This document shows positions 1 through 64,000 of a DNA stretch of 64,000 nucleotides, in pieces. The stretch is taken from contig LNEU01000033.1 of assembly GCA_001464355.1 (NCBI GenBank), positions 124,001 to 188,000 of the forward strand, given 5' to 3'. Numbering within the stretch: the stretch's first letter is position 1; every line of letters starts with the position of its first letter. The notes below the pieces were generated by a model. It worked only from the letters and a program-made list of their open reading frames with translations, did not search any database and was not told the origin of the DNA. This stretch comes from Burkholderiales bacterium Ga0077544. GTDB lineage: Bacteria > Pseudomonadota > Gammaproteobacteria > Burkholderiales > Burkholderiaceae_D. Made by a program: the position numbers and the translations under genes.

Positions 1-2547
1 CTGCGCGGCCCCAACCTTTGGAGCCGGCACACGTCGATCGAAGCCATTGTGTCGTGCAATGCATCAGAGCAAGACATTGCCGCAATCCCCGGTTTCGAAG
101 ACCGCTTGCGCGCCCGCTTTCCTGAAATCAAGTTCATTCAAAGCGCACGCCCGAAACAAGCGTTTTCGATGGCCGACGTGCTGGAATTCGCAGCGCTGGG
201 CTTGCAAGCGCAAGCCGGTTGCCCGGTGACATTCAGCCGCACCATAGAAACCGTTGAAAAAGATACCTATCAGGTCGTTGTCGAGTACACCGAAGAAGCT
301 GTAGGCCGCCTTGCCTTTGAACTGGCGCAAGAACTTTGCCGCGCCGCGGTGGAAGATACACTGTTCAATCTGGCAACCGCGCTGGCCAGGCTGCGCGAAC
401 TGGATGAAGACATTCGCCTCGGACCATCGACCGGCTCCATCGTCGATGCAGCAGTGGCGCGCGGCATTCCGTATCGCCGTCTGACCGAAGGCAGCATGGT
501 GCAATTCGGCTGGGGCAGCAAACAATTGCGTATTCAGGCGGCGGAAACCGGATTCACCAGCGCAATTGCCGAATCAATTGCGCAAGACAAGGAAATGACC
601 AAGCTGCTGTTAAGTGCAGCAGGCGTACCAGTTCCTGACGGCCGCTCGGTCACCACTGCGGAAGATGCGTGGAAAGCAGCCGGCGAAATCGGCGCCGCCG
701 TCGTCATCAAACCACGTGACGGCAATCAGGGCAAAGGCGTTTCCGTCAATCTGAAAACACGTGAAGAAATCGAAGCCGGTTTTGCCGCAGCACAGATCAT
801 TTGCGACGACGTCGTGATCGAGCGCTATATCTCGGGGCAGGATTATCGCTTCCTCGTGGTGGGCAAACAGTTGATCGCGGCGGCTCGTCGCACCCCGCCC
901 GAAGTCATAGGCGATGGCGTGCAAACGATCCAGCAATTGATCGACCAGGTCAATCTCGATCCTTTGCGGGGCGATGGTCATGCCACACCGTTGACCAAGA
1001 TCAAGGTCGACAACACGACGCTGGCGACGCTCGAAAAACAAAATTTCACTCTGGCCAGCATTCCCGCCAAAGGTTCGCCGGTCCTGCTGCGCAACAATGC
1101 CAACCTGAGCACCGGCGGCATCGCAACCGACGTCACCGACGATGTACATCCTGAGATGGCGGCACGCGTCATCGAGGCAGCCCAAATGATAGGTCTGGAT
1201 ATCTGCGGCGTGGATCTGGTGTGCGAAACCGTCAACAAGACCATGGAAGAACAAGGCGGCGGTATCGTCGAAGTCAATGCAGCACCTGGCTTGCGCATGC
1301 ACATCAAACCCTCCTTCGGCAAAGGCCGTCCGGTCGGTGAAGCGATTATTTCGACGATGTTTGCCGTAGGTGACGATGGCCGTATCCCGGTGGTCGCGGT
1401 AGCCGGCACCAATGGCAAAACCACCACCGTCCGTTTGATCGCACATATCTTGCAAGCCAATCAACATCGGGTCGGCATGACGACTACCGATGGCGTATAC
1501 ATCGAAAATGAACGTATCGATACCGGTGATTGCAGCGGCCCGCGCAGCGCACGCAATGTATTGATGCATCCGGATGTGGACGCGGCCGTGTTTGAAACAG
1601 CGCGCGGCGGCGTCTTGCGCGAAGGCTTGGGTTTTGATCGTTGCAACGTTGCAGTTGTCACTAATATCGGCGTCGGCGATCACCTCGGCCTGAACTTCAT
1701 TTCAACCGTAGAAGATCTGGCTGTCGTCAAGCGCGTCATCGTGCAAAACGTCGCGCCTAACGGTACCGCTGTATTAAATGCTGCCGATCCCATGGTTGCC
1801 AACATGGCAAACAGCTGCACCAGCAGCATTACCTTCTTTGCCAAAGACGGCAATCAAGCCGTACTCGCGACACACCGCGCACAAGGCAATCGTGTTGTGT
1901 ATGTGGACGGCGCGGATATCGTCGCATCAGAAGGCAGCTTCGAACATCGGATCAAGTTGTCCGATATTGCCATCACACACAATGGCTTGATCGGCTTCCA
2001 GGTTGAAAATGCGATGGCCGCGATCGGCGCAGCATGGGGCCTTGGCCTAGACTGGAATGTAGTGCTGACTGGTTTGCGCACATTCGAGAACAGTGCCGCG
2101 ACCACGCCAGGCCGCTTCAATCTGTTCTCGCATCACGGCGCGACCGTGATCGCTGATTACGGTCACAACCCGGATGCGATTGAAGCATTGACCCGCGCAG
2201 TAGAAGCCATGCCGGCTAAACGTCGCATGGTTGTCATCAGCGGTGCCGGCGACAGACGCGACGATGACATACGCCGTCAAACCGAAATCCTCGGTGATGC
2301 CTTCGATGACGTGATCCTGTACGAGGACCAATGCCAGCGTGGTCGAGCCGACGGCGAAGTACTGGGCTTGTTGCGCGAAGGTCTGGCGAAAGCTAAACGC
2401 ACGCAATCCATCAAAGAAATCCAAGGTGAATTCCGCGCCATCGATACCGCATTGGAAAGCCTGCAAGCGGGCGACCTTTGCCTGATTCTGGTCGATCAGG
2501 TGGAAGAAGCACTGGCGCATATCGCAGCACGCGTAACGAGCGGATAA
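1..2547 (+). CDS. cphA: Cyanophycin synthetase (5' end outside window)
   Basis: ATP-dependent, template-free polymerisation of aspartate and arginine into the storage polymer cyanophycin, in the cytoplasm. Frame 1 is open from base 1 and begins LRGPNLWSRHTSIEAI, which is the family's usual N-terminus minus about ten residues, so the true start lies just left of the window; the first ATG inside (49) is internal. The N-terminal domain is followed by an ATP-grasp domain (KPRDGNQGKGVSV near residue 240, VEVNAAPGLRMH near 423) and a C-terminal Mur-ligase-like domain with P-loop VAGTNGKTTT near residue 469 and DYGHNPDAIEAL near 716. About 848 residues are present, close to the normal 870-900. Betaproteobacteria often carry two adjacent cphA genes; the partner would lie to the left. 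A strong hairpin follows the stop codon. Confidence 0.95.
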   Translation: MRGPNLWSRHTSIEAIVSCNASEQDIAAIPGFEDRLRARFPEIKFIQSARPKQAFSMADVLEFAALGLQAQAGCPVTFSRTIETVEKDTYQVVVEYTEEAVGRLAFELAQELCRAAVEDTLFNLATALARLRELDEDIRLGPSTGSIVDAAVARGIPYRRLTEGSMVQFGWGSKQLRIQAAETGFTSAIAESIAQDKEMTKLLLSAAGVPVPDGRSVTTAEDAWKAAGEIGAAVVIKPRDGNQGKGVSVNLKTREEIEAGFAAAQIICDDVVIERYISGQDYRFLVVGKQLIAAARRTPPEVIGDGVQTIQQLIDQVNLDPLRGDGHATPLTKIKVDNTTLATLEKQNFTLASIPAKGSPVLLRNNANLSTGGIATDVTDDVHPEMAARVIEAAQMIGLDICGVDLVCETVNKTMEEQGGGIVEVNAAPGLRMHIKPSFGKGRPVGEAIISTMFAVGDDGRIPVVAVAGTNGKTTTVRLIAHILQANQHRVGMTTTDGVYIENERIDTGDCSGPRSARNVLMHPDVDAAVFETARGGVLREGLGFDRCNVAVVTNIGVGDHLGLNFISTVEDLAVVKRVIVQNVAPNGTAVLNAADPMVANMANSCTSSITFFAKDGNQAVLATHRAQGNRVVYVDGADIVASEGSFEHRIKLSDIAITHNGLIGFQVENAMAAIGAAWGLGLDWNVVLTGLRTFENSAATTPGRFNLFSHHGATVIADYGHNPDAIEALTRAVEAMPAKRRMVVISGAGDRRDDDIRRQTEILGDAFDDVILYEDQCQRGRADGEVLGLLREGLAKAKRTQSIKEIQGEFRAIDTALESLQAGDLCLILVDQVEEALAHIAARVTSG

Positions 2548-2570
2548 AAACCATTCCACGGAATGCGCAT

Positions 2571-2608
2571 AAAAGGGAAAGCCGGCTTCTACGCCGGCTT
2601 TCCCTTTT
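2571..2608 (+). terminator. Rho-independent terminator after cphA
   Basis: A perfect inverted repeat has arms GGGAAAGCCGGC (2575-2586) and GCCGGCTTTCCC (2593-2604), extended by A and T runs, with a 6-base loop. It starts 24 bases after the cphA stop codon. Confidence 0.9.
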
Positions 2609-2894
2609 TCAGCCTGGAAGGCAAGGGCGGCAAGGAACAAGATGCTCGTTTTAGCTTTTGCTCCATTCGGATGGATGCGTATTCTGCTACGAGAATATTG
2701 CCGTTATATTAAGTACATCCACGATCCCATGAATATGGGAAAAAGAGCAGGGTGGTTCAACAAGAAACCCGCTGTTTTCCTGTAGTATTTAAATTCTTTG
2801 ACGCATCATATTCGCATGATTTTTATGCGTAACAGGCGCGCATTTGAAATGCGTTGCCTTGACCATCTGCCACACGACCTTAGGAATCTCCATC
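2609..2894. other. Intergenic region upstream of the DUF4394 operon
   Basis: About 290 bases between the cphA terminator and the next start codon. It must hold the promoter of the three-gene operon beginning at 2895, but I see no convincing -35/-10 pair. Short open frames here lack ribosome sites and family resemblance. Confidence 0.5.
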
Positions 2895-3818
2895 ATGCCG
2901 AAAGCACAAAGCCCCTCACGCATTTCATTGAATCGCTGTTTGTATCTTTCAGTGATCGCGGCAACAGGTACAGGTGCGATGACGCATGCGCTGGCGCAAA
3001 CGCCCAAATTTTCAGAGCCGGCATTACCCCCTTCAGTGTGGGCTGTCACTGCAAGCAATGAGTTGATTCAGGTGAATGCAGCAGCGCCAGGAAAGGTATT
3101 GCAACGCAAGCCGATCAAGGGATTGATGAAGGGCGAAAATCTGGTGGCGATTGATTATCGCGTATCGCGCGGCGTATTGTTTGGCTTGACCCAGATAGGA
3201 CGCATCTACACCGTCAATACGGCTACAGGTAATTTGTCGCCCGTTGGTGCGAGTGTTGCGCTCCCCGGCTTGCAAGATAAAGCGATAGGGTTTGATTTCA
3301 ATCCAGCGGCAGACCGTATTCGCGTCGTTTCATCCGGCGGCGCCAATCTGAGATTTCATCCGGAAACCGGCACGCAAGTCGACTTCGACCCGAAAACAGA
3401 TGGTGTACAGGCGGACCCTGTCCTTACCTTTGCTGCAGCTGATACCAATTTCGGCAAGAAGCCAGATGTCGTTGCAGCGGCGTATACGTATAACAAAAAG
3501 AATGAAAAACTGACGACTAACTACGTCATAGACCGCTCCTTGGGTGCCTTGCTCATGCAAGGCTCGCAAGAAGATGCGCAACCGGTAATTTCGCCGAATC
3601 TCGGCCAACTGACGACGGTAGGCTCACTGGGGCTAGGGAAGTTGCAAGATGCATCCTTCGATATTTCCGATCTGGCTAATGTGCCTTTGGCCGCAGTCCG
3701 CAGCGCACAATCGAATCAAACGCGCCTGGTGCAAATTGATTTGAAATCAGGCCATGCCAAATCGTTGGGCATCTTGGGCAATGGTGAACCGGTTACAGGG
3801 CTAGCGATAGAACCATGA
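2895..3818 (+). CDS. DUF4394 domain-containing exported protein
   Basis: A 307-residue secreted protein of unknown function. The start at 2895 is preferred over the in-frame ATG at 2844 because AGGA lies just upstream and the product begins with a basic stretch and a hydrophobic segment ending near MTHALAQ, a plausible signal peptide. The rest matches the DUF4394 pattern: VWAVTASNELIQVN, then GFDFNPAADRIRVVSSGGANLR and the FHPETG segment, suggesting a beta-propeller-like fold of repeating short strands. The stop codon overlaps the next start (ATGA at 3815), so the two genes are probably translationally coupled. Family assignment is by recognition; no biochemical role is known to me. Confidence 0.8.
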   Translation: MPKAQSPSRISLNRCLYLSVIAATGTGAMTHALAQTPKFSEPALPPSVWAVTASNELIQVNAAAPGKVLQRKPIKGLMKGENLVAIDYRVSRGVLFGLTQIGRIYTVNTATGNLSPVGASVALPGLQDKAIGFDFNPAADRIRVVSSGGANLRFHPETGTQVDFDPKTDGVQADPVLTFAAADTNFGKKPDVVAAAYTYNKKNEKLTTNYVIDRSLGALLMQGSQEDAQPVISPNLGQLTTVGSLGLGKLQDASFDISDLANVPLAAVRSAQSNQTRLVQIDLKSGHAKSLGILGNGEPVTGLAIEP

Positions 3819-4429
3819 CCGGCACGACCGCACATTTGGCAGCACTGCTGCTCGGCGGCTTGATTGCAGGCAGCGCCTTGGCCGGCAATGTTAGCGTGGT
3901 CGTACTGGACGAATCCGGCAAACCTTTACGCGACGCAGTAGTTTTTCTTGAATCTGCGCAAGCCAAGCGCATGGTCAAGCCATTGCCGCTCGCGCAAATG
4001 GCACAAAGGGATAAAGCCTTCATCCCTTCGCTACTGGTCATTCCGACTGGTACCAGCGTGTCGTTTCCGAATATCGATACGGTGCGCCACCATGTGTACT
4101 CGTTTTCCCCCGCCAAACGTTTTGAACTCAAGCTTTATGTAGGCACGCCAACCAATCCCGTCATGTTTGACAAGGCTGGCGTGGTCGTAATGGGGTGCAA
4201 TATTCACGACCAGATGATTGCCTACATTCTTGTCGTCGACACCCCGTTTTATGGCATCGCGGCCGCCAATGGCGAGGTATCCATGCATGATGTACCGACC
4301 GGGGAATACAGCTTGCGGATCTGGCACAGCCGCCTTCTTGTTGGTTCTCCTCCCAAGAAACAGGTATTGAAACTGGGTGAGTCCGATACCGCTGTCAAAG
4401 TGACCCTGCAAGGATTAGCAGCGCAATGA
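3815..4429 (+). CDS. Cupredoxin-like periplasmic protein (methylamine utilization-type)
   Basis: A 204-residue exported protein with a signal peptide (LLLGGLIAGSALAG) and a plastocyanin/cupredoxin-like middle part. Candidate type 1 copper ligands are visible: a histidine in DTVRHHVYSFS (about residue 92) and the C-x2-H-x2-M cluster GCNIHDQM (about residues 129-134). The C-terminal region (VSMHDVPTGEYSLRIWH) resembles a carboxypeptidase-regulatory or transthyretin-like fold. Such proteins are often labelled methylamine utilization proteins, but no mau genes are present here, so that name says little about function. It overlaps both neighbours by ATGA, placing it between a DUF4394 protein and a membrane c-di-GMP enzyme. 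A copper- or redox-sensing role is inference. Confidence 0.8.
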   Translation: MTGTTAHLAALLLGGLIAGSALAGNVSVVVLDESGKPLRDAVVFLESAQAKRMVKPLPLAQMAQRDKAFIPSLLVIPTGTSVSFPNIDTVRHHVYSFSPAKRFELKLYVGTPTNPVMFDKAGVVVMGCNIHDQMIAYILVVDTPFYGIAAANGEVSMHDVPTGEYSLRIWHSRLLVGSPPKKQVLKLGESDTAVKVTLQGLAAQ

Positions 4430-6777
4430 AGCTTCGGAAACACTTGAGTGGCATGAGTCTATCGTCGCGCATCGTGATCGTGATGCTGGCCTTGTTGCTC
4501 GCTGTGCAGGTTGCCGGCTTCTGGGCCGTGCGTGCGGCGCTAGAACGACAAGTCGGGAATGAAATTTCATCTGATCTGACAGTCGGCGAACGTATCTGGG
4601 AGCGATTACTGCAGCAAAATGCGCTGCGTTTGCGCGAAGCTTCCATCGTCCTTGCCGCAGACTACGGCTTCCGTTCTGCAGTTACGACTGGCGATCAGGA
4701 AACCATCGCATCCGCGCTGGAAAACAGCGGCGAACGGATAGGCGCATCGATTACCGCCCTGCTGGATCCTGGCCTGCTTCTTGTCAGCTCCAGCCAGACC
4801 GGCGGCAGCGATGCGATGGTCGCCAATGTTTTAAGTGATATCGGTGACACCTTGTCCAAGGATGTAGACGGTAGCCGGATCGCACTGGTTAATGGCGGCG
4901 TATATCAATTTGTGATGATCCCGGTGCGCGCACCTCTGACGGTCGGCTGGGTATTGATGGGGTTTCCCGTCAGCCAGCCCTTACTCGATGATCTGGAGCG
5001 ATTGGCTGGCGTGCACGTCACTCTGCTGTCGGGTAAGAATACTGATACACACAAATTGAAGCTGACTACCTTACCCGAGCAGCACAGCGCTATTGTGCAA
5101 GCAGCACAAGCCAAGGCACAGCAAGTGAATATCAACGGCGACACCATGGTTGCGCGCTATGTTTCCATAGACGCCTTGGGAGGCGTACTGCAAGTAGTGT
5201 TGATGCGCTCTATCGCTGAAGCCAATGCACCGTTTGCCAAACTGCAATGGATGCTGGGCTTGATCACGCTGGGCGGCGTATTGCTCTTCGCTGTCGGCAG
5301 CCAGCAAGCTGCGCGCTGGGTTACACAACCGCTCAAGGAATTGACATTGCTGGCCAAGGCTTTGGCATCCGGGAATTTTGATGTCGCTGTTTCCGGGAAA
5401 AATCGCGGGGATGAAGTCGGCCTGCTTGCTAACGGTTTTGACAGCATGCGCACCAGTATTGCAGCACAGAGGGAAGAAATTCTTCGCCTCGCTTACTGGG
5501 ACCGATTGACCGGCTTGCCGAATCGGGAAAAATTTCGCGAGACACTCAAGTCCGCGATCGAAAACAATCAGGATAGCGCTGCGCCATTAGTCGTCATCAC
5601 ACTCAATCTGGATCGCTTCAAACACGTCAACGATGTACTCGGTTACGCCTTTGGCGATGAGTTGCTCAAGGCAGTGGCACAGCGTTTGGGACAGCAGGTT
5701 TCTGGTGAAGGTAATCTGGTCGCGCGTTTGGCCGGCGATGAATTTGCCATTCTGCTGGCGAAGTCAGATGCGCAAAACGCACTCGCCATTACCAAGCAGA
5801 TTACCAAGGCATTTGAAGCACCACTGGCTTTAAACGAGCAAACCGTCGATTTAAGCGCCAGCATGGGCGTTGCATGCTGGCCGGCCGATGCGGCTGATGC
5901 CGATTTGCTGTTAAGTCGTTCTGAAATTGCCATGCATGCAGCAAAAAGCCAAATCGCCGGCGTGTTGTTTTATACACCCGCACTGGATTCTTCCAGTTCT
6001 CTGACCCTGTCGCTGCTCAGCGATTTGCGGCATGCCTTGCAAAATGGCGAGCTGCGCCTATTCCTCCAACCCAAGGTAGCAACCGCCACCGGGCAAGTCG
6101 TCGCCGCTGAAGCCTTGATACGCTGGCGGCATCCGCAGCGCGGCCTGGTACCGCCTATGGACTTCATCCCGTTTGCCGAACAAACCGGCTTTGTGCGACA
6201 ACTGACAATCTGGATGTTTGAAACGGCCGCGCAGCAATGGCGCGGTTTGCAACCAAGCGAAGGACACTTGCGCATCGCCATCAATTTATCCACACGTGAC
6301 TTGATGGACCCGGATTTTCCGCAGCGCTTGGCCACCATCATGAAAAATAGCGATGTTTCACCTTCCGCCTTCTGCCTCGAAATTACAGAAAGCGCGATCA
6401 TGGACGATCCGCAACGCGCGGAAGCCACGCTGTATAAATTGTCGGAGCAGGGATTCAAGCTTTCGATCGATGACTTCGGCACCGGCTTCTCTTCGCTTGC
6501 GTATCTCAAGCGCCTGCCGGTCAACGAACTCAAGATAGACAAATCATTCGTGATGGCGATGGACAAGGATGAAAGCGACGCCAAAATCGTTAAATCAACC
6601 ATAGATCTCGCCCACAATCTGGGCTTGTCGGTCGTCGCCGAAGGCGTGGAAAACAAGGTGCTGCTGGATAAATTACGTGAACTACACTGCGATGAAGCGC
6701 AAGGTTATTTCATCGCCAAGCCTATGCCATTCGACGAATTCGTTGAATGGAGAGCACGCTGGAATGCGTCGATCTAG
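4426..6777 (+). CDS. Membrane GGDEF-EAL c-di-GMP enzyme with periplasmic sensor domain
   Basis: A 783-residue inner-membrane signalling protein. An N-terminal transmembrane segment (about 16-36) precedes a roughly 240-residue periplasmic sensor region, a second transmembrane segment (about 276-298) and a HAMP linker (about 299-350). The GGDEF domain (about 355-515) has the signature altered to AGDEF at residue 435, and I see no RxxD inhibitory site. The EAL domain (about 530-775) retains EALIRW (561), the NLSTRDL asparagine, CLEITESA, IDDFGTGFSSLAYL, ELKIDKSF and VVAEGVEN, so phosphodiesterase activity looks intact; cyclase activity is uncertain. It is the last gene of a coupled operon with DUF4394 and cupredoxin-like proteins, which suggests that these modulate its periplasmic domain (inference). 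Confidence 0.92.
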   Translation: MKLRKHLSGMSLSSRIVIVMLALLLAVQVAGFWAVRAALERQVGNEISSDLTVGERIWERLLQQNALRLREASIVLAADYGFRSAVTTGDQETIASALENSGERIGASITALLDPGLLLVSSSQTGGSDAMVANVLSDIGDTLSKDVDGSRIALVNGGVYQFVMIPVRAPLTVGWVLMGFPVSQPLLDDLERLAGVHVTLLSGKNTDTHKLKLTTLPEQHSAIVQAAQAKAQQVNINGDTMVARYVSIDALGGVLQVVLMRSIAEANAPFAKLQWMLGLITLGGVLLFAVGSQQAARWVTQPLKELTLLAKALASGNFDVAVSGKNRGDEVGLLANGFDSMRTSIAAQREEILRLAYWDRLTGLPNREKFRETLKSAIENNQDSAAPLVVITLNLDRFKHVNDVLGYAFGDELLKAVAQRLGQQVSGEGNLVARLAGDEFAILLAKSDAQNALAITKQITKAFEAPLALNEQTVDLSASMGVACWPADAADADLLLSRSEIAMHAAKSQIAGVLFYTPALDSSSSLTLSLLSDLRHALQNGELRLFLQPKVATATGQVVAAEALIRWRHPQRGLVPPMDFIPFAEQTGFVRQLTIWMFETAAQQWRGLQPSEGHLRIAINLSTRDLMDPDFPQRLATIMKNSDVSPSAFCLEITESAIMDDPQRAEATLYKLSEQGFKLSIDDFGTGFSSLAYLKRLPVNELKIDKSFVMAMDKDESDAKIVKSTIDLAHNLGLSVVAEGVENKVLLDKLRELHCDEAQGYFIAKPMPFDEFVEWRARWNASI

Positions 6778-6810
6778 CCATTTGAATAATTAACAACGCT
6801 GATAGATACG

Positions 6811-6886
6811 TGGTGCGGCTGGCTGGAATCGAACCAGCGACCCTTGGCTTCGGAGGCCAATACTCTATCCACTGAGCTACAGCCGC
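6811..6886 (-). tRNA. tRNA-Arg (anticodon CCG)
   Basis: A full cloverleaf is read on the minus strand. Acceptor arms GCGGCTG/CAGCCGC pair, the D arm is GCTCAGTGGATAGAG, the anticodon loop CTCCGAA gives CCG, and the T arm is GCTGGTTCGATTCCAGC. The 3' CCA is encoded. 76 nt. Confidence 0.96.
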
Positions 6887-6962
6887 ATAAGGGGAACCCT
6901 TGAAGAGGTCTGCAGGATACCGTTTTTCTGCCCTTCCGTCCACGTATAGCCACGTTTTAGCG

Positions 6963-6991
6963 TTCCATATCGACTACTTTGTGACTATAAT
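6963..6991 (+). promoter_or_regulatory. Candidate sigma70 promoter for the cytochrome gene
   Basis: TTCCAT (6963-6968), a 17-base spacer and a perfect TATAAT (6986-6991) lie about 95 bases before the cytochrome start codon at 7088. The -35 box is poor, so this is moderate support only. Confidence 0.5.
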
Positions 6992-7087
6992 CAAGGGTTT
7001 GGCAAGGCATGAGCAAACCATGCGCCGCGCAGTCATCGTCGGCTGCATGCGCCGTCTAACGATTTTCGAAATTGTATTGAGGGAATA

Positions 7088-7636
7088 ATGAGCGACGCAC
7101 ACCACGAAGAATCAGCGATTAAAACGCCTAAGCAACTCATTTTAGCCATCCTGGCCGGCTTTCTGGTCCCCATCATCTGTATCGTTTTGCTGGTGATTTA
7201 CGTCACCAACGACAAATCCATCGGTGCAGGATCTGACGGTTTGTCACCTGAAGCAGTCGCCGAGCGTCTCAAACCGGTTGCTGATGAAGGTTTCACATTG
7301 AAAGATGTGAATGCACCGAAAGTATTGAAAACCGGTGAAGAAGTTTACAAAATGGCTTGCGCTGCCTGTCACACCACTGGCGCGGCAGGCGCACCCAAAC
7401 TCGGCGATACCGGCTCTTGGGCCCCACGCATTGCGCAAGGCTACGAAACTTTAGTCAAGCATGCCATCAACGGCATACGCGCGATGCCGGCAAAGGGTGG
7501 CAATCCTGATCTGGACGATGTTGAAGTTGAGCGTGTGGTCGTATTGATGGCCAATAGTGCGGGTGCCAAGTTTGCAGAACCTGCAGTGCCAGCGCCAGCT
7601 GCACCAGCCGCAGACGCCGCGGTTCCTGCAAAGTAA
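7088..7636 (+). CDS. Membrane-anchored cytochrome c5-type protein
   Basis: A 182-residue monohaem c-type cytochrome, probably carrying electrons in the periplasm. An N-terminal membrane anchor (about residues 17-40) is followed by a haem-binding CAACH motif near residue 95. A methionine in GIRAMPAKGG near 136 is the likely sixth ligand, and the pattern GAPKLGDTGSWAPRIAQG is characteristic of the cytochrome c5/CycB group. The C-terminus is an Ala/Pro tail. AGGGAA precedes the ATG at good distance. The gene stands alone between tRNA-Arg and a strong terminator, so its redox partner cannot be deduced from context. Confidence 0.9.
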   Translation: MSDAHHEESAIKTPKQLILAILAGFLVPIICIVLLVIYVTNDKSIGAGSDGLSPEAVAERLKPVADEGFTLKDVNAPKVLKTGEEVYKMACAACHTTGAAGAPKLGDTGSWAPRIAQGYETLVKHAINGIRAMPAKGGNPDLDDVEVERVVVLMANSAGAKFAEPAVPAPAAPAADAAVPAK

Positions 7637-7650
7637 GCACGACTGCAGAC

Positions 7651-7685
7651 AATAAAAAAGCCGACTTGCAGTCGGCTTTTTTATT
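7651..7685. terminator. Bidirectional rho-independent terminator
   Basis: A perfect 15-base inverted repeat, AATAAAAAAGCCGAC and its complement, surrounds a 5-base loop. It lies 14 bases after the cytochrome stop. A/T runs on both sides let it also serve the convergent operon ending at 7768. Confidence 0.92.
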
Positions 7686-7767
7686 GATCGCTTTATGCGT
7701 TGCAGCTATCCGCAATAACTATCTTGATCGCTCCCTGACGGCTTCTGCCGCGTTTCACAAATGCGCT

Positions 7768-8184
7768 TCACAAATGTTCATGCAGAGCGACATGTTCGTG
7801 ACTTGCTGCCTTCTTTTTGCGCGTAACAAAATAAATCGCCGTCGCTCCGATACCGGCTACTGCAGCGCCGCGCAAAAGTGATCGCAACAACGAGCCCTTG
7901 GCCAGCAAGGATACGCCACTAACGACCAGCGGCAACAAGCGTTGCAGCTTGGCGGCAGAAAGACTTTTCAGGTCAAACATATCGGAAAAATTAGCCAGCG
8001 CCAATTGCGCACGCATGCTGATCAGGCCGATTGCGGTCTTGGCCAGTTCATCGGGGCCGAGATGCGCGCGCACTACCCTGCGTGAGCGGCCAATCCCGGC
8101 ACGATAGGCGTTGCACTGCTGTAGCAATCTTTGTTTTTGCTGAGCCAGCGTCTCTTCTTTTTCCGGCTTATTGTCTTGTGTCAT
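7768..8184 (-). CDS. Hypothetical protein, third gene of a YqjD/YqjE-like operon
   Basis: A 138-residue protein with a charged N-terminal half rich in Lys, Glu and Gln (KPEKEETLAQQKQRLLQQ), a middle helical region, and a hydrophobic segment near the C-terminus (GAAVAGIGATAIYFVTRKK), so probably a single-pass membrane protein. It follows the YqjE-like gene by 15 bases. In E. coli the cognate operon is yqjD-yqjE-yqjK, and this occupies the yqjK position, but I see no clear sequence match to YqjK. The terminal HEHVALHEHL is histidine-rich. The function is unknown; ribosome attachment or envelope association by analogy with YqjD is inference. Confidence 0.75.
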   Translation of the reverse strand: MTQDNKPEKEETLAQQKQRLLQQCNAYRAGIGRSRRVVRAHLGPDELAKTAIGLISMRAQLALANFSDMFDLKSLSAAKLQRLLPLVVSGVSLLAKGSLLRSLLRGAAVAGIGATAIYFVTRKKKAASHEHVALHEHL

Positions 8185-8199
8185 GCAAAGCCTCTTCGA

Positions 8200-8592
8200 T
8201 TACAACAATGCGTCGTGATCATTTCGCAATTCCTGCATCGTGGCCGGCATAGACAGTGTGCCTTGCCGGATTAGCGACTGAATGTAGAAAAGAATACCGG
8301 CTGCAATCACCGTACACACGATGGCAAGAATCAGCAATATCTTCCAGCCCAGTACTGGCCAGCTGAGATAGGCAATCAGCACTGTCCAGTAGCCAATCGC
8401 AAAAAACGCAACGATGGTGCCCAGAGCGAACAGGGCGACCAATTGCAACAGATGCGTACGGACTTCAGCCAGCTCCAGCGCAGCAAGTTCTATACGGCTC
8501 ATCAACAAACCGAAGGAGTTCTTGGCGAGCTCGACGACACCCCCAATCAAACCGGGACGACTATCTTGCGGACGGGAGCTAGGCTGTTCCAT
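8200..8592 (-). CDS. Phage holin family / YqjE-like membrane protein
   Basis: A 130-residue inner-membrane protein. After a soluble N-terminus containing GVVELAKNSFGLLMSRIELAALEL, two long hydrophobic helices (about residues 47-70 and 75-102) follow, the layout of YqjE proteins annotated as holin superfamily III. The surroundings are chromosomal, not phage, and the gene sits between a DUF883 gene (gap 16 bases) and a small membrane protein gene (gap 15 bases). A role in the stationary-phase or stressed envelope is by analogy. Confidence 0.85.
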   Translation of the reverse strand: MEQPSSRPQDSRPGLIGGVVELAKNSFGLLMSRIELAALELAEVRTHLLQLVALFALGTIVAFFAIGYWTVLIAYLSWPVLGWKILLILAIVCTVIAAGILFYIQSLIRQGTLSMPATMQELRNDHDALL

Positions 8593-8608
8593 GATCGGAT
8601 CCGTTCGA

Positions 8609-8911
8609 TTACTTGCGTGAAATCAAAAGGCCAATCAAAACGCCAACGCCAGCAGAAATTGCCACTGCGCGCCATGGATTTTCATGTACGTATTCGTCGG
8701 TTTTTTCAGCGACTTCTTTACCGGTTTCGATCGCTGCGGTTTGTACTTCATGCGCGCGGGTCAATGCCGAATCCAGCAATTGCAGGCCGCGATTACGCAG
8801 TTCATCTGCCCGTTCACCCGTCGCACTGGTCGCTTCACGGAAGAGTTCTTGTGCGTCTTTAACTAAAGTTTTCATATCGCCCCGTGTGGTTTTCAAGGTT
8901 GATGCTTTCAT
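8609..8911 (-). CDS. DUF883 (ElaB/YqjD) family protein
   Basis: A 100-residue protein of the ElaB/YqjD family, whose E. coli members are tail-anchored inner-membrane proteins that bind ribosomes in stationary phase. It has an amphipathic helical body (LVKDAQELFREATSATGERA) and a C-terminal transmembrane anchor (AVAISAGVGVLIGLLISRK). The glycine-rich anchor after HENPWRAVA is diagnostic. I chose the ATG at 8911, preceded by AAGGGG, over an upstream in-frame start at 9043 that adds unrelated residues. It is the first gene of a three-gene minus-strand operon. Confidence 0.92.
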   Translation of the reverse strand: MKASTLKTTRGDMKTLVKDAQELFREATSATGERADELRNRGLQLLDSALTRAHEVQTAAIETGKEVAEKTDEYVHENPWRAVAISAGVGVLIGLLISRK

Positions 8912-9265
8912 GTGGATGCCCCTTATTATCAAATCAAAACGGTCAAAACAAACCACGGCCCGTCTTCGATAAAAATCAGTAGAACGGTACCGTGAATTGA
9001 ATATTCTACGGCTTATATACTGGCTGACTACTAGCGCGACCAATAGCGAATGTTCTATGCAAGCTATTACAGATTGTCTTCAATCTGACATCCGATTCAA
9101 ATCATAACTAGTGTGACACCAGCCCTATTCATAAGTTGCAGATGCCAAACATTCAGATTGCGATGCCGAATGCCTGCTTAAGTTTTATCATATTTTCAAG
9201 TGCGGCGACTAGGCGTTACCGCACATTACATGCAAATAAATTCTGGAAATTCGCATTTATCAAGA
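8912..9265. other. Intergenic region between DUF883 operon and flavoprotein gene
   Basis: About 350 bases lying upstream of the DUF883 operon and downstream of the flavoprotein gene. It presumably carries the operon promoter. No consensus promoter, hairpin or conserved open frame is convincing. Confidence 0.5.
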
Positions 9266-10699
9266 TCAAACGCCTGGGGTGCAATCCGTACAGTGTTCGA
9301 TAGCGCTGACGTGTTTCACCAGATTTTCTTTCAAATCCCGCAAAGCCGTGCGTACACCTTCTTCAATCACCGGATGATAAAACGGCATATCCAGCATTTG
9401 ATCCACTGTCATGTGATTCTGGCACGCCCACGCCAATAAATGCGCCATGTGTTCGGCCCGCGGGCCTATCATTTCAGCGCCGAGAAAACGATGCGAGCCG
9501 CGCTCAGCATACACCCGCAGCAAACCGCGATTCTGCCGCATGACGCGACTGCGTCCCTGATCTGCGAAAGACACTTCGCCCGTCTGAAAATGCTCTTTTT
9601 TCAAGGTGCGCTGGGTTTGTCCAATCATCGCAATCTGCGGGTCGGTAAAGGCGACTGCCAGTCCAGCCCGACGCAAACCCTTCATCACATGCGGAAAGCG
9701 CACGGCATTGTCGCCGGCGATGCGCCCCTCATCTGTGGCCTCATGGAGTAGCGGCCTGTCGTTGTCGACGTCGCCAGCCATAAAAATCGCACTATCACCG
9801 CACTGCATCGTCAGCGGATCAAACAAGGGCAGACCACGTTCATTGAGCTGCAGGCCGGCCGCTGCCAATCCCAGTTCGGCGATATTCGGCGTGCGACCAG
9901 TCGCTGCGAGCACATACTGAAAATGCTCGGTGCGCTCACTGCCATCGCCGCTACGCGTACGTAATTCCACCTGCTTTCCGACCAGCTTGGCAGCAACAAG
10001 CGCTGTATTCAACCGCAGATCCAGTTCACTTCCGAGGCAATCAATCGCCGCTTGATTGACAGCATCGTCACTCAGTTGGGCCAGTCTGCCGCCACGCCCA
10101 AAAACCGCCACGCGCACGCCTAAACGGTGCAAGGCCTGACCCAACTCAAGGCCGATTATGCCGGTGCCGATCACGGCCACCGATTCCGGCAAGTCGTCCC
10201 AGGCAAAGACGTCATCATTGACGATTAAATGTTTACCCAGATCGCGCAACTCTTGCGGTATCTGCGGACTGGAACCGGTGGCGATCACAATACGCTGCGC
10301 CTGGACCTGCGTGTGATCGTCCAGCTGCAGCCTGTCAGCGGCAATAAACCGTGCATGGCCGCGCAAGCGCTCGGCAGCATCGATACGCTCTACACCCTTG
10401 ACAACAAAACCGACAAAGCGATCGCGCTCACTCTTGACGCGCTGCATCACGGCTTTGCCATCGATGCGCAAGGTGCCTGCATGTACGCCGAAACCCGGCG
10501 CCTCGACTACCGCATGGGCGGCTTCTGCGGCGGCAATCAGTAACTTGCTCGGCATGCAACCGACTCGCGCACATGTGGTGCCATACGGGCCGCCTTCTAT
10601 CAATGCCACGCTCTTGCCATGGGCCTTGGCGGCGCGATATGCCGACAAACCTGCGCTCCCGGCACCTATCACTGCCACATCAAATTCCAGAGTTTTCAT
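9266..10699 (-). CDS. Dihydrolipoamide dehydrogenase-like FAD/NAD oxidoreductase
   Basis: A 477-residue class I pyridine-nucleotide disulfide oxidoreductase. The N-terminal FAD motif VIGAGSAGLSAYRAA is followed by the redox-active disulfide TCARVGCMPSK. The NAD-binding motif is VAVIGTGIIGLELGQAL, the second FAD motif ends in IFMAGDV, and the interface-domain catalytic pair HPVIEE is near residue 440. The start at 10699 (MKTLEFD) places the FAD motif at the usual position. No E1, E2 or glycine-cleavage genes are nearby, so its disulfide substrate is unclear. The C-terminus ends in CTDCTPGV, an extra CxxC pair outside the usual lipoamide dehydrogenase core, reminiscent in position of the tail cysteines of mercuric reductases; no mer genes are present. 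Confidence 0.88.
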   Translation of the reverse strand: MKTLEFDVAVIGAGSAGLSAYRAAKAHGKSVALIEGGPYGTTCARVGCMPSKLLIAAAEAAHAVVEAPGFGVHAGTLRIDGKAVMQRVKSERDRFVGFVVKGVERIDAAERLRGHARFIAADRLQLDDHTQVQAQRIVIATGSSPQIPQELRDLGKHLIVNDDVFAWDDLPESVAVIGTGIIGLELGQALHRLGVRVAVFGRGGRLAQLSDDAVNQAAIDCLGSELDLRLNTALVAAKLVGKQVELRTRSGDGSERTEHFQYVLAATGRTPNIAELGLAAAGLQLNERGLPLFDPLTMQCGDSAIFMAGDVDNDRPLLHEATDEGRIAGDNAVRFPHVMKGLRRAGLAVAFTDPQIAMIGQTQRTLKKEHFQTGEVSFADQGRSRVMRQNRGLLRVYAERGSHRFLGAEMIGPRAEHMAHLLAWACQNHMTVDQMLDMPFYHPVIEEGVRTALRDLKENLVKHVSAIEHCTDCTPGV

Positions 10700-10755
10700 G
10701 ATATCCACTGTAGAAAGACTATCGGATGGTGAGGCACAGCGGGTGCATGCTGCGA

Positions 10756-11241
10756 TCAATCGTTGCGACTATGCAGTTCGGCGATATCTTCAATACTGCC
10801 GATTTTAATCACGACAGGATGGATGGATGCGCCGGCATGCATAGGGCGCCAGGCAAAACGCCATTCATTTTCCTTGGCGTGATTCTTTGCTTTGGAAAAC
10901 ACTTTGCCCAAAGGACTGGGCGCACCGTATGAAACTGCGGCATCGATACCGGCCCAGTTCGGCAGCGTTCTTTGTACCGCTTTATGCAAACGTTCGCCGA
11001 ATTCTTCCGCATCGTGCACCACCAGATAAGAATCAACGCGCGCCTGGGTATCGAACAAGGTGCCCTCCCAGCTCTGCATCAAGCCAAGCACCAGATAATG
11101 CCCTGCAGGGGTGCCTTGCGTAGTCAGGTCCGGCACTGGCGGGCTCAAACGAAATTCGCCCAACGATAAAGAGCGCTCAAGACTGCTGCGTTCAGAAAAA
11201 TAATAAAGCTTGGAAGGACGTTTGCTATCGATCAAAGTCAT
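10756..11241 (-). CDS. Hypothetical protein
   Basis: A 161-residue soluble protein with no signal peptide or membrane segment and no family that I recognise. The sequence has the composition of a real gene (SKLYYFSERSSLERSLSLGE at the N-terminus, ending IEDIAELHSRND) and opens 56 bases upstream of the flavoprotein gene, so they could be cotranscribed. The conserved-looking aromatic and charged centre (KENEWRFAWRP) suggests a globular fold. No function is proposed. Confidence 0.7.
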   Translation of the reverse strand: MTLIDSKRPSKLYYFSERSSLERSLSLGEFRLSPPVPDLTTQGTPAGHYLVLGLMQSWEGTLFDTQARVDSYLVVHDAEEFGERLHKAVQRTLPNWAGIDAAVSYGAPSPLGKVFSKAKNHAKENEWRFAWRPMHAGASIHPVVIKIGSIEDIAELHSRND

Positions 11242-11388
11242 GCTGCGTCCTGAAAAATAGTAGTGATCAAGCGATCAGACCCTCTCATTTTAAGCAGATT
11301 GATCAAGACGTGCTGCATCAATCTGCAGAATACAGACATGATCACAAGAACATCCGTTATAAGGACCGCTTGATCCGGCGATCACAAA

Positions 11389-11420
11389 AACTAAAAGCGA
11401 CCCGCAAGTCGCTTTTAGTT
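11389..11420 (-). terminator. Rho-independent terminator
   Basis: A perfect 13-base inverted repeat, AACTAAAAGCGAC and its complement, encloses the 6-base loop CCGCAA. It lies downstream of the minus-strand Gly/Val-repeat gene. Confidence 0.85.
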
Positions 11421-11475
11421 TCGGTACAGCCCCACGCAAATCCATCACGTAATCGTCTGGGATTTGCACAGATCA

Positions 11476-11862
11476 CTAATTGCCTTGTTGAGCCTTTACG
11501 CGCGCATCGAGATTGGCCTTGGCATCGGCACCTCGTTTTTCGCGTGCGACTTTCTGCTCGGGGTTACGCACCTTGGCAGCGACACCGGCCTTGGCGTCGA
11601 GCGCCGATGATTTTGCGCCTTTTACGCCCTGCACTTTGCTCTCTGTACCTGCACCTGCATCGACACGGCCAGCAGCCCCATCAATTTGCGCTCCGGCACC
11701 TACGTTTGCTTTACCGCCAGCGGCGATACCCGAGCCCGACTGAGCACTGTCTGCCCCGACTCCGACTCCCACGCCCACACCCACTCCTTGCGCCAGTGCG
11801 AAGGAAGAAATGGAGGAAACGACGACAAACGACATGACATGCATGGTTTTTTTCAAGTTCAT
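11476..11862 (-). CDS. Small exported Gly/Val- and Ala-rich repeat protein
   Basis: A 128-residue secreted protein of unknown function. The start at 11862 has AGGAG upstream and opens a signal peptide (MNLKKTMHVMSFVVVSS to FALAQ). The mature protein begins with an uninterrupted GVGVGVGVGVG run and continues with low-complexity Gly/Ala/Lys sequence in which GAGA and DAKA motifs recur. The Gly-Val run is encoded by short tandem repeats that could change in length by slippage. It resembles no enzyme; a structural or surface role is a guess. It is monocistronic, bounded by its own terminator. Confidence 0.75.
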   Translation of the reverse strand: MNLKKTMHVMSFVVVSSISSFALAQGVGVGVGVGVGADSAQSGSGIAAGGKANVGAGAQIDGAAGRVDAGAGTESKVQGVKGAKSSALDAKAGVAAKVRNPEQKVAREKRGADAKANLDARVKAQQGN

Positions 11863-12066
11863 AAGGAAACTCCTGAAGTGAATGAAAGTAAGTTTATTAA
11901 TCACAAGCAGGAGTTGGAGAACCCTACAGCACAGTCGTTCGATAAAACGAAAATTTCAATCGGAAAAATCGCGCATAAGTATGCGCAAGCCATTGAATAG
12001 TCAGCGTTTTATCTAGTGTAAAAGTATGTAACGTCGATGCGAATTACGCTTGCAGCGCGCAATGTT

Positions 12067-12846
12067 TTACTGCGCAAGATTGCGATAACGCAAGCCATAC
12101 CATGCGAGCCCCAGCCATTCGTGCATCGCATAAGAGGTGTTATGCAAACTGCCAGGCAAAAAATCTGCCGGCGTTGATCGCCCCGTGCTGATAAAAATGG
12201 TCGGTGCTGGAATAACTTCGAGGCCCATCTGTTCAAATACCAGTTTCGCGCGCTGCATATGCAGCGCATCTGTTACCAACAGAATGCGGCGTACACCCGC
12301 GGCATTCAATATACGAAAAGAATACTGTGCATTCTCGGCTGTATTGTTAGATGCAGCCTCTATCCATTTCACCGGCGCAGAAAAATCTTCCTGCAATACG
12401 CGCGCCATGATCGATGCTTCCGAGACCGCTGCGCCGTCAGGTTGGCCGCCGCTTACCAAAAGCGGCAAACCCGTCTCTCTCTGCAGTGTTGCTGCGTATC
12501 GTATTCTTTGCAGAGTGGCAGCGCCGGGAATATCCTGTCCGCCATATTCGGGCGCGGCGCTGATACGCCCGCCGCCCAACACGACTATCGCCTGCGCATT
12601 GACCTCTTTTGCCGACAGCAAAGGAGGATTCAAGCGTTCCAGAGGAGTGATGAACAAGGAGGCACCAAAGCGCGTACTAATAACGGTCAACACGACTAAT
12701 GCCGCTATCGACAAAGCCAAACCGAGACGCGGCCAGCGTCTACGCATCCACAAACCCAGGGCGCACACCAGGATCAAATTCATGGGTGGCAGCAATAATG
12801 CGCCCATCACTGCATTAATCAACCAACTTAAACTCATGACGTGCAT
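12067..12846 (-). CDS. YdcF family protein (DUF218)
   Basis: A 259-residue membrane protein of the YdcF/ElyC/SanA superfamily, linked to envelope polysaccharide carriers. Two N-terminal hydrophobic segments (about residues 5-30 and 38-60) are followed by a DUF218 domain with the characteristic AIVVLGGGR, TGLPLLVSGG, NTAENA and ILLVTDALHMQRA motifs. A second possible start is the methionine at 12837. The exact substrate of this subgroup cannot be read from the sequence; an ElyC-like role in undecaprenyl-linked metabolism is a family-level guess. Confidence 0.9.
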   Translation of the reverse strand: MHVMSLSWLINAVMGALLLPPMNLILVCALGLWMRRRWPRLGLALSIAALVVLTVISTRFGASLFITPLERLNPPLLSAKEVNAQAIVVLGGGRISAAPEYGGQDIPGAATLQRIRYAATLQRETGLPLLVSGGQPDGAAVSEASIMARVLQEDFSAPVKWIEAASNNTAENAQYSFRILNAAGVRRILLVTDALHMQRAKLVFEQMGLEVIPAPTIFISTGRSTPADFLPGSLHNTSYAMHEWLGLAWYGLRYRNLAQ

Positions 12847-12923
12847 TCTTGCATTTGCAATTGATTTTAAAGGGTTGAGATTAACGCACGCTCAGGCGCT
12901 AGCGATGCAGGCAAGCCGGCAGG

Positions 12924-13385
12924 TTACTCATTCATTTGTTCTTCGGCTATCGTGCGCAACTGGAAGCGGCCATCGTTATTGAATAGCCAGGTCTCCATCA
13001 ACTCGATTCGGCCATGACGCAACAAGGACGTTGCCGGCTTCGGAAACGGGGCCGTGCTGCGCAAAGTAGAGAGCGCAGTAGCCTCGGTTGCGCGATCGCG
13101 GTTCGAGCGGAGGATTTCGCTGCGCAGCAAACTACCGTTGGCATCGACCACATACTTCACCACCACGACCGAGCGCAACAATGCCTGCGGACGGCCGACA
13201 TATACCTTGGTGGAATTGACCTGCACGATGCGATTCGCCAATGCGATCTTGTACTCACCTACCGAATCGGCGGTTGATGTGCCGTCTGCGGTGGTTTCGA
13301 TCTCGCCTCGCTGCAGGCCTTCCTTGCCGCCACATCCTGCCAATGCCAGCAGCAACAGAGTGATACCGATACGCTTATTAATCAT
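12924..13385 (-). CDS. Lipoprotein with TonB C-terminal-like domain
   Basis: A 153-residue lipoprotein. The start at 13385 opens a lipoprotein signal (MINKRIGITLLLLALAGCGG) with the lipobox cysteine at residue 20; longer in-frame starts would destroy it. The C-terminal part (VVVVKYVVDANGSLLRSEIL, then ALSTLRSTAPFPKP) has the strand-helix pattern of TonB C-terminal domains, usually found in energy transducers but also in free-standing lipoproteins. No ExbBD genes adjoin it, so an energy-coupling role is not supported. Confidence 0.8.
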   Translation of the reverse strand: MINKRIGITLLLLALAGCGGKEGLQRGEIETTADGTSTADSVGEYKIALANRIVQVNSTKVYVGRPQALLRSVVVVKYVVDANGSLLRSEILRSNRDRATEATALSTLRSTAPFPKPATSLLRHGRIELMETWLFNNDGRFQLRTIAEEQMNE

Positions 13386-13498
13386 TTTTACCTTCACATC
13401 AGGTTGATAGGTGGATTTCGGCCAGGGAGCGCACATACCACTCCCTCTGTTATTTATATCTAGCTGGGCCGCGGCAAACAAGCGACACCAGGCACCAG

Positions 13499-14470
13499 CT
13501 AGTCAAACGCTTGTTGCATCCTGAATTGCTCGGTTGCGGCAACCAGTGTTGCCGCTGTGCCTGGCTCCATTGCTGCATGCCCGGCATCATCAATGATATG
13601 CATTTTGGCTTGCGGCCAAGCCTGATGCAATCGATGTGCCGAGACCGGCGGGCACACTGCGTCATAGCGCCCCTGCACAATCACCGCCGGCAAATGACGA
13701 ATGCGATCAATCCCACTGATGAGTTGGTCCTGCACCATGAAGCCTTGATGCAAAAAATAATGTGCTTCCAGCCGCCCGATACCAAGCGCAAGCGCATCAC
13801 TGCCACACGCATTTATGGTTTCCGGCTGCGGCCGCAGAAAGAGGCAACTACCTTCATAGCGGCTCCAGTTACGCGCAGCCCGGGTGGCTAGCTCAGCATC
13901 GTCGCCAAACAATCTGCGCGCATATGCGTGCAACAAATCTGTGCGCTCCGCTTCCGGAATCTCGGCAATGAATGCATCATGCGCCTCCGGGAAAATGACG
14001 CGCATACCGTACAGAAACCAGTCGATCTCAGCCTGCGTGCATAGAAAAATTCCACGCAAGATAAAGCCGAGACAAGCTTGCGGATGCGCCTGCCCGTAGG
14101 CAAGCGCCAGCGTCGCTCCCCACGAGCCGCCGAACACCAGCCACTGCTCGATGTCGAGCATGCCCCGCAACACTTCTATGTCTTTAATCAGTAACGACGT
14201 CGTGTTATCGCGTATTTCGCCTAAAGGCGTCGATTTCCCGGAGCCGCGCTGATCGAACAAGACGATGCGGTAATACGCAGGATCGAAGAACTGCCGGTGC
14301 ATCGCAGTGATGCCACCACCGGGGCCGCCATGCAAAAACAAGACGGGCACGCCCTCAGGATTGCCACACTCTTCCCAATACAAGGTATGCAACTCATCGA
14401 CCGGCAACATGCCGCTGCGATATGGTTGCAATGGCGGAAACAATGGGGATACGGATACAGAAGCGTCCAT
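13499..14470 (-). CDS. pip: Proline iminopeptidase
   Basis: A 323-residue cytoplasmic alpha/beta-hydrolase of family S33 that removes N-terminal proline. It has the oxyanion-hole segment LFLHGGPGGG, the FDQRGSGKS motif, the nucleophile elbow GGSWGATLAL (catalytic Ser near 111), VVQGRYDAVCP with the catalytic Asp, and DAGHAAMEPG with the catalytic His. The start at 14470 gives the usual N-terminus (LFPPLQPYRSGMLPV). It stands alone; no regulation is visible. Confidence 0.95.
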   Translation of the reverse strand: MDASVSVSPLFPPLQPYRSGMLPVDELHTLYWEECGNPEGVPVLFLHGGPGGGITAMHRQFFDPAYYRIVLFDQRGSGKSTPLGEIRDNTTSLLIKDIEVLRGMLDIEQWLVFGGSWGATLALAYGQAHPQACLGFILRGIFLCTQAEIDWFLYGMRVIFPEAHDAFIAEIPEAERTDLLHAYARRLFGDDAELATRAARNWSRYEGSCLFLRPQPETINACGSDALALGIGRLEAHYFLHQGFMVQDQLISGIDRIRHLPAVIVQGRYDAVCPPVSAHRLHQAWPQAKMHIIDDAGHAAMEPGTAATLVAATEQFRMQQAFD

Positions 14471-14666
14471 GCATGCCTTGAAATTGAATGCCTGATTGTA
14501 ACCAAGGTTGGCGCATTGCAAGGGTGGAATAAAGATCTCTTACGCGCGTTACGTTTCCGCAAAGAAAAATCTGCGAGCTATTGTTGATATTCAATCTCTA
14601 TTTTTACAAGGGCAGGAAACTGCATGCATGAAAGCAAGCCGTATGCATTTGTATTGAAGTTACAGA

Positions 14667-15495
14667 ATGGTCTTACTGCAAGAATTTTTCTTATTTGAAA
14701 TTTCGCTGAAAAACTGTTTATACGCGTTAATTGCAACATCATTAACTTACCTGATTCTGGATTTACTCACGCGCTTCGCAGTCCGTTTTGCAAAAAGACG
14801 CATGTCGATTCTGGCGCGCCTCACCAAGCTGCGCGTCGATGAAGTTGTACTCGGCATATTAGACGGTTCCAAACGGTATCTATACTTTCTCTTCGCCTGT
14901 TTGATCGGCGTGCAGACGCTGATTCTCCCCGCTCAGTTGGAATTGCGCCTGTCGCAAGCCATTTGAAGTCGGCGACTTTATCGTAGTCGATGATTTGCAG
15001 GGAACCGTGGAATATATCGGCATCAAGACCACGCGACCGCACAGCCTCAGCGGCGAGCAGTTGATCCGCTCGAATACCGAATTGCTGAAATCGGCCATCC
15101 GCAATTACAAACGCATGTCGGAGCGACGCGTACTGTTCAACTTCGGCCTTATCCATCAAACCTCTGGCGAGCAAATTACGGAACTGACGGAAGCGCTGCG
15201 CCAGATCATCGATGCGATATCGGTGACGCGTTTTGACAGGGCACATTTTGTGCGCATAGGTGAAAGCAGCCTGGAATTTGAAGTGGTGTATTACCTGCAA
15301 CGCAGCGAGTACAACGACTACATGGATACGCAGAAGCGCATCAATCTGGAATTGATGCAGGCCTGCGCACAACGCGACATCGTCTTCGCCCATCCGACCC
15401 GTACCCTGCATGTCGCATCGCAAGTCCCGCTGACGATACTGCACACTGACCGGGACCCCGCTACGGGAGAAGAAGCAAAGATGGCGGCGTCTTGA
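14667..15495 (+). pseudogene. MscS-type mechanosensitive channel gene, inactivated by internal deletion
   Basis: Two out-of-phase fragments of one MscS-family protein. The first (14667-14966) encodes the N-terminal membrane part up to LPAQLELRLS and then hits TGA. The second is in another frame and enters at about 14956 as KPFEVGDFIVVDDLQGTVEY, continuing through SGEQLIRSNTELLKSAIRNY to 15495. In intact relatives, several further transmembrane helices including the pore helix separate these two blocks, so I estimate that roughly 100 codons are missing together with a frame change. Loss of the pore helix means no channel can be made. The surviving sequence is otherwise little decayed, which suggests a recent event. 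Confidence 0.85.
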
Positions 15496-15522
15496 TCAAC
15501 CCCACACGGTCTGCTACGCAGA

Positions 15523-15981
15523 TCAATCCTGTGCGGCGCGCTTCACCACCAGCCTATGCCGTGCAATGTCGTACACCCAGTTGAAACAAAATGCATACAG
15601 CATGAAGAAGGCCGAAAAAACCAGATCGAGAACCAGCGCATCGAGCAGTGAAATATTCAACCACCACGCCGTCAAGGGCAAGGCAATCGACATAAAGAAA
15701 GCTTCAAATCCCAAGGTATGCCACACCCGCATCCCTACTGTGCGACGCCAGCCGTAGCGATGCTCGGCCATTTCATAGAAATGGTTGTAGATCATGTTGC
15801 TCAACATCGCACACACAGCCAGGATCAATGCCAACGCGCCAAAATGGAACATATCCATATTGAAGCCGTAAGACATCAGAGGAACCAGAATGATCAGAGC
15901 GCAGATTTCAAACAGAACGGCGTGAAGAATGCGGCGAAATAATGTATTGATAACGAACTCAGGAAGAAGATAGCCGCCCAT
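15523..15981 (-). CDS. PACE family efflux transporter
   Basis: A 152-residue inner-membrane protein with four predicted helices, made of two copies of the bacterial transmembrane pair domain. The first copy has RRILHAVLFEICALIILVPL and the second RVWHTLGFEAFFMSIALPL, followed by the family-typical FNWVYDIARHRLV. The family prototype AceI exports chlorhexidine, and natural substrates are probably polyamines; which applies here is unknown. No divergent LysR-type regulator, common beside such genes, is present. Confidence 0.93.
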   Translation of the reverse strand: MGGYLLPEFVINTLFRRILHAVLFEICALIILVPLMSYGFNMDMFHFGALALILAVCAMLSNMIYNHFYEMAEHRYGWRRTVGMRVWHTLGFEAFFMSIALPLTAWWLNISLLDALVLDLVFSAFFMLYAFCFNWVYDIARHRLVVKRAAQD

Positions 15982-16097
15982 TATAATCCGCCAGATGCAG
16001 CTTGGTCAGTGCTGCCGATGACGGACAGTTTGCAGCGCAAGCAGGGCAAAGTTACCGGCGTCGACGGACTTAATCAGTAAAGTTTCTGCAAACAATG

Positions 16098-16126
16098 GTG
16101 ACAAAATTTTTAATATGCTCTATACT
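16098..16126 (+). promoter_or_regulatory. Sigma70 promoter of the tRNA-Val/tRNA-Asp operon
   Basis: GTGACA (16098-16103), a 17-base spacer and TATACT (16121-16126) are followed by a GC-rich discriminator, CGCCCCC, typical of stringently controlled stable-RNA promoters. It lies about 60 bases upstream of tRNA-Val. Confidence 0.75.
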
Positions 16127-16189
16127 TCGCCCCCTTCAGGCATGTTGGTCGACACCAACAAATGTTTGACTGAGTAAGCGGCAATACGC

Positions 16190-16265
16190 GGGTGCTTAGC
16201 TCAGTTGGTAGAGCGGCGCCCTTACAAGGCGTAGGTCGGCGGTTCGACCCCGTCAGCACCCACCA
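16190..16265 (+). tRNA. tRNA-Val (anticodon TAC)
   Basis: Cloverleaf with acceptor arms GGGTGCT/AGCACCC, D arm GCTCAGTTGGTAGAGC, anticodon loop CTTACAA and T arm GGCGGTTCGACCCCGTC. The CCA end is encoded. 76 nt. Confidence 0.96.
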
Positions 16266-16302
16266 ATCAGTCAAATGCAAGCCTGAATCAGTTTAGTAGT
16301 AT

Positions 16303-16379
16303 GGAGTGGTAGTTCAGTTGGTTAGAATACCGGCCTGTCACGCCGGGGGTCGCGGGTTCGAGTCCCGTCCACTCCGCCA
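16303..16379 (+). tRNA. tRNA-Asp (anticodon GTC)
   Basis: Cloverleaf with acceptor arms GGAGTGG/CCACTCC, D arm GTTCAGTTGGTTAGAAT, anticodon loop CTGTCAC and T arm GCGGGTTCGAGTCCCGT. The CCA end is encoded. 77 nt, 37 bases after tRNA-Val and probably cotranscribed with it. Confidence 0.96.
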
Positions 16380-16386
16380 GTTTAAG

Positions 16387-16412
16387 AAAATGCCCGCGCA
16401 AGCGGGCATTTT
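16387..16412 (+). terminator. Terminator of the tRNA operon
   Basis: Arms AAAATGCCCGC and GCGGGCATTTT surround a GCAA tetraloop, followed by more T residues, 8 bases after tRNA-Asp. Confidence 0.9.
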
Positions 16413-16499
16413 TGTTTTCAACTCACGATTCGGCGCAGCCAACACTCTGCGGAGTGGAGAAAGCGGCCTGCGGAACGTAGGCGAGTCCTATTCCATACT

Positions 16500-16528
16500 A
16501 AAAAGCCCCCGACTCACAGAGGCTTTTT
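16500..16528 (-). terminator. Terminator of the siderophore receptor gene
   Basis: Read on the minus strand, AAAAAGCC and GGCTTTTT form a hairpin ending in a T run. It starts 36 bases beyond the receptor stop codon. Confidence 0.75.
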
Positions 16529-16563
16529 GCATCTTCTGCTTCACAGGCAGAATCTCCACGCCA

Positions 16564-18726
16564 TCAAAACATCTTTTTGACAGCCAGCATGATGGAGCGC
16601 GGCTCACCGTAGAAGTTTTGACGTCCGAAGTTACTGACTTTTTCGTAGTATGTTTTATCGAACAGATTATTAATGGTCAGACTAGCCGTGGTTGTACTGT
16701 CAATCTGATAGCCAACTTGTCCACTCACCGTCGTATAGCCATCACCGACGACGCGTGTTGCGCCGGTACCCGATGAAAAATCACTGACTGCTTTCAAGCC
16801 GCCGGCCAGACTCCAGCGATTGAACGTCCCACTCGTCCAGCTATGCTTGGTCCAGAGATTGAAGCTATGTCGCGGTGTGATCGTAGAAAATGCCTGCCCA
16901 ACCTGAGCTATCGGTGCCTGCAGGTATTTTGTCGCGGTATAGGCATAGCCAGCGATCAACTCCCAGCCCGGTGCTATCTGGCCACTCACTTCCGCTTCCA
17001 GCCCCTCGCTCCTGACTTTGCCGCCGGCTATAGAGTCGTTGGCCTTGAGGGGCGTGCTTGTGTCTTCGATCGCGCGATCTTTATCGATGATTCTGAACAA
17101 GGCAATGCTGCTATTGACGCGCTTGTCCAGCCATTCACTCTTTACTCCCAACTCTATCTGGGAACCGGTCCGCGGCGATAAAAGAAGGCCATTCTTGTCA
17201 ATCGCAGTTTGTCCCACAAAGGTTTCAGCATAGCTGCCGTAAAGCGAAGAGTTGTCACTCAGTGCATAAATAACGCTAGTCAATGGCGTGAATTGCGTAC
17301 CCGGCTTGGAAGTCGAACTGATTACACCCGTGCTCGGATTGAATGACTGGGTTTCCCAGCGTCCCAAGCGTCCGCCCAGCAAGAAAGTCCAGCGATCAAA
17401 CGGCTTAAGCTGCACTTGTCCGTAGATACCGGTCTGAGTCTGTTGCGTGCCGCCTGTATAGCTGCCCAGATCCAGCTCCGGATAAGCAATGTCATTGTTT
17501 GGGCTGTAGATATTGAACGTGCCGGTTGGTCCGTAAACAGACCGATTTTTTGCATCCTCGGTGCTGTGATTGATGCCAAGCAGAATTTGGTGGATGCGGC
17601 CACCCAGCTCAAAGGGACCCGCATAGTAGGCATCAAGATTTTGATTCTTGGTGGCTTGCTGGAAATTTACTGTCTGATATGCGACATCGCCTGTTGCCAC
17701 GTTCGCCAGGCCATTTGCACGCAAGGCTTTGTAAATCATGCCGCGATCAACCTGACGCGCGGCAAACTTGAAACGGCCACCGTTATTGAATTTATGCTCC
17801 AACTCGGCAAACAGATCATCCGTTTCCATATCCTGAACATTATTTTTGCTGCCGATAAAAGTCGAGCGGGGTACTTTCGGCAACGTGTAATTTGCCATCG
17901 CTGGCAGCCCCTGATCGACGACAGAATCTGTCTTTTGATGGGTCGCGCCCAGCGACAATGTCGTACTTGACGACAAATCGATTTCCACCGTGCCGTACCC
18001 TAGAAATTTCTTGCTTTCCACCGCGTGGACAAAGCTTTCGCGGTTGTCGACCACACCGACTATGCGTCCCCGGATACGGCCTGCCTCATCCAGTTTGCTC
18101 GTCACATCAAACTCCGCGCGGCGAGTATCCGACGAGCCCAGCATGAATCCCGCGCTACCGGACAAATCTGCACGCGCGCGCTTGCGCACCAGATTGATCG
18201 TACCGCCCGGCTCGCCCGCACCTTGCAGCAAGCCTGCCGGACCGCGCAGCACTTCAATGCGATCGTAAATTGCAGTATCGAACGCCGTGGAATAATTGGC
18301 GCCTTGGCTGATGGCCAGACCGTCCAATTGGATGCTGCCGATATCGAAGCCGCGGGCTTGAATCGTGTTGAAATTACCGGCCCCATCCAGGCGCGTGACG
18401 TTGACGCCCGTGGTTTGCTTGAGAACATCTTCAATCTTGGTGATGTTTTGATCATCCAGCCGCTGACGCGTCACCACACTGATGGATTGCGGCGTTTCTT
18501 TCAGCGTTTGCGGAATCTTGCTTCCTACCGTCACCGCATGCGCTGCATATGAATGAGTCGACTCGCTACTATCATCGACGGGGGCAGTAACTCGGACTTC
18601 GGGCAGCGTTTCGGCCATTTTGATTTCAGCGCTGACCGGCCCGGCGCCCTGCTGGGCAAAGACTGCGGAGGACATGGTGAGACAGGCGAGGCCGACGGCC
18701 AACGCAAGAGTTTTGCGATGCAGCAC
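16564..18726 (-). CDS. TonB-dependent siderophore receptor
   Basis: A 720-residue outer-membrane receptor for ferric siderophores. The signal peptide (MLHRKTLALAVGLACL to VFAQ) is followed by a TonB-box-like segment (PEVRVTAP), a plug domain (PQSISVVTRQRLDDQN, RGFDIGSIQLDGL, IYDRIEVLRGPAGLL, GEPGGTINLVRKR) and a 22-strand barrel. The last residue is phenylalanine, the usual outer-membrane assembly signal. The plug motifs place it in the FhuE/FpvA-like group for hydroxamate or mixed siderophores; the ligand cannot be specified further. A near-consensus Fur box lies about 80 bases upstream, indicating iron repression. No siderophore biosynthesis genes are nearby, so it probably takes up xenosiderophores. 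Confidence 0.93.
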   Translation of the reverse strand: MLHRKTLALAVGLACLTMSSAVFAQQGAGPVSAEIKMAETLPEVRVTAPVDDSSESTHSYAAHAVTVGSKIPQTLKETPQSISVVTRQRLDDQNITKIEDVLKQTTGVNVTRLDGAGNFNTIQARGFDIGSIQLDGLAISQGANYSTAFDTAIYDRIEVLRGPAGLLQGAGEPGGTINLVRKRARADLSGSAGFMLGSSDTRRAEFDVTSKLDEAGRIRGRIVGVVDNRESFVHAVESKKFLGYGTVEIDLSSSTTLSLGATHQKTDSVVDQGLPAMANYTLPKVPRSTFIGSKNNVQDMETDDLFAELEHKFNNGGRFKFAARQVDRGMIYKALRANGLANVATGDVAYQTVNFQQATKNQNLDAYYAGPFELGGRIHQILLGINHSTEDAKNRSVYGPTGTFNIYSPNNDIAYPELDLGSYTGGTQQTQTGIYGQVQLKPFDRWTFLLGGRLGRWETQSFNPSTGVISSTSKPGTQFTPLTSVIYALSDNSSLYGSYAETFVGQTAIDKNGLLLSPRTGSQIELGVKSEWLDKRVNSSIALFRIIDKDRAIEDTSTPLKANDSIAGGKVRSEGLEAEVSGQIAPGWELIAGYAYTATKYLQAPIAQVGQAFSTITPRHSFNLWTKHSWTSGTFNRWSLAGGLKAVSDFSSGTGATRVVGDGYTTVSGQVGYQIDSTTTASLTINNLFDKTYYEKVSNFGRQNFYGEPRSIMLAVKKMF

Positions 18727-19060
18727 AGTATTTCCTTTGGAAATGCACTGGCTGACGGCTGGCTGGCTGATGCGGGATTGATGAAAATTTTGTGTAATTT
18801 TAATTCGGAATGATTCTCATTAGCAAAAAATGTCGTCTTTTAATCGGATTGCGTTACATATTTGCCACGATTTGAATACCAGGCCGCCGAATATGGAAAA
18901 AATAATGTCTCTGTACCGGCAACCGAATGGCCTCAAGATTCCTGATGTATTTGCTTCTGCTACCATAACGGCCTGAGCAAATTTAAAGCGTGTTTCCCTT
19001 GCTTTTAGGTGCTGCAGTACGAGAATGTAAATGCGGTGCGGCAAGCACCAAGCGAGAACC
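18727..19060. other. Divergent intergenic region of receptor and queH
   Basis: About 330 bases between two divergent genes. It contains the Fur box at 18806-18824 near the receptor. Nothing else recognisable was seen on the queH side. Confidence 0.6.
18806..18824 (-). promoter_or_regulatory. Fur box
   Basis: On the minus strand the 19-mer matches 14 of 19 positions of the Fur consensus, with the uninterrupted core AATGAGAATCATT. It lies about 80 bases upstream of the TonB-dependent receptor start, a normal location for iron-dependent repression. Confidence 0.8.
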
Positions 19061-19750
19061 ATGATGACCAATTCCACGCCCGACTTCAAACGCGAACCCA
19101 TTCCACTACCGAGCAAACCCGGCAAGGTATTGCTGCATTCCTGCTGCGCGCCATGTTCTGGTGAAGTGATGGAGGCGATGCTGGCTTCGGGTATCGATTA
19201 CACGATTTTCTTTTACAACCCGAACATTCATCCGGAAAAAGAATATCTGCTGCGCAAGGACGAAAACATTCGTTTTGCGGAAAAGCACAATATCGAATTT
19301 ATCGACGCCGATTACGACACCGACAACTGGTTTGAACGTGCCAAGGGTATGGAAGATGCGCCTGAGCGTGGCATACGTTGCACGATGTGTTTCGACATGC
19401 GCTTTGAACGCACGGCCTTGTATGCGCATGAGCACGGCTTTCCTGTCATTTCGAGCTCGCTCGGAATTTCGCGCTGGAAGGATATGAATCAGATCAACGA
19501 TTGTGGCGTACGCGCCGCCGCGAAATATCCGGACATGCTGTACTGGGAATACAACTGGCGCAAAAAAGGTGGTTCTGCGCGCATGATCGAAATCTCCAAA
19601 CGCGAAAATTTCTATCAGCAGGAATATTGCGGCTGCGTATATTCACTGCGCGATACGAACAAGCACAGACGCGAAAGCGGTCGTGAGCGGATTGCGATGG
19701 GCGTACAGTTTTACGGCAAGCAGGACATGATCGAAAAAACTGATAAGTAA
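19061..19750 (+). CDS. queH: Epoxyqueuosine reductase QueH
   Basis: A 229-residue cytoplasmic enzyme (DUF208) that reduces epoxyqueuosine to queuosine in tRNA, non-homologous to QueG. The iron-sulfur and zinc ligand cysteines are all visible: [10 protein letters not shown] near residue 28, [10 protein letters not shown] near 112, and CGCVYS near the C-terminus. [19 protein letters not shown] and [15 protein letters not shown] are also family signatures. The start at 19061 (MMTNSTPDF) is preferred over an upstream ATG; the neighbouring ATG at 19064 is equally possible. It is convergent with dinB. Confidence 0.95.
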
Positions 19751-19820
19751 TTTCATCACGTTAAAGCTGCAAATACGATCACCGTTTTGCAACTGAATGC
19801 CTGGCCCGCCGCAGGTGAAA

Positions 19821-20981
19821 TCAACCCTGTTCTGCAGCAAAGAGTTCGCCCTGCTCCACCATCACGGGCGGCACTACGCTTGGCTTAGACAAAGCACTAA
19901 TCCGCACACCAAGCAGGCGCAGGCGCTTGTCCAGCGGCACACGCCGCAAACATTCACCAGCTGCCTGCCGTATCGCTTGCGCATTATTGGTTGGATCGGG
20001 CAGCGTCAAATCGCGTGTCACCGTACTGAAATCGGCGTAACGTAACTTGATACCGATAGTGCGCCCCAAATAGTCCTTGCGCACCAGATCATCCGCCACG
20101 CGTTCACACAAGCGCGTGAACAAGGCACTCAATTCATTGCGATCCAGTTTGGCATGCAGGTCGCGCTCCAGTGTCGATTCGCGACTGATGGACTTGGGCT
20201 CGGAACGCATCACGACTTCACGCTCATCAATGCCTTGGGCAACCCGCATCAACCATGCGCTATAGACGCGCCCGAAATTCGCCTGCAATATTGCCGGATC
20301 ACACGCGGCCAATTGTTCTATCGTCAATATGCCGAGCGTCGCAAGCTTTTCTGTTGACTTGGGGCCTATCCCATTGATTTTCTTCACCGACAAGGGCCAG
20401 ATGCGTGATGGAATATCTGCCGTAGAAAGTATCGTCAAACCATTCGGCTTTTCCAGATCAGAACAAATTTTTGCCAGTAACTTGTTCGGTGCGACGCCTA
20501 TCGAACAAGACAAGCCGGTCGCAGCAACCACCGCATCCTTGATGCGCTGCGCAACGATGGCGATATCGTCAGTCTGGTCGTTCAGATCAAGATAGATTTC
20601 ATCGATGCCGCGGTCTTCCATTTTGGGCGCAAGCGCGCTCACTGCGGCCTTGAATAATTTTGAATAATGGCGATACGCAGTGAAGTCGGTCGGCAACAGG
20701 ATCGCATCCGGCGCCAGCTTCGCCACCTTCATCAAACCCATGCCGGAAAACACGCCAAGCGCACGCGCTTCATACGTCGACGTCGTCACTACGCCACGTC
20801 CTGCATAGTCGCGCAAACGTGAATAGCTGCGCGTGCCGTCGGCCTGCAATACCGGTTGATGCGCAGCGCCGGCACCTATCACGACGGCCTGGCCACGCAA
20901 TTCGGGATAACGCAACAGCTCAACCGATGCGTAAAAAGCATCCATATCAAGATGAGCAATATGGCTATGCGGTGGAATCAT
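19821..20981 (-). CDS. dinB: DNA polymerase IV (Y family)
   Basis: A 386-residue translesion DNA polymerase. Catalytic motifs are present: HLDMDAFYASVE at the N-terminus and DRGIDEIYLDL, which carries the second metal-binding acidic pair in the variant GIDE instead of SIDE. The helix-hairpin-helix thumb is INGIGPKSTEKLATLGI and the little-finger domain ends in LRLLGVRISAL. The C-terminus carries QGELFA, a plausible beta-clamp-binding motif. No LexA-type operator is obvious upstream, so SOS control is not supported by what I can see. Confidence 0.95.
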   Translation of the reverse strand: MIPPHSHIAHLDMDAFYASVELLRYPELRGQAVVIGAGAAHQPVLQADGTRSYSRLRDYAGRGVVTTSTYEARALGVFSGMGLMKVAKLAPDAILLPTDFTAYRHYSKLFKAAVSALAPKMEDRGIDEIYLDLNDQTDDIAIVAQRIKDAVVAATGLSCSIGVAPNKLLAKICSDLEKPNGLTILSTADIPSRIWPLSVKKINGIGPKSTEKLATLGILTIEQLAACDPAILQANFGRVYSAWLMRVAQGIDEREVVMRSEPKSISRESTLERDLHAKLDRNELSALFTRLCERVADDLVRKDYLGRTIGIKLRYADFSTVTRDLTLPDPTNNAQAIRQAAGECLRRVPLDKRLRLLGVRISALSKPSVVPPVMVEQGELFAAEQG

Positions 20982-21163
20982 GAAAAATCAGTGTCGAAAC
21001 GGAATGAGCGCAGCATATCATTTACTGTACATATAAACAGTAAAAAGCAATCATCGAATAATGATGCTCACGCCATCAGGCGCTTTCTCTCGACTGGATT
21101 TGCGCATACTTGAGTCAACGTATGAGGACGCACCCGACCACCATCTTTATTCAGCACAAAAAT

Positions 21164-21199
21164 AAAAAGGCGGAATCACTGACGCGATCCCGCCTTTTT
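21164..21199 (-). terminator. Terminator of the KEAK-repeat protein gene
   Basis: Arms AAAAAGGCGG (21164-21173) and CCGCCTTTTT (21190-21199) form a stable hairpin just past the stop of the minus-strand gene at 21214. Confidence 0.85.
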
Positions 21200-21213
21200 T
21201 CAACTAAATAAAT

Positions 21214-21603
21214 TTACTTCGAAGCTGGAGCCGGCATTCCGGGATCAACCGGCTTTTTCATTCTCATCTCCTGCACTTCGGCATTACGGGTTTGCACAGC
21301 TTCTTTTTTCTCTTGCTTGTACTCTTCCTTGGCAGCCTTTTTATCAGCCTTGTACTCCATTTTGGCTTCTTTCTTTTCCGCCTTGTATTCCATTTTGGCT
21401 TCTTTTACCGCCACACGTTTCTTCACAAAAGGATCATTGGTTTGATTCAGGCGTGATTGATCGGTATAAGCCGGATCGTTGGGATTGGACGGTGCTTGCG
21501 AGGCTGGAACCACTATCGTACCCGGCGGATTAGCCTGAGCCGCTGCAAATTGCGTAAACATGGCCACTGCCGTGCCGGCGAGGATTGTACGTAGTTTTAT
21601 CAT
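21214..21603 (-). CDS. Small exported Lys/Glu/Ala repeat protein
   Basis: A 129-residue secreted protein of unknown function. The start at 21603 (MIKLRTILAGTAVAMF) gives a signal peptide cut after QFAAA; a longer frame start at 21684 adds residues that would spoil it. The mature part holds near-tandem helical repeats, KEAKMEYKAEKKEAKMEYKA and then KKAAKEEYKQEKKEA, predicted as a long charged alpha-helix or coiled coil, and ends PVDPGMPAPASK. The repeat is visible at the DNA level too. A periplasmic spacer or metal- or acid-stress-type protein is possible but unsupported. Confidence 0.78.
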   Translation of the reverse strand: MIKLRTILAGTAVAMFTQFAAAQANPPGTIVVPASQAPSNPNDPAYTDQSRLNQTNDPFVKKRVAVKEAKMEYKAEKKEAKMEYKADKKAAKEEYKQEKKEAVQTRNAEVQEMRMKKPVDPGMPAPASK

Positions 21604-21794
21604 GCGAACTCCTTGTTCAATAATAAGAAACCGATACGAGCTGTTCGTATGGAAATTGATGCCGCCAACCAGGATGGTTAACACTGCACTCCTTATTACA
21701 GACCGGGGTGGTTAACAGAAGTTCATCTTATTCTCGTTTTTTACTTCCTTGAAGCAATATCCATGCAGCAAGTTCTCACTGTTTTAACCCGCAT

Positions 21795-22130
21795 TCAATT
21801 GCCTCGCAGCCATAATCCTATCGCTGCGGCCGATAAAACAATGGCAATCCAAGCCAGCATCGACATGCGTCGATAACGCCGCTCGTTGGCAATGACGCCT
21901 TGCTCCAGCGTGATGACCATCTGCTTCAATTGCTCGGCCAGATCCTTGATATGTACTGCATTCACGGACGCCACTTCCTGCAGCTCGTTGATTTGCTTTT
22001 GCAGCAAAGCCTCCTGGGTTGCCGCGTTCTCGTCGATCTTGCGGCTTTTAAATACCGGCAAAGCCGCATTAACGATGTCGCCTACATAAGGCAGTATCGC
22101 CTTGACGGCGGGGAGCAGCCATGTGTACAT
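21795..22130 (-). CDS. Hypothetical membrane-anchored coiled-coil protein
   Basis: A 111-residue protein starting at 22130 behind AAGGATAAC. A short hydrophobic N-terminus (LLPAVKAILPYVGDIVNAAL) leads into a heptad-like stretch (EALLQKQINELQEVASVNAV) and a C-terminal transmembrane helix (MLAWIAIVLSAAAIGLWLRG). No known family was recognised. It may be tail-anchored in the inner membrane with a coiled-coil domain in the cytoplasm. It lies upstream of, and in the same direction as, the KEAK-repeat gene, 190 bases away. Confidence 0.72.
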   Translation of the reverse strand: MYTWLLPAVKAILPYVGDIVNAALPVFKSRKIDENAATQEALLQKQINELQEVASVNAVHIKDLAEQLKQMVITLEQGVIANERRYRRMSMLAWIAIVLSAAAIGLWLRGN

Positions 22131-22365
22131 AGTTATCCTTACTTTAAATTTAGAGACAGATACGAGCGGCTTAGTATGAGCCATTCATGAGTGATCTTGA
22201 TCAGAGTCGGCCGCACACGATAAATTCATCGCTAATTCGGCTCCCCACGTGCTTTTCCATTTCGTTGAAATGGGGTTTTAAGTTATATTGCAACGACTCC
22301 TGTTGCCACACGATTACTGCACAGTTACTGCATGATCGACGATAACAAACCCCATCAATTTAAAC

Positions 22366-23076
22366 ATGACCACACCGCATATGCTCGACCCAAACGCATT
22401 ACTCAAGCCACTGAATGGCTACATCGTCGAAGACCTGACGAACGCTGATATCGCCACTACCGGCGCTATTGCGGCATCGATATTGAGCGACCTTGCGTCA
22501 CCTGTATTGAAAATGCTGTCAGTCGCGGGCGAATCTGCCGATGACATTTCGGCTGAATTTTTTCCTGACCCGGATGATGAAAGCACTCCCGGCACATTGA
22601 TCTTCTGGCCAACGACACGTACCAGCGATATCAGCACTCGCGATGATGCATTCAATGCAGAATACTCATTGCGCCTGGCAGTCTTTTTGTCGGAACGTGA
22701 AGATGAAGAGGTGATTTATCCAGCCGGCTTCAGCATGGTCTTGAAGCTCAATGAGAACGGCTGCGAGCTGGTAAAGAATTTGCCGCCGGCCGTGTTCGAA
22801 CGTTTGGAATTTCAGATGAAAGGCAGCCCGCTGCCGAACGGATTTGAATTTCTGGATGACAGCGAACACATTACGGTCATTCCAAACATGCGCAGACAGT
22901 TCCTGAAAGCGATTACACGTGCGCATTCGGTAACGGCAAAGAAACGCAGCAAGGAATTTGAAGCAGTGATGGCACATTACATCTGGGACAACACTGAACC
23001 AGAAGTTCATTTCACATCGGTACTGTCGACCTTGGCCACGCTATTCGTCGCGATCCACCATAAATCGAAGCTGTAA
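22366..23076 (+). CDS. Hypothetical protein
   Basis: A 236-residue soluble acidic protein with no signal peptide or membrane segment. The mid part (TLIFWPTTRTSDISTRDDAF, RLAVFLSEREDEEVIYPAGF) is rich in acidic and aromatic residues and looks like an ordinary globular protein. The gene is an isolated plus-strand unit between minus-strand genes. I do not recognise a family and propose no function. A weak inverted repeat follows the stop codon. Confidence 0.75.
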   Translation: MTTPHMLDPNALLKPLNGYIVEDLTNADIATTGAIAASILSDLASPVLKMLSVAGESADDISAEFFPDPDDESTPGTLIFWPTTRTSDISTRDDAFNAEYSLRLAVFLSEREDEEVIYPAGFSMVLKLNENGCELVKNLPPAVFERLEFQMKGSPLPNGFEFLDDSEHITVIPNMRRQFLKAITRAHSVTAKKRSKEFEAVMAHYIWDNTEPEVHFTSVLSTLATLFVAIHHKSKL

Positions 23077-23082
23077 TGCTGA

Positions 23083-23103
23083 GTTATAGCGCACAGCTAT
23101 AAC
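23083..23103. terminator. Possible weak hairpin after the hypothetical gene
   Basis: GTTATAGC and GCTATAAC surround a 5-base loop 6 bases after the stop at 23076. There is no T run, so intrinsic termination is doubtful. Confidence 0.35.
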
Positions 23104-23133
23104 GTTCCGCAAATATGTCCGGCGCTTAATCTC

Positions 23134-23373
23134 TTAATCGTCGGACATATTCACAAACAATTCTTCCACTTTGCTTCTGGCCCACGGCGTCTTGCGCAAA
23201 AACTTCAGACTTGATTTGATACTTGGATCGATGTTGAAGCACTTGATGTCGATGCGATGGCCCAACTCTTCCCAGCCATAACGCTCTACCAGCACCAGCA
23301 GGATTTTCTCCAGGCTCTGGCCATGCAAGGGATCGCTGTTTTGCGGCTGAATATTTTTGTGGTCGCTCATCAT
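23134..23373 (-). CDS. VF530 family DNA-binding protein (DUF2132)
   Basis: A 79-residue protein matching the small VF530/DUF2132 family: [20 protein letters not shown], then [20 protein letters not shown] and [11 protein letters not shown] solved relative has a DNA-binding fold, but the physiological role is not established. The methionines at 23373 and 23370 are alternative starts. It is the last of three closely spaced minus-strand genes with a DUF2288 gene (9 bases upstream) and slyX. Confidence 0.9.
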
Positions 23374-23382
23374 GTTTGCCGG

Positions 23383-23706
23383 TCAGTCCGGTTTGTTTTC
23401 CTGTACCAGTACCCACGGCCGCGCGACAACCGCCCACAACAAAGTATCGGCTTCCAGCCATATAGTCGCCTGCTCATCGGTCGCCTTGGCAAGCTTGCTG
23501 TCATTCAGCCATTGCTCAACCGTGGCTTTGTCATCGATGGAAAACCGCGCCGCGACATCGACCAGATCAAGATCGCTGCTCACGACGATGACCAAACCAC
23601 CGGCAAAATAACGCAACAATTCTGACCACGCAATTTGCGAGGTTTCTGTATTGAGTTTGGCGTGCAGCAGTTGCTGCTCTTGATCAGCTTGGGTTGGTGA
23701 AGTCAT
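23383..23706 (-). CDS. DUF2288 family protein
   Basis: A 107-residue soluble protein. It shows the DUF2288 pattern: AKLNTETSQIAWSELLRYFA, GLVIVVSSDLDLVDVA, a WLNDSKLAKATDEQA segment and WAVVARPWVLVQE near the end. The function is unknown. It lies between slyX and the VF530 gene, probably in one transcript. Confidence 0.88.
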   Translation of the reverse strand: MTSPTQADQEQQLLHAKLNTETSQIAWSELLRYFAGGLVIVVSSDLDLVDVAARFSIDDKATVEQWLNDSKLAKATDEQATIWLEADTLLWAVVARPWVLVQENKPD

Positions 23707-23765
23707 CGATTCAATCTGCTTGATTTGTATAGGTTAAAGATTTTTGTGTGAAACGAATTTCCTCA

Positions 23766-23972
23766 TCAATAGTGCGGTGGTCGTTCGTTGGCTGCGCCTT
23801 GTTCGTTAGCGCCGCTGACCACTTCCTTCAAACGTCCGACCAGCGCGATACACAAGGCTTCCAATTCGTCGATTTTCTTTTGCTGTTCGTAGACGATCTT
23901 GTTCAGCGCATCGACCAGATCTTCCTGGCGCGTCAGCTTGATTTCGATATCGACAATACGGTCTTCATTCAT
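23766..23972 (-). CDS. slyX: SlyX family protein
   Basis: A 68-residue coiled-coil protein. MNEDRIVDIEIKLTRQEDLV and LNKIVYEQQKKIDELEALC give continuous heptads as in SlyX, and the C-terminus is NERPPHY, matching the family's conserved PPHY end. Its molecular role is unknown. It is the first gene of a small minus-strand cluster. Confidence 0.92.
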   Translation of the reverse strand: MNEDRIVDIEIKLTRQEDLVDALNKIVYEQQKKIDELEALCIALVGRLKEVVSGANEQGAANERPPHY

Positions 23973-24002
23973 GGTGCATCTACTTTCTTAAGGCCAAACA
24001 AC

Positions 24003-25364
24003 TCATGCCGACGGCATAACGGGGTGCTTGTGCATTGCTTCACGTCGAAAACCACGTGCCGCTGTGTGATAAAAAGGCCGCGGACAAAATTGCCTGGAGA
24101 TGACGGATGCCGTCAAAGTCGTTGCCAGCAATAACAGGGTGACGTCCTGACTGCGCGTCATTTCCATCACAATCACACTGGCTGTAATCGGTGCCTGGGT
24201 GGCAGCAGCAAGAAATGCTGCCATCGATAGCAAGGCAATCAATTGGCCATCGGAAGTACCCGGCAACAACAGTGCGATATTGTCGCCTATGCCGGCCCCA
24301 ATCGCCAGCGACGGCGTGAAAATGCCGCCCGGTATTCCTGCGAAATAGGAAAGTATGGTCGCGCCCAACTTCGCGATTCCAAACATCAAGTTATCCCCAG
24401 GATGTCCATTCAGCAAGGCCGCAGCCTGTTCGTAACCAGTGCCGTAAGTCGCACCAGCCGTCAGCAAACCCAGGAATGCAACCAGCAATCCACAGATACC
24501 GGCAAGCAAAACCGGATGACGCTCAAGCCAGCTGCGACGCGATACCGGCAACCACGCTTTGGGCCCCGCCAACAGCGCTTTGGCAAACAAGCCGCCCAAC
24601 ACGCCGTTGATCGTCGCGCACAAAGCCACCGCGCCCCACGAAGAATGCAGCGCCAGTATCGACTGCTCTATATGAAAGTAGGGATTGTTGCCAACTACTG
24701 CCAACGCGATGAAACCGGCACAGAGCACTGCCGACATCACCAATCTATCCCAACGCACCGCCGTACCGCGACCCAGCTCCTCTATCGCAAACACGACACC
24801 CGCCAGCGGCGTATTGAAAGCGGCAGCCAGACCGCCGGCGGCACCGGCAGCAATCAAGGCTTCCGGACGAAAGCCGACGGCGAAACGGGGCCGCTTTTGC
24901 CACCATTGTCCCCACGCCAGCATCACTGCAGCCCCGACTTGCACCGATGGCCCTTCCCTGCCTATCGATGCACCAGCCAGCAGACCGGCTGCGGTTAGCA
25001 GAATTTTCCACAAGGACTGCCGCAAGGAAACCAAGGTCGATTGCGCAGGCCCGCTCGGCATAGCCATCGCTGCAATCACTTGCGGAATACCGCTGCCACG
25101 CGCTTCCGGCGCCAGCCGCAAAGTCATCCAGCGTATGCCTGCGAAAGCGAGGGGTAACATCAACAGCGCGCTCCACCAATAGGCATGCGTCAGCTCACGA
25201 TTCCACTCCAGCATTTTTTCAGCGAGCCACGCAAAGCCCAATGAAAAAACTGCCACACACGCAGCGCCACCGAGAAAAATTGCAATGCGAAAAGAATGGC
25301 GCGATACACGCTTGGTATGGCGTGCAGGCTTTTGTATCGATAACGGTATAAGTCGTTCAGTCAT
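24003..25364 (-). CDS. ClC-type chloride channel/antiporter
   Basis: A 453-residue inner-membrane protein of the voltage-gated ClC family with about ten hydrophobic helices. All chloride-binding signatures are present: GSGIPQVI near residue 90, GREGPSVQ near 135 with the gating glutamate, and GIPGGIFTPSLAIGAG near 345. The internal FAIEELGRG near 194 retains glutamates at the position used as the proton-transfer glutamate in exchangers, so Cl-/H+ exchange is more likely than a channel. There is no C-terminal CBS domain. In acid resistance or osmotic balance it could work with the potassium system encoded 2-5 kb away (inference). Confidence 0.93.
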   Translation of the reverse strand: MTERLIPLSIQKPARHTKRVSRHSFRIAIFLGGAACVAVFSLGFAWLAEKMLEWNRELTHAYWWSALLMLPLAFAGIRWMTLRLAPEARGSGIPQVIAAMAMPSGPAQSTLVSLRQSLWKILLTAAGLLAGASIGREGPSVQVGAAVMLAWGQWWQKRPRFAVGFRPEALIAAGAAGGLAAAFNTPLAGVVFAIEELGRGTAVRWDRLVMSAVLCAGFIALAVVGNNPYFHIEQSILALHSSWGAVALCATINGVLGGLFAKALLAGPKAWLPVSRRSWLERHPVLLAGICGLLVAFLGLLTAGATYGTGYEQAAALLNGHPGDNLMFGIAKLGATILSYFAGIPGGIFTPSLAIGAGIGDNIALLLPGTSDGQLIALLSMAAFLAAATQAPITASVIVMEMTRSQDVTLLLLATTLTASVISRQFCPRPFYHTAARGFRREAMHKHPVMPSA

Positions 25365-25488
25365 TTTTTGAATATTGCGAGTTGATCATCAGCGCCATCC
25401 AAACAAGGCTGGCCACATGAAAATCGACGCATAATTCGTGCCTGTATCTGTGCGTGTACTTCTATACAGCACACGCAATGAGCAGGCC

Positions 25489-27543
25489 TTAGGCAGCTTT
25501 CGGTTTTTGCAGCAAGGCCTTCAAATTCGCCAGTCGGTTCTGCGGCGTCATGATTTCATCTTCCGTCGGCACTGCATCGCCTTCATCGAGTTTCATTTCC
25601 TTGATGAAGCGCGAGATATCGCAATGCACATGCTCACGTGCGCGCTTGCGCTTTTTGCACCAGCTCACATGCAAGGAGCGTTGTGCGCGCGTGATGCCGA
25701 CGTACATCAGGCGGCGTTCTTCTTCTATGCGTGCACCCAGCGTTTCGATAGGTGCGTCGGGATCGCCCTTGTGCGGCAGGATGCCTTCTTCCACGCCGAC
25801 CAAAAACACATGAGGGAATTCGAGGCCTTTGGATGCATGCAAGGTGGACATGCGCACAGCGTCCGGATCTTCGTCCTTGCCTTCCAGCATGGACATCAGT
25901 GCGACCATTTGCGTCAGATCCAGCAAACTTCTTTCGGCATCAGTGCCATCCTTGCCACCGCCGCCCTTCTCTTTCAACCAGGTCGTGAAATCAATCACGT
26001 TTTGCCACTTCGACTGCGCCTGTCTATCGTCGAAGTTATCGTAGAGATAGGCTTCGTAATTGATCTCTTTCATCATGTCATCGAGCAGCGTGCCGGCTTC
26101 GGTTTCGCGATGTGCATGCCGCTCTAGATTGTTGATGAAGGTGCAAAACTCCCGCAGCGGCGTCAATTGACGATCGGCCAGTTTGGATTCCAGCCCGCCC
26201 TTGAATACTGCTTCGAAGAGCGAGCATTGCCATTGGCCAGCGAAGGCGCCCAGCGTTTCCAGTGTCGATTGGCCGACGCCGCGCTTGGGCGTGGTCACAG
26301 CGCGGATGAACGCAGGGTCATCATCCTGATTGGCGATCAAGCGCAAGTAACTGATGATGTCTTTGATCTCGGCTCTATCAAAGAAACTTTGGCCGCCAGA
26401 GATCGTGTACGGAATTCTTTCCTTGCGCAGCGCCTGTTCGATCACGCGCGACTGATGATTGCCGCGATAAAGAATCGCGTAATCAGAAAATTTGGCACGC
26501 CGTTCGAAGCGATGCGCCGACAGCATGATCGCGATCTGTTCAGCTTCCTGATCGTCATCCTGCATGCCCATGACTTTGATCGGATCGCCCAGACCGTGAT
26601 CGGACCACAAGGTTTTTTCAAACAGTTTCGGATTGTTGGCGATCACCGAGTTGGCCGCTTGCAATATGCGTGTACTGGAGCGGTAATTCTGTTCGAGCTT
26701 GACGACTTTCAGATCGGGGAAATCGACTTCCAGCTGCTTCAGGTTTTCTATCGTCGCGCCACGCCATGCATAAATCGCCTGATCGTCGTCACCGACGGCA
26801 GTGAACATAGGTTTCTTGCCGACGCCGGTAACCAGCAGTTTGACCAGTTCGTACTGGCAGGTATTCGTGTCCTGATATTCATCGACCAGCAGATAGCGCA
26901 GACGTCGCTGCCATTTGTCGCGCACCGCTTCGTTGCTGCGAAACAGTTCGACCGGCAAGCGAATAAGATCATCAAAATCGACCGCCTGATACGCGGACAG
27001 CGTCGCGACATAGCTGCGATAGATGCGCGCGGCTTGCGCCTCGTCTTCATCTTTCGCCTGATTCAATGCTGCATCAGGATCGATCAGACCGTTTTTCCAC
27101 AAGGACATCGCGCTCTGGATGCGACGTATCAGCTGCTTGTCTGTCGTGACCGCCAGATCCTGCACCAGAGAAAAGCAATCGTCGCTGTCCATGATGGAAA
27201 AGCGATCCTTCAGGCCCAGCTCTTTCGCTTCCTGCCGCAGAATTTTGACGCCCAGCGAATGGAAGGTACTGACCGTCAATTGCTTGGCCTTCTTCGGCTC
27301 TTTCAGCAATTTGGCGATACGTTCCTGCATCTCCAGCGCGGCCTTGTTGGTAAAGGTCAGCGCGGCAATGTTCTTCGCTTCGTAGCCATGCTCTTCGATC
27401 AGGCTTGCGATCTTGGTGGTAATCACGCGCGTCTTGCCCGAGCCGGCGCCGGCCAGCACCAGGCACGGGCCATCCATATACTGGATCGCTTCGCGCTGCG
27501 GTGCGTTGAGGCCGTGCGAGGATGAATTCGGGGGAGATGACAT
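25489..27543 (-). CDS. rep: ATP-dependent DNA helicase Rep
   Basis: A 684-residue superfamily 1A 3'-5' helicase that helps replication forks pass bound proteins. The motifs are in order: GLNAPQREAIQ (Q motif), LAGAGSGKTR (Walker A), LTFTNKAALEM (Ia), LLVDEYQDTN (II), VGDDDQAIYAWRGA (III), LEQNYRSSTRI (IV), then STLHASKGLEFPHVFLVGVE (V) and EERRLMYVGITRAQ (VI). The length and these motifs fit Rep rather than UvrD, whose C-terminal extension is missing. The start at 27543 puts the Q motif at residue 11. It stands alone. Confidence 0.95.
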   Translation of the reverse strand: MSSPPNSSSHGLNAPQREAIQYMDGPCLVLAGAGSGKTRVITTKIASLIEEHGYEAKNIAALTFTNKAALEMQERIAKLLKEPKKAKQLTVSTFHSLGVKILRQEAKELGLKDRFSIMDSDDCFSLVQDLAVTTDKQLIRRIQSAMSLWKNGLIDPDAALNQAKDEDEAQAARIYRSYVATLSAYQAVDFDDLIRLPVELFRSNEAVRDKWQRRLRYLLVDEYQDTNTCQYELVKLLVTGVGKKPMFTAVGDDDQAIYAWRGATIENLKQLEVDFPDLKVVKLEQNYRSSTRILQAANSVIANNPKLFEKTLWSDHGLGDPIKVMGMQDDDQEAEQIAIMLSAHRFERRAKFSDYAILYRGNHQSRVIEQALRKERIPYTISGGQSFFDRAEIKDIISYLRLIANQDDDPAFIRAVTTPKRGVGQSTLETLGAFAGQWQCSLFEAVFKGGLESKLADRQLTPLREFCTFINNLERHAHRETEAGTLLDDMMKEINYEAYLYDNFDDRQAQSKWQNVIDFTTWLKEKGGGGKDGTDAERSLLDLTQMVALMSMLEGKDEDPDAVRMSTLHASKGLEFPHVFLVGVEEGILPHKGDPDAPIETLGARIEEERRLMYVGITRAQRSLHVSWCKKRKRAREHVHCDISRFIKEMKLDEGDAVPTEDEIMTPQNRLANLKALLQKPKAA

Positions 27544-27674
27544 CAGAAAAAGTGCAGACGAGCCGGGAAATAAAGCAGGCCATTGTATCAGCGCAGACAG
27601 CTATACCGCCCACAAATCCCGGCCCCGCAGAGAGCTCATGACATCCCGACAACTTAACAAAGCGACATCGACGC

Positions 27675-29036
27675 TTAGCCGATATTGACGCGCCCAGCCG
27701 GATATTGAATGTCTTTGCCTTGCGGATTCGCCAGCGTGAAGGCCAATGTCAACGGACCAACCCGGCCTATCAGCATCAGTACCATCACCACACATTGGCC
27801 GGTCGTGGACAAGGTCGGCGTTACATTGCGCGATAATCCGGTGGTCGACGCTGCCGAAACGACCTCGAATGCCAGATCGATAAAGTGCTGATCCTCCGTC
27901 AACATCAGAATAAAGGTGCCGGTAATCACGCAAAACAAGGCCATCACCGTCACCGCCAAAGCGCGCAGGATCATGCTCGCTTCGAGACTGCGCCCAAATA
28001 AAACCGGATTGCGTTGCTGACGCAAAAAGGTACGCGTCGCCACCAGCAACACGATGAAAGTCGTCAGCTTGATGCCGCCGCCAGTCGAACCACTGCCAGC
28101 ACCGATGAACATCAATGTCATGATAAAAAATGCAGTCGCAGGCATCAGACTGGCTGTATCCATCGTGGTGAAACCCGATGAACGTGGCGCCACCGCCTGA
28201 AACCAGCTGGCCCACAGTTTTGTACCAAGACCATGCAATGCGCCCAAAGTATCGGGATTGCCATATTCCAGAATAAACAGCACCAGCATGGCGATCAGAT
28301 TGATGGCCACAGTGCCGACCAGCATCAGCTTGGTATGCAATGCGAATTCCTGAAAGCGACGCTTGGCGCGCAGATCTGCAATCACCGCAAAACCTATGCC
28401 GCCGGAAATGAATAAAAAGGAAATAACCAGATTAATCAACGGATTGCCGACGTACGCAGCAAGGCTATGCGAGGCCAGACCGAAGCCGGCATTATTAAAA
28501 GCCGAGACGGCATGGAAGAAGCTGTAGAACAGTCCGCGCGACCACCCCATTTCCGGCACCCACTGCGTGGCCAGCAGCAAGGTACCGAGCAATTCCGTCA
28601 CCACGATGAAGCCAAACAGCACCCGCAATAATCTGCGCATATCAAGGCGGCCGCTCTGATTGAATGAATCCTGCATCGCGGCGCGATTACGCAATGTCAA
28701 ACGGCCGCTGGTCAAATGGATGATCAGCACGCCGAAGGTCAGCAAGCCAATGCCGCCGAGTTGAATCAGTGCCAGCAAAACCCATTGTCCGAATAGCGTG
28801 AAATGGCTGCCGATATCGACGACAGACAAGCCGGTGATGGTCGAGGCAGAGACGGCAGTGAACAGCGCCTGCATCCATGAAGTCGGCACATTGCTGGCCA
28901 TCGGTAACTTCAATAACAGCATGCCGACCAGCGACAAGCCAACGAAAGAAGTGAGTAATGCCTGCGGCGGCGTCAGGTGCAATACCCGCCGCTTGACCTG
29001 CCCATACAGCATAGGCGGTTGAAACCCGCGCCTCAT
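27675..29036 (-). CDS. Trk/Ktr potassium uptake membrane subunit
   Basis: A 453-residue potassium-conducting subunit of the TrkH/KtrB superfamily. Four pore-loop repeats carry the selectivity glycines: SASTITGLSVVD near 63, SAFNNAGFGLAS near 176, PRSSGFTTMDT near 290 and SAASTTGLSRNVT near 396. The length is closer to KtrB than to TrkH of E. coli. Its start overlaps the stop codon of the upstream regulatory subunit gene, so the two are translationally coupled. Potassium accumulation is the first response to osmotic upshift, in keeping with the ectoine operon 3.4 kb away. Confidence 0.93.
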   Translation of the reverse strand: MRRGFQPPMLYGQVKRRVLHLTPPQALLTSFVGLSLVGMLLLKLPMASNVPTSWMQALFTAVSASTITGLSVVDIGSHFTLFGQWVLLALIQLGGIGLLTFGVLIIHLTSGRLTLRNRAAMQDSFNQSGRLDMRRLLRVLFGFIVVTELLGTLLLATQWVPEMGWSRGLFYSFFHAVSAFNNAGFGLASHSLAAYVGNPLINLVISFLFISGGIGFAVIADLRAKRRFQEFALHTKLMLVGTVAINLIAMLVLFILEYGNPDTLGALHGLGTKLWASWFQAVAPRSSGFTTMDTASLMPATAFFIMTLMFIGAGSGSTGGGIKLTTFIVLLVATRTFLRQQRNPVLFGRSLEASMILRALAVTVMALFCVITGTFILMLTEDQHFIDLAFEVVSAASTTGLSRNVTPTLSTTGQCVVMVLMLIGRVGPLTLAFTLANPQGKDIQYPAGRVNIG

Positions 29037-29683
29037 AAGTAGCCGGAGATACTGCGCAGATTATCCAGCGGGCCGGCCATCACCAGTTGATCGCCGAGTC
29101 GGAATACATAATCGCCAGGCACGGCTGTCAGCATTTCACGCTGATGTTTGACCAGCAACAGTTGCACGCCACGTTCGGTCAGACTCAGCGATGCGACAGT
29201 CTGGTCTGCGAGTTTTTCAGATGCGCGCACTTCCACCGTAAACAAGTCATGGCCAAGACTGATGTAATCGACCACTTCCGGATACATCATTGCATGCGCC
29301 AGGCGCAAACCCATTTCATGTTCCGGATGCACGATGTGATCGGCACCCAGCTTGTGCAGGATGCGGTGATGATTATGGTTGAGTGCCTTGGCCCAGACTA
29401 TCGGTTTGGGCATGTTCTTGACGGTTAGCGTGACCAAAATATTGGCTTCCAGATCCTCGCCGATGGCGATCACGACCGCATCGCTATCCTGCACACCCAG
29501 ATCGCGCAAGGTATCTTCATTGCGCGCATCCGCCACTACCGCCTGCGTAATGTCATCGGCAATGTCATTGACGTGCGCCGGATCGAAATCGATACCGAGT
29601 ACATCATTGCCGAGACGCGCCAGTTCGCGTGCAACAGTGGAACCGAATGCTCCGAGTCCGATAACGGTAAAAGTACGTTTCAT
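29033..29683 (-). CDS. Trk/Ktr potassium uptake regulatory subunit (RCK protein)
   Basis: A 216-residue cytoplasmic ring-forming regulator of the adjacent potassium channel subunit. The N-terminal Rossmann motif is FTVIGLGAFGSTVAREL, with the nucleotide-binding acidic residue in VLGIDFDPAHV. This RCK_N domain is followed by an RCK_C domain (about 140-216) ending GDQLVMAGPLDNLR. I chose the start at 29683 (MKRTFTVIG). It is a single RCK_N/RCK_C unit like KtrA, not the duplicated TrkA. The stop overlaps the next gene's start. Confidence 0.93.
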   Translation of the reverse strand: MKRTFTVIGLGAFGSTVARELARLGNDVLGIDFDPAHVNDIADDITQAVVADARNEDTLRDLGVQDSDAVVIAIGEDLEANILVTLTVKNMPKPIVWAKALNHNHHRILHKLGADHIVHPEHEMGLRLAHAMMYPEVVDYISLGHDLFTVEVRASEKLADQTVASLSLTERGVQLLLVKHQREMLTAVPGDYVFRLGDQLVMAGPLDNLRSISGYL

Positions 29684-29911
29684 AGCAATGTGCGTCGCGT
29701 CACAAGGACGCAATCGAGAAAATGGAATCCCGCATTAAAGCATAATTGCGCGCACCAACAACTGGCAATATCATGGCGAGTATTTGCTCGCTCACATCCG
29801 GCAGCATCGACTGCACAGTACAATGACACCAACGTCGCATGAATGCACCGCCAAGGCCAGCACATCGGCACGCCAGCGTCCCCCTTACCATTTTTATGAA
29901 GCCCGTACGCC

Positions 29912-30385
29912 ATGCAATTCCAGCATCTGATTGAAATCAATGATCCACTCAATCCCCTGATCGACACGCTGACGCGCGATCAGCTTTGGCGCGGACTGGT
30001 GCTGCGGGCAGAAGCGCCGAAACTGTTCATCCCCTGGCTGGATGAGTGCAATCTGCTGGGACGCAACGATAATGTGCTGTCGCGTGCATTGCGCTACAAC
30101 GCATTGCTGATCCATGATCACGTCACCTTCACGCCGCAGGAAAAAGTACATTACGATGTGCCGGCACAGGAAGATATTCCGGCATCCAGTCTGGTGGTGA
30201 CGATAGAAGAACCGCAGCCGGGCGCCTTGTTTGTGCGCTTTGAATATGACAGCGGCTTGCCGGATGACGACATGGATGCGTTTTATAACGAGTTCCGTCG
30301 TTCAGCTTATCAGGAAGCCGATATCGATACGATACGCATCATCCGTCAAATGGCAGAGGACGGTCGTCTGGGCTTGCCGACCTAA
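29912..30385 (+). CDS. AtaL-like / DUF1857 SRPBCC family protein
   Basis: A 157-residue soluble protein. It resembles DUF1857, a START/SRPBCC-fold family: HLIEINDPLNPLIDTLTRDQ, LWRGLVLRAEAPKLF, a conserved CNLL-RN-RALRY region, then VRFEYDSGLP and DMDAFYNEFRRSAYQEADID. The fold usually forms a hydrophobic ligand cavity, but no ligand is known. It is a lone plus-strand gene with a bidirectional terminator behind it. Confidence 0.83.
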   Translation: MQFQHLIEINDPLNPLIDTLTRDQLWRGLVLRAEAPKLFIPWLDECNLLGRNDNVLSRALRYNALLIHDHVTFTPQEKVHYDVPAQEDIPASSLVVTIEEPQPGALFVRFEYDSGLPDDDMDAFYNEFRRSAYQEADIDTIRIIRQMAEDGRLGLPT

Positions 30386-30410
30386 GCAAACGAGATTCCG
30401 AGGACAATAA

Positions 30411-30436
30411 AAAACGCCGGGCATGCCCGGCGTTTT
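30411..30436. terminator. Bidirectional terminator
   Basis: AAAACGCCGGGC pairs with GCCCGGCGTTTT between two convergent genes. The A/T tails on both sides suit both directions. Confidence 0.9.
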
Positions 30437-30458
30437 GCTATTCATTCGCAAAAATCAA

Positions 30459-30800
30459 TCAAGGTACTTTGATCGAATTCTTAACGGATTTGACGCCAGC
30501 TGTATTCTTTGCAGTTTCACCTGCCAGATACTGCTGCCAGTCATTTTTTACTGTGCCGGTCAAACTCACTGTGCCGTCAGTAGTCGCAGCAGCAGTGATT
30601 TTGCTGCCTGCCAGTTGCGCTTCTTTAGCCAACGCCGCTGTCACTTTCGTGGTCAATGCAGCATCTGGTGCCGCCGCCGGAGCCGGTGCGGCTGCAGCTG
30701 GCTTAGGTGCTGCTTTTGGAGCATCTGCTTCCGTAGTGGCGCAACCTGCCAGAACTGCGGAAAAAGCGACCAGTGCCAAAGCGCTGTGAATCTGTTTCAT
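30459..30800 (-). CDS. BON domain lipoprotein
   Basis: A 113-residue lipoprotein. The start at 30800, behind AGGAG, gives MKQIHSALALVAFSAVLAGC with a clear lipobox cysteine at residue 20. An Ala/Pro linker (KPAAAAPAPAAAPDAAL) leads to a single BON domain: VTAALAKEAQLAGSKI, then VSLTGTVKNDWQQYLA and VKSVKNSIKV. BON proteins such as OsmY are periplasmic and often induced by osmotic or envelope stress. The outer membrane is the likely location; regulation is not visible. Confidence 0.88.
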   Translation of the reverse strand: MKQIHSALALVAFSAVLAGCATTEADAPKAAPKPAAAAPAPAAAPDAALTTKVTAALAKEAQLAGSKITAAATTDGTVSLTGTVKNDWQQYLAGETAKNTAGVKSVKNSIKVP

Positions 30801-31136
30801 AGTGTGCTCCTCTATATTTATTTTGGTAATTATTGGTTTTTGAGACAACCTATTATTGAAAGCCAAAACTGCTTCCGGAATTAGTATAGTCACAGCATTT
30901 ACGAAAAAGGTGATTGTGCTGGCTATTTTTTTGGTCGAAATTGACCTTGATCAGCGTCTATCGTCGCTTATGTCGCTTGTCAGCAACATCCTTTTCTGAA
31001 GATTGAAAAATCCTCTGTCAGCGCGTACCGACAATAGTCCGTCTGCACTGCGACAACCGCCGTCAGCGGCACACCGTTTTGGAACTCGCGGCGCCTTTTG
31101 GCAGTCAAGACATCACTATCAATCAAGGAGGCAGTC
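30801..31136. other. Divergent intergenic region
   Basis: About 335 bases between the BON lipoprotein gene and the plus-strand gene at 31137. A TATACT-like -10 (30883-30888, minus strand) could serve the lipoprotein, but its -35 is not recognisable. No conserved open frame or RNA structure was identified. Confidence 0.45.
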
Positions 31137-31658
31137 ATGACCATCATCATCGCCGGACGCTTTGCGCAACAGGACGACGTACAGAAAGCGATTGTTGCGT
31201 TGCAACGTGCAGGAGCGCCACCTGAGCAGATCAGCTCTTTTTATGTCAATCCGGCTGGCCAGCACGATGTGTTCCCTATCGGGGGTGATCGCGATGAGTC
31301 GCCAGGCGCGGAAGATAGCGATAAAGGTACGGCGATAGGTTTGGGTGCTGGCGGCATGATAGGCGGGGCAGCTGGAGCGGCCGCCGGACCGGTGGGCGCG
31401 ATTACCGGCGCCTTGGTAGGCGCACATATCGGTTCGCTGATGGGATCCTTATCGGGTACCGATGAAAACAAAGATATTCCGCCGCTGCGACAATCCGGCA
31501 TGCTGGTTGCCGTCAGCGTCACCAGCGAGGAAGAGGAAGAAAAGGCCATCGCGACCTTGCGCGCAGTCGGCGCGACTTGCGTCGAGCGCTCGCAAGGACA
31601 AATTATCAATGGCGACTGGGCAGACTTCGATCCCTTGTCTTCACCGCAATTCATTTAA
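31137..31658 (+). CDS. Hypothetical protein with glycine-rich hydrophobic centre
   Basis: A 173-residue protein. The start at 31137 sits behind AAGGAGG, one of the strongest ribosome sites here; an upstream in-frame ATG at 31098 is rejected. The N-terminal part (MTIIIAGRFAQQDDVQKAI) looks like a ferredoxin-fold stress domain. The centre is a Gly/Ala-rich hydrophobic stretch (LGAGGMIGGAAGAAAGPVGA), as in glycine-zipper membrane proteins. A second alpha/beta segment follows (GMLVAVSVTSEEEEEKAIAT). Similar proteins are usually annotated as hypothetical or general-stress; the function is unknown. Confidence 0.8.
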   Translation: MTIIIAGRFAQQDDVQKAIVALQRAGAPPEQISSFYVNPAGQHDVFPIGGDRDESPGAEDSDKGTAIGLGAGGMIGGAAGAAAGPVGAITGALVGAHIGSLMGSLSGTDENKDIPPLRQSGMLVAVSVTSEEEEEKAIATLRAVGATCVERSQGQIINGDWADFDPLSSPQFI

Positions 31659-31722
31659 AGAACCGCACAGGCGCTGAACCTGGATTCGGTTGACTGGATG
31701 GGTGGCACTCATCTTCAGTTGA

Positions 31723-32346
31723 TCAGGTTCCGCCAATGAGGCCAGCGCTCTCGAGACCGGTCACGATCATGTCGATCGCAATCGTACCGATCAGCAACGC
31801 AGACATGCGGCCTACAAGATCAATATAGCGGTCGGTAATGGCTGCATGGCGTTCCTTGAGTTTGTCATGTGCGATTTTCATCGCCACCAGTATCGCAACC
31901 GTCAAGACCAGCGTACCGACAATCACTGCAGCAGCGCCAGGCAAAGGCAGGCGCGTTCCTATGACGACTGCTGCGCTGACGGTTCCCGGGCCGATCATGA
32001 TAGGCATCGCAATACTGCCTGCCATCGCGGTCGGATTGTCGCGCATGCTTTCAATCGCGTGCGCGCCGGAAAACACATAACGCAAACCGATCAACAGGAA
32101 AACGATCCCCCCGAAAATCTGGAAGGATGCAAACCGCACCTGCAGATAATCGCGAAAGAATGCTTCGCCGCCCCACGCAAATAATGTGAAGACACAGGCA
32201 CTGATCAGGCTGCCACGTATCAGTACGCGCGCGAACGTAGGCGTCGGCAATCCCCGAATCAGATCGAGCAGATAAATGCTCATCAGGAAGGGATTGAACA
32301 GCGCGAAAAACAGCGCAAAAGAACGCAGATAGGCTTCTTCCATCAA
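31723..32346 (-). CDS. MarC family integral membrane protein
   Basis: A 207-residue inner-membrane protein with six predicted helices. It has MarC/UPF0056 signatures: FFALFNPFLMSIYLLDL in the first helix, FGGIVFLLIGLRYV in the third, and AMPIMIGPGTVSAAVVIG. E. coli MarC was once linked to multiple antibiotic resistance, but the family has no proven transport function. The methionines at 32346 and 32343 are alternative starts. It lies 82 bases beyond the end of ectD in the same direction, without a visible terminator between, so it may receive readthrough. Confidence 0.9.
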   Translation of the reverse strand: MMEEAYLRSFALFFALFNPFLMSIYLLDLIRGLPTPTFARVLIRGSLISACVFTLFAWGGEAFFRDYLQVRFASFQIFGGIVFLLIGLRYVFSGAHAIESMRDNPTAMAGSIAMPIMIGPGTVSAAVVIGTRLPLPGAAAVIVGTLVLTVAILVAMKIAHDKLKERHAAITDRYIDLVGRMSALLIGTIAIDMIVTGLESAGLIGGT

Positions 32347-32428
32347 TTCCCTGACACAGGATCACGCAGTGCAAGTGCCACTGTCATCATTGCGGCCTTG
32401 ATCCAGAGGCAATGTTCCGCCACACCCA

Positions 32429-33355
32429 TCAATCGATTACCAATTCCTGCGGTGAGAGCGGTGCTATCCCGTCTCGCGTGGCCACAAATTCCGGCCGCGG
32501 TGTCAACCCGCCTTTCGGTGACTCCAGTTGATTGGCGATGCTGTTATAGACGAAGAACACATTGCTGCGCGGATAAGGCGTGATATTGCCATTTGAGCCG
32601 TGCATCGTATTGCAGTCAAAGAAAACCACAGAACCCGCTTTACCGGCACATGATTTGATACCGCCCATATCGGCCAGATAGCGCAACAGAATTTGATCGG
32701 GCACGCCGACATCCTGTTTCTTCAATGAGGTTTTGTAGTTCTCATCCGGCGTCTCGCCCATGCAGGAAACATAGTGATGATGCGAGCCGGGAATCAACAT
32801 CAGCGGCCCATTGCAATCGCTGTTATCGGTCAACAAGATTGAACAACTCAAGGCACGCATGGCGGGCATGCCATCTTCGCTATGCCAGGTTTCAAAATCC
32901 GAATGCCAGTAAAACTCCTTGCCGGTAAAGCCAGGTTTGTAATTGATGCGCGATTGATGAATATAAACTTCGCTGCCGAGTATCTCGCGCGCCACATTCA
33001 GCACGCGTGGATCGCGCACCAGGTTCGCGAAAATGTCATTCAGTCTATGCACATTGAAAATCGAACGCACTTCGCCGCTTCCTGGTTCGGCAATCACTTC
33101 CTTGCGACCTGCATGCGTAAATTCTTCACGCATCCCTTGCATCGCATCAAACAGATAGCCTACTTCTTCCTGATTGAATAATTCAGGCATCAACAAGAAT
33201 CCATTTTGTTGATACGCATCGCGTTGGCTTGCGCTCAAATTTGTATTTCGTTTAGTTGCTATTTCACGTTCGTACACGACAGGATCATGGCGCGCGAGTA
33301 TGGCCGCGCTGTTCTGTGTGCGCGTGGGATAGGCATCTTGAGAAAGCATAATCAT
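32429..33355 (-). CDS. ectD: Ectoine hydroxylase
   Basis: A 308-residue Fe(II)/2-oxoglutarate dioxygenase that converts ectoine to 5-hydroxyectoine. The EctD signature FYWHSDFETWHSEDGMP contains the iron ligands His and Asp; the distal His is in DCNTMHGSNGN, and the following Arg (YPRSNVFFVYNS) would bind 2-oxoglutarate. The start is 4 bases beyond ectC, so it is the last gene of one operon ectA-ectB-ectC-ectD. The cell should therefore make both ectoine and hydroxyectoine. Confidence 0.96.
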   Translation of the reverse strand: MIMLSQDAYPTRTQNSAAILARHDPVVYEREIATKRNTNLSASQRDAYQQNGFLLMPELFNQEEVGYLFDAMQGMREEFTHAGRKEVIAEPGSGEVRSIFNVHRLNDIFANLVRDPRVLNVAREILGSEVYIHQSRINYKPGFTGKEFYWHSDFETWHSEDGMPAMRALSCSILLTDNSDCNGPLMLIPGSHHHYVSCMGETPDENYKTSLKKQDVGVPDQILLRYLADMGGIKSCAGKAGSVVFFDCNTMHGSNGNITPYPRSNVFFVYNSIANQLESPKGGLTPRPEFVATRDGIAPLSPQELVID

Positions 33356-33359
33356 CTCC

Positions 33360-33821
33360 TTAAGCTTCGATCGTGTTTGTATCGATTTTGGCTTTGGTTT
33401 GCTGGGCGAGGCCCGCTCTCACCGTTTTGCCAGTCGGCGCAGGCGGTGCTGCATACACACCGTTTTCATCATGCGTCTCGTCACCCACCAGCGGCGGATT
33501 GAAAGTACAGATCAAATGCAGATCGGTTTCTGCACGCAACCAGTGTTCATCGTTCTTGTTGAGCGCATACAAGGTGCCCGGCTCAATGCGGAAGGTTTCG
33601 CCAGAAGGAATCAGCTCAACCGAGCCCACGCCTTCGACGCAGTACACGCCTTCCAGATGATGCTGATACCAGATGTGCGTTTGCGTGCCGGCGTAAATCA
33701 CTGTGTGATGCATGGAGAAACCCATGCCGTCTTCCTGCAACAGCAGGCGACGACTGCACCAGTTCTGCGCCTTGACATCGCGCGGCGTGTCGATAATTTC
33801 CTTGAGTGTGCGGACGATCAT
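33360..33821 (-). CDS. ectC: Ectoine synthase
   Basis: A 153-residue cupin that cyclises N-gamma-acetyldiaminobutyrate to ectoine. It begins MIVRTLKEIIDTPRDVKAQN as most EctC proteins do. The cupin core includes GFSMHHTVIYAGTQTHIWY and HHLEGVYCVEGVGSVEL, with iron-binding candidates Glu, Tyr and His in the expected places, and ends CTFNPPLVGDETHDENGVY. A C-terminal extension of about 25 residues (PPAPTGKTVRAGLAQQ onward) exceeds the usual 128-137 residue length. The start overlaps the ectB stop (ATGA). Confidence 0.96.
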   Translation of the reverse strand: MIVRTLKEIIDTPRDVKAQNWCSRRLLLQEDGMGFSMHHTVIYAGTQTHIWYQHHLEGVYCVEGVGSVELIPSGETFRIEPGTLYALNKNDEHWLRAETDLHLICTFNPPLVGDETHDENGVYAAPPAPTGKTVRAGLAQQTKAKIDTNTIEA

Positions 33822-35113
33822 GCGGTCACCTCTTTGTCTGATTCGACATTGGATTCCGTTTTTTCACCGACAGCTTCCGCTACCGCATGCTCCAGAATAT
33901 CCAGACCGGCCAGCAAGGTTTCCTGCTCAATCGTCAATGGCATCAGCAGTTTGACGACCTCATCTTCGCCACCAGATGTTTCAATAATCAAACCATTCTG
34001 GAACGCGATAGACGTAATGCGATCAGCCAAAGCCGGATCGGCACACGCAATACCTTGCATCATGCCGCGACCACGACGCGTGAGTTTGGCTGCCGGATAG
34101 CTATCGACCAACTTGTCGAGGAAGATCTCTATCGTCAGTGCTTTCTTTTGGATAGCTGCCTGGAATTTGTTGTCACGCCAGTAGTGTTCCAGCGCGGCAG
34201 TCGCAGTAACGAACGCCATGTTGTTGCCGCGGAAAGTACCGTTATGCTGGCCCGGCTTCCAAATATCCAGCTCGGGCTTCATCAACAATATCGCCATCGG
34301 CAAACCAAAACCTGACAATGATTTGGACAAGGTAATAATGTCGGGCTTGATACCTGCAGGTTCGAAGCTGAAGAAGGTACCGGTACGACCGCAACCTGCC
34401 TGGATGTCATCGACGATCAATAAAATCTCGTGACGTTTGCAGAGTTGTTCCAGCTTCTTTAACCAGTTCAAGCCGGCGACATTCAAACCGCCCTCGCCTT
34501 GTACACATTCGACAATGATGGCAGCTGGCAGATCGACGCCGCTACTTGGGTCGGCGATCAACTTGTCGAGCATTGCAATCGTGTCGATGTTCTGGCCAAA
34601 GTAGCCAGAGTAAGGCGCGCGATGTACATCGGATAGCGACACACCCGCGGCATCGCGAAACTTGCGATTGCCGGTCAAGGCCAGCGAACCGAGAGACACG
34701 CCATGGAAGCCGTTGGTGAATGAAATCACCATTTGACGATTGGTGACATTACGCGCCAGCTTGATCGCGGCTTCGACTGCGTTGGTACCGGTCGGGCCGG
34801 TGAACTGCATTTTGTATTGCATATTGCGCGGCTTCAGCACATGGCTTTCAAACGTTTGCAAAAACGCTTTCTTGGCGCTGGTGGCCATGTCTAGGCCATG
34901 CACGATACCGTCTTCCGCCAAGTACTCGATGACGGCTTGCTTCATCACTGGATTGTTGTGGCCGTAGTTCAACGTACCGGCGCCTGCCAGGAAGTCGATG
35001 TACGTAGTGCCGCCTTCGTCGGTCAGCACCGCGTTCTGGGCTTTGGAAAATATGGTTGGGAACGAGCGGATATATCCGCGAACTTCTGATTCAAGTCGAT
35101 TAAAAATACGCAT
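33818..35113 (-). CDS. ectB: Diaminobutyrate-2-oxoglutarate transaminase
   Basis: A 431-residue class III PLP aminotransferase that makes L-2,4-diaminobutyrate from aspartate semialdehyde and glutamate. It begins MRIFNRLESEVRGYIRSFP, the typical EctB start. The PLP-binding lysine is in IITLSKSLSGFGLP (near residue 268), preceded by LIVDDIQAGCGRTG. The GPTGTNAVEAAIKLAR segment and the FHGVSLGSLALTG motif are family-typical. The methionines at 35116 and 35113 are both behind AGGAG; I prefer the second because of its 7-base spacing. It is the second gene of the ectoine operon. Confidence 0.95.
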   Translation of the reverse strand: MRIFNRLESEVRGYIRSFPTIFSKAQNAVLTDEGGTTYIDFLAGAGTLNYGHNNPVMKQAVIEYLAEDGIVHGLDMATSAKKAFLQTFESHVLKPRNMQYKMQFTGPTGTNAVEAAIKLARNVTNRQMVISFTNGFHGVSLGSLALTGNRKFRDAAGVSLSDVHRAPYSGYFGQNIDTIAMLDKLIADPSSGVDLPAAIIVECVQGEGGLNVAGLNWLKKLEQLCKRHEILLIVDDIQAGCGRTGTFFSFEPAGIKPDIITLSKSLSGFGLPMAILLMKPELDIWKPGQHNGTFRGNNMAFVTATAALEHYWRDNKFQAAIQKKALTIEIFLDKLVDSYPAAKLTRRGRGMMQGIACADPALADRITSIAFQNGLIIETSGGEDEVVKLLMPLTIEQETLLAGLDILEHAVAEAVGEKTESNVESDKEVTA

Positions 35114-35175
35114 CATGCTTCTCCTGATGGATGGTTGATGGGGTGATCCTGCCAAACGCGATCAAACCGCGTGGC

Positions 35176-35712
35176 TCACGCGACGTGCAAATGAGGACCG
35201 ATTTGATACAGCCATTCTTCTTCATGCCGACCGTCGCCAAAATCGACAGTGGTGAAATGGGGTCTGCCCTTGATATCGACGTGATAACGTCGCGCATAGC
35301 TGGCAAAGAGTTTTTGCGAGCCGATATTGCCCGGGCTGATGGTGGTTTCAATATTTCTGAAACCATGGGTATGCGCGCAACGCTCGGTCAAACTATCGAG
35401 CATGCGTGAACCTAGCCGCTGTCCTTGCATGGTTGGTGACACCGCGACCTGCCAAATGAATAGCGTGTCGGGTTGCAAAGGCGGGATGTACGCCGTGATG
35501 GCTCCCGCCAGCTCACCATTGAATTCTGCTACCACACAGGTGTCGGCATGGTGCTCGCACATTAGCAAGTAGGCGTAGCGCGAGTTAAGGTCCAGCGGTG
35601 GGCAGCGAGCTATCAATTCGTGCAGATAGGCGCCGTCACGACGGTCCGGGATGCGCAGCACGATGTGATCGGCTGATGTGGGCGCCAGTGTTACAGGTGC
35701 GCGTGCGTTCAT
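35176..35712 (-). CDS. ectA: Diaminobutyrate acetyltransferase
   Basis: A 178-residue GNAT enzyme that acetylates L-2,4-diaminobutyrate. Acetyl-CoA-binding motif A is visible (WQVAVSPTMQGQRLGSRML), and the family-specific CPPLDLNSRYAYLLMCEH and TISPGNIGSQKLFASYAR segments identify EctA. I chose the start at 35712, preceded by AAGGAG, over 35760. It is the first structural gene of the operon, with 104 bases upstream that separate it from ectR and contain a short GC hairpin (35744-35757). Confidence 0.95.
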   Translation of the reverse strand: MNARAPVTLAPTSADHIVLRIPDRRDGAYLHELIARCPPLDLNSRYAYLLMCEHHADTCVVAEFNGELAGAITAYIPPLQPDTLFIWQVAVSPTMQGQRLGSRMLDSLTERCAHTHGFRNIETTISPGNIGSQKLFASYARRYHVDIKGRPHFTTVDFGDGRHEEEWLYQIGPHLHVA

Positions 35713-35816
35713 GCTTTCTCCTTTTTGCGGACAAAGTGAATACGCGGCAGTAGCCGCCATGTCACTCGTCGCTTAAAGGGAAATCAGGTTTGCGCAGTGA
35801 CGCTTAACCGTTAAAG

Positions 35817-36302
35817 TTAAACGTCGGGGTTCTGCGCAGGTTCGACAGGTATTTTTGCTTCTAGCAAAGAGGCGAATTGTTCCAGCGTGACGACCAAAGC
35901 CTGGCGATCGGTTTCGGGCAGTGCGCCTAGCGCGCTGCCAAAACCGTTCGGTAATGCCGACGGCGCATTGGCCAGAACCAGTTGGCCCGCCACTGTCACT
36001 GCGACAAATACATTGCGACGATCACGCGTATCGCGCTGTCGTTGCACCAAACCTTTTTCTTCCAGCCGGTCGACGATGCCGACCACGGTACTTGGACTGA
36101 GCTGGATCGCACGCCCGATGGATTTGAGTGTGCTCGGCCCCAATTCCGCAATTGCAAGAAGTGCCACGAGTTGTGGCGATGTGATGTTGTGTGTGACCGC
36201 TAGACGCTTTGAATGGTGCTCTACACATTGCGCAATGCGACGTACGCTTTGCAAGATGCGAATCGAATCATTTACGGCAACAAGTTTGGTGATGTCATTC
36301 AT
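35817..36302 (-). CDS. ectR: MarR-type regulator of the ectoine operon
   Basis: A 161-residue winged-helix regulator. The HTH is QLVALLAIAELGPSTLKSIG with the recognition helix near LSPSTVVGIVDRLEEKGLV, and the wing is QRQRDTRDRRNVFVAVT, all typical of MarR. EctR1 proteins of methylotrophs, encoded beside ectABC, repress the operon, and genes of this type are its usual neighbours. Here it is codirectional and immediately upstream of ectA (104 bases). A strong promoter with an adjacent palindrome precedes it, so autoregulation and readthrough into ectABCD are plausible (inference). Confidence 0.88.
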   Translation of the reverse strand: MNDITKLVAVNDSIRILQSVRRIAQCVEHHSKRLAVTHNITSPQLVALLAIAELGPSTLKSIGRAIQLSPSTVVGIVDRLEEKGLVQRQRDTRDRRNVFVAVTVAGQLVLANAPSALPNGFGSALGALPETDRQALVVTLEQFASLLEAKIPVEPAQNPDV

Positions 36303-36404
36303 GACCGCGAGTTTAGCGACATCTTTTCATTCTGTCGCGCCGCATCACAACAAGCTCACATTTTCCTGTTTTTGATATCCCGGTTGCTTGATTAACGAGC
36401 CGCC

Positions 36405-36433
36405 ATTGTAGTCGCCATATAGATTGATGTCAA
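36405..36433 (-). promoter_or_regulatory. Near-consensus sigma70 promoter of ectR
   Basis: On the minus strand, TTGACA (36428-36433), a 17-base spacer and TACAAT (36405-36410). Eleven of twelve hexamer positions match consensus. Predicted transcription starts near 36398, leaving about 95 bases of untranslated leader before ectR. Confidence 0.85.
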
Positions 36434-36436
36434 ATC

Positions 36437-36450
36437 ATTCGTATACGAAT
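36437..36450. promoter_or_regulatory. Candidate regulator palindrome upstream of the ectR promoter
   Basis: ATTCGTATACGAAT is a perfect 14-base palindrome, 3 bases upstream of the ectR -35 hexamer. Its length and symmetry fit MarR-family operators, so EctR is the first candidate ligand; this is inference. It is also just beyond the end of elaA. Confidence 0.6.
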
Positions 36451-36464
36451 AATGCCTTAGCGAA

Positions 36465-36914
36465 TTATTCTCTCAACATTTCTATATGCGGGATTCCATC
36501 TTCCAGATAGGTATCCGAGACCCGGTGGAAACCGAATCCGCCGTAAAAACGTATCAGATGTTCTTGCGCTGAAATACGGATTGCCGAACCGGGGAAATGC
36601 TGTGCTACGCGGCGTATGCCTTCAGCCATCAGCAGCCTGCCTATACCAAGCCCGCGCATGGACGAGACAGTCAGCACGCGGCCCAATGCAGCTTCCGGAT
36701 ATTTATCGCCGGGTCCAAAGCAACGTAAGTAAGCCACCAGTTGTTGCGTACCTTCCCGCCGGCCAATCAGGTGATAAGCGCGCTGGTCATTGCCGTCGAT
36801 ATCCGCATACAGGCATTGCTGTTCCAGCACGAAGATGTCTTGCCGTGCAGCAAGCACCGCGCACAAGGTCGCGGCATCCAGCTCGTCAAATGCGGACCAC
36901 TGCCATGTAATCAT
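36465..36914 (-). CDS. elaA: ElaA-type GNAT acetyltransferase
   Basis: A 149-residue GNAT-fold protein matching ElaA. It starts MITWQWSAFDELDAATLCAV and has FVLEQQCLYADIDGNDQRAYHLIG, acetyl-CoA motif VLTVSSMRGLGIGRLLM, and the terminal FYGGFGFHRVSDTYLEDGIPH stretch. The substrate is unknown. The in-frame ATG at 36938 would add eight residues; the inner ATG gives the usual family N-terminus. Confidence 0.92.
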   Translation of the reverse strand: MITWQWSAFDELDAATLCAVLAARQDIFVLEQQCLYADIDGNDQRAYHLIGRREGTQQLVAYLRCFGPGDKYPEAALGRVLTVSSMRGLGIGRLLMAEGIRRVAQHFPGSAIRISAQEHLIRFYGGFGFHRVSDTYLEDGIPHIEMLRE

Positions 36915-36954
36915 GGCACTCTCGTTTTGACTTTGCATATTGCTTGCGCGCGCA

Positions 36955-37362
36955 TTACTTTGCGCACCCTTCCATGCCGCAAGCCTGCACTTTCAAGTCT
37001 TTCGTCCTGCGTAAAGTATGTTTTTCCAGGCAAGAGAAATGCAGCAAAGGCCAGATCGAACCGGACTCTTCGCGCGGGCCGGTATCAGACATGCAATCCT
37101 TGTCGCGGAATACCAGCCAGGCGCGCTGCGCTTCACGCAAGCGTGTTTGTGCGGGCTGCCCTTTTATCGCCGTCAGATTTTGTTTGTATTGCTCATTTAA
37201 CGCTTTATCCGCTTGTTCAAAGCGATAGCTGGCACAGACGTTCATTGCCAGCTGATTCTTGTCGCAATCTTTCAGTGATTCTTGCAGCAAGCCTTGATTC
37301 TGCGCGATGGCGGATACGCTCAGCGCCAACAAGACACAGGCAATCAGGGGGCGACGATTCAT
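36955..37362 (-). CDS. LprI/DUF1311 family exported protein
   Basis: A 135-residue periplasmic protein. The start at 37362 opens a signal peptide (MNRRPLIACVLLALSVSAIAQ). The mature part has the DUF1311 (LprI) pattern: cysteines in LKDCDKNQLAMNVCASYRF, ADKALNEQYKQNLTAIKG, then LREAQRAWLVFRDKDC. LprI of mycobacteria inhibits lysozyme; most relatives are uncharacterised. The start overlaps the stop of the DUF2164 gene (ATGA). Confidence 0.88.
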   Translation of the reverse strand: MNRRPLIACVLLALSVSAIAQNQGLLQESLKDCDKNQLAMNVCASYRFEQADKALNEQYKQNLTAIKGQPAQTRLREAQRAWLVFRDKDCMSDTGPREESGSIWPLLHFSCLEKHTLRRTKDLKVQACGMEGCAK

Positions 37363-37610
37363 TTTTTGCTCCAGTAAGAAAGCTCGGCTTCGTAACAACT
37401 GACATCGAGTTCCGCGACTTTGTCCTGCATCGCTGCTTGCGCGTCCAGGATCGCCTGGTTGTAGATGCTGGGACCCATCTCTTTCACGCAAAAGTCGAGT
37501 AGCAGCTTGGCTTTCAGTTCACCTATGCCGTCGTCCATATTGACGTCGAAGTAGCGTTGGATGGAAGCGATCAGACGTTCTTCGGTTTCCGGATTGAGTT
37601 TGATAGCCAT
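37359..37610 (-). CDS. DUF2164 family protein
   Basis: An 83-residue cytoplasmic protein with the DUF2164 pattern: IKLNPETEERLIASIQRYF, NMDDGIGELKAKLLLDFC, GPSIYNQAILDAQ. The longer frame from 37754 is rejected because the inner start gives the conserved family N-terminus. The function is unknown. It lies 32 bases beyond the end of priA and overlaps the LprI-like gene, so priA, DUF2164 and the LprI-like gene may be one transcript. Confidence 0.88.
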   Translation of the reverse strand: MAIKLNPETEERLIASIQRYFDVNMDDGIGELKAKLLLDFCVKEMGPSIYNQAILDAQAAMQDKVAELDVSCYEAELSYWSKK

Positions 37611-37642
37611 GATGATTCTTGGTAAAAAGTACGGTTGTCTAT

Positions 37643-39691
37643 TTAGATATCGACCGGGTCCACTTCCAGCGACCAGCGTACGCGCGACTTCAACTCGCGC
37701 AAAGTCGAAATCCAGACTTTCAAAAATGCCTGCAAGGCCGGACGCGATGAACATTCGACCAGCAATTGCGCCCTGTCGATATTTGCTACGCGTGTCATCG
37801 TCATCGGGATAGGATCGTTCATCGTGATGCCATCATGTTCGACGCAGTCTATCGCTTGATGCAAGAAGTCGAGCGCGATCTTCAGCTCTTTTGCTTCCGC
37901 GCGCAGCAAGGCTTGATACATGAATGGCGGGAAGCAAGCTTGTTGTCGCTCTTCCAGCAACTCGCCGGCAAAGGTATCGTAATCATGTTTGCGCACGGCT
38001 GAATACAGCGGATGTTGCGGATAACGCGTTTGAATCAAGACCTCACTTGCGCTACCACCTTCTTTTTGCGCGACACGACCAGCGCGACCGGCGACCTGCA
38101 TCAATTGCGCAAACAAGCGCTCACTGGCGCGGTAGTCATGCGAGAACAGCGCAGTGTCCGGATTCAGCACACCGACCAAAGTCAGATTCTGGAAGTCATG
38201 TCCCTTCGCCACCATTTGCGTGCCGATCAGAATATCGACCTCACCTCTATGCACACTATCAAAAGCTTCCTGCGCACTGCCCTTGCGCCGCGTCGAATCG
38301 GCATCGATGCGCAAGATGCGCGCTTCAGGAAATATCGCCTGTAGATTTTCTTCGACGCGTTGCGTACCGCGGCCCAACGGTTGGATATCGACGTTGCCGC
38401 AGTCTGGACAGGATCGCGGTATGCGCTGTTCGTAACCGCAATGATGGCAACGCAAACGGTTATCGAGTTTGTGTAGAACGAGGAAGGCGCTGCAACGCGT
38501 GCAATTGCTGACCCAGCCGCAGGAATCGCAGGAAAGCACAGGCGCATAACCGCGCCGATTCAGGAATAGCAAGGATTGCTCGCCTCGCTCGATACGCAAC
38601 TTCAATGCTGCGATCAAGGTGGCGCTAATGCCTTCCACCATTTGTTCGCGCGGCGCTTTGCGTTCCAGATCAATTAAGCCGACTTTCGGCAGCACCGCAT
38701 CCTTGACGGCGCGCTCGCGCAATTCCAGTTTGCGATAACGACCGGATTGCGCGTGATGCCAGGTTTCCAGCGAAGGCGTGGCCGAACCGAGCACGATCGG
38801 AATACTTAGTTGATGCGCGCGCCACACCGCCAGATCGCGTGCCGAATAACGCAAGCCTTCTTGCTGCTTGTAAGACGGATCATGTTCTTCGTCGACGATG
38901 ATCAATTTCAAATGCGGCAATGACGACAGGATCGCGAGGCGCGTGCCGAGAATAATCCGCGCCTGTCCCAAATGTGCGGACAGCCAATGCGTCATCCGCT
39001 CGCCTTCCGCCAAGCCACTGTGCAAAGTTGCAAGCGCCACCCCGGGGAAACGCGCCCGCACATTTGCCTCCAGCTGCGGCGTCAGATTGATCTCAGGCAC
39101 CAGGATCAGGATTTGCGCCGGATTATGTTCATCGATGCTGTGCGCCAGAATTTGCGCGGCGGCTTGCAAATACACTTCTGTCTTGCCACTGCCGGTCACG
39201 CCGTACAACAAGGTAGGCGCAAACCCCTGCGCACCGGCAATCGCATCAGCTGCAGCTTGTTGTGAAGCATTGAGTTGCGGCATCGCGATAGGCGTCGCAT
39301 CATGCACGCCATCTGCCTTGCCCAATTTCTTGACGGCTTTATCCAGCGAGGTGGTTTTGAGTGCGCGCAGGTTTTTCGGCAAACCGGGAATCGCGACCTC
39401 GCCCAAAGGACGCTGGTAATAGTCGGCAGCAAATGTGCATAGCGCAATCCATTCCGCGGATAGCGGCGTTAATTGCGTACGCACTGCAATCGCCTGCTTG
39501 AGTTTTTCCAGCGGCACGTCTGTGGTCTCGTGCACGGCGACGATCAAGCCCATCACTTCACGTCGACCGAATGGCACCAAGACCAATTGCCCGATCAAAG
39601 GACGAACGGCGTCCGTTGCTAGCGGCCAAACATAGTCGAAGCAGAAATCCAGCGGTGTGTCGAGGGCGACTTTAAGGATGCAATGTTCCAC
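37643..39691 (-). CDS. priA: Primosomal protein N' (replication restart helicase)
   Basis: A 682-residue 3'-5' helicase that reloads the replisome at stalled forks. The N-terminal DNA-binding part (about 1-110) is followed by the helicase core with Walker A GVTGSGKTEVYL and Walker B IIVDEEHDPSYKQQ. A zinc-binding module of eight cysteines follows (CDSCGWVSNCTRC, then CHHCG and CPDCGNVD). The motifs VLIGTQMVAKGHDF and QVAGRAGR are conserved. It is about 50 residues shorter than E. coli PriA, but all motifs are present. It begins at the edge of the DnaA-box-rich intergenic region. Confidence 0.96.
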   Translation of the reverse strand: MEHCILKVALDTPLDFCFDYVWPLATDAVRPLIGQLVLVPFGRREVMGLIVAVHETTDVPLEKLKQAIAVRTQLTPLSAEWIALCTFAADYYQRPLGEVAIPGLPKNLRALKTTSLDKAVKKLGKADGVHDATPIAMPQLNASQQAAADAIAGAQGFAPTLLYGVTGSGKTEVYLQAAAQILAHSIDEHNPAQILILVPEINLTPQLEANVRARFPGVALATLHSGLAEGERMTHWLSAHLGQARIILGTRLAILSSLPHLKLIIVDEEHDPSYKQQEGLRYSARDLAVWRAHQLSIPIVLGSATPSLETWHHAQSGRYRKLELRERAVKDAVLPKVGLIDLERKAPREQMVEGISATLIAALKLRIERGEQSLLFLNRRGYAPVLSCDSCGWVSNCTRCSAFLVLHKLDNRLRCHHCGYEQRIPRSCPDCGNVDIQPLGRGTQRVEENLQAIFPEARILRIDADSTRRKGSAQEAFDSVHRGEVDILIGTQMVAKGHDFQNLTLVGVLNPDTALFSHDYRASERLFAQLMQVAGRAGRVAQKEGGSASEVLIQTRYPQHPLYSAVRKHDYDTFAGELLEERQQACFPPFMYQALLRAEAKELKIALDFLHQAIDCVEHDGITMNDPIPMTMTRVANIDRAQLLVECSSRPALQAFLKVWISTLRELKSRVRWSLEVDPVDI

Positions 39692-39751
39692 AGAGTTAAT
39701 GTAATACCTGAGGAAGTGGTCTAACTACCCGTTTCATAAGCGCTTTTTTAT

Positions 39752-39786
39752 CTATCCACAGCGATTGTGGATAACTTTGTGGATAA
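39752..39786. repeat. DnaA-box module 1 of 3
   Basis: CTATCCACA (39752-39760, inverted; one mismatch to TTATCCACA), then TGTGGATAA at 39766-39774 and again at 39778-39786. The two direct boxes are 12 bases apart. Confidence 0.85.
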
Positions 39787-39951
39787 CAGCCTCTTGACAG
39801 CCGGAGAGGCCAGTATTTATGCGGGCCTCAACAGATTGCCTAAAACCAAAGCATAAATTTAATTGTATATAATCAATGACTTACAAATACGTGATTTTTA
39901 TAATTAATAAATATGCGAAATAAATCATGTTGCTACGCACAAGCTCTTTTT

Positions 39952-39960
39952 TGTGAATAA
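39952..39960 (-). repeat. Solitary DnaA box
   Basis: TGTGAATAA reads TTATTCACA on the minus strand and fits TTATNCACA. Two further solitary matches lie at 40345-40353 (same sequence) and 40766-40774 (TTATGCACA on the minus strand). Confidence 0.65.
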
Positions 39961-40146
39961 GTTTTTGTTTGTCGGACAAAAGATGTCGTCATGACAAACT
40001 AAATATGCATTTTCAATTACTGTTTTGACAAGTCCTTGTTTCCACATAAGAAAAAGCGCCAGCAGGCATTTTCTTGCGAGTACACAAGAGCTTGATGCGG
40101 GAAGAAGAAAATCCGCCTAGCCCCGATTTTGTATGCTTTTTACCAA

Positions 40147-40181
40147 CTATCCACAATTCCTGTGGATAACTTTGTGGACAA
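40147..40181. repeat. DnaA-box module 2 of 3
   Basis: Same layout as module 1: CTATCCACA (40147-40155), TGTGGATAA (40161-40169) and TGTGGACAA (40173-40181), the last box differing by one base. It lies 395 bases from module 1. Confidence 0.85.
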
Positions 40182-40565
40182 ATCACGTTGCATTCTGTCC
40201 AGCAACATCCCCACTTTAATGCGCATTCTTTAATCCACTTGACCACAATAAATAAATCCATATAAATCAATGATTTATTGAAAATTCCTTGCCGCAACAT
40301 AATATCCAGATAATAAGCATTCTCGTTAGCTTCGCGCACTATTTTGTGAATAAGCTAGTAAGGTTTCTGTCATTAAAATATCTATTAAGCAATCTTTTTG
40401 TTAAATACTCTTTTCAGCTCGCATTGTGAAGTGCTGCTTTAGTGCATCTTTCTTTCCAGGGCTCGTGCTGGATGTGCACTATTCGCGAAGAAACAAGCAT
40501 CTGCCAAACCTCATGTGAAGTATCACCAAATGCGCTAACTCCACGTTTCTAAAGCTCTTTTTTAT

Positions 40566-40600
40566 CTATCCACAATTCCTGTGGATAACTTTGTGGATAA
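40566..40600. repeat. DnaA-box module 3 of 3
   Basis: CTATCCACA (40566-40574), TGTGGATAA (40580-40588) and TGTGGATAA (40592-40600). It lies 419 bases from module 2. The spacing inside all three modules is identical. Confidence 0.85.
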
Positions 40601-40894
40601 GACCGGGAAATGCACATTTGCGCCAGATTTCATGCGGGTTTCAATAAAATGCCAAAACAAAAAGCAAAATATTTTCCCAATAAAATCAAATACTTAAAAA
40701 ATTCACTTTGTTAAGAAACGTTAAACACGATATAAATTGACAACACTATGCCGATTTACAATTTCTGTGCATAAGGTTAATTACTGCGCGCCAAAAACGA
40801 GCGTTGATGCTGGCAGGCAAGTGCATTATTGCGCTTTGTTAAACAGCATGGCTTGCATATGGTGCGCAGGCTCCGCGAACGGGCACAGTTGTCT

Positions 40895-41977
40895 TTATGC
40901 GTGCAAAGGTCGACTGAATTCGTGCACGGCTTCCACCAGAACAGAGACGGCTTCCGGCGGCGTGAACTGCGAAATGCCATGCCCCAGATTGAATACGTGG
41001 CCGGAACCGGGCGCATGTTTGCCAAATGATTCGAGTACCTTGGCGACTTCGGCGCGGATTTGATCCGGCTGCGCAAACAGAATCGTCGGATCCAGATTGC
41101 CTTGCAAGGCGACACGATCGCCAACCAGCGCACGCGCATTCGCCAGATTGACTGTCCAATCCAAACCGACCGCATCGGCACCTACGCCTGCGATTTCATC
41201 CAGCCATAAACCGCCACCTTTGGTAAACACGATACTTGGAATACGCACGCCGTCTTTTTCCGTCTTGACGTGCTTCATGACTTCACGCATGTAATGCAGC
41301 GAAAATTGTTGATACGCGCCATCGGCCAAGGCGCCGCCCCAAGTATCGAACATCATGACGGCTTGGGCGCCGGCATCGATCTGTGCATTCAGATAGCTTG
41401 CGACTGTAATCGCATTGGTTTGCAGAATGTGATGCATCAGATCCGGGCGGTTATACAGCATCGCCTTGACGGTGCGGAAGTCGTCAGAACCGCCGCCTTC
41501 GACCATGTAGCAAGCCAGGGTCCACGGGCTGCCGGTGAAGCCGATCAACGGTACACGCCCATTCAACGTGGTGCGTATCTGCGTCACCGCATCGAATACG
41601 TATTGCAGCGAACCCAGCTCCGGCACGCGCAGCGCCATCACCGCTTTTTCATCGCGCAACGGACGTTCGAACTTTGGCCCCTCACCTTCGATGAAGTACA
41701 GGCCCAGCCCCATCGCATCCGGCACCGTCAAAATATCGGAAAACAGGATGGCGGCATCCAGATCGTACCTATCCAGCGGCTGCAAAGTCACTTCAGTTGC
41801 ATAATCCGGATTTTTTGCCAGACCGAGAAAAGAGCCTGCGCGGGCGCGGGTGGCGCGATACTCGGGCAAGTAGCGTCCAGCCTGGCGCATCAGCCACAGC
41901 GGCGTGTATTCGGTAGGTTGACGCAATAATGCACGTAGAAAGGTGTCGTTCTTGAGCGGAGCAAATTGTGTAGGCAT
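40895..41977 (-). CDS. hemE: Uroporphyrinogen decarboxylase
   Basis: A 360-residue cytoplasmic enzyme of haem synthesis that decarboxylates uroporphyrinogen III to coproporphyrinogen III. The N-terminal signature [20 protein letters not shown] carries the substrate-binding arginines. [20 protein letters not shown] holds the catalytic aspartate, and [19 protein letters not shown] and [14 protein letters not shown] are conserved. Its 3' end borders the DnaA-box region. Confidence 0.97.
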
Positions 41978-42105
41978 CAGGACTGAGTTTCTCGGTATGA
42001 ATTCATGGCAACAGGGTGTATCTGGAAACGAGCCGCTATTATCGCCGAAAGAGGATGCGCCGGGACCGCGAAGCGGCTGGCGGCATATCGACGGTGCCTG
42101 CAGAT

Positions 42106-42615
42106 TTATTCACGATGGCCGATATTGAGTAACTTGTCGGCGCGCTCTTCCTCTGCGATGGCCCGGATGTAGTTGGCAAAATCCTCATCTTCACCGCGCA
42201 ACAACTGCGGCAGCAAATAATAGAAATCCTGACGTCGACACCATTCCCGCATGTAATCGTCCCACGAACCCCAGCGCCGCAAGGGCAAGCCGCGCAAATC
42301 CGGCTCATAAGACACAATGTAGGCACGCTCAAACAAGGCGATCAACATCTCGAAAATGATTAGTGCACGTTCCTTTTGTTCTTCACTCAAGTCCGTGCGC
42401 GAAGTGGCGCTGCGCAATTGCAGATCGGGATTGTCGAGCACAATCTTCAGGAAATCGTTGTACGCATTTTGCAGCAGCTGATACGCCTCTTCATCTTCAG
42501 AGTCGCGCTCCTTGCGCTGTTCATAGAGAAAAAGAAATATTGCAAACGGCAAGGCGAGCGCCGTGACCACGAAGCTGGCGAGTTCCCAGAATCCCGGATT
42601 CAGTATGAAATTCAT
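42106..42615 (-). CDS. Hypothetical single-pass membrane protein
   Basis: A 169-residue protein with one N-terminal hydrophobic helix ([23 protein letters not shown]) followed by a charged soluble domain. Conserved-looking elements are [34 protein letters not shown] and [15 protein letters not shown] do not recognise a named family. The soluble part would face the cytoplasm given the positive residues right after the helix. It is located between hemE and the lapE-like gene; functional linkage to either is unproven. Confidence 0.75.
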
Positions 42616-42750
42616 GTGTGCGTGTGACAGGTCAGAAGAAACTTCAGTGTACCGTGCGCATCTGTCATCGTGCGCTGTATCTGCTCACAACAGCAATTCT
42701 GCCAGCGATTTTTACTGCGACAGCGCTGCGGCCCCAAAAGCGACAGCCAA

Positions 42751-42780
42751 AAAAATACGGCGCCCTAGCGCCGTATTTTT
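42751..42780 (-). terminator. Terminator of the lapE-like gene
   Basis: A perfect 13-base stem, AAAAATACGGCGC with its complement, has a CCTA loop and ends in a T run on the minus strand, 37 bases past the gene's stop codon. Confidence 0.92.
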
Positions 42781-42816
42781 GAAGTCTATCCGGAATGTAT
42801 GTTCCGCATCTGTCTC

Positions 42817-44694
42817 TTATTTTGCGACCACCGGCTGGCTAGTCTCGCTGATGATTTGCCAGCGGCCATCGACACTTTCCCATTCCAGCGTTTTTTGCAC
42901 GGTGTCCTTATATGACGAGGAACGATAATTCTGCACAAAAGTACTGGTCGCGAATTTGGCGTCCTTGATATCGATCTTGATGTCACTGACAGCCACTTCA
43001 ATATTCTGCGCACCGGAGATCGCTGCCGTGCGTTGCGCGGCCCACGCATCGCGCGTCATTCCACGCGCAGGTATGAAGTTTTTCGCATACGCTTGCAAAT
43101 AATCGACAACGTTGCGGCGCGACCATGCCTCTGCCCAACGCGTAATTGCAGCGGCGACTGCGTTGCGGGGCGCATCCTGAGTTGCCACAGCAGATGCAGG
43201 CGCTACAGTAGCAAACGCGCCAGGAGCTGCATTCAACGAGCCATTGGCGGCGGCCGTGGCACGTGCCGCGGCGGCCGAAGCAGCAACTGCGGCAGATTCA
43301 CGCACAAGTTCTTCAGCACGTGCATTCAATGCATCTTTGTCGACCACATAGCTGTCTGGTCCCAGCGGCGGACAACCGCTTGCAGTTTCGCCGCTCTCGG
43401 AAATGTCCGGCAATGTGGAAACGGCCTGGCGTGCCAGACCAAGACTGGAGAACAGTGTGCCCATGCCGGCATTGGTACGCGCATAGGCAACACTCAAATC
43501 GAAATCAGAATTCACATAGGCGCGCTTGGCCTGGAATAATTCATTTTCGGTATCCAGTACGTCAAGCAAACTGCGTTGGCCGATATCGAACTGCATGCGA
43601 TAGGCATCGCGTGCTTTTTCAATCGATAGCTGATGCTGGTCCAGGTAGATCAACTGTTCCGTCAGCTTGCGGGTATCGTTATAAGCGATCGACAAGGTCT
43701 GGCGCAGATCGCGGCAGGTTTTATCGCGCAGGTCGCGCGCCACATTGATCTGCTCTGCGTACTGACGCACACGGGCGCGATCGCTGCCGCCATTGAACAG
43801 ATTCCATGTCATGACGATTTCGGCAGAATTACTTCTGCTTTCACCTGTAGGACCGGTATTGCTCGACAGGTTATCGCCGCGATCGCTACGCAAACGGAAA
43901 TCGAAGCGCGGCTGAAACGCAGCATTGCGGATTTTGGCCGAGCTGTTGGCTGAACGGACATTTTCAATCGCTGCCAGCAAAGCCGGATTACGGTCGGCGA
44001 CTTTTAAAGCCGCACTCAAGTTTGGCGGCATGTTCTTGTTCAAATCGCCGGGCATTGCCATATTCGGACCAGGCGCGGTACCGACCAGACGCTGGAAGCG
44101 CGCGCTGACGTCATACAGATTAGAGGTATCGATCAATAGATTCGATTCGGCGAGGGCGAGACGACCGGCAGCCTGCTCCAGATCCACGCGACGGCCGACA
44201 CCGGCATTGGTTTTTTCACTGATTTGCGAGAAAACCGAGCGATGGCGTACGTAATTTTCTTCAGAAAGGGCGGTCAATGCACGATGGCGCAAGACGTCGG
44301 CATAGGCGCGCACGACTTCCAGCGTGGTGCTTTCGGTAATGTCGTACAACTCAAAAAGGCGCACGCGGCGCGCAAAATCCAGTCGATCGACTTCATTGCT
44401 GGTAGCAAAACCGTCATAGATCAGTTGCGTTAGCGTGACCGTTGCAGAGTTACGATTGCTGCGCGTTTGTACCGGCTGCTGGTAATGATCGCGACCGACA
44501 CCGGCACTGACATCAAGCCGCGGCAGGAATGCGCCGAAGGCCACATCGCGTTCGCCGTCCGCTGCTTCAAAAGCGTGAACCCGCGCTTCGATTTCAGGAT
44601 TGGTGAGCACCGCCTGCTGCGCGGCATCTTTCAAAGTCTGCGCCGACGCGCCTAGCGGTAGCAGCAGTAATAAACTCCAGTAAATTTTACGCAT
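42817..44694 (-). CDS. lapE: TolC-family outer membrane channel (LapE-like) with C-terminal NTF2-like domain
   Basis: A 625-residue outer-membrane component of the adhesin's type I secretion system. The start at 44694 opens a signal peptide (MRKIYWSLLLLLPLGASAQ). The two TolC repeats span about residues 20-430, with motifs QLIYDGFATSNEV, RHRSVFSQISEKTNAGVG, ETV-type helices, WNLFNGGSDRARVRQYAEQI and FDIGQRSLLDVLDTENELFQ. An Ala-rich linker (about 470-510) leads to an extra domain of about 110 residues (AITRWAEAWSRRNVVDYLQA, then SDIKIDIKDAKFATSTFVQN and WESVDGRWQIISE) resembling NTF2/SnoaL-like or Cds6-type domains. Standard TolC proteins end before this point. The gene is divergent from lapG. 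Confidence 0.9.
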   Translation of the reverse strand: MRKIYWSLLLLLPLGASAQTLKDAAQQAVLTNPEIEARVHAFEAADGERDVAFGAFLPRLDVSAGVGRDHYQQPVQTRSNRNSATVTLTQLIYDGFATSNEVDRLDFARRVRLFELYDITESTTLEVVRAYADVLRHRALTALSEENYVRHRSVFSQISEKTNAGVGRRVDLEQAAGRLALAESNLLIDTSNLYDVSARFQRLVGTAPGPNMAMPGDLNKNMPPNLSAALKVADRNPALLAAIENVRSANSSAKIRNAAFQPRFDFRLRSDRGDNLSSNTGPTGESRSNSAEIVMTWNLFNGGSDRARVRQYAEQINVARDLRDKTCRDLRQTLSIAYNDTRKLTEQLIYLDQHQLSIEKARDAYRMQFDIGQRSLLDVLDTENELFQAKRAYVNSDFDLSVAYARTNAGMGTLFSSLGLARQAVSTLPDISESGETASGCPPLGPDSYVVDKDALNARAEELVRESAAVAASAAAARATAAANGSLNAAPGAFATVAPASAVATQDAPRNAVAAAITRWAEAWSRRNVVDYLQAYAKNFIPARGMTRDAWAAQRTAAISGAQNIEVAVSDIKIDIKDAKFATSTFVQNYRSSSYKDTVQKTLEWESVDGRWQIISETSQPVVAK

Positions 44695-44926
44695 AGGGCC
44701 TTGCTTGTGACTGTCCACAGGACGGACGAAAATAAAATTCTTACTTTATACAAGACATTTCGATAGCGGAATGTTAATTCTTGTGAATGGCGTATCGATA
44801 ATACGACGGTTCTTGTACTATCCATGCGACGAAAATGCTCTCTAACACCTGCCTTTTTCGGCGAATGCTATGATCAAATTGTTCGAGCATTCATAGATAT
44901 CGCAGGCCTTCACCAAATTCTCTCCA

Positions 44927-45616
44927 TTGATCAATTGCATCCGTCGATCGCCGTGCTTGCTGCACTTCCTGCTGCTCATGATGGCGGGAACTCTGCTGCT
45001 GCCGCCGCATCCGGTCGCTGCATTTGATGTGTCACAGCTACAGGCCACGTTGCGCAAACTCGGCGGCAATCCACAATCGCTAACCGATTGGCAGCAGATG
45101 CTGCAAGAAAGCAAAGCGCTTCCCATCGCCGCCCGTCTGAAGCGCATCAATGAATTTTTCAATCGGCGCATCCGTTTTTCCAGCGACCTAGAAGCCTGGC
45201 ACCAAACGGACTATTGGGCGACCCCGATGGAAACGCTGGCCAAGGGCGCTGGCGACTGCGAAGACTTCACCATCGCAAAATATTTCACCTTGCTGAACGC
45301 TGATGTCCCGGTCGAACAACTGCGGCTGATCTATGTCAAGGCGCGCATAGGCGGGATGAACAGCAATCTGCAACAGGCACACATGGTGCTAGCTTATTAC
45401 GCGTCGCCAGATGCAGAGCCGCTGGTACTCGACAATCTGATTACGGATATTCGCCCCGCATCGCGCCGCACAGATTTATCCCCGGTTTTCAGTTTTAACA
45501 GCCAAGGCATCTTCAACGGTGTCGATGCAAAGACCACGCCTGAAAAGGGCGGCGTCACACAATTATCACGCTGGAGCGAGCTGCTGCAACGCGCGCGCGC
45601 TGAAGGTTTCGATTGA
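44927..45616 (+). CDS. lapG: LapG-type periplasmic cysteine protease
   Basis: A 229-residue bacterial transglutaminase-like cysteine proteinase that releases the surface adhesin by cutting its N-terminal retention domain. A signal peptide (about 1-32, ending VAAFD) is present. The catalytic triad is visible: Cys in KGAGDCEDFTIAKYF (near 110), His in QQAHMVLAYY (near 150) and Asp in LVLDNLITDIRP (near 166). The Asp/Glu around the cysteine match the calcium-binding residues of LapG. The next gene, lapD, begins 26 bases downstream, the usual lapG-lapD order. Confidence 0.95.
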   Translation: MINCIRRSPCLLHFLLLMMAGTLLLPPHPVAAFDVSQLQATLRKLGGNPQSLTDWQQMLQESKALPIAARLKRINEFFNRRIRFSSDLEAWHQTDYWATPMETLAKGAGDCEDFTIAKYFTLLNADVPVEQLRLIYVKARIGGMNSNLQQAHMVLAYYASPDAEPLVLDNLITDIRPASRRTDLSPVFSFNSQGIFNGVDAKTTPEKGGVTQLSRWSELLQRARAEGFD

Positions 45617-45642
45617 TTCATGTAACAAAGAGAGGCACCCAT

Positions 45643-47550
45643 ATGTCGATGTACCGCCAACTTTGGCTTGCACTTATTCTCAGCACGACGCTGTCCCTGG
45701 TAGGCGGCTTTCTTGCATCGACGCTAGGAGCGCGCGTCTATCTTGAAGAGCAGCTGAGGTTGAAAAACAATGACACGGCCGCTGCCCTTGCGCTGTCACT
45801 CAGCCGCGGCGGCGTCGATGCGATTGAAATGGAGCTTAGTGCGGCCGCGCTATTCGACAGCGGCTATTTCCAATCGATCAAAATCCTCGATCCGAAAGGT
45901 ACTGTCATCGTTGAACGCGTTGCAGCGCCGGTTCAGGATGGTGCGCCGCAATGGTTTATCAACAGTCTGCCTATCGTGGCACAACCAGGCGTGGCAAATA
46001 TCACCGATGGCTGGAAGCAACTGGGTACCGTCGTATTGTCGAGCCAGGCTTCACACGCGTACAAAACTTTGTGGACCGCGACCAAGGAATTGATGGCTGC
46101 ATTGTTCTTTGCCGGCTTGTTGGGCGGCTATCTCGGCACGCTGATTTTACGTCGCCTGAAAGGACCGCTAGCCAAGGTAATCGAACAAGCGCGCGGCATT
46201 AGCGAGCGGCGGTTTTTCACCACACCAGAACCCAAGGTACCGGAATTACGCCAGCTGGTCGCCGCCATGAACTCTTCTGTCGTGCGTCTGAAGAGCATGT
46301 TTGACGAGGAAGCCAGACGTCTGGAGGCAGTACGCCAGGAGGTTAACTACGATCCTTTAACAGGCCTCGCCAATCGCGACTATTTCATGGCGCGCCTGCG
46401 CGCCGTACTGGAAACGGAAGAAGGCCCTGGCGGGCAATTATTCCTGATACGCGTCGCAAATCTGGCCGAGATCAATCGCCGCCTGGGTCGCGAATCCACT
46501 GACGCCTTGCTGCAAGTCGCGGGCAAAGCGATAGAAGAGTTTGCCACCAGCCTGCCTGATGCATTGGTCGCTCGTTTGAACGGCGCCGATTTCGCGCTGA
46601 TGGTACCTGGGCAATGGGATGCGCTTGCAATGGGTGACGAATTGCTGCAAATGCTGATCAACGGCAGCCGAGCCTTTTTACAGAATGAGCCGATCGCCTT
46701 CATCGGCACTGGCGCGTTTCGGCCGCAACATGCGATGGGTGAACTGTTGACACAGGTTGACAGTGCGATGGCCAGTGCCGAAGCAACCGGCGTCAATAAT
46801 CTGCGTGTAGCGATTTCCCATGCCGACGATGGTCCCAGCAGTGCCGAACAATGGGGACGTCAAATCGAGCACGCACTGGATAATGCATTGACTAAAATCG
46901 CCTTGTTCCCGGTGATGGATTTTTCCGGCCAGCTTATCCATAGAGAAAGCGCGCTGCGTCTGATGCTGACGCCGGGTAGCCCGTGGTTGCCGGCCGGCCG
47001 CTTCCTGCCGGCGGCGGAACGCCTGGGCATGACGGCGAAACTTGATTTGGCAGTAGTAAAACTCGGATTGGCAGAACTGGAGAAAGACTCCCTGCTGCCA
47101 GGCGTTGCGATCAATCTTTCAGGACATTCCATCCATGAGCCTGCGTTCTGCCAAAAGCTGCTCGCCTTGCTGACGGCGCAACCGCTGGCGAGCAAGCGGC
47201 TGTGGCTGGAAGTACCGGAGTATGGCGCACTTGCGCATCTGCCGGCCTTCCGTGATTTTTGCCAGCAGCTTTCCCACAGCGGTTGCCGTCTCGGCATCGA
47301 ACACTTTGGCAATCAGTTCAGCCACATCGGCAAGCTGCATGATCTGGGACTCGATTATTTGAAAATCGATGCAAGCTTTATCCGTGATATTCAAGACAAT
47401 CAGGGTAATCAGGTATTTTTGAAAGGCCTGACGAACATTGTTCACAACATCGGCATGAAAGTTTTTGCAGAAGGCGTAATTTCGCAGGAAGAAGTCGACA
47501 TGTTGGCGACGCTGGGCTTTGATGGCATCACCGGTCCCGTTGTGAAGTAA
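45643..47550 (+). CDS. lapD: LapD-type c-di-GMP receptor
   Basis: A 635-residue inner-membrane receptor that sequesters LapG when c-di-GMP is high. The LapD/MoxY-type periplasmic domain (about 30-150, with PQWFINSLPI) lies between two transmembrane helices, followed by HAMP. A degenerate GGDEF domain has NGADF in place of the signature, and a degenerate EAL domain has HRESALRLM and IEHFGNQF where EAL and DDFGTG should be. Both domains therefore look enzymatically dead, as in known LapD proteins, while the LDYLKIDASFI backbone remains for ligand binding. The start at 45643 (MSMYRQLWLALIL) follows AGAGAGG; the frame's first ATG at 45613 overlaps lapG. Confidence 0.94.
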   Translation: MSMYRQLWLALILSTTLSLVGGFLASTLGARVYLEEQLRLKNNDTAAALALSLSRGGVDAIEMELSAAALFDSGYFQSIKILDPKGTVIVERVAAPVQDGAPQWFINSLPIVAQPGVANITDGWKQLGTVVLSSQASHAYKTLWTATKELMAALFFAGLLGGYLGTLILRRLKGPLAKVIEQARGISERRFFTTPEPKVPELRQLVAAMNSSVVRLKSMFDEEARRLEAVRQEVNYDPLTGLANRDYFMARLRAVLETEEGPGGQLFLIRVANLAEINRRLGRESTDALLQVAGKAIEEFATSLPDALVARLNGADFALMVPGQWDALAMGDELLQMLINGSRAFLQNEPIAFIGTGAFRPQHAMGELLTQVDSAMASAEATGVNNLRVAISHADDGPSSAEQWGRQIEHALDNALTKIALFPVMDFSGQLIHRESALRLMLTPGSPWLPAGRFLPAAERLGMTAKLDLAVVKLGLAELEKDSLLPGVAINLSGHSIHEPAFCQKLLALLTAQPLASKRLWLEVPEYGALAHLPAFRDFCQQLSHSGCRLGIEHFGNQFSHIGKLHDLGLDYLKIDASFIRDIQDNQGNQVFLKGLTNIVHNIGMKVFAEGVISQEEVDMLATLGFDGITGPVVK

Positions 47551-47633
47551 GAAATAAGGTAAGCGCCTGATAGTGCCCAAGTATTGATTTTTTCGGCAAG
47601 ACGATTTCAGTTACTACTTTTTCCTTCCCCACA

Positions 47634-47669
47634 AAAAAGCCGTTCAGTATTAACACTGAACGGCTTTTT
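47634..47669. terminator. Bidirectional terminator between lapD and the adhesin gene
   Basis: A 15-base inverted repeat, AAAAAGCCGTTCAGT with its complement, has a 6-base loop and A/T runs on both ends. It serves the two convergent transcripts. Confidence 0.93.
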
Positions 47670-47697
47670 CTATTGCCCGACTTGCAGCAGGTGAAGA

Positions 47698-50600
47698 TTA
47701 GTCCGTGATCAACTTGCCGCGCGTGATCATGTCCTGAATGACTTGCTGGTCGGTACTCATACCGCTCATCAAATCCACACCCTGCAGAACTATCGTTTGC
47801 GCCTCGTTTGCAGGATTATAGCCATCCTGGAATCCACCGTTGGTGCTGACATGGACGATCGTATCCGCACCCGATTTTTCAAAATGCAGATAACTATCGA
47901 GATTGGTGCCGACACCCTGGCTGATTTCGCCTTGCAGCAAATCGCGCAAGTCCAGCTTGTCACCGGCCAAGGTATTGTTGAAGTCGGTAACGGTATCGAC
48001 AGCGGGTGTACCGGCGGCACCCGTGTCGGCGAATTTCCAGACAAAGACATCTGCCCCCGTACCGCCGGTCATGATGTCGTTGCCGGCACCACCAAGCAAG
48101 ATGTCATTGCCGGCGCCACCATCGAGTGTATCGTTGCCCGCGCCGCCTTCCAGGCGATCGATGCCGACACCGCCGTATAGCTGGTCGTTGCCTATGCCGC
48201 CTACCAAAACGTCGTTACCACCGCCACCAAACAAGATGTCGTTGGTACCGCCGCCGATGATGATTTCATCGGAGTCGGTACCATTAATCGTGTTGCCAGC
48301 AACATGAATAACTTCCGCGGTTGCGCCTGACGTTAAACCGTTTTCAGTCACTGTGTAATCAAACGCGCCTGCATCCGGACCAATTGGACCATTGATCTGA
48401 TCGATGGTCAGCACCAGATCGTAAGCGGTCGTTTGGCTGGTACCCGTGCTGTTGGTCTGCAACTGGATGTAGAACTCTCCACTGACGGTCGCTGTATACC
48501 AGCCATCCGTCGTACCAAGAGATGCGGTTTGCCAGACACCTGCCGCGTCCTGATACTGAATCTGTCTGCTGATCGTGCTGCTGTTGTTATCGACATCAAC
48601 ATAAATACGTTCACCGGCATACAAGTGAACCGCAACAAAATCCGTATCGCGACCAGTAGTACCGCTCGCGTTATTGGTCAAATTGCCTTTGAACACTTGC
48701 GTGTAACCGGTCACGCCTGCATCTATCGTCCAGGTATTCGTGCCTGCAGGAACCTGCGTGCCAAACTTGCTGCGATCGGTCAAATCAATGGCATTTTCAC
48801 GCACATCGTTTTGACGCTGCGACGATGCATCGTAAGGCGCTTCGGTCAACACCCTGATGGTCTGCGTCGGCACTGTACCCGGCGTGTAAGTGATATTTGT
48901 GCTGCCACTTACCGAACCGTTCACTGCGTTCTGTGAACTGGTGACGCTGGCGTTACTGCCGATCGAATCGTTGTGCAGCAAGGCATCCGAAGAAACACTA
49001 ATCGCTGTACCGCTCTGAACATTGGTCAGGATGGTGTCGTGATTCGCATCCAGATTGGCAATATAGTCGAGGTTGACATTCAGGTTGATCGTCTTGGCAT
49101 CGCCATCGGCATCCACTGCCGTGATTTTGAAGGTCTCCTGTTGATTTTGAATCGTCTTGTTGACCGTCAACTCGTAGTTGTATGTGCCGGTGACAAAGTC
49201 CACCGTCAACTCACCACCCTTAGCGGTATCAATCACAAAGACACTGGAACCGGTGCCGTTATAACTGTAGGTAACGCCATCCACTTCGATGCTGGTGAGC
49301 ATGCCGCCATCTGCACCCAGCAGGAAACCACTGGTGCCGTTACCAGTCAACACTGTCACGTTGCCTTGTACGATGCCGGAATTGACTGTGGCCAGCAAGG
49401 TATCGGTCAGATCGGCAGCGTTGGCAACCTTGATCGCATAATCTTCACTACCATTGCCATCCGCATCCGTGTTTGGATAGGCAATCGGCAACAAGGCTGC
49501 GAGGGACGCGCTACCAATACCGATACCGAACGAGATATCGGCGTTCGCCGCGACAAAATTCTGCCAATTGGTTTGCAATGTCGTCGTATTCAAGCCGCCA
49601 TCGCTTGGTTGACCATCAGTAATGAAGTAGACCAGTGTCTTGTCAGCTACCGGCTTGGTGAAACCGCTCATGACTTCATTCAGCGCCGTTTGATACTGCG
49701 TACCACCACCGGCTTGTACCGTATTGATGTAGCTGATGGCATCAGTCTTGTCGTCAATGAACCAGCTGGTTTCATTGGCACCGTCAGCGAAGTCGATGAT
49801 CTTGACGTTGACGTTGCCCAAACCGTCATAACGCTCGATCAGTTTCGCCAGCGCCTCTTTGGCAATATCCATACGAACAGTAGTCGGATCAAAGCCAGCC
49901 TCGTTCGACCAATTGCCGTTCGCGTCCGTGGTCATGCTGCCAGAGCGATCCAGCACAATCACCAGGTTGTAGGTCAAGGCCGCATTCGAAGCGGCTTGCA
50001 AGGTCTGACTGATATCGCCGCCTATCGGCGCATCATCGACAATGTTTACAACCAGATTCGCAGTGGTGGTTTGGCCCGTTACGCTATCTTGCAACGTATA
50101 ACTGAAAGTTGGCTTGTCATTCACGCTTTCGTTCGTCGCCGCATTCAGCGTATAGGTATAAGCGCCTGTGCTTGAGTTGACAACCAATGTGCCGGTCGCG
50201 TTCGTAATCGTGATCGTGCCACCGGATGCCGTTGTACCGTTGATGCTGGTTACCGTCGTGTCCGACGTAATACCCGCATCGTTGGCAAACAGATTGCCGG
50301 TCGCAACCGTAGGCAACGAAGCCGCAGCAGGTTGCGTACCGGACGCAAGGCCGGATTCATACACCGTTGCACTGTCCGCTGTTGCCGATATCGTGCTGTC
50401 GGTGGTCACCGTCAAGGTCGCAGAATTGGATGGCGTGCCGTCGCCGTCAGTCAATGTGTAACCGAACTGATCCGGCGTGATGCTGGACAAATCTGGCTGC
50501 GCAGTAAGGCCGTTGACGAGATAATTCGTTCCACTCGACGTTGATGTAAACACCAGGTATTTATAACCACTTGACGTCGCAATTGTGGACGTGACGATAT

Positions 50601-53600
50601 CGCCGTTAGCGCCGCCAATCGTGCCGCTGCCTACGATAGCTCCGCTAGCGTTATATGCGCGCCATATAGCGGTCTCGCCACTGCTCAAGGATGTGAGCGT
50701 GACGCTTGACGATTTCGTAGAAAAGCCAATATCGATGACCAGATTTTCACCACTTTGGATGCGCGCGTTTGTGCCTGTGGTGTTGCTATTATCAACACCT
50801 ATACCATCATCATTTGTCCCCGATTCATTTCTTACTCTCACGCGCCCCGCAGCAGCGCTATCAAGATTGGCCGTGACAATACTATTCGTGTTACTGCCAT
50901 ACAGGGCTTGCCCTTCAAAGCCATATACCGTGAAGCCTGCATCCGCCCATTCACCTGTGCTCGACGACCCACCTGCCGCGAGAGCATTGGTTTGATAGGT
51001 AGATGTATACGTGTAACTACCATCCTGCTGAATCACCAGCACGCCATTGGTAGTGGTTATCGTGCGTCCACCGGTCGGAATTGAATAACTGGTTCCACCA
51101 AATGTGACGGATGTGACGGTAGTAGGTCCATCGCTAAATGCATCTGCGCCACCGACCACATTGCCGCCGGCACCTGTAATGACGTTGCCAGTAATGCTTG
51201 AACCAATGCCAACGCTATCGACGTCGTTATTCGCGACCGGAGCCGAATCGGTGATGTTGATATTCACCGTGGTCCAGCCAGAATTCAGACTACCGTCTGA
51301 TGCACGATAGACAAAGCTGTCGACGTCGGCAGTAGCATCTGTATGATTCCGCACGGGTGCTGTGTAAGTGAAAGTACCGTCAGCGTTCATCACGACTGTG
51401 CCGCCAAGGAGCGTGGTAATTGAGTTGCTGCCGTTCGCCGTGGTTGCAGTCGCACCGCTGTTGCTGGCGAACTGACCTACCGTCAAGCCGGCTGAATCTA
51501 TGTCGGCATCATTCACCAAGACACTGCCGCGCACTACCGTCGTACCTTCTTTCACGCTGTTTGCGCCATTGTAGGTATCGGCCGTACCGATAGGTGCATC
51601 GTTGACCGGTGTGATGTTCAACGCAACGGTATCAGTATCCGACTTCGCCCCGCCGCTACCAGCATTGCCCAGGTCGTTGGTGGTGATCGTCAGATTGACG
51701 CTACCGTTTGCATTGGCAGCGGTCGTGTAACTTACGCCCGTACCAGCAAGGAAGCTGTTAATCGCGGCTTGCGTGCCGGTCAGCACAATCGTGCCAGTAC
51801 CAGAACCGCTAACAATTACGCCAGGCACCGCAACCGAGGTCAAGGTGCCAGTCGGTACGCTCAAGGTAACTTGTAGATTGGTGGCACCCGCGTCAACGTC
51901 GCCTACGCTGATGCCGGTCAGTTTGGTTGCAACGTCTTCAGTCACTGCGATCGAAGTCGGCACCGTATTCACTGGAGCATCATTAACGGAAATAACGTTG
52001 ATGGTTGTTGTCGCGGTGTTGCTTGTATTGGTGCCATCGGTAACAACGACGGTGATCACACGCGGCGTGGTATCCGGCGTTTCGCTGGTATTGAGGAAAG
52101 TCAAAGACCGGATTGCCGTTTGATAAGCGGCCATGCTTGCGGAGCCGGTCAATACCACCGAGTTGCCGACGATGCTGCCGGTGATCCCCGCTGGCAAACT
52201 GCCAAAATTACCAAAGTCGCCGGTTTGCGGATTGGTGAGGGTAATTGTCGCACCCTGAATATTCGAAGCATCCAGATCCGTGATCGATATATCAATATCT
52301 GCGATCGGAATCGCAACACCGTTTTCTGTATAGGTCGTCGTATATCCTGTGCCAGCCGCTGATGCATCCAGATCCAGTACCGGAGCAGCATCGTTATTAA
52401 GTATGGTGCCGACTGCAACCACACCACCCAATGTCAGATTGACGGTTTCGTCCGGCTCAACCAGTGAATCATTGCCCGTCGGGATACTGATCGTGAAGCT
52501 GGTAACGCCTGCCGGTACTGTCAACACATTGCCAACCAGGGTGACGCCGTTGGTAAAGGTTGGTGTAGCAGTGTAATCGCTACCCGCAGTTGCGCTGCCG
52601 CCGCCCAGATTGTAGGTGAAGGTTGTTGCTGTGCTGGACGTGCCCGTGACATTGACGGTGTACACCAAGGCACTTCCTTCCGCTACCGATGGACTGCTAA
52701 TGCTGCCGATGACAGGTGCAGCATCGTTGTCGGTAATCGTACCAACACCAAGATTGTCACTGATGGTGGCATTCGTCGGCGTCGTCAGATTAACGTTGAA
52801 GGTTTCGCCAGTCACACCCTCATAGACTGCATCATTTGCAATATTGACGGTGATTGTTTTAGTCGTTTCACCTGGAGCAAACGTCAAGGTGTTGGTAGCC
52901 GATGTGTAATCGGTGCCCGCCGTCGCCGTTCCGTTGCTGGTGTTGTAGCCGACCGTAACTGTTTGACCCGAAGCTGCGCTCAAGGTCACCGTGAAGGTTA
53001 CCGTGCCTGCACCTTCGTTAACCGTCATATCGTTGATAGACAAACTAGGTTGTGCATCATTATCAGTAATGACGCCCGTCCCGGTTTGTCCACCGATGGT
53101 CAATGGAACCGTTTCGCTCGCCTCGTTCAATACATCATTGACGGTTGGGATCGATACCGTGAAGCTTGTAACACCCGCTGGCACCGTCAACACATTTCCT
53201 GAAAGTGTCACACCATTGCTGAAGGTTGGTGTAGCAGTGTAATCGCTCACCGCCGCTGCCGAACCACCACCCAGATTGTAGGTGAAGGTTGTAGCGGTGC
53301 TGGATGTACCTGTGACGTTGACGGTGTACACCAGTGCATTGCCTTCAACCACAGATGGGCTGTTAATACTGCCAATGACTGGGGCCGCATCGTTGTCGGT
53401 AATCGTGCCAACACCAAGATTGTCACTGATGGTGGCATTCGTCGGTGTCGTCAGATTGACGTTAAAGGTTTCGCCAGTCACACCCTCATAGACTGCATCA
53501 TTTGCAATATTGACGGTGATCGTTTTTGTCGTTTCACCAGGAGCAAATGTCAGCGTGTTCGCGATCGATGTGTAATCGCTGCCTGCGATCGCCGTACCAT

Positions 53601-55668
53601 TACTGGTGTTGTAACCCACACTAACTGTCTGACCCGAAGCTGCGCTCAAGGTCACTGTGAAAGTCGCCGTGCCTGTTCCTTCGTTAACAGTCACATCGTT
53701 AATCGACAAGCTTGGTTGTCCGTCGTTATCAATGATCGTCGCAACGCCGCTGGCAGCAGCGTTGCTGGTATTACTCGAAGTAACGGTGGCTGTTAATGTG
53801 AATGTTTCATTAGGTTCATCCAGGGCATCGTTGATGACAGGCATACGCACCAGAACACTGGTGCTGCCGGCTGGAATACTGCCATTCGACGATGTCGTCC
53901 AGGTTGCACCACCATCTGTGGAAACTTGCAGCGCGTTGCTGAAATCCTGACCCAAGGTTGCGGTACCGCTGTTCAATTCCAGCCAGAAGTTCGTGGCACT
54001 GCTACTGACACCGGACAAGGAAACGGTAAACACTGCATAGCCGCCATCTTCCTGCACCGATACATTGCCTACGCTGATTGTTGGGGCAACTTCGTTATCG
54101 ACAATCGTGCCTTGGCCGATAGGATCGGTAATTTGTGCATGAACAGGATTCGAAAGATCGATAAAGATACTTTCGTTGCCCTCAAATACCATGTCTTCGT
54201 TGATGCCGATGGTAATGGTTTTGGTGGTTTCACCAGCGGCGAAGTTCACCGTACCATTGCCCCCTGCATAATCCTGAGCTGCAGTTGCGCTACCGTCGCG
54301 CGTCGCATAATCCACGCTGATCGGTTTGCCGCTAGGCGAAGACAATGAAACCGTGAACGTGATCGTGCCTGCACTTTCATTTACGCTGACATCGTTGATG
54401 GTGATGTTTGGCGCGGTGTAATCGTCATCACGAATCGTTGCTTCCGCATTGGCGCTTGCATTGCTGGTTGCACCCGCTGTCGTTGTAGCAGTCAGCGATA
54501 AGGTTTCATTAAACTCATTGAGTGCATCGTTGATAACAGGGGTACGAACGACAAAGCTGCTCGATCCCGCTGGAATCGTTGCCGATGTCGCGTTGCTCCA
54601 GGTTGCGCCATTATCGAAAGATACTTGCAGATTACTCGATCCTGTCGAACCATAATCGACACCACCACCGGTTGCAGTGCCATTGCTCAATGCCAGTGAA
54701 ATCGTGGTAGCTACCGAACTGGTAGCAGACAAGGAAACATTAAAGTGGGCAAAGCCAGAACCTTCGTTTAAGTCGTAATTATTGAGTGCATCATTAACGG
54801 TAACTTGCAGTGCAGGCACGCCATCGTTGTCTGCAATCGTGCCGACCGCTGCGACGCCACCAACGCTCAGGTCGAGGCTTTCATTGCCTTCATAGGTCGT
54901 GTCGTTGATCGTCGGGATCGTGATCGTGAAGCTGGTCACGCCCGCTGGTACCAACAGATTGCCACCCACTAAGGTGACGCCGTTGCTGAAGGTCGGCGTG
55001 CCGAAATCGCCTGCGCTCGCTGTGTTGCCAGCCAGGTTGTACGTCAAGCTCGTCGCTGTCGTCGAGGCATTGCTCAAGGTCACCGTGTGGACCAGGTCCG
55101 TGCCTTCTGTTTTGCTGTCGCTGGTCACGCTGCTGACCGTTGGCACGCCACTACCTGCCCCGAGACTACCAACCGCAAGACCCGAACCGCTCTGCTCAGG
55201 AAACTCCGGCAAAACGCCACGATCTGCCACGCCGAAATCAAACGTCAACGGCGTAACCGCCTCAAACAAGCGCGACAATTGCACGAAAGAGTGGCCGCCA
55301 CCAGCCGAGCCGCCACTTAAGCCGGCCTCGGTTTCATCCAGCAAATCATCCAGACTACCGCCGAGCGCAATCGCGTCATTGATACTGGTGTTTTCACTGA
55401 CCCGTGCCAGCAAGGCCGCATTGTGGGCTTCGGCGTCAGCATCAAATATGGTCGCATCTAGGGTGACGACCTCGGCCTGCCGGATGTTATAGACAGCGCC
55501 ATTGCTGGATTCCAGCTCAACACTGGCATTCGCGCCAGTGATAATGACATCGCCTTCGTGGACTTGATCACCCAATTTGAGCAGCGTGCGCGTACCGTCT
55601 TCTCCGCGAATGAATACCTCGCCTTGAAGTGCGACAACTTTACCGATAACGCGTGCTGATTCAGCCAT
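47698..55668 (-). CDS. Giant LapA-type RTX adhesin with N-terminal retention module
   Basis: A 2656-residue cell-surface adhesin secreted by a type I system. The N-terminal retention module (about 1-110: MAESARVIGKVVALQGEVFI, VHEGDVIITGANASVEL) would plug the LapE channel. It is followed by TEAG at 113-116, the likely LapG cut site, and a Gly/Ser linker. About 170-1090 is a chain of Calx-beta repeats ending in NND/DND motifs. Cadherin/VCBS-like domains follow (about 1090-1890), then a von Willebrand A domain (about 1895-2090) with MIDAS motif DRSGSM, GGGTQY and FITDGQPSDGG. Nonapeptide RTX calcium repeats (GGAGNDTLDGGAGND, about 2465-2545) and a type I secretion signal end the protein. The ATG at 55668 is chosen over 55677 because GGATG precedes it and MAES is usual. 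Confidence 0.93.
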   Translation of the reverse strand: MAESARVIGKVVALQGEVFIRGEDGTRTLLKLGDQVHEGDVIITGANASVELESSNGAVYNIRQAEVVTLDATIFDADAEAHNAALLARVSENTSINDAIALGGSLDDLLDETEAGLSGGSAGGGHSFVQLSRLFEAVTPLTFDFGVADRGVLPEFPEQSGSGLAVGSLGAGSGVPTVSSVTSDSKTEGTDLVHTVTLSNASTTATSLTYNLAGNTASAGDFGTPTFSNGVTLVGGNLLVPAGVTSFTITIPTINDTTYEGNESLDLSVGGVAAVGTIADNDGVPALQVTVNDALNNYDLNEGSGFAHFNVSLSATSSVATTISLALSNGTATGGGVDYGSTGSSNLQVSFDNGATWSNATSATIPAGSSSFVVRTPVINDALNEFNETLSLTATTTAGATSNASANAEATIRDDDYTAPNITINDVSVNESAGTITFTVSLSSPSGKPISVDYATRDGSATAAQDYAGGNGTVNFAAGETTKTITIGINEDMVFEGNESIFIDLSNPVHAQITDPIGQGTIVDNEVAPTISVGNVSVQEDGGYAVFTVSLSGVSSSATNFWLELNSGTATLGQDFSNALQVSTDGGATWTTSSNGSIPAGSTSVLVRMPVINDALDEPNETFTLTATVTSSNTSNAAASGVATIIDNDGQPSLSINDVTVNEGTGTATFTVTLSAASGQTVSVGYNTSNGTAIAGSDYTSIANTLTFAPGETTKTITVNIANDAVYEGVTGETFNVNLTTPTNATISDNLGVGTITDNDAAPVIGSINSPSVVEGNALVYTVNVTGTSSTATTFTYNLGGGSAAAVSDYTATPTFSNGVTLSGNVLTVPAGVTSFTVSIPTVNDVLNEASETVPLTIGGQTGTGVITDNDAQPSLSINDMTVNEGAGTVTFTVTLSAASGQTVTVGYNTSNGTATAGTDYTSATNTLTFAPGETTKTITVNIANDAVYEGVTGETFNVNLTTPTNATISDNLGVGTITDNDAAPVIGSISSPSVAEGSALVYTVNVTGTSSTATTFTYNLGGGSATAGSDYTATPTFTNGVTLVGNVLTVPAGVTSFTISIPTGNDSLVEPDETVNLTLGGVVAVGTILNNDAAPVLDLDASAAGTGYTTTYTENGVAIPIADIDISITDLDASNIQGATITLTNPQTGDFGNFGSLPAGITGSIVGNSVVLTGSASMAAYQTAIRSLTFLNTSETPDTTPRVITVVVTDGTNTSNTATTTINVISVNDAPVNTVPTSIAVTEDVATKLTGISVGDVDAGATNLQVTLSVPTGTLTSVAVPGVIVSGSGTGTIVLTGTQAAINSFLAGTGVSYTTAANANGSVNLTITTNDLGNAGSGGAKSDTDTVALNITPVNDAPIGTADTYNGANSVKEGTTVVRGSVLVNDADIDSAGLTVGQFASNSGATATTANGSNSITTLLGGTVVMNADGTFTYTAPVRNHTDATADVDSFVYRASDGSLNSGWTTVNINITDSAPVANNDVDSVGIGSSITGNVITGAGGNVVGGADAFSDGPTTVTSVTFGGTSYSIPTGGRTITTTNGVLVIQQDGSYTYTSTYQTNALAAGGSSSTGEWADAGFTVYGFEGQALYGSNTNSIVTANLDSAAAGRVRVRNESGTNDDGIGVDNSNTTGTNARIQSGENLVIDIGFSTKSSSVTLTSLSSGETAIWRAYNASGAIVGSGTIGGANGDIVTSTIATSSGYKYLVFTSTSSGTNYLVNGLTAQPDLSSITPDQFGYTLTDGDGTPSNSATLTVTTDSTISATADSATVYESGLASGTQPAAASLPTVATGNLFANDAGITSDTTVTSINGTTASGGTITITNATGTLVVNSSTGAYTYTLNAATNESVNDKPTFSYTLQDSVTGQTTTANLVVNIVDDAPIGGDISQTLQAASNAALTYNLVIVLDRSGSMTTDANGNWSNEAGFDPTTVRMDIAKEALAKLIERYDGLGNVNVKIIDFADGANETSWFIDDKTDAISYINTVQAGGGTQYQTALNEVMSGFTKPVADKTLVYFITDGQPSDGGLNTTTLQTNWQNFVAANADISFGIGIGSASLAALLPIAYPNTDADGNGSEDYAIKVANAADLTDTLLATVNSGIVQGNVTVLTGNGTSGFLLGADGGMLTSIEVDGVTYSYNGTGSSVFVIDTAKGGELTVDFVTGTYNYELTVNKTIQNQQETFKITAVDADGDAKTINLNVNLDYIANLDANHDTILTNVQSGTAISVSSDALLHNDSIGSNASVTSSQNAVNGSVSGSTNITYTPGTVPTQTIRVLTEAPYDASSQRQNDVRENAIDLTDRSKFGTQVPAGTNTWTIDAGVTGYTQVFKGNLTNNASGTTGRDTDFVAVHLYAGERIYVDVDNNSSTISRQIQYQDAAGVWQTASLGTTDGWYTATVSGEFYIQLQTNSTGTSQTTAYDLVLTIDQINGPIGPDAGAFDYTVTENGLTSGATAEVIHVAGNTINGTDSDEIIIGGGTNDILFGGGGNDVLVGGIGNDQLYGGVGIDRLEGGAGNDTLDGGAGNDILLGGAGNDIMTGGTGADVFVWKFADTGAAGTPAVDTVTDFNNTLAGDKLDLRDLLQGEISQGVGTNLDSYLHFEKSGADTIVHVSTNGGFQDGYNPANEAQTIVLQGVDLMSGMSTDQQVIQDMITRGKLITD
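52388..53719 (-). repeat. Tandem 666-bp repeat inside the adhesin gene
   Basis: Two consecutive units, about 52388-53053 and 53054-53719, each encode a pair of Calx-beta domains (222 residues). The halves at 52608-53053 and 53274-53719 are nearly identical, the other halves less so. Matching landmarks recur exactly 666 bases apart (for example 52616 and 53282). The repeat permits domain-number change by recombination. Confidence 0.85.
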
Positions 55669-55703
55669 GATGAACATCCAACATAAAGATTGAGATGTTA
55701 TCG

Positions 55704-55732
55704 ACTGTAGAGAGCTTGATGCCTCAGGTAAA
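55704..55732 (-). promoter_or_regulatory. Candidate adhesin promoter
   Basis: On the minus strand, TTTACC (55727-55732), a 17-base spacer and TACAGT (55704-55709); each hexamer matches four of six consensus positions. Weakness suits an activator-dependent promoter. Predicted start near 55697, about 30 bases before the adhesin ATG. Confidence 0.5.
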
Positions 55733-55748
55733 TAGTACCTAGGTACTA
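55733..55748. promoter_or_regulatory. 16-bp palindrome, candidate LuxR-type operator
   Basis: TAGTACCTAGGTACTA is perfectly symmetrical and directly abuts the candidate -35 of the adhesin promoter; its centre falls near -43. LuxR/NarL-type regulators bind such TACC-GGTA dyads, and one is encoded 38 bases away. Binding is inference. Confidence 0.65.
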
Positions 55749-55785
55749 GAGAGCAACAATTGTGTTGCGGAAATGTGAAAAACTG

Positions 55786-56412
55786 TTAAACAGGGCCTTG
55801 ATTTCGTATCAACAAGGCAAGTTGCAGGCGGTCGCGTACACCCAGCTTTTCAAAGATCGCGCCCACGTGGGATTTTACCGTGCGTTCGGTGATCCCGAGC
55901 TGGCTGGCAATCTCTTTATTACTGGCGCCGCTGACGACGATTTGCGCGACTTCCAGTTCTCGTTGCGTCAGCAAGGCAGTCAAATCTTTTTCCGGCGTTT
56001 TCGGTGCCGGCGTAACCGCTTGTGCACTCATCACGACCATCCTCTGCATCAAGGACGCACCTATCCACAAACCACCCTGCGACACCACGCTGGCTATTTG
56101 CTGCAAGACGGCGGCAGAAGCGTGGCTATTGCAATAACCACGTGCGCCAAGCGCAAATACCGCCAGCGCTTCATCATCATTCGGCATATCGCTCATAACC
56201 ACATAAGGATGCTGTGCGACTTGTTCACGCGCAGCCAATAACTGCTCGCGAAACGGCAGCTCTGCGTGCAAGCGCAGCCACACGATATCCGGCGTCGGCA
56301 GCACCATCGCAGGGTCGCCAAACCGCAAGGTTTTCAAATCTGCAAAAGCCTGCTGCCAGTGAGGCAATACCTTGCCGGTATCCGACAAAAAAAGATGGTG
56401 GGAAACTATCAA
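55786..56412 (-). CDS. LuxR/NarL-type transcriptional regulator
   Basis: A 208-residue regulator. The C-terminal LuxR HTH (about 145-205) is textbook: LTQRELEVAQIVVSGASNKE followed by IASQLGITERTVKSHVGAIF and EKLGVRDRLQLA. The N-terminal 120 residues have receiver-like layout (VVMSDMPNDDEALAVFALGA, RGYCNSHASAAVLQQIASVV) but lack the usual acidic cluster at the start (MIVSHHLFLSDTGKV), so phosphorylation in the standard way is doubtful. The gene follows lapC by 14 bases and precedes the adhesin gene, so it is probably cotranscribed with lapBC and may control the adhesin promoter. Confidence 0.88.
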   Translation of the reverse strand: MIVSHHLFLSDTGKVLPHWQQAFADLKTLRFGDPAMVLPTPDIVWLRLHAELPFREQLLAAREQVAQHPYVVMSDMPNDDEALAVFALGARGYCNSHASAAVLQQIASVVSQGGLWIGASLMQRMVVMSAQAVTPAPKTPEKDLTALLTQRELEVAQIVVSGASNKEIASQLGITERTVKSHVGAIFEKLGVRDRLQLALLIRNQGPV

Positions 56413-56426
56413 ATAAATCTCGTAAT

Positions 56427-57866
56427 TTAGCGCTCGGTCATTGCCGCCTGCTTGGCGCGCAAAACCGGCTTCATAAGGTAAGACAAGATACTTTTCTTGC
56501 CGGTAATAATGTCCACCTCGGCCACCATGCCGGGGATGATAGGCAGATTGTTGCCCAGCGACGATTTGTTCGTGATCACTCTCACCATGTAATACGTATT
56601 GCCTTTATCGTCTGTGATCGAGTCGGCTCCAATGTGCTCCAGCGTCGCCTCCATGCCACCATATACAGAGAAATCATATGCGGTAAATTTGACGACCGCT
56701 GCCTGACCTGGCTTCAGGAACGCAATATCTTTCGGCAGCACGCGCGCTTCCAACACCAGCTTGTCTTCGAACGGCACAATTTCCACCACATCGCGGCCCG
56801 GCTGCACCACCCCGCCCACCGTATTCACCATCAAGCGCTTGACCGTACCCTTGACCGGCGAACGGATCGCCGATTGCTTCACCTTGTCGGCCAGGCCCGT
56901 ACTACTTTCCGTCAGTGAATTCAGCTTGGCCATGGTTTCCGAATATTCCTTGCTCGCCACGTTACGTGCAATCAATTCCACTTCCTGAATCTTGCGTGAC
57001 GCTTCTGAAATCGCTGATTGCGCACGAGCAATTTGTGTTCCAGCGACATCGCGCTCAGCGCGGAAGCGTGCGACATCGCGCTCCAGACGCAGCAATTCAA
57101 CTTCAGACACCGCGCCTGATGCCAGCAAAGGCTTGGTCACTTGCAGCTCTTTCGCACTGGAGTCATACGCCTGCGCTGCCTGCGCCTGTTTCAATCTGGC
57201 TTCCGACAACTCTTGCTGGCGCTGAATCATTTGCTGCTGCGCGATCGAGATTTGCGCCTGCAATTCCGACGTCGCCGCCTCATACAAACGGCGTTCTTCT
57301 GCGGCAGTTTGCGGATCTTCCTTCACTACTTCTTCAGACGGCACGTAAGGCTGACCGGTACCGATCGCCTGCAAGCGCGCCGCCTTGGCCGACAGCGACA
57401 AGTATTGGGAACGGCTTTCTCGCACCGACGATTCAAAGCGGGTCGGATCAACTTGCAACAAGATTTGCCCGGCTTCTACCAACTGGCCTTCGCGCACATT
57501 GATTTTTTCAACGATACCGCCATCCAGACTTTGCAAAATCTGCAGTTGGCGCGATGGAATGACCTTGCCGTCGCCCTTGGTAATTTCATCGACACGCGCA
57601 ATCGCGGCCCACAAGATGAATAGCAACGCCACCCATAACAAGGCCCGCATCAACGCGCGCGCGCGCAAAGGCTCTTGCTGAATAATAAAGTGATCGGCAT
57701 CGCGTACAAAATCCTTGTCGGCCTGCTGCGGATCGTCTTTCCAGCGACTGAGCCAGTTGACCGTCTTAGGCTCCACCCGCACGCGTATCCATTCGAGCCA
57801 GAGATGAATGCGGCCCAGCGTTGCCTTCGAGCGATCAATCAGACGCGGGATCATTTTCTTGATCAT
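56427..57866 (-). CDS. lapC: Type I secretion periplasmic adaptor (LapC/HlyD family)
   Basis: A 479-residue membrane-fusion protein linking the LapB ATPase to the outer-membrane channel. A cytoplasmic N-terminus (about 1-65) precedes one transmembrane helix (ALLWVALLFILWAAIARVDE). Then come lipoyl-like motif GDGKVIPSRQLQILQSLDGG, a long coiled-coil hairpin (about 150-320, rich in Glu/Ala/Gln), the second lipoyl half (AIRSPVKGTVKRLMVNTVGG) and a beta-barrel domain (VLPKDIAFLKPGQAAVVKFT). It overlaps the lapB stop by ATGA, indicating coupling. Confidence 0.94.
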   Translation of the reverse strand: MIKKMIPRLIDRSKATLGRIHLWLEWIRVRVEPKTVNWLSRWKDDPQQADKDFVRDADHFIIQQEPLRARALMRALLWVALLFILWAAIARVDEITKGDGKVIPSRQLQILQSLDGGIVEKINVREGQLVEAGQILLQVDPTRFESSVRESRSQYLSLSAKAARLQAIGTGQPYVPSEEVVKEDPQTAAEERRLYEAATSELQAQISIAQQQMIQRQQELSEARLKQAQAAQAYDSSAKELQVTKPLLASGAVSEVELLRLERDVARFRAERDVAGTQIARAQSAISEASRKIQEVELIARNVASKEYSETMAKLNSLTESSTGLADKVKQSAIRSPVKGTVKRLMVNTVGGVVQPGRDVVEIVPFEDKLVLEARVLPKDIAFLKPGQAAVVKFTAYDFSVYGGMEATLEHIGADSITDDKGNTYYMVRVITNKSSLGNNLPIIPGMVAEVDIITGKKSILSYLMKPVLRAKQAAMTER

Positions 57867-60073
57867 GATGACCTCGCAATCCGACCGGACTGCAGCGCCG
57901 CGATAATCGTATCGCGCGGCCCATCAGCGACGATGCGTCCGTCGTCCATCACGATGATGCGGTCCGCCAGATCCATCAGGCTGGAACGATGCGTCACGAT
58001 GATCATGGTCTTGTGTTGCGTGAACACGCGTATGCGTTCTTTCAGTTGTGTTTCAGATGTGTAATCCATCGCGCTGGTTGGCTCATCCAGCAATAACACT
58101 GGCGGATCCATCAGCACCGCACGTGCGATCGCGATTCCCTGACGCTGACCGCCGGACAGCGATTCACCGCGCTCACTGATAGGCATATCGAAACCTTCAG
58201 GATGGTTGTTGACGAAGTTCGTCAAACCTGCCATTTCCGCCGCCGCCACGATCGCCAGATCATCGGCATACGGCGCACGGATCGCGATGTTTTCACGCAG
58301 GGAACCGTAAAACAAAATCGAATCCTGTTCCACATAACCGACGTTGCGCCGCAGATCGGCCGGATCCAGCTGACGCAGATCAACGCCATCCAGCAGCACC
58401 GCGCCTTCGGTCGGCGCATACAAACCCAGCAGCAGTTTTTGCAAGGTGGATTTGCCGGAACCGATGCGACCGATCACGACCACCCGTTCGCCCTGCGCAA
58501 TGCGGAAGCTGAGGCCGCGCAAGACTTCTTCCTTGCGCCCCGGATAAGTGAAATGCACGTTGCGGAATTCGATCTCGCCGCGAATTTCAGGCCTGTGGAT
58601 GAAGGCACTCTGATCCGAACGTTCGCTCGGTGTTTCCATGACTTTTTCCAGCGCGGACAACGCCGTTTTTGCATTCTGGAACTGCAACAGTAAGCCAACG
58701 ACTTGACCGAGCGGGCCCATCGCGCGCCCGCTCAACATGGTCGCAGCGATCAAGCCGCCCATGGTCAGCATTTTTTCGTGTATCAGATACACGCCGGCGA
58801 TCACCACCATCACATTGACAAATTGCTGCAAGGTGGCGACGCCATTGGTGCTGGAAGACGACAATAAGCGCAGCTGACCGCTGACGCGCGCCAGGAAAGC
58901 CGTGGCTTTTTCCCACTTCTCTTGCATCTGGCTTTCCGCACCATGCGCCTTGATGGTTTCCAGTGCAGTCAGACTCTCCACCAGCGTCGCATTGCGCAAG
59001 GCGGAGGCGCGGAAAGTCGTTTCGGACAGATCATGCATTTTGTGCTGGACGATATAACTGTAAATGATCACGAGCACAATCCCGATCAACGGCAAAAATA
59101 CCAGCGGCCAGGATATCCACGCCAACACCACTAGGAACAACAGTGCAAAGGGCAAATCGATCAGCGCCGTAACCGTGGCCGAAGCAAAGAAGTCGCGTAC
59201 CGTTTCAAATGACCGCAAATTGGATGCGAACGCACCTACCGATGCCGGCTTGTGCGACAGGCGCATGCCAAGCACGCGCTCCATAATCAGCGAAGACAAT
59301 TTCAAATCGATACGCGCACTAGCCAGATCGACGAAATGTCCACGCATCAGGCGAATCACATAGTCGAGGATCAATACCAGCGTCAGGCCGGCGGCAAACA
59401 CCCACAAGGTTTCCTGCGCAAAGTTCGGCACCACGCGGTCGTACACATTCATCGTGAACAGTGGCATACCCAGTGCAAATAAATTGATCAGCAATGCGGC
59501 CGCCAGCACATCCTTGAAGATGGATGCCTGATCCATCAGCGCGCCCCAGAACCAGTGGCGTTGTGGCAATTCAGCAAAAGTCGGAGTGCGTTGATCGAAA
59601 CGGAAATGCGGGCGAGAGAAAATGGCTACGCCGGTATAACGCGCAGCAAGCTGCTCGCGCGACAGCGTCACAGCGCCCTGACCAGAATCGGGGAATAACA
59701 GGCGCGCAGTCTGATTGTCGTCATCCCAGCTCAACAATAAACAAGATTCATTGCCGGCCAATAGCAAGACCACCGGCAGCAGAGCCGTATCGATTTTTGC
59801 GAGAGGACGACGCACGACTTTGCTGGAAAATCCGGCGCGCGCTGCCGCTCTGGCAAACAAGGACGGTGTCAGCACACCTTCCAGCAACGGCAGACCGGCA
59901 GAAAGAGCTGCATGCGTACTGGGACGACCATGTATGCGGGTCAGCTCAACCAGGCAATCGAGCAAAGGATCGTGATGTAGTACATCTTCCCGCAAGCCAT
60001 CGATAGAATGGTCCGCTTTGACAGAACCGGCAACAACACTCGCCTTGTCATCAGAATTTTCCAATTGACTCAT
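57863..60073 (-). CDS. lapB: Type I secretion ABC transporter (LapB family)
   Basis: A 736-residue permease-ATPase of the adhesin secretion system. An N-terminal C39-like domain (about 1-150) lacks the catalytic cysteine motif, as in LapB/HlyB-type transporters that do not cleave their cargo. The membrane domain (about 165-450) is followed by the ATPase domain with Walker A VIGRIGSGKSTLQKLL, signature LSGGQRQGIAIARAVLMDP, Walker B PVLLLDEPTSAMD and switch histidine IIVTHRSSL. The start at 60073 follows AAAGGGA; the in-frame ATG at 60097 is less likely. It is the first gene of a lapB-lapC-luxR operon. Confidence 0.94.
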   Translation of the reverse strand: MSQLENSDDKASVVAGSVKADHSIDGLREDVLHHDPLLDCLVELTRIHGRPSTHAALSAGLPLLEGVLTPSLFARAAARAGFSSKVVRRPLAKIDTALLPVVLLLAGNESCLLLSWDDDNQTARLLFPDSGQGAVTLSREQLAARYTGVAIFSRPHFRFDQRTPTFAELPQRHWFWGALMDQASIFKDVLAAALLINLFALGMPLFTMNVYDRVVPNFAQETLWVFAAGLTLVLILDYVIRLMRGHFVDLASARIDLKLSSLIMERVLGMRLSHKPASVGAFASNLRSFETVRDFFASATVTALIDLPFALLFLVVLAWISWPLVFLPLIGIVLVIIYSYIVQHKMHDLSETTFRASALRNATLVESLTALETIKAHGAESQMQEKWEKATAFLARVSGQLRLLSSSSTNGVATLQQFVNVMVVIAGVYLIHEKMLTMGGLIAATMLSGRAMGPLGQVVGLLLQFQNAKTALSALEKVMETPSERSDQSAFIHRPEIRGEIEFRNVHFTYPGRKEEVLRGLSFRIAQGERVVVIGRIGSGKSTLQKLLLGLYAPTEGAVLLDGVDLRQLDPADLRRNVGYVEQDSILFYGSLRENIAIRAPYADDLAIVAAAEMAGLTNFVNNHPEGFDMPISERGESLSGGQRQGIAIARAVLMDPPVLLLDEPTSAMDYTSETQLKERIRVFTQHKTMIIVTHRSSLMDLADRIIVMDDGRIVADGPRDTIIAALQSGRIARSS

Positions 60074-60406
60074 TGTCCCTTTGGTTTTTGTTTCCACTTG
60101 CAGCGTCTATTCGCCGAATATGTGTCACTTGCTCAGCGCATTCATGACGCCATTTTTATTTCCTCAAAACAACTTTGCATTTCGATTCTTGGACGCAAAT
60201 TGCCTGATTAAATGTTTAATTGCCGTATGCCAATCTATATACCATGTAAGGTGATATGTGACTGCAAAGCCGGGCGCAACTTAACAAAATTTTGCATATA
60301 AAAGTGCAATTGCCTCGTTAATTTGTCCAATTCGCGTCACAACATTTCCGTACGGAATTATTTTTATCTGTGCTTATGATGTGCACTTACTTCAAGGATC
60401 AGCCAG
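60074..60406. other. Divergent intergenic region of lapB and glpD
   Basis: About 330 AT-rich bases. It must contain promoters for the lapBC operon (leftward) and glpD (rightward). The only clear element is a perfect palindrome TTCCGTACGGAA at 60346-60357, 50 bases before glpD, with a TATGAT-like -10 at 60375-60380. The lapB side shows no confident promoter. Confidence 0.5.
60346..60357. promoter_or_regulatory. Palindrome upstream of glpD
   Basis: TTCCGTACGGAA, a perfect 12-base palindrome, lies 49 bases before the glpD start and just upstream of a possible -10. It is an operator candidate; the binding protein is unknown. Confidence 0.4.
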
Positions 60407-61978
60407 ATGCATCAACCAATTGATTGCGACATCCTGATCGTCGGCGGCGGCATCAACGGTGCCGGCATTGCGCGCGACGCCGCAGGTCGCGGCTTGTCGG
60501 TGGTCTTGTGCGAAAAAGATGACCTCGCTTCGCACACCTCCTCCGCTTCCACCAAGTTGATCCACGGCGGCCTGCGCTATCTGGAGCAATACGACTTCAG
60601 CCTGGTGCGCAAGGCATTGATAGAACGCGAAATCCTGATGCGCGCCGCGCCGCACATCATTCGCCCTTTGCGCTTTGTGATGCCGCACGATCAAGGTCAG
60701 CGACCGGCATGGATGATACGGGCCGGCATGTTCATTTACGACCATCTGGCCAAGCGCGAATTACTGCCCGCATCGGAAGGTATAGACCTGCGCTCGCATG
60801 CCGCTGGCGCGCCGCTGAAAGACAATTTCGTCAAAGCTTTTGCCTACTCGGATTGCTGGGTCGATGACGCACGCCTGGTCGTGCTGAACGCGATGGCCGC
60901 CGCTGAACACGGCGCCACCATTCTCACCCGCACCACTTGCGCAGCCGTCACGCGTCACGCCGATCACTGGCGCGCAACTTTGCGCAAGACCCCTCATCCC
61001 TCCAGCACCGATACGAACCATGCCGAAGCACCGCTAACCGTCCACGCCAAACTGCTGATCAATGCCACCGGCCCGTGGGCCGCCAGCTTTTTGCAGGACA
61101 CCGTGCACGGACACGCCGGTAAAAAATTGCGTCTGATCAAGGGCAGCCACATCATCGTCAGAAAATTATTCGAACATCCCGACGCCTACATCTTCCAGCA
61201 TCCGGACGGCCGCATCGTATTCGCCATCCCGTACGAACACGACTACACGTTGATAGGTACCACCGATATCGACTATCACGGCGACACCGACAAGGTCGCC
61301 ATAGCCGCAGAAGAAACCGATTACCTGTGCGAACTGGTGAATCACTACTTCACGCAATCCATTACGCCTGCCGACGTCGTCTGGACATACTCGGGCGTGC
61401 GCCCTCTGGTTGAAGATGACAAGCAAGACGACAGTGAAAGCGCATCTGAAGTCACACGCGACTACAAACTCGCATTCGATACCGATGCGGCCCCCCTGCT
61501 CACCGTCTTCGGCGGCAAAATCACCACCTTCCGCAAATTGGCGGAAGAAGCGGTCGATCTGATTGCGCCGACCTTCCGCAACCAACATGGTGCATGGACT
61601 GCAGATGCGTACCTGCCGGGCGGCGACTTCATTGGCGCGCAGCCGAACAATCGCGGCGTACTGGCGTTCGATCATTTCGTACACAACATGCAACAGCAAT
61701 ATGCATGGTTGCCGCCGGCATTGGTCGAACGATACGTACATGCGTATGGAACGCGGATCAAGGTATTGCTGGCTGATTGCTTTAGCTTGAGCGATATGGG
61801 AGAAGAAATTTCGCCAGGCTTGTTTGCCGCAGAAGTGGATTATCTGATCCAGCATGAGTGGGCGTGCAGCGCTGACGATATTGTGTGGCGTCGCGCCAAA
61901 TTTGGCTTGCATATGAACGTGGATGCGATAGAAAGCTTGTCTCTATATATCGCAGCCAATCTGCAAAAATATCGCTGA
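60407..61978 (+). CDS. glpD: Aerobic glycerol-3-phosphate dehydrogenase
   Basis: A 523-residue FAD enzyme at the inner membrane that oxidises glycerol-3-phosphate to dihydroxyacetone phosphate and feeds electrons to quinone. The FAD motif DILIVGGGINGAGIARDAAG is at the N-terminus, followed by TSSASTKLIHGGLRYLE. The middle carries the INATGPWAASFL and KGSHIIVRKLF segments and VWTYSGVRPLV. The C-terminal part includes TVFGGKITTFRKLAEEAVDL and a family cap domain. AAGGA precedes the ATG. No glpF, glpK or glpR is adjacent. Confidence 0.96.
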   Translation: MHQPIDCDILIVGGGINGAGIARDAAGRGLSVVLCEKDDLASHTSSASTKLIHGGLRYLEQYDFSLVRKALIEREILMRAAPHIIRPLRFVMPHDQGQRPAWMIRAGMFIYDHLAKRELLPASEGIDLRSHAAGAPLKDNFVKAFAYSDCWVDDARLVVLNAMAAAEHGATILTRTTCAAVTRHADHWRATLRKTPHPSSTDTNHAEAPLTVHAKLLINATGPWAASFLQDTVHGHAGKKLRLIKGSHIIVRKLFEHPDAYIFQHPDGRIVFAIPYEHDYTLIGTTDIDYHGDTDKVAIAAEETDYLCELVNHYFTQSITPADVVWTYSGVRPLVEDDKQDDSESASEVTRDYKLAFDTDAAPLLTVFGGKITTFRKLAEEAVDLIAPTFRNQHGAWTADAYLPGGDFIGAQPNNRGVLAFDHFVHNMQQQYAWLPPALVERYVHAYGTRIKVLLADCFSLSDMGEEISPGLFAAEVDYLIQHEWACSADDIVWRRAKFGLHMNVDAIESLSLYIAANLQKYR

Positions 61979-62051
61979 AAAATCCGGCTCACTACAGCGC
62001 GCACATGACGGGCGTCACATCCTGCGATGTACGCTGCGATAGCCAGCGCGA

Positions 62052-62762
62052 TCAAACCAGGTTTTGTCGCGTTTCCAGCACCGCTTCATAGACATAGTTG
62101 CGGACAATCAGCTGATCGGTCGTATCCATATCGATGAACTCGGTACCTATCATGCAGGACGCTGGTCCTGCGTTCAAATCCTCGACGATATTTCTGATCT
62201 TTGCCTTCATTTTTATCTGGGCAGAGTCTTCGCTGCCGCAAGGCGGCAGACTGAACGACACGGTCACCACATCATCAATGTCGCCTATAGGCGTGGTCGT
62301 CGCGATCAATGCGCCGGTCGCACTCAAGTTGTCGAGCCTGACCTGATGAGATCCGGTTGCGGCAATAACATCCGCATCAAGTACCACCTTGATACGCATT
62401 TCCCGCCGCAGCTGCTTCATCTGCAAGGACGCCGGAAAGGTCAGACAAAGACAATATAACGGATGATGAATCGCCTTAACGACGGTGGTATCGAAAGTGC
62501 AGATCGCCGTTCCAGAAAACACCCGCACCGAGATTTTTTCGCCTTCGAAGAAATTGACGGCAGAACCGTTTTCACGCGGAAGTTTTACCAGCATGTATTC
62601 GTTGAGTTCCCAGCCTATCAGGGTCGAGATGTACTGCGCCTTGTTCAAGCCGCGATACGTTACAAATTGCAGCTTGGTACCCGCCTGCAGATTCATCGCT
62701 TCAAAAGCTAACGTGTCTGAAGTTGGAACTTCATTTCTTGGTGCGGAAATTACTGACGGCAT
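62052..62762 (-). CDS. PilZ domain c-di-GMP-binding protein (YcgR-like)
   Basis: A 236-residue cytoplasmic effector. An N-terminal YcgR-like domain (about 20-115, with GTKLQFVTYRGLNKAQYIST) is followed by a PilZ domain (about 118-225). The c-di-GMP signatures are intact: RREMR (first arginines of RxxxR) and DNLSATGALI matching D/NxSxxG. YcgR-type proteins brake flagellar motors or control exopolysaccharide when c-di-GMP rises. No flagellar genes are in this window. It is an isolated gene, convergent with glpD. Confidence 0.92.
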   Translation of the reverse strand: MPSVISAPRNEVPTSDTLAFEAMNLQAGTKLQFVTYRGLNKAQYISTLIGWELNEYMLVKLPRENGSAVNFFEGEKISVRVFSGTAICTFDTTVVKAIHHPLYCLCLTFPASLQMKQLRREMRIKVVLDADVIAATGSHQVRLDNLSATGALIATTTPIGDIDDVVTVSFSLPPCGSEDSAQIKMKAKIRNIVEDLNAGPASCMIGTEFIDMDTTDQLIVRNYVYEAVLETRQNLV

Positions 62763-62995
62763 TTTTATTCTTGGGCGCTGAGTGAACCGTTATTTTAAAC
62801 ATGGATTCTTACTTAGGAGTTACAGCTTCGCTATCTGCGTTCGGCGCATGAAAAATTTCTTGCACAAGTCACTGTTGAGATTTAATGGCACTAGCAAAGA
62901 AAAATTCTCTGCAACGGCAAATCTATTTAAGTTAATGCCAATGTGTTAGCGTCATGCTCTTAAAAAAATTTAAACAAAATTTCAGGGAAATTACC

Positions 62996-63640
62996 GTGTA
63001 TAGAATTCTAAAATTAGCCGTTCTTTTATTTGCCGTAACTTCATTCACCACCGGCTGCATGAACCTGGCAACAGCCAACGTCAATCCGACTACAGATCTT
63101 TCAACACTGAAGACCATGTATGTTAAGCACTACCCATCCGATAACAGCGGGGTTAATCAGGAAATTGCAGACAAGCTGCGAAGCAAAGGCGTCACTGTAA
63201 CCACCGGTTCCGGCGCGGCACCGAGCAATGTCGATGCACTTGTTACTTATGTTGATAGATGGATGTGGGACATCACTATGTACATGCTGGAGTTGACTAT
63301 CACTATTCGCGACCCAAAAACAGAAGCTCCTCTCGCCACCGGCAATTCATTGCACACGTCTTTGACGCGCAAATCTCAAACGGCAATGGTGGATGAAGTT
63401 GTGAACAATATTTACAGTGCCGCTCCCATTGCGACTTCCACTGCGACGCAAACACCTGCTTCAAAAGCAGCGCTCATCAATCCTTCTTCTGTTGCCGCTC
63501 CTACACCTCTATCAAAAGGCTCTACGCTCACTACCAATCCTAATGATCTCGTCCAAAAATTACGCGCGTTAAGCGATCTTAAAAAGAATGGCGTGATCAC
63601 AGAAGATGAATATACAAAAAAAAAGAAAACAGCTTATTGA
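62996..63640 (+). CDS. Lipoprotein with C-terminal SHOCT domain
   Basis: A 214-residue lipoprotein. I prefer a GTG start at 62996, preceded by AGGGAAA at 7 bases, because it opens a compact signal (VYRILKLAVLLFAVTSFTTGC) with lipobox cysteine at residue 21; the in-frame ATG at 62954 adds a lysine-rich leader. The mature protein resembles DUF4136-like or other lipoprotein beta-folds (KTMYVKHYPSDNSGVNQEIA, WMWDITMYMLELTITIRDP). A Ser/Thr/Ala linker leads to a SHOCT motif (DLVQKLRALSDLKKNGVITE). A run of nine A residues at 63616-63624 encodes part of the lysine tail. Confidence 0.75.
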   Translation: MYRILKLAVLLFAVTSFTTGCMNLATANVNPTTDLSTLKTMYVKHYPSDNSGVNQEIADKLRSKGVTVTTGSGAAPSNVDALVTYVDRWMWDITMYMLELTITIRDPKTEAPLATGNSLHTSLTRKSQTAMVDEVVNNIYSAAPIATSTATQTPASKAALINPSSVAAPTPLSKGSTLTTNPNDLVQKLRALSDLKKNGVITEDEYTKKKKTAY

Positions 63641-63717
63641 AAATTTTTAATAGTTAGACGATTGCTCTACTCATCGTGATGGAAAAAGCGCTTGCTTAAA
63701 CGGGAGCAGATATAAAA

Positions 63718-63741
63718 AGTGGGCGTAAATTACGCCCACTT
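63718..63741 (-). terminator. Terminator of the small heat-shock gene
   Basis: AAGTGGGCGTAA and its complement form a hairpin that ends in TTTTTATAT on the minus strand, 21 bases beyond the stop codon at 63762. Confidence 0.88.
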
Positions 63742-63761
63742 AATCCAACGATTAAAGTTGA

Positions 63762-64000
63762 TTAAGCAGCCTTCAACGCCTGCACATTGTCACCAACAGC
63801 ATCAATCACAATCTTCCGAGGCTTCAACGCCTCCGGTATTTCTCTCGCCAGTTCGATATTCAACAAGCCGTTGTCCAGCTGGGCACCCACTACACGTACG
63901 TGATCGGCTAACTGAAAACTATGTTCGAAGTTGCGGGAGGCGATGCCGCGATGCAGGAAATTGCGCTGCGCTTCTTCGCGTGGCTTGCGACCTGTGATTT
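63762..64000 (-). CDS. Hsp20/IbpA-type small heat-shock protein (N-terminal part outside window)
   Basis: The last 78 codons of a minus-strand gene running past the right edge. The translated end reads GRKPREEAQRNFLHRGIASR, then NFEHSFQLADHVRVVGAQLD and IELAREIPEALKPRKIVI, which is the beta-sandwich and C-terminal IxI-type region of IbpA-like chaperones. These proteins hold unfolded clients in an ATP-independent way. The start and promoter lie beyond position 64000. Confidence 0.92.
   Translation of the reverse strand, partial: ITGRKPREEAQRNFLHRGIASRNFEHSFQLADHVRVVGAQLDNGLLNIELAREIPEALKPRKIVIDAVGDNVQALKAA

What the first reader, a model, noticed from the sequence alone, without database searches (positions are those of the whole stretch)
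39692..40894. Triplicated DnaA-box module in an AT-rich priA-hemE gap: candidate oriC or DnaA-titration locus
Seen directly: three copies of a 35-bp module (39752, 40147, 40566), each with one inverted and two direct DnaA boxes at identical spacing, plus three solitary TTATNCACA matches and two very AT-rich tracts in 1.2 kb without genes. Known: such clusters define oriC, and related loci (datA, DARS) regulate DnaA. In many betaproteobacteria oriC is taken to be next to dnaA, which is absent here, so this is either a displaced origin or a second DnaA-binding locus. The near-equal 395/419-bp periodicity is unusual.
Basis: partly seen in the sequence, partly recalled or inferred. Interest (0 to 1): 0.75.

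Follow-up and report, generated by a model that had tools for sequence, protein, structure and literature searches.

The report
Triple IHF-looped DnaA control locus
Between two ordinary genes of a Herminiimonas-like bacterium sits a threefold repeat of a DNA switch that probably controls the protein that starts chromosome copying; it combines the layouts of two different E. coli switches and recurs beside the same gene in other proteobacteria.

Summary
In detail: three 35-bp modules, each with one inverted and two direct DnaA boxes (39752, 40147, 40566), in the hemE-priA gap. It is very unlikely to be oriC: dnaA lies about 85 kb away and the skew plateau begins about 45 kb away. The three-box core has exactly the spacing and orientation of E. 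coli DARS1 and DARS2 (5 and 3 bp); the box III-IHF-box IV part has the orientation and the 93-bp spacing of E. coli datA. Of 77 cores in 51 of 80 named priA loci, 76 keep the IHF site and 76 keep box IV, and the IHF-to-box-IV distance moves in helical-turn steps. A strict pattern finds the unit in 66 of 369 class-level genomes (reversed-pattern control 0), beside priA in 29 of 65, always in the same orientation. Best reading: a datA/DARS-type DnaA control locus, triplicated here, more probably datA-like (removing active DnaA after initiation) than DARS-like. DnaA and IHF binding and the direction of action are not shown. New variant of a known kind.

The parts
39752..39786 (+). Unit 1 core: DnaA boxes I (39752-39760), II (39766-39774, inverted), III (39778-39786, inverted)
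   Evidence: same 5/3-bp geometry as E. coli DARS1 and DARS2
39871..39883 (+). Unit 1 IHF consensus AATCAATGACTTA, 93 bp after box III start
39952..39960 (-). Unit 1 DnaA box IV TGTGAATAA, 81 bp after IHF site start
40147..40181 (+). Unit 2 core: boxes I (40147-40155), II (40161-40169), III (40173-40181, one mismatch)
40265..40277 (+). Unit 2 IHF consensus AATCAATGATTTA, 92 bp after box III start
40345..40353 (-). Unit 2 DnaA box IV TGTGAATAA, 80 bp after IHF site start
40566..40600 (+). Unit 3 core: boxes I (40566-40574), II (40580-40588), III (40592-40600)
40684..40696 (+). Unit 3 IHF consensus AATCAAATACTTA, 92 bp after box III start
40766..40774 (-). Unit 3 DnaA box IV TGTGCATAA, 82 bp after IHF site start
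37643..39691 (-). priA; unit 1 core begins about 60 bp upstream of its start
   Evidence: Pfam PriA domains
40895..41977 (-). hemE; transcription leaving it would enter the array from the box IV side of unit 3
   Evidence: Pfam URO-D; read-through itself not tested

Best explanation
A non-coding DnaA control locus of the datA/DARS class, not an origin, made of three tandem IHF-looped units. Shown from sequence: each unit has a three-box DnaA core (box I opposite to II and III), an IHF consensus 92-93 bp after box III, and a further DnaA box IV 80-82 bp after the IHF site, in fixed orientation; the arrangement is conserved in relatives and the last distance varies by helical turns. Inferred: DnaA binds the core and box IV, IHF bends the DNA so that the two meet on the same helical face, and DnaA oligomerises. 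Because the locus is copied early after initiation, doubling it ties up DnaA and most likely promotes turnover of ATP-DnaA to ADP-DnaA (datA-like), which limits re-initiation. Read-through from hemE would cross box IV, then the IHF site, then the core, the order in which glyVXY read-through crosses datA in E. coli, and could time IHF release (inferred). My split of direction: datA-like removal of active DnaA about 0.45, DARS-like reactivation about 0.25.
For: Core spacing and orientation identical to E. coli DARS1 and DARS2, the described hallmark of DARS. Box III to IHF site 92-93 bp against 93 bp in datA, IHF site to box IV 80-82 bp against 69 bp, all elements in the same orientation. Of 77 cores in named relatives 76 have the IHF site at +117 to +119 (61 perfect) and 76 have box IV; 0 of 16,000 Markov-1 simulations had both. 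IHF-to-box-IV distances cluster near 60, 71, 81 and 92 bp. Unit in 66 of 369 class-level and 80 of 300 order-level genomes, reversed control 0. Skew and dnaA place the origin elsewhere. IHF-alpha and Hda genes are present.
Against: No binding or activity data. The strict pattern misses 303 of 369 class-level and 220 of 300 order-level genomes. In 29 of 65 genomes the unit stands beside priA in one orientation, which also fits a priA operator. No Fis site at constant offset, unlike DARS2. Several order-level units show no recognisable box I (e.g. L150, L151, L184-L186). Distance of priA-linked units from dnaA varies from 20 kb to roughly 0.5 Mb, so 'origin-proximal' is loose. The DARS core and the datA loop predict opposite effects.
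Confidence: 0.7

Rival explanations
1. DARS-like reactivator: ADP-DnaA assembles head-to-head on boxes I-II-III, IHF helps, ADP leaves and ATP-DnaA is regenerated; three copies raise initiation potential. (A sub-reading of the best explanation with the opposite sign.)
For: Exact DARS core geometry in all three copies; E. coli DARS2 also has an IHF-like site after the core, at +108 with one mismatch.
Against: Box III to IHF to box IV matches datA in orientation and first spacing, and I found no box IV at the matching place in DARS2; no Fis site at constant offset; in E. coli, DARS1 inserted very close to oriC raised origin concentration and was thought possibly disadvantageous (PMC5010248, passages).
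Confidence: 0.25
2. Operator of priA: DnaA and IHF at the unit control priA transcription in cis, coupling replication restart to initiation.
For: Unit beside priA in 29 of 65 class-level genomes with a hit, 29 of 29 in the same orientation, core nearest priA; unit 1 core about 60 bp from the priA start here.
Against: 36 of 65 genomes have the unit only elsewhere, some between converging genes (L153, L155, L169, L178); tandem copies reach 0.9 kb from priA; G048, G070 and G079 have further units with no priA or hemE match nearby; the promoter scan gives no clear priA promoter above background (6 found, 3.9 expected).
Confidence: 0.17
3. Passive titration site only: the boxes hold DnaA without changing its nucleotide.
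For: At least 12 DnaA boxes in 1.02 kb; titration by boxes near the origin has experimental support in E. coli (PMC12371093, passages).
Against: Titration needs neither a fixed IHF site nor helical phasing, yet both are conserved.
Confidence: 0.1
4. The chromosomal origin oriC, displaced from dnaA.
For: Dense DnaA-box cluster with AT-rich stretches and IHF sites in an intergenic gap.
Against: Skew keeps falling through the locus and turns at 210-255 kb of the contig; a box pair follows dnaA at 250 kb and another box cluster lies at 209.65-209.82 kb; relatives carry further units 1.4-1.9 Mb from dnaA and several genomes carry 3-4 units.
Confidence: 0.03

Closest known systems
E. coli datA (DDAH locus)
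   Same: DnaA box, IHF site, DnaA box in the same orientation; first spacing 93 bp in both; non-coding; non-origin
   Different: datA has 69 bp to the second box against 80-82 here; its box next to box 3 has the opposite orientation to box II here; single copy; not near priA; activity here untested
E. coli DARS2
   Same: Core I-5-II-3-III identical in spacing and orientation; an IHF-like site follows in the same orientation
   Different: IHF-like site about one turn nearer the core (+108) and with one mismatch; DARS2 needs Fis, no constant Fis site here; I found no box IV at the matching place in DARS2
E. coli DARS1
   Same: Core identical in spacing and orientation; the 5-bp spacer ATTCC is the same as in units 2 and 3
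   Different: No IHF match within one mismatch in the searched flank of DARS1; single copy
DnaA-box clusters of Bacillus subtilis and Streptomyces
   Same: Described as datA-like clusters repressing untimely initiation (PMC10950094, passage)
   Different: Not compared here

Membership tests
DARS | Three DnaA boxes, box I opposite to II and III, at the DARS1/DARS2 spacing | tested here: met
   5 and 3 bp spacers in all three units, DARS1 and DARS2
DARS | IHF and Fis sites in the regulatory part (DARS2 type) | tested here: inconclusive
   IHF consensus met in 3 of 3 units; Fis consensus matches at offsets 55, 73 and 208, not constant
DARS | Stimulates ADP release from DnaA | not testable with these tools
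   needs biochemistry
datA | DnaA box, IHF site, DnaA box with functional orientation and spacing | tested here: met
   same orientation; 92-93 bp against 93, 80-82 against 69; other relatives have 60-61, 69-73 or 92. The second spacing is not identical
datA | Close to oriC | tested here: inconclusive
   about 45-90 kb from the skew plateau/dnaA in this genome; priA-linked units in other genomes 20 kb to roughly 0.5 Mb from dnaA
datA | Promotes DnaA-ATP hydrolysis | not testable with these tools
   needs biochemistry
oriC | At the skew minimum | tested here: not met
   locus at 163.7-164.9 kb, plateau at 210-255 kb
oriC | One per chromosome | tested here: not met
   three units here; further units far from dnaA in relatives

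The most novel reading that the evidence does not exclude
The unit is the ancestral DnaA nucleotide switch of beta- and gamma-proteobacteria, originally upstream of priA: one IHF-looped element with both a DARS core and a datA loop, able to act in either direction depending on whether IHF and box IV close the loop. E. coli datA (loop kept, core eroded) and DARS2 (core kept, box IV lost) would be two specialised halves. Oxalobacteraceae amplified the ancestral form in tandem, and some keep a second copy far from the origin.
Probability: 0.25. Interest if true: 0.88.

Novelty: new variant of a known kind. Interest (0 to 1): 0.7.

Why it matters
The papers I could read describe datA and DARS mainly from E. 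coli. This gives a sequence-defined, helically phased composite of the two that occurs in many beta- and gamma-proteobacterial genera and is often tied to priA, so the evolution of the DnaA ATP/ADP switch outside enterics becomes directly testable. It also provides a search pattern for DnaA control loci in unannotated genomes, and a caution against calling such clusters oriC.

Tried and rejected
oriC: rejected on skew and on multiple copies. The exact origin was not resolved: plain GC skew points to about 214 kb, third-position GC and AT skew to about 255 kb.

Fis sites: consensus matches exist but not at a constant offset, so no claim. Conserved promoter: TTGACA at +41 occurs in 19 of 80 units, and promoter and terminator scans are near background. 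Hidden gene: no Pfam match for the one internal ORF. Rfam at gathering threshold finds only the three tRNAs elsewhere in the window.

Against the reading: E. coli K-12 has no unit upstream of priA (one box with one mismatch, no IHF match). Only 5 of 29 named loci in L117-L145 (Alcaligenaceae, Burkholderia, Ralstonia and Cupriavidus relatives) have a core at up to 4 mismatches, three of them at exactly 4. 14 of 145 family genomes lack a core match at up to 3 mismatches. L163 among the class-level loci has off-group distances (91 and 75) and may be a chance hit. The resultant length for phasing is similar at periods 10.0, 10.5 and 11.0 (0.76, 0.78, 0.75), so the period itself is not resolved.

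Literature: ten searches, seen as listings. Passages were read in PMC5742627, PMC12371093, PMC4245941, PMC10380432, PMC4585315, PMC5010248 and PMC10950094. None of these reported the composite unit or its priA linkage. One review says sequences like DARS1 and DARS2 are conserved in many proteobacterial species, another speaks of beta- or gamma-proteobacteria for DARS2, while the 2014 DARS2 paper limits the DARS2 core to gamma-proteobacteria related to E. coli. The primary DARS and datA papers are not held. The numbers of the datA boxes (2, 3) are assigned by me from the order given in the review, not from a coordinate table; that the loci at bioD-uvrB, mutH and glyVXY-queG are DARS1, DARS2 and datA is recalled, with the datA neighbours confirmed.

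Full report
Setting. The window is bases 124001-188000 of contig C33 of a 3.25-Mb genome in 34 contigs. Its PriA is 97% identical to that of Herminiimonas fonticola, the best of 80 named loci, so the source is probably a Herminiimonas. The gap 39692-40894 lies between priA and hemE, both on the minus strand, so transcription leaving hemE would cross the gap towards priA.

Observation. The three modules are present at the stated coordinates. Each is box I, 5 bp, box II, 3 bp, box III, with box I opposite to II and III. The single boxes at 39952, 40345 and 40766 stand at nearly the same place after each core. A second repeat family of 13-mers at 39871, 40265 and 40684 matches the IHF consensus WATCAANNNNTTR perfectly in all three copies; the 554-kb contig has 41 such sites in all. 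What is repeated is therefore a unit: core, 92-93 bp from box III to the IHF site, 80-82 bp from the IHF site to box IV.

Not the origin. dnaA is at 248,808-250,190 and dnaN starts at 250,676 of C33; the locus is at 163,692-164,894. Cumulative GC skew is -3415 at 165 kb and falls to -4843 at 214,467. Third-position GC skew and AT skew put the turn at 254.6-255.3 kb. Other DnaA-box sites lie at or inside that plateau: three perfect TTATCCACA within 165 bp at 209,651-209,815, and a box II-III pair just after dnaA at 250,218.

Comparison with E. coli. DARS1 has TTATCCACT, TGTGGATAA and TGTGTATTA at 208, 222 and 234 of L146; DARS2 has TTATTCACC, TGTGGATAG and TGTGAAGAA at 1636, 1650 and 1662 of L147. 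Both have 5- and 3-bp spacers and the orientation seen here, which a review gives as the hallmark of the DARS core (PMC5742627, passages). datA, read in reverse complement, has TGTGAATAA, 93 bp later the IHF site TATCAATAGGTTA, and 69 bp later TGTGGATAA, each in the orientation of box III, IHF site and box IV here (coordinates, arithmetic mine). datA depends absolutely on its boxes 2 and 3 and the IHF site, and spacing matters (PMC4585315, passages). The unit thus combines a DARS core with a datA loop. In DARS2 the nearest IHF-like site in this orientation is at +108 with one mismatch, about one helical turn nearer the core, and no box IV was found at the matching place within two mismatches.

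Named relatives. Of 80 priA loci, 51 carry at least one core with up to 4 mismatches, every one upstream of priA: 46 of 51 among L066-L116 (mostly Oxalobacteraceae and MAGs) and 5 of 29 among L117-L145. H. fonticola has three, Herbaspirillum sp. CF444 and the three Collimonas loci two, the two Ralstonia loci one. Of the 77 cores, 76 have the IHF site at +117 to +119 (61 perfect) and 76 have a perfect TGTGNATAA at +177 to +210. With the three window units, 78 of 80 have both; of 16,000 Markov-1 simulations none had both. The IHF-to-box-IV distance falls in groups near 60, 71, 81 and 92 bp; over 39 distinct genus-label/distance pairs the resultant length is 0.78 at a period of 10.5 and hardly less at 10.0 and 11.0. 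The pairs are not phylogenetically independent, so the nominal Rayleigh p (6e-11) overstates the case. In the family sample 131 of 145 genomes have a core match with up to 3 mismatches, reversed control 0; of eight genomes of the same genus, own included, seven have three matches and one has two.

Wider distribution. A strict pattern (box, 70-98 bp, perfect IHF consensus, 46-76 bp, box IV) hits 66 of 369 class-level genomes (58 of 272 genera) and 80 of 300 order-level genomes (52 of 135 genera), own genome included in both and some family members in the second; the reversed-pattern control is 0 in the genomes listed. So 303 of 369 and 220 of 300 have no strict hit. Among the 57 loci read, most also have box II 12 bp before box III and many a box I-like sequence at 5 bp, but some lack box I. 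priA was placed in 63 of the 65 other class-level genomes with a hit. In 29 of 65 the unit is beside priA (28 at 69-452 bp from the edge of the PriA domain match, one at 2.7 kb), 29 of 29 with the core nearest priA; 36 have it only elsewhere or on another contig, and 48 of 77 hits are elsewhere. Some lie between converging genes: dctM and a shikimate dehydrogenase gene (L153, L155), a SpoIIE-type phosphatase and a HemN-like gene (L169), an ABC-type ATPase and an AraC-type regulator gene (L178). E. coli K-12 has no unit upstream of priA.

Position. priA-linked cores or units lie from dnaA about 20 kb (G054), 81 kb (G079), 106 kb (G048), 113 kb (G386), 121 kb (G063), 163 kb (G393), 253 kb (G178), 334 kb (G368), 390 kb (G001, taken as circular) and 510 kb (G251); G026 is at roughly 0.5 Mb. 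G048, G070 and G079 also carry pairs of cores about 1.87, 1.79 and 1.45 Mb from dnaA (circles assumed where the path crosses the contig end), each core with the IHF site at +117 or +118, box IV in 4 of the 6, and no priA or hemE match nearby. A near-origin and a far locus recalls datA and DARS in E. coli; the resemblance is mine.

Mechanism. Shown: geometry, conservation, phasing, position off the skew turn, presence of IHF-alpha and Hda genes. Inferred: DnaA and IHF binding, loop closure, and the effect on DnaA. I favour a datA-like role because box III, IHF site and box IV match datA in orientation and first spacing, because the locus is copied early as datA is, and because read-through from hemE would cross it in the order in which glyVXY read-through crosses datA, where transcription goes with IHF release (PMC10950094, passages). 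The DARS core argues the other way; in E. coli only insertions of DARS1 very close to oriC raised origin concentration (PMC5010248, passages). A priA operator remains possible, but units away from priA and between converging genes argue against it as the main function.

Novelty. DARS-like sequences in other proteobacteria are already mentioned in print (PMC10380432 and PMC5742627, passages), though the DARS2 paper restricts its core to gamma-proteobacteria near E. coli (PMC4245941, passages). In ten searches of the held library I found no report of the composite unit, its phasing, its tandem copies or its link to priA. Most subscription papers are not held, so this is a limited statement. I file it as a new variant of a known kind and do not call it a member of datA or DARS, since the activity that defines either was not tested.

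Noticed in passing
contig C33:209651-209815 (outside the window): Three perfect TTATCCACA within 165 bp, at the left edge of the skew plateau, between two divergent ORFs: a candidate oriC.
   Followed up: partly
contig C33:250218-250238 (dnaA-dnaN gap, outside the window): A fourth copy of the box II-III pair directly after dnaA, without a TATCCACA box I: a second candidate origin site or dnaA/dnaN control.
   Followed up: partly
L212 (G054) about 4860-7375 and L213 (G112) 5050-6698: Dense arrays of DARS-like cores without the IHF site at +117 to +119, in two genomes of one genus of the family.
   Followed up: partly
L147 (E. coli DARS2 region) about 1952-1986: A second, degenerate core-like arrangement (TTATCCCAG, 5 bp, TGTGGATAA) about 316 bp after the DARS2 core (sequence), as if DARS2 were once a tandem too.
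   Followed up: no
window 39794-39799 and relatives: TTGACA at +41 from box I in 19 of 80 units, pointing towards the IHF site; possibly a promoter reading into it.
   Followed up: partly
window 42817-44718 (-): Outer membrane efflux protein (OEP) with a C-terminal Cds6_C NTF2-like domain.
   Followed up: no
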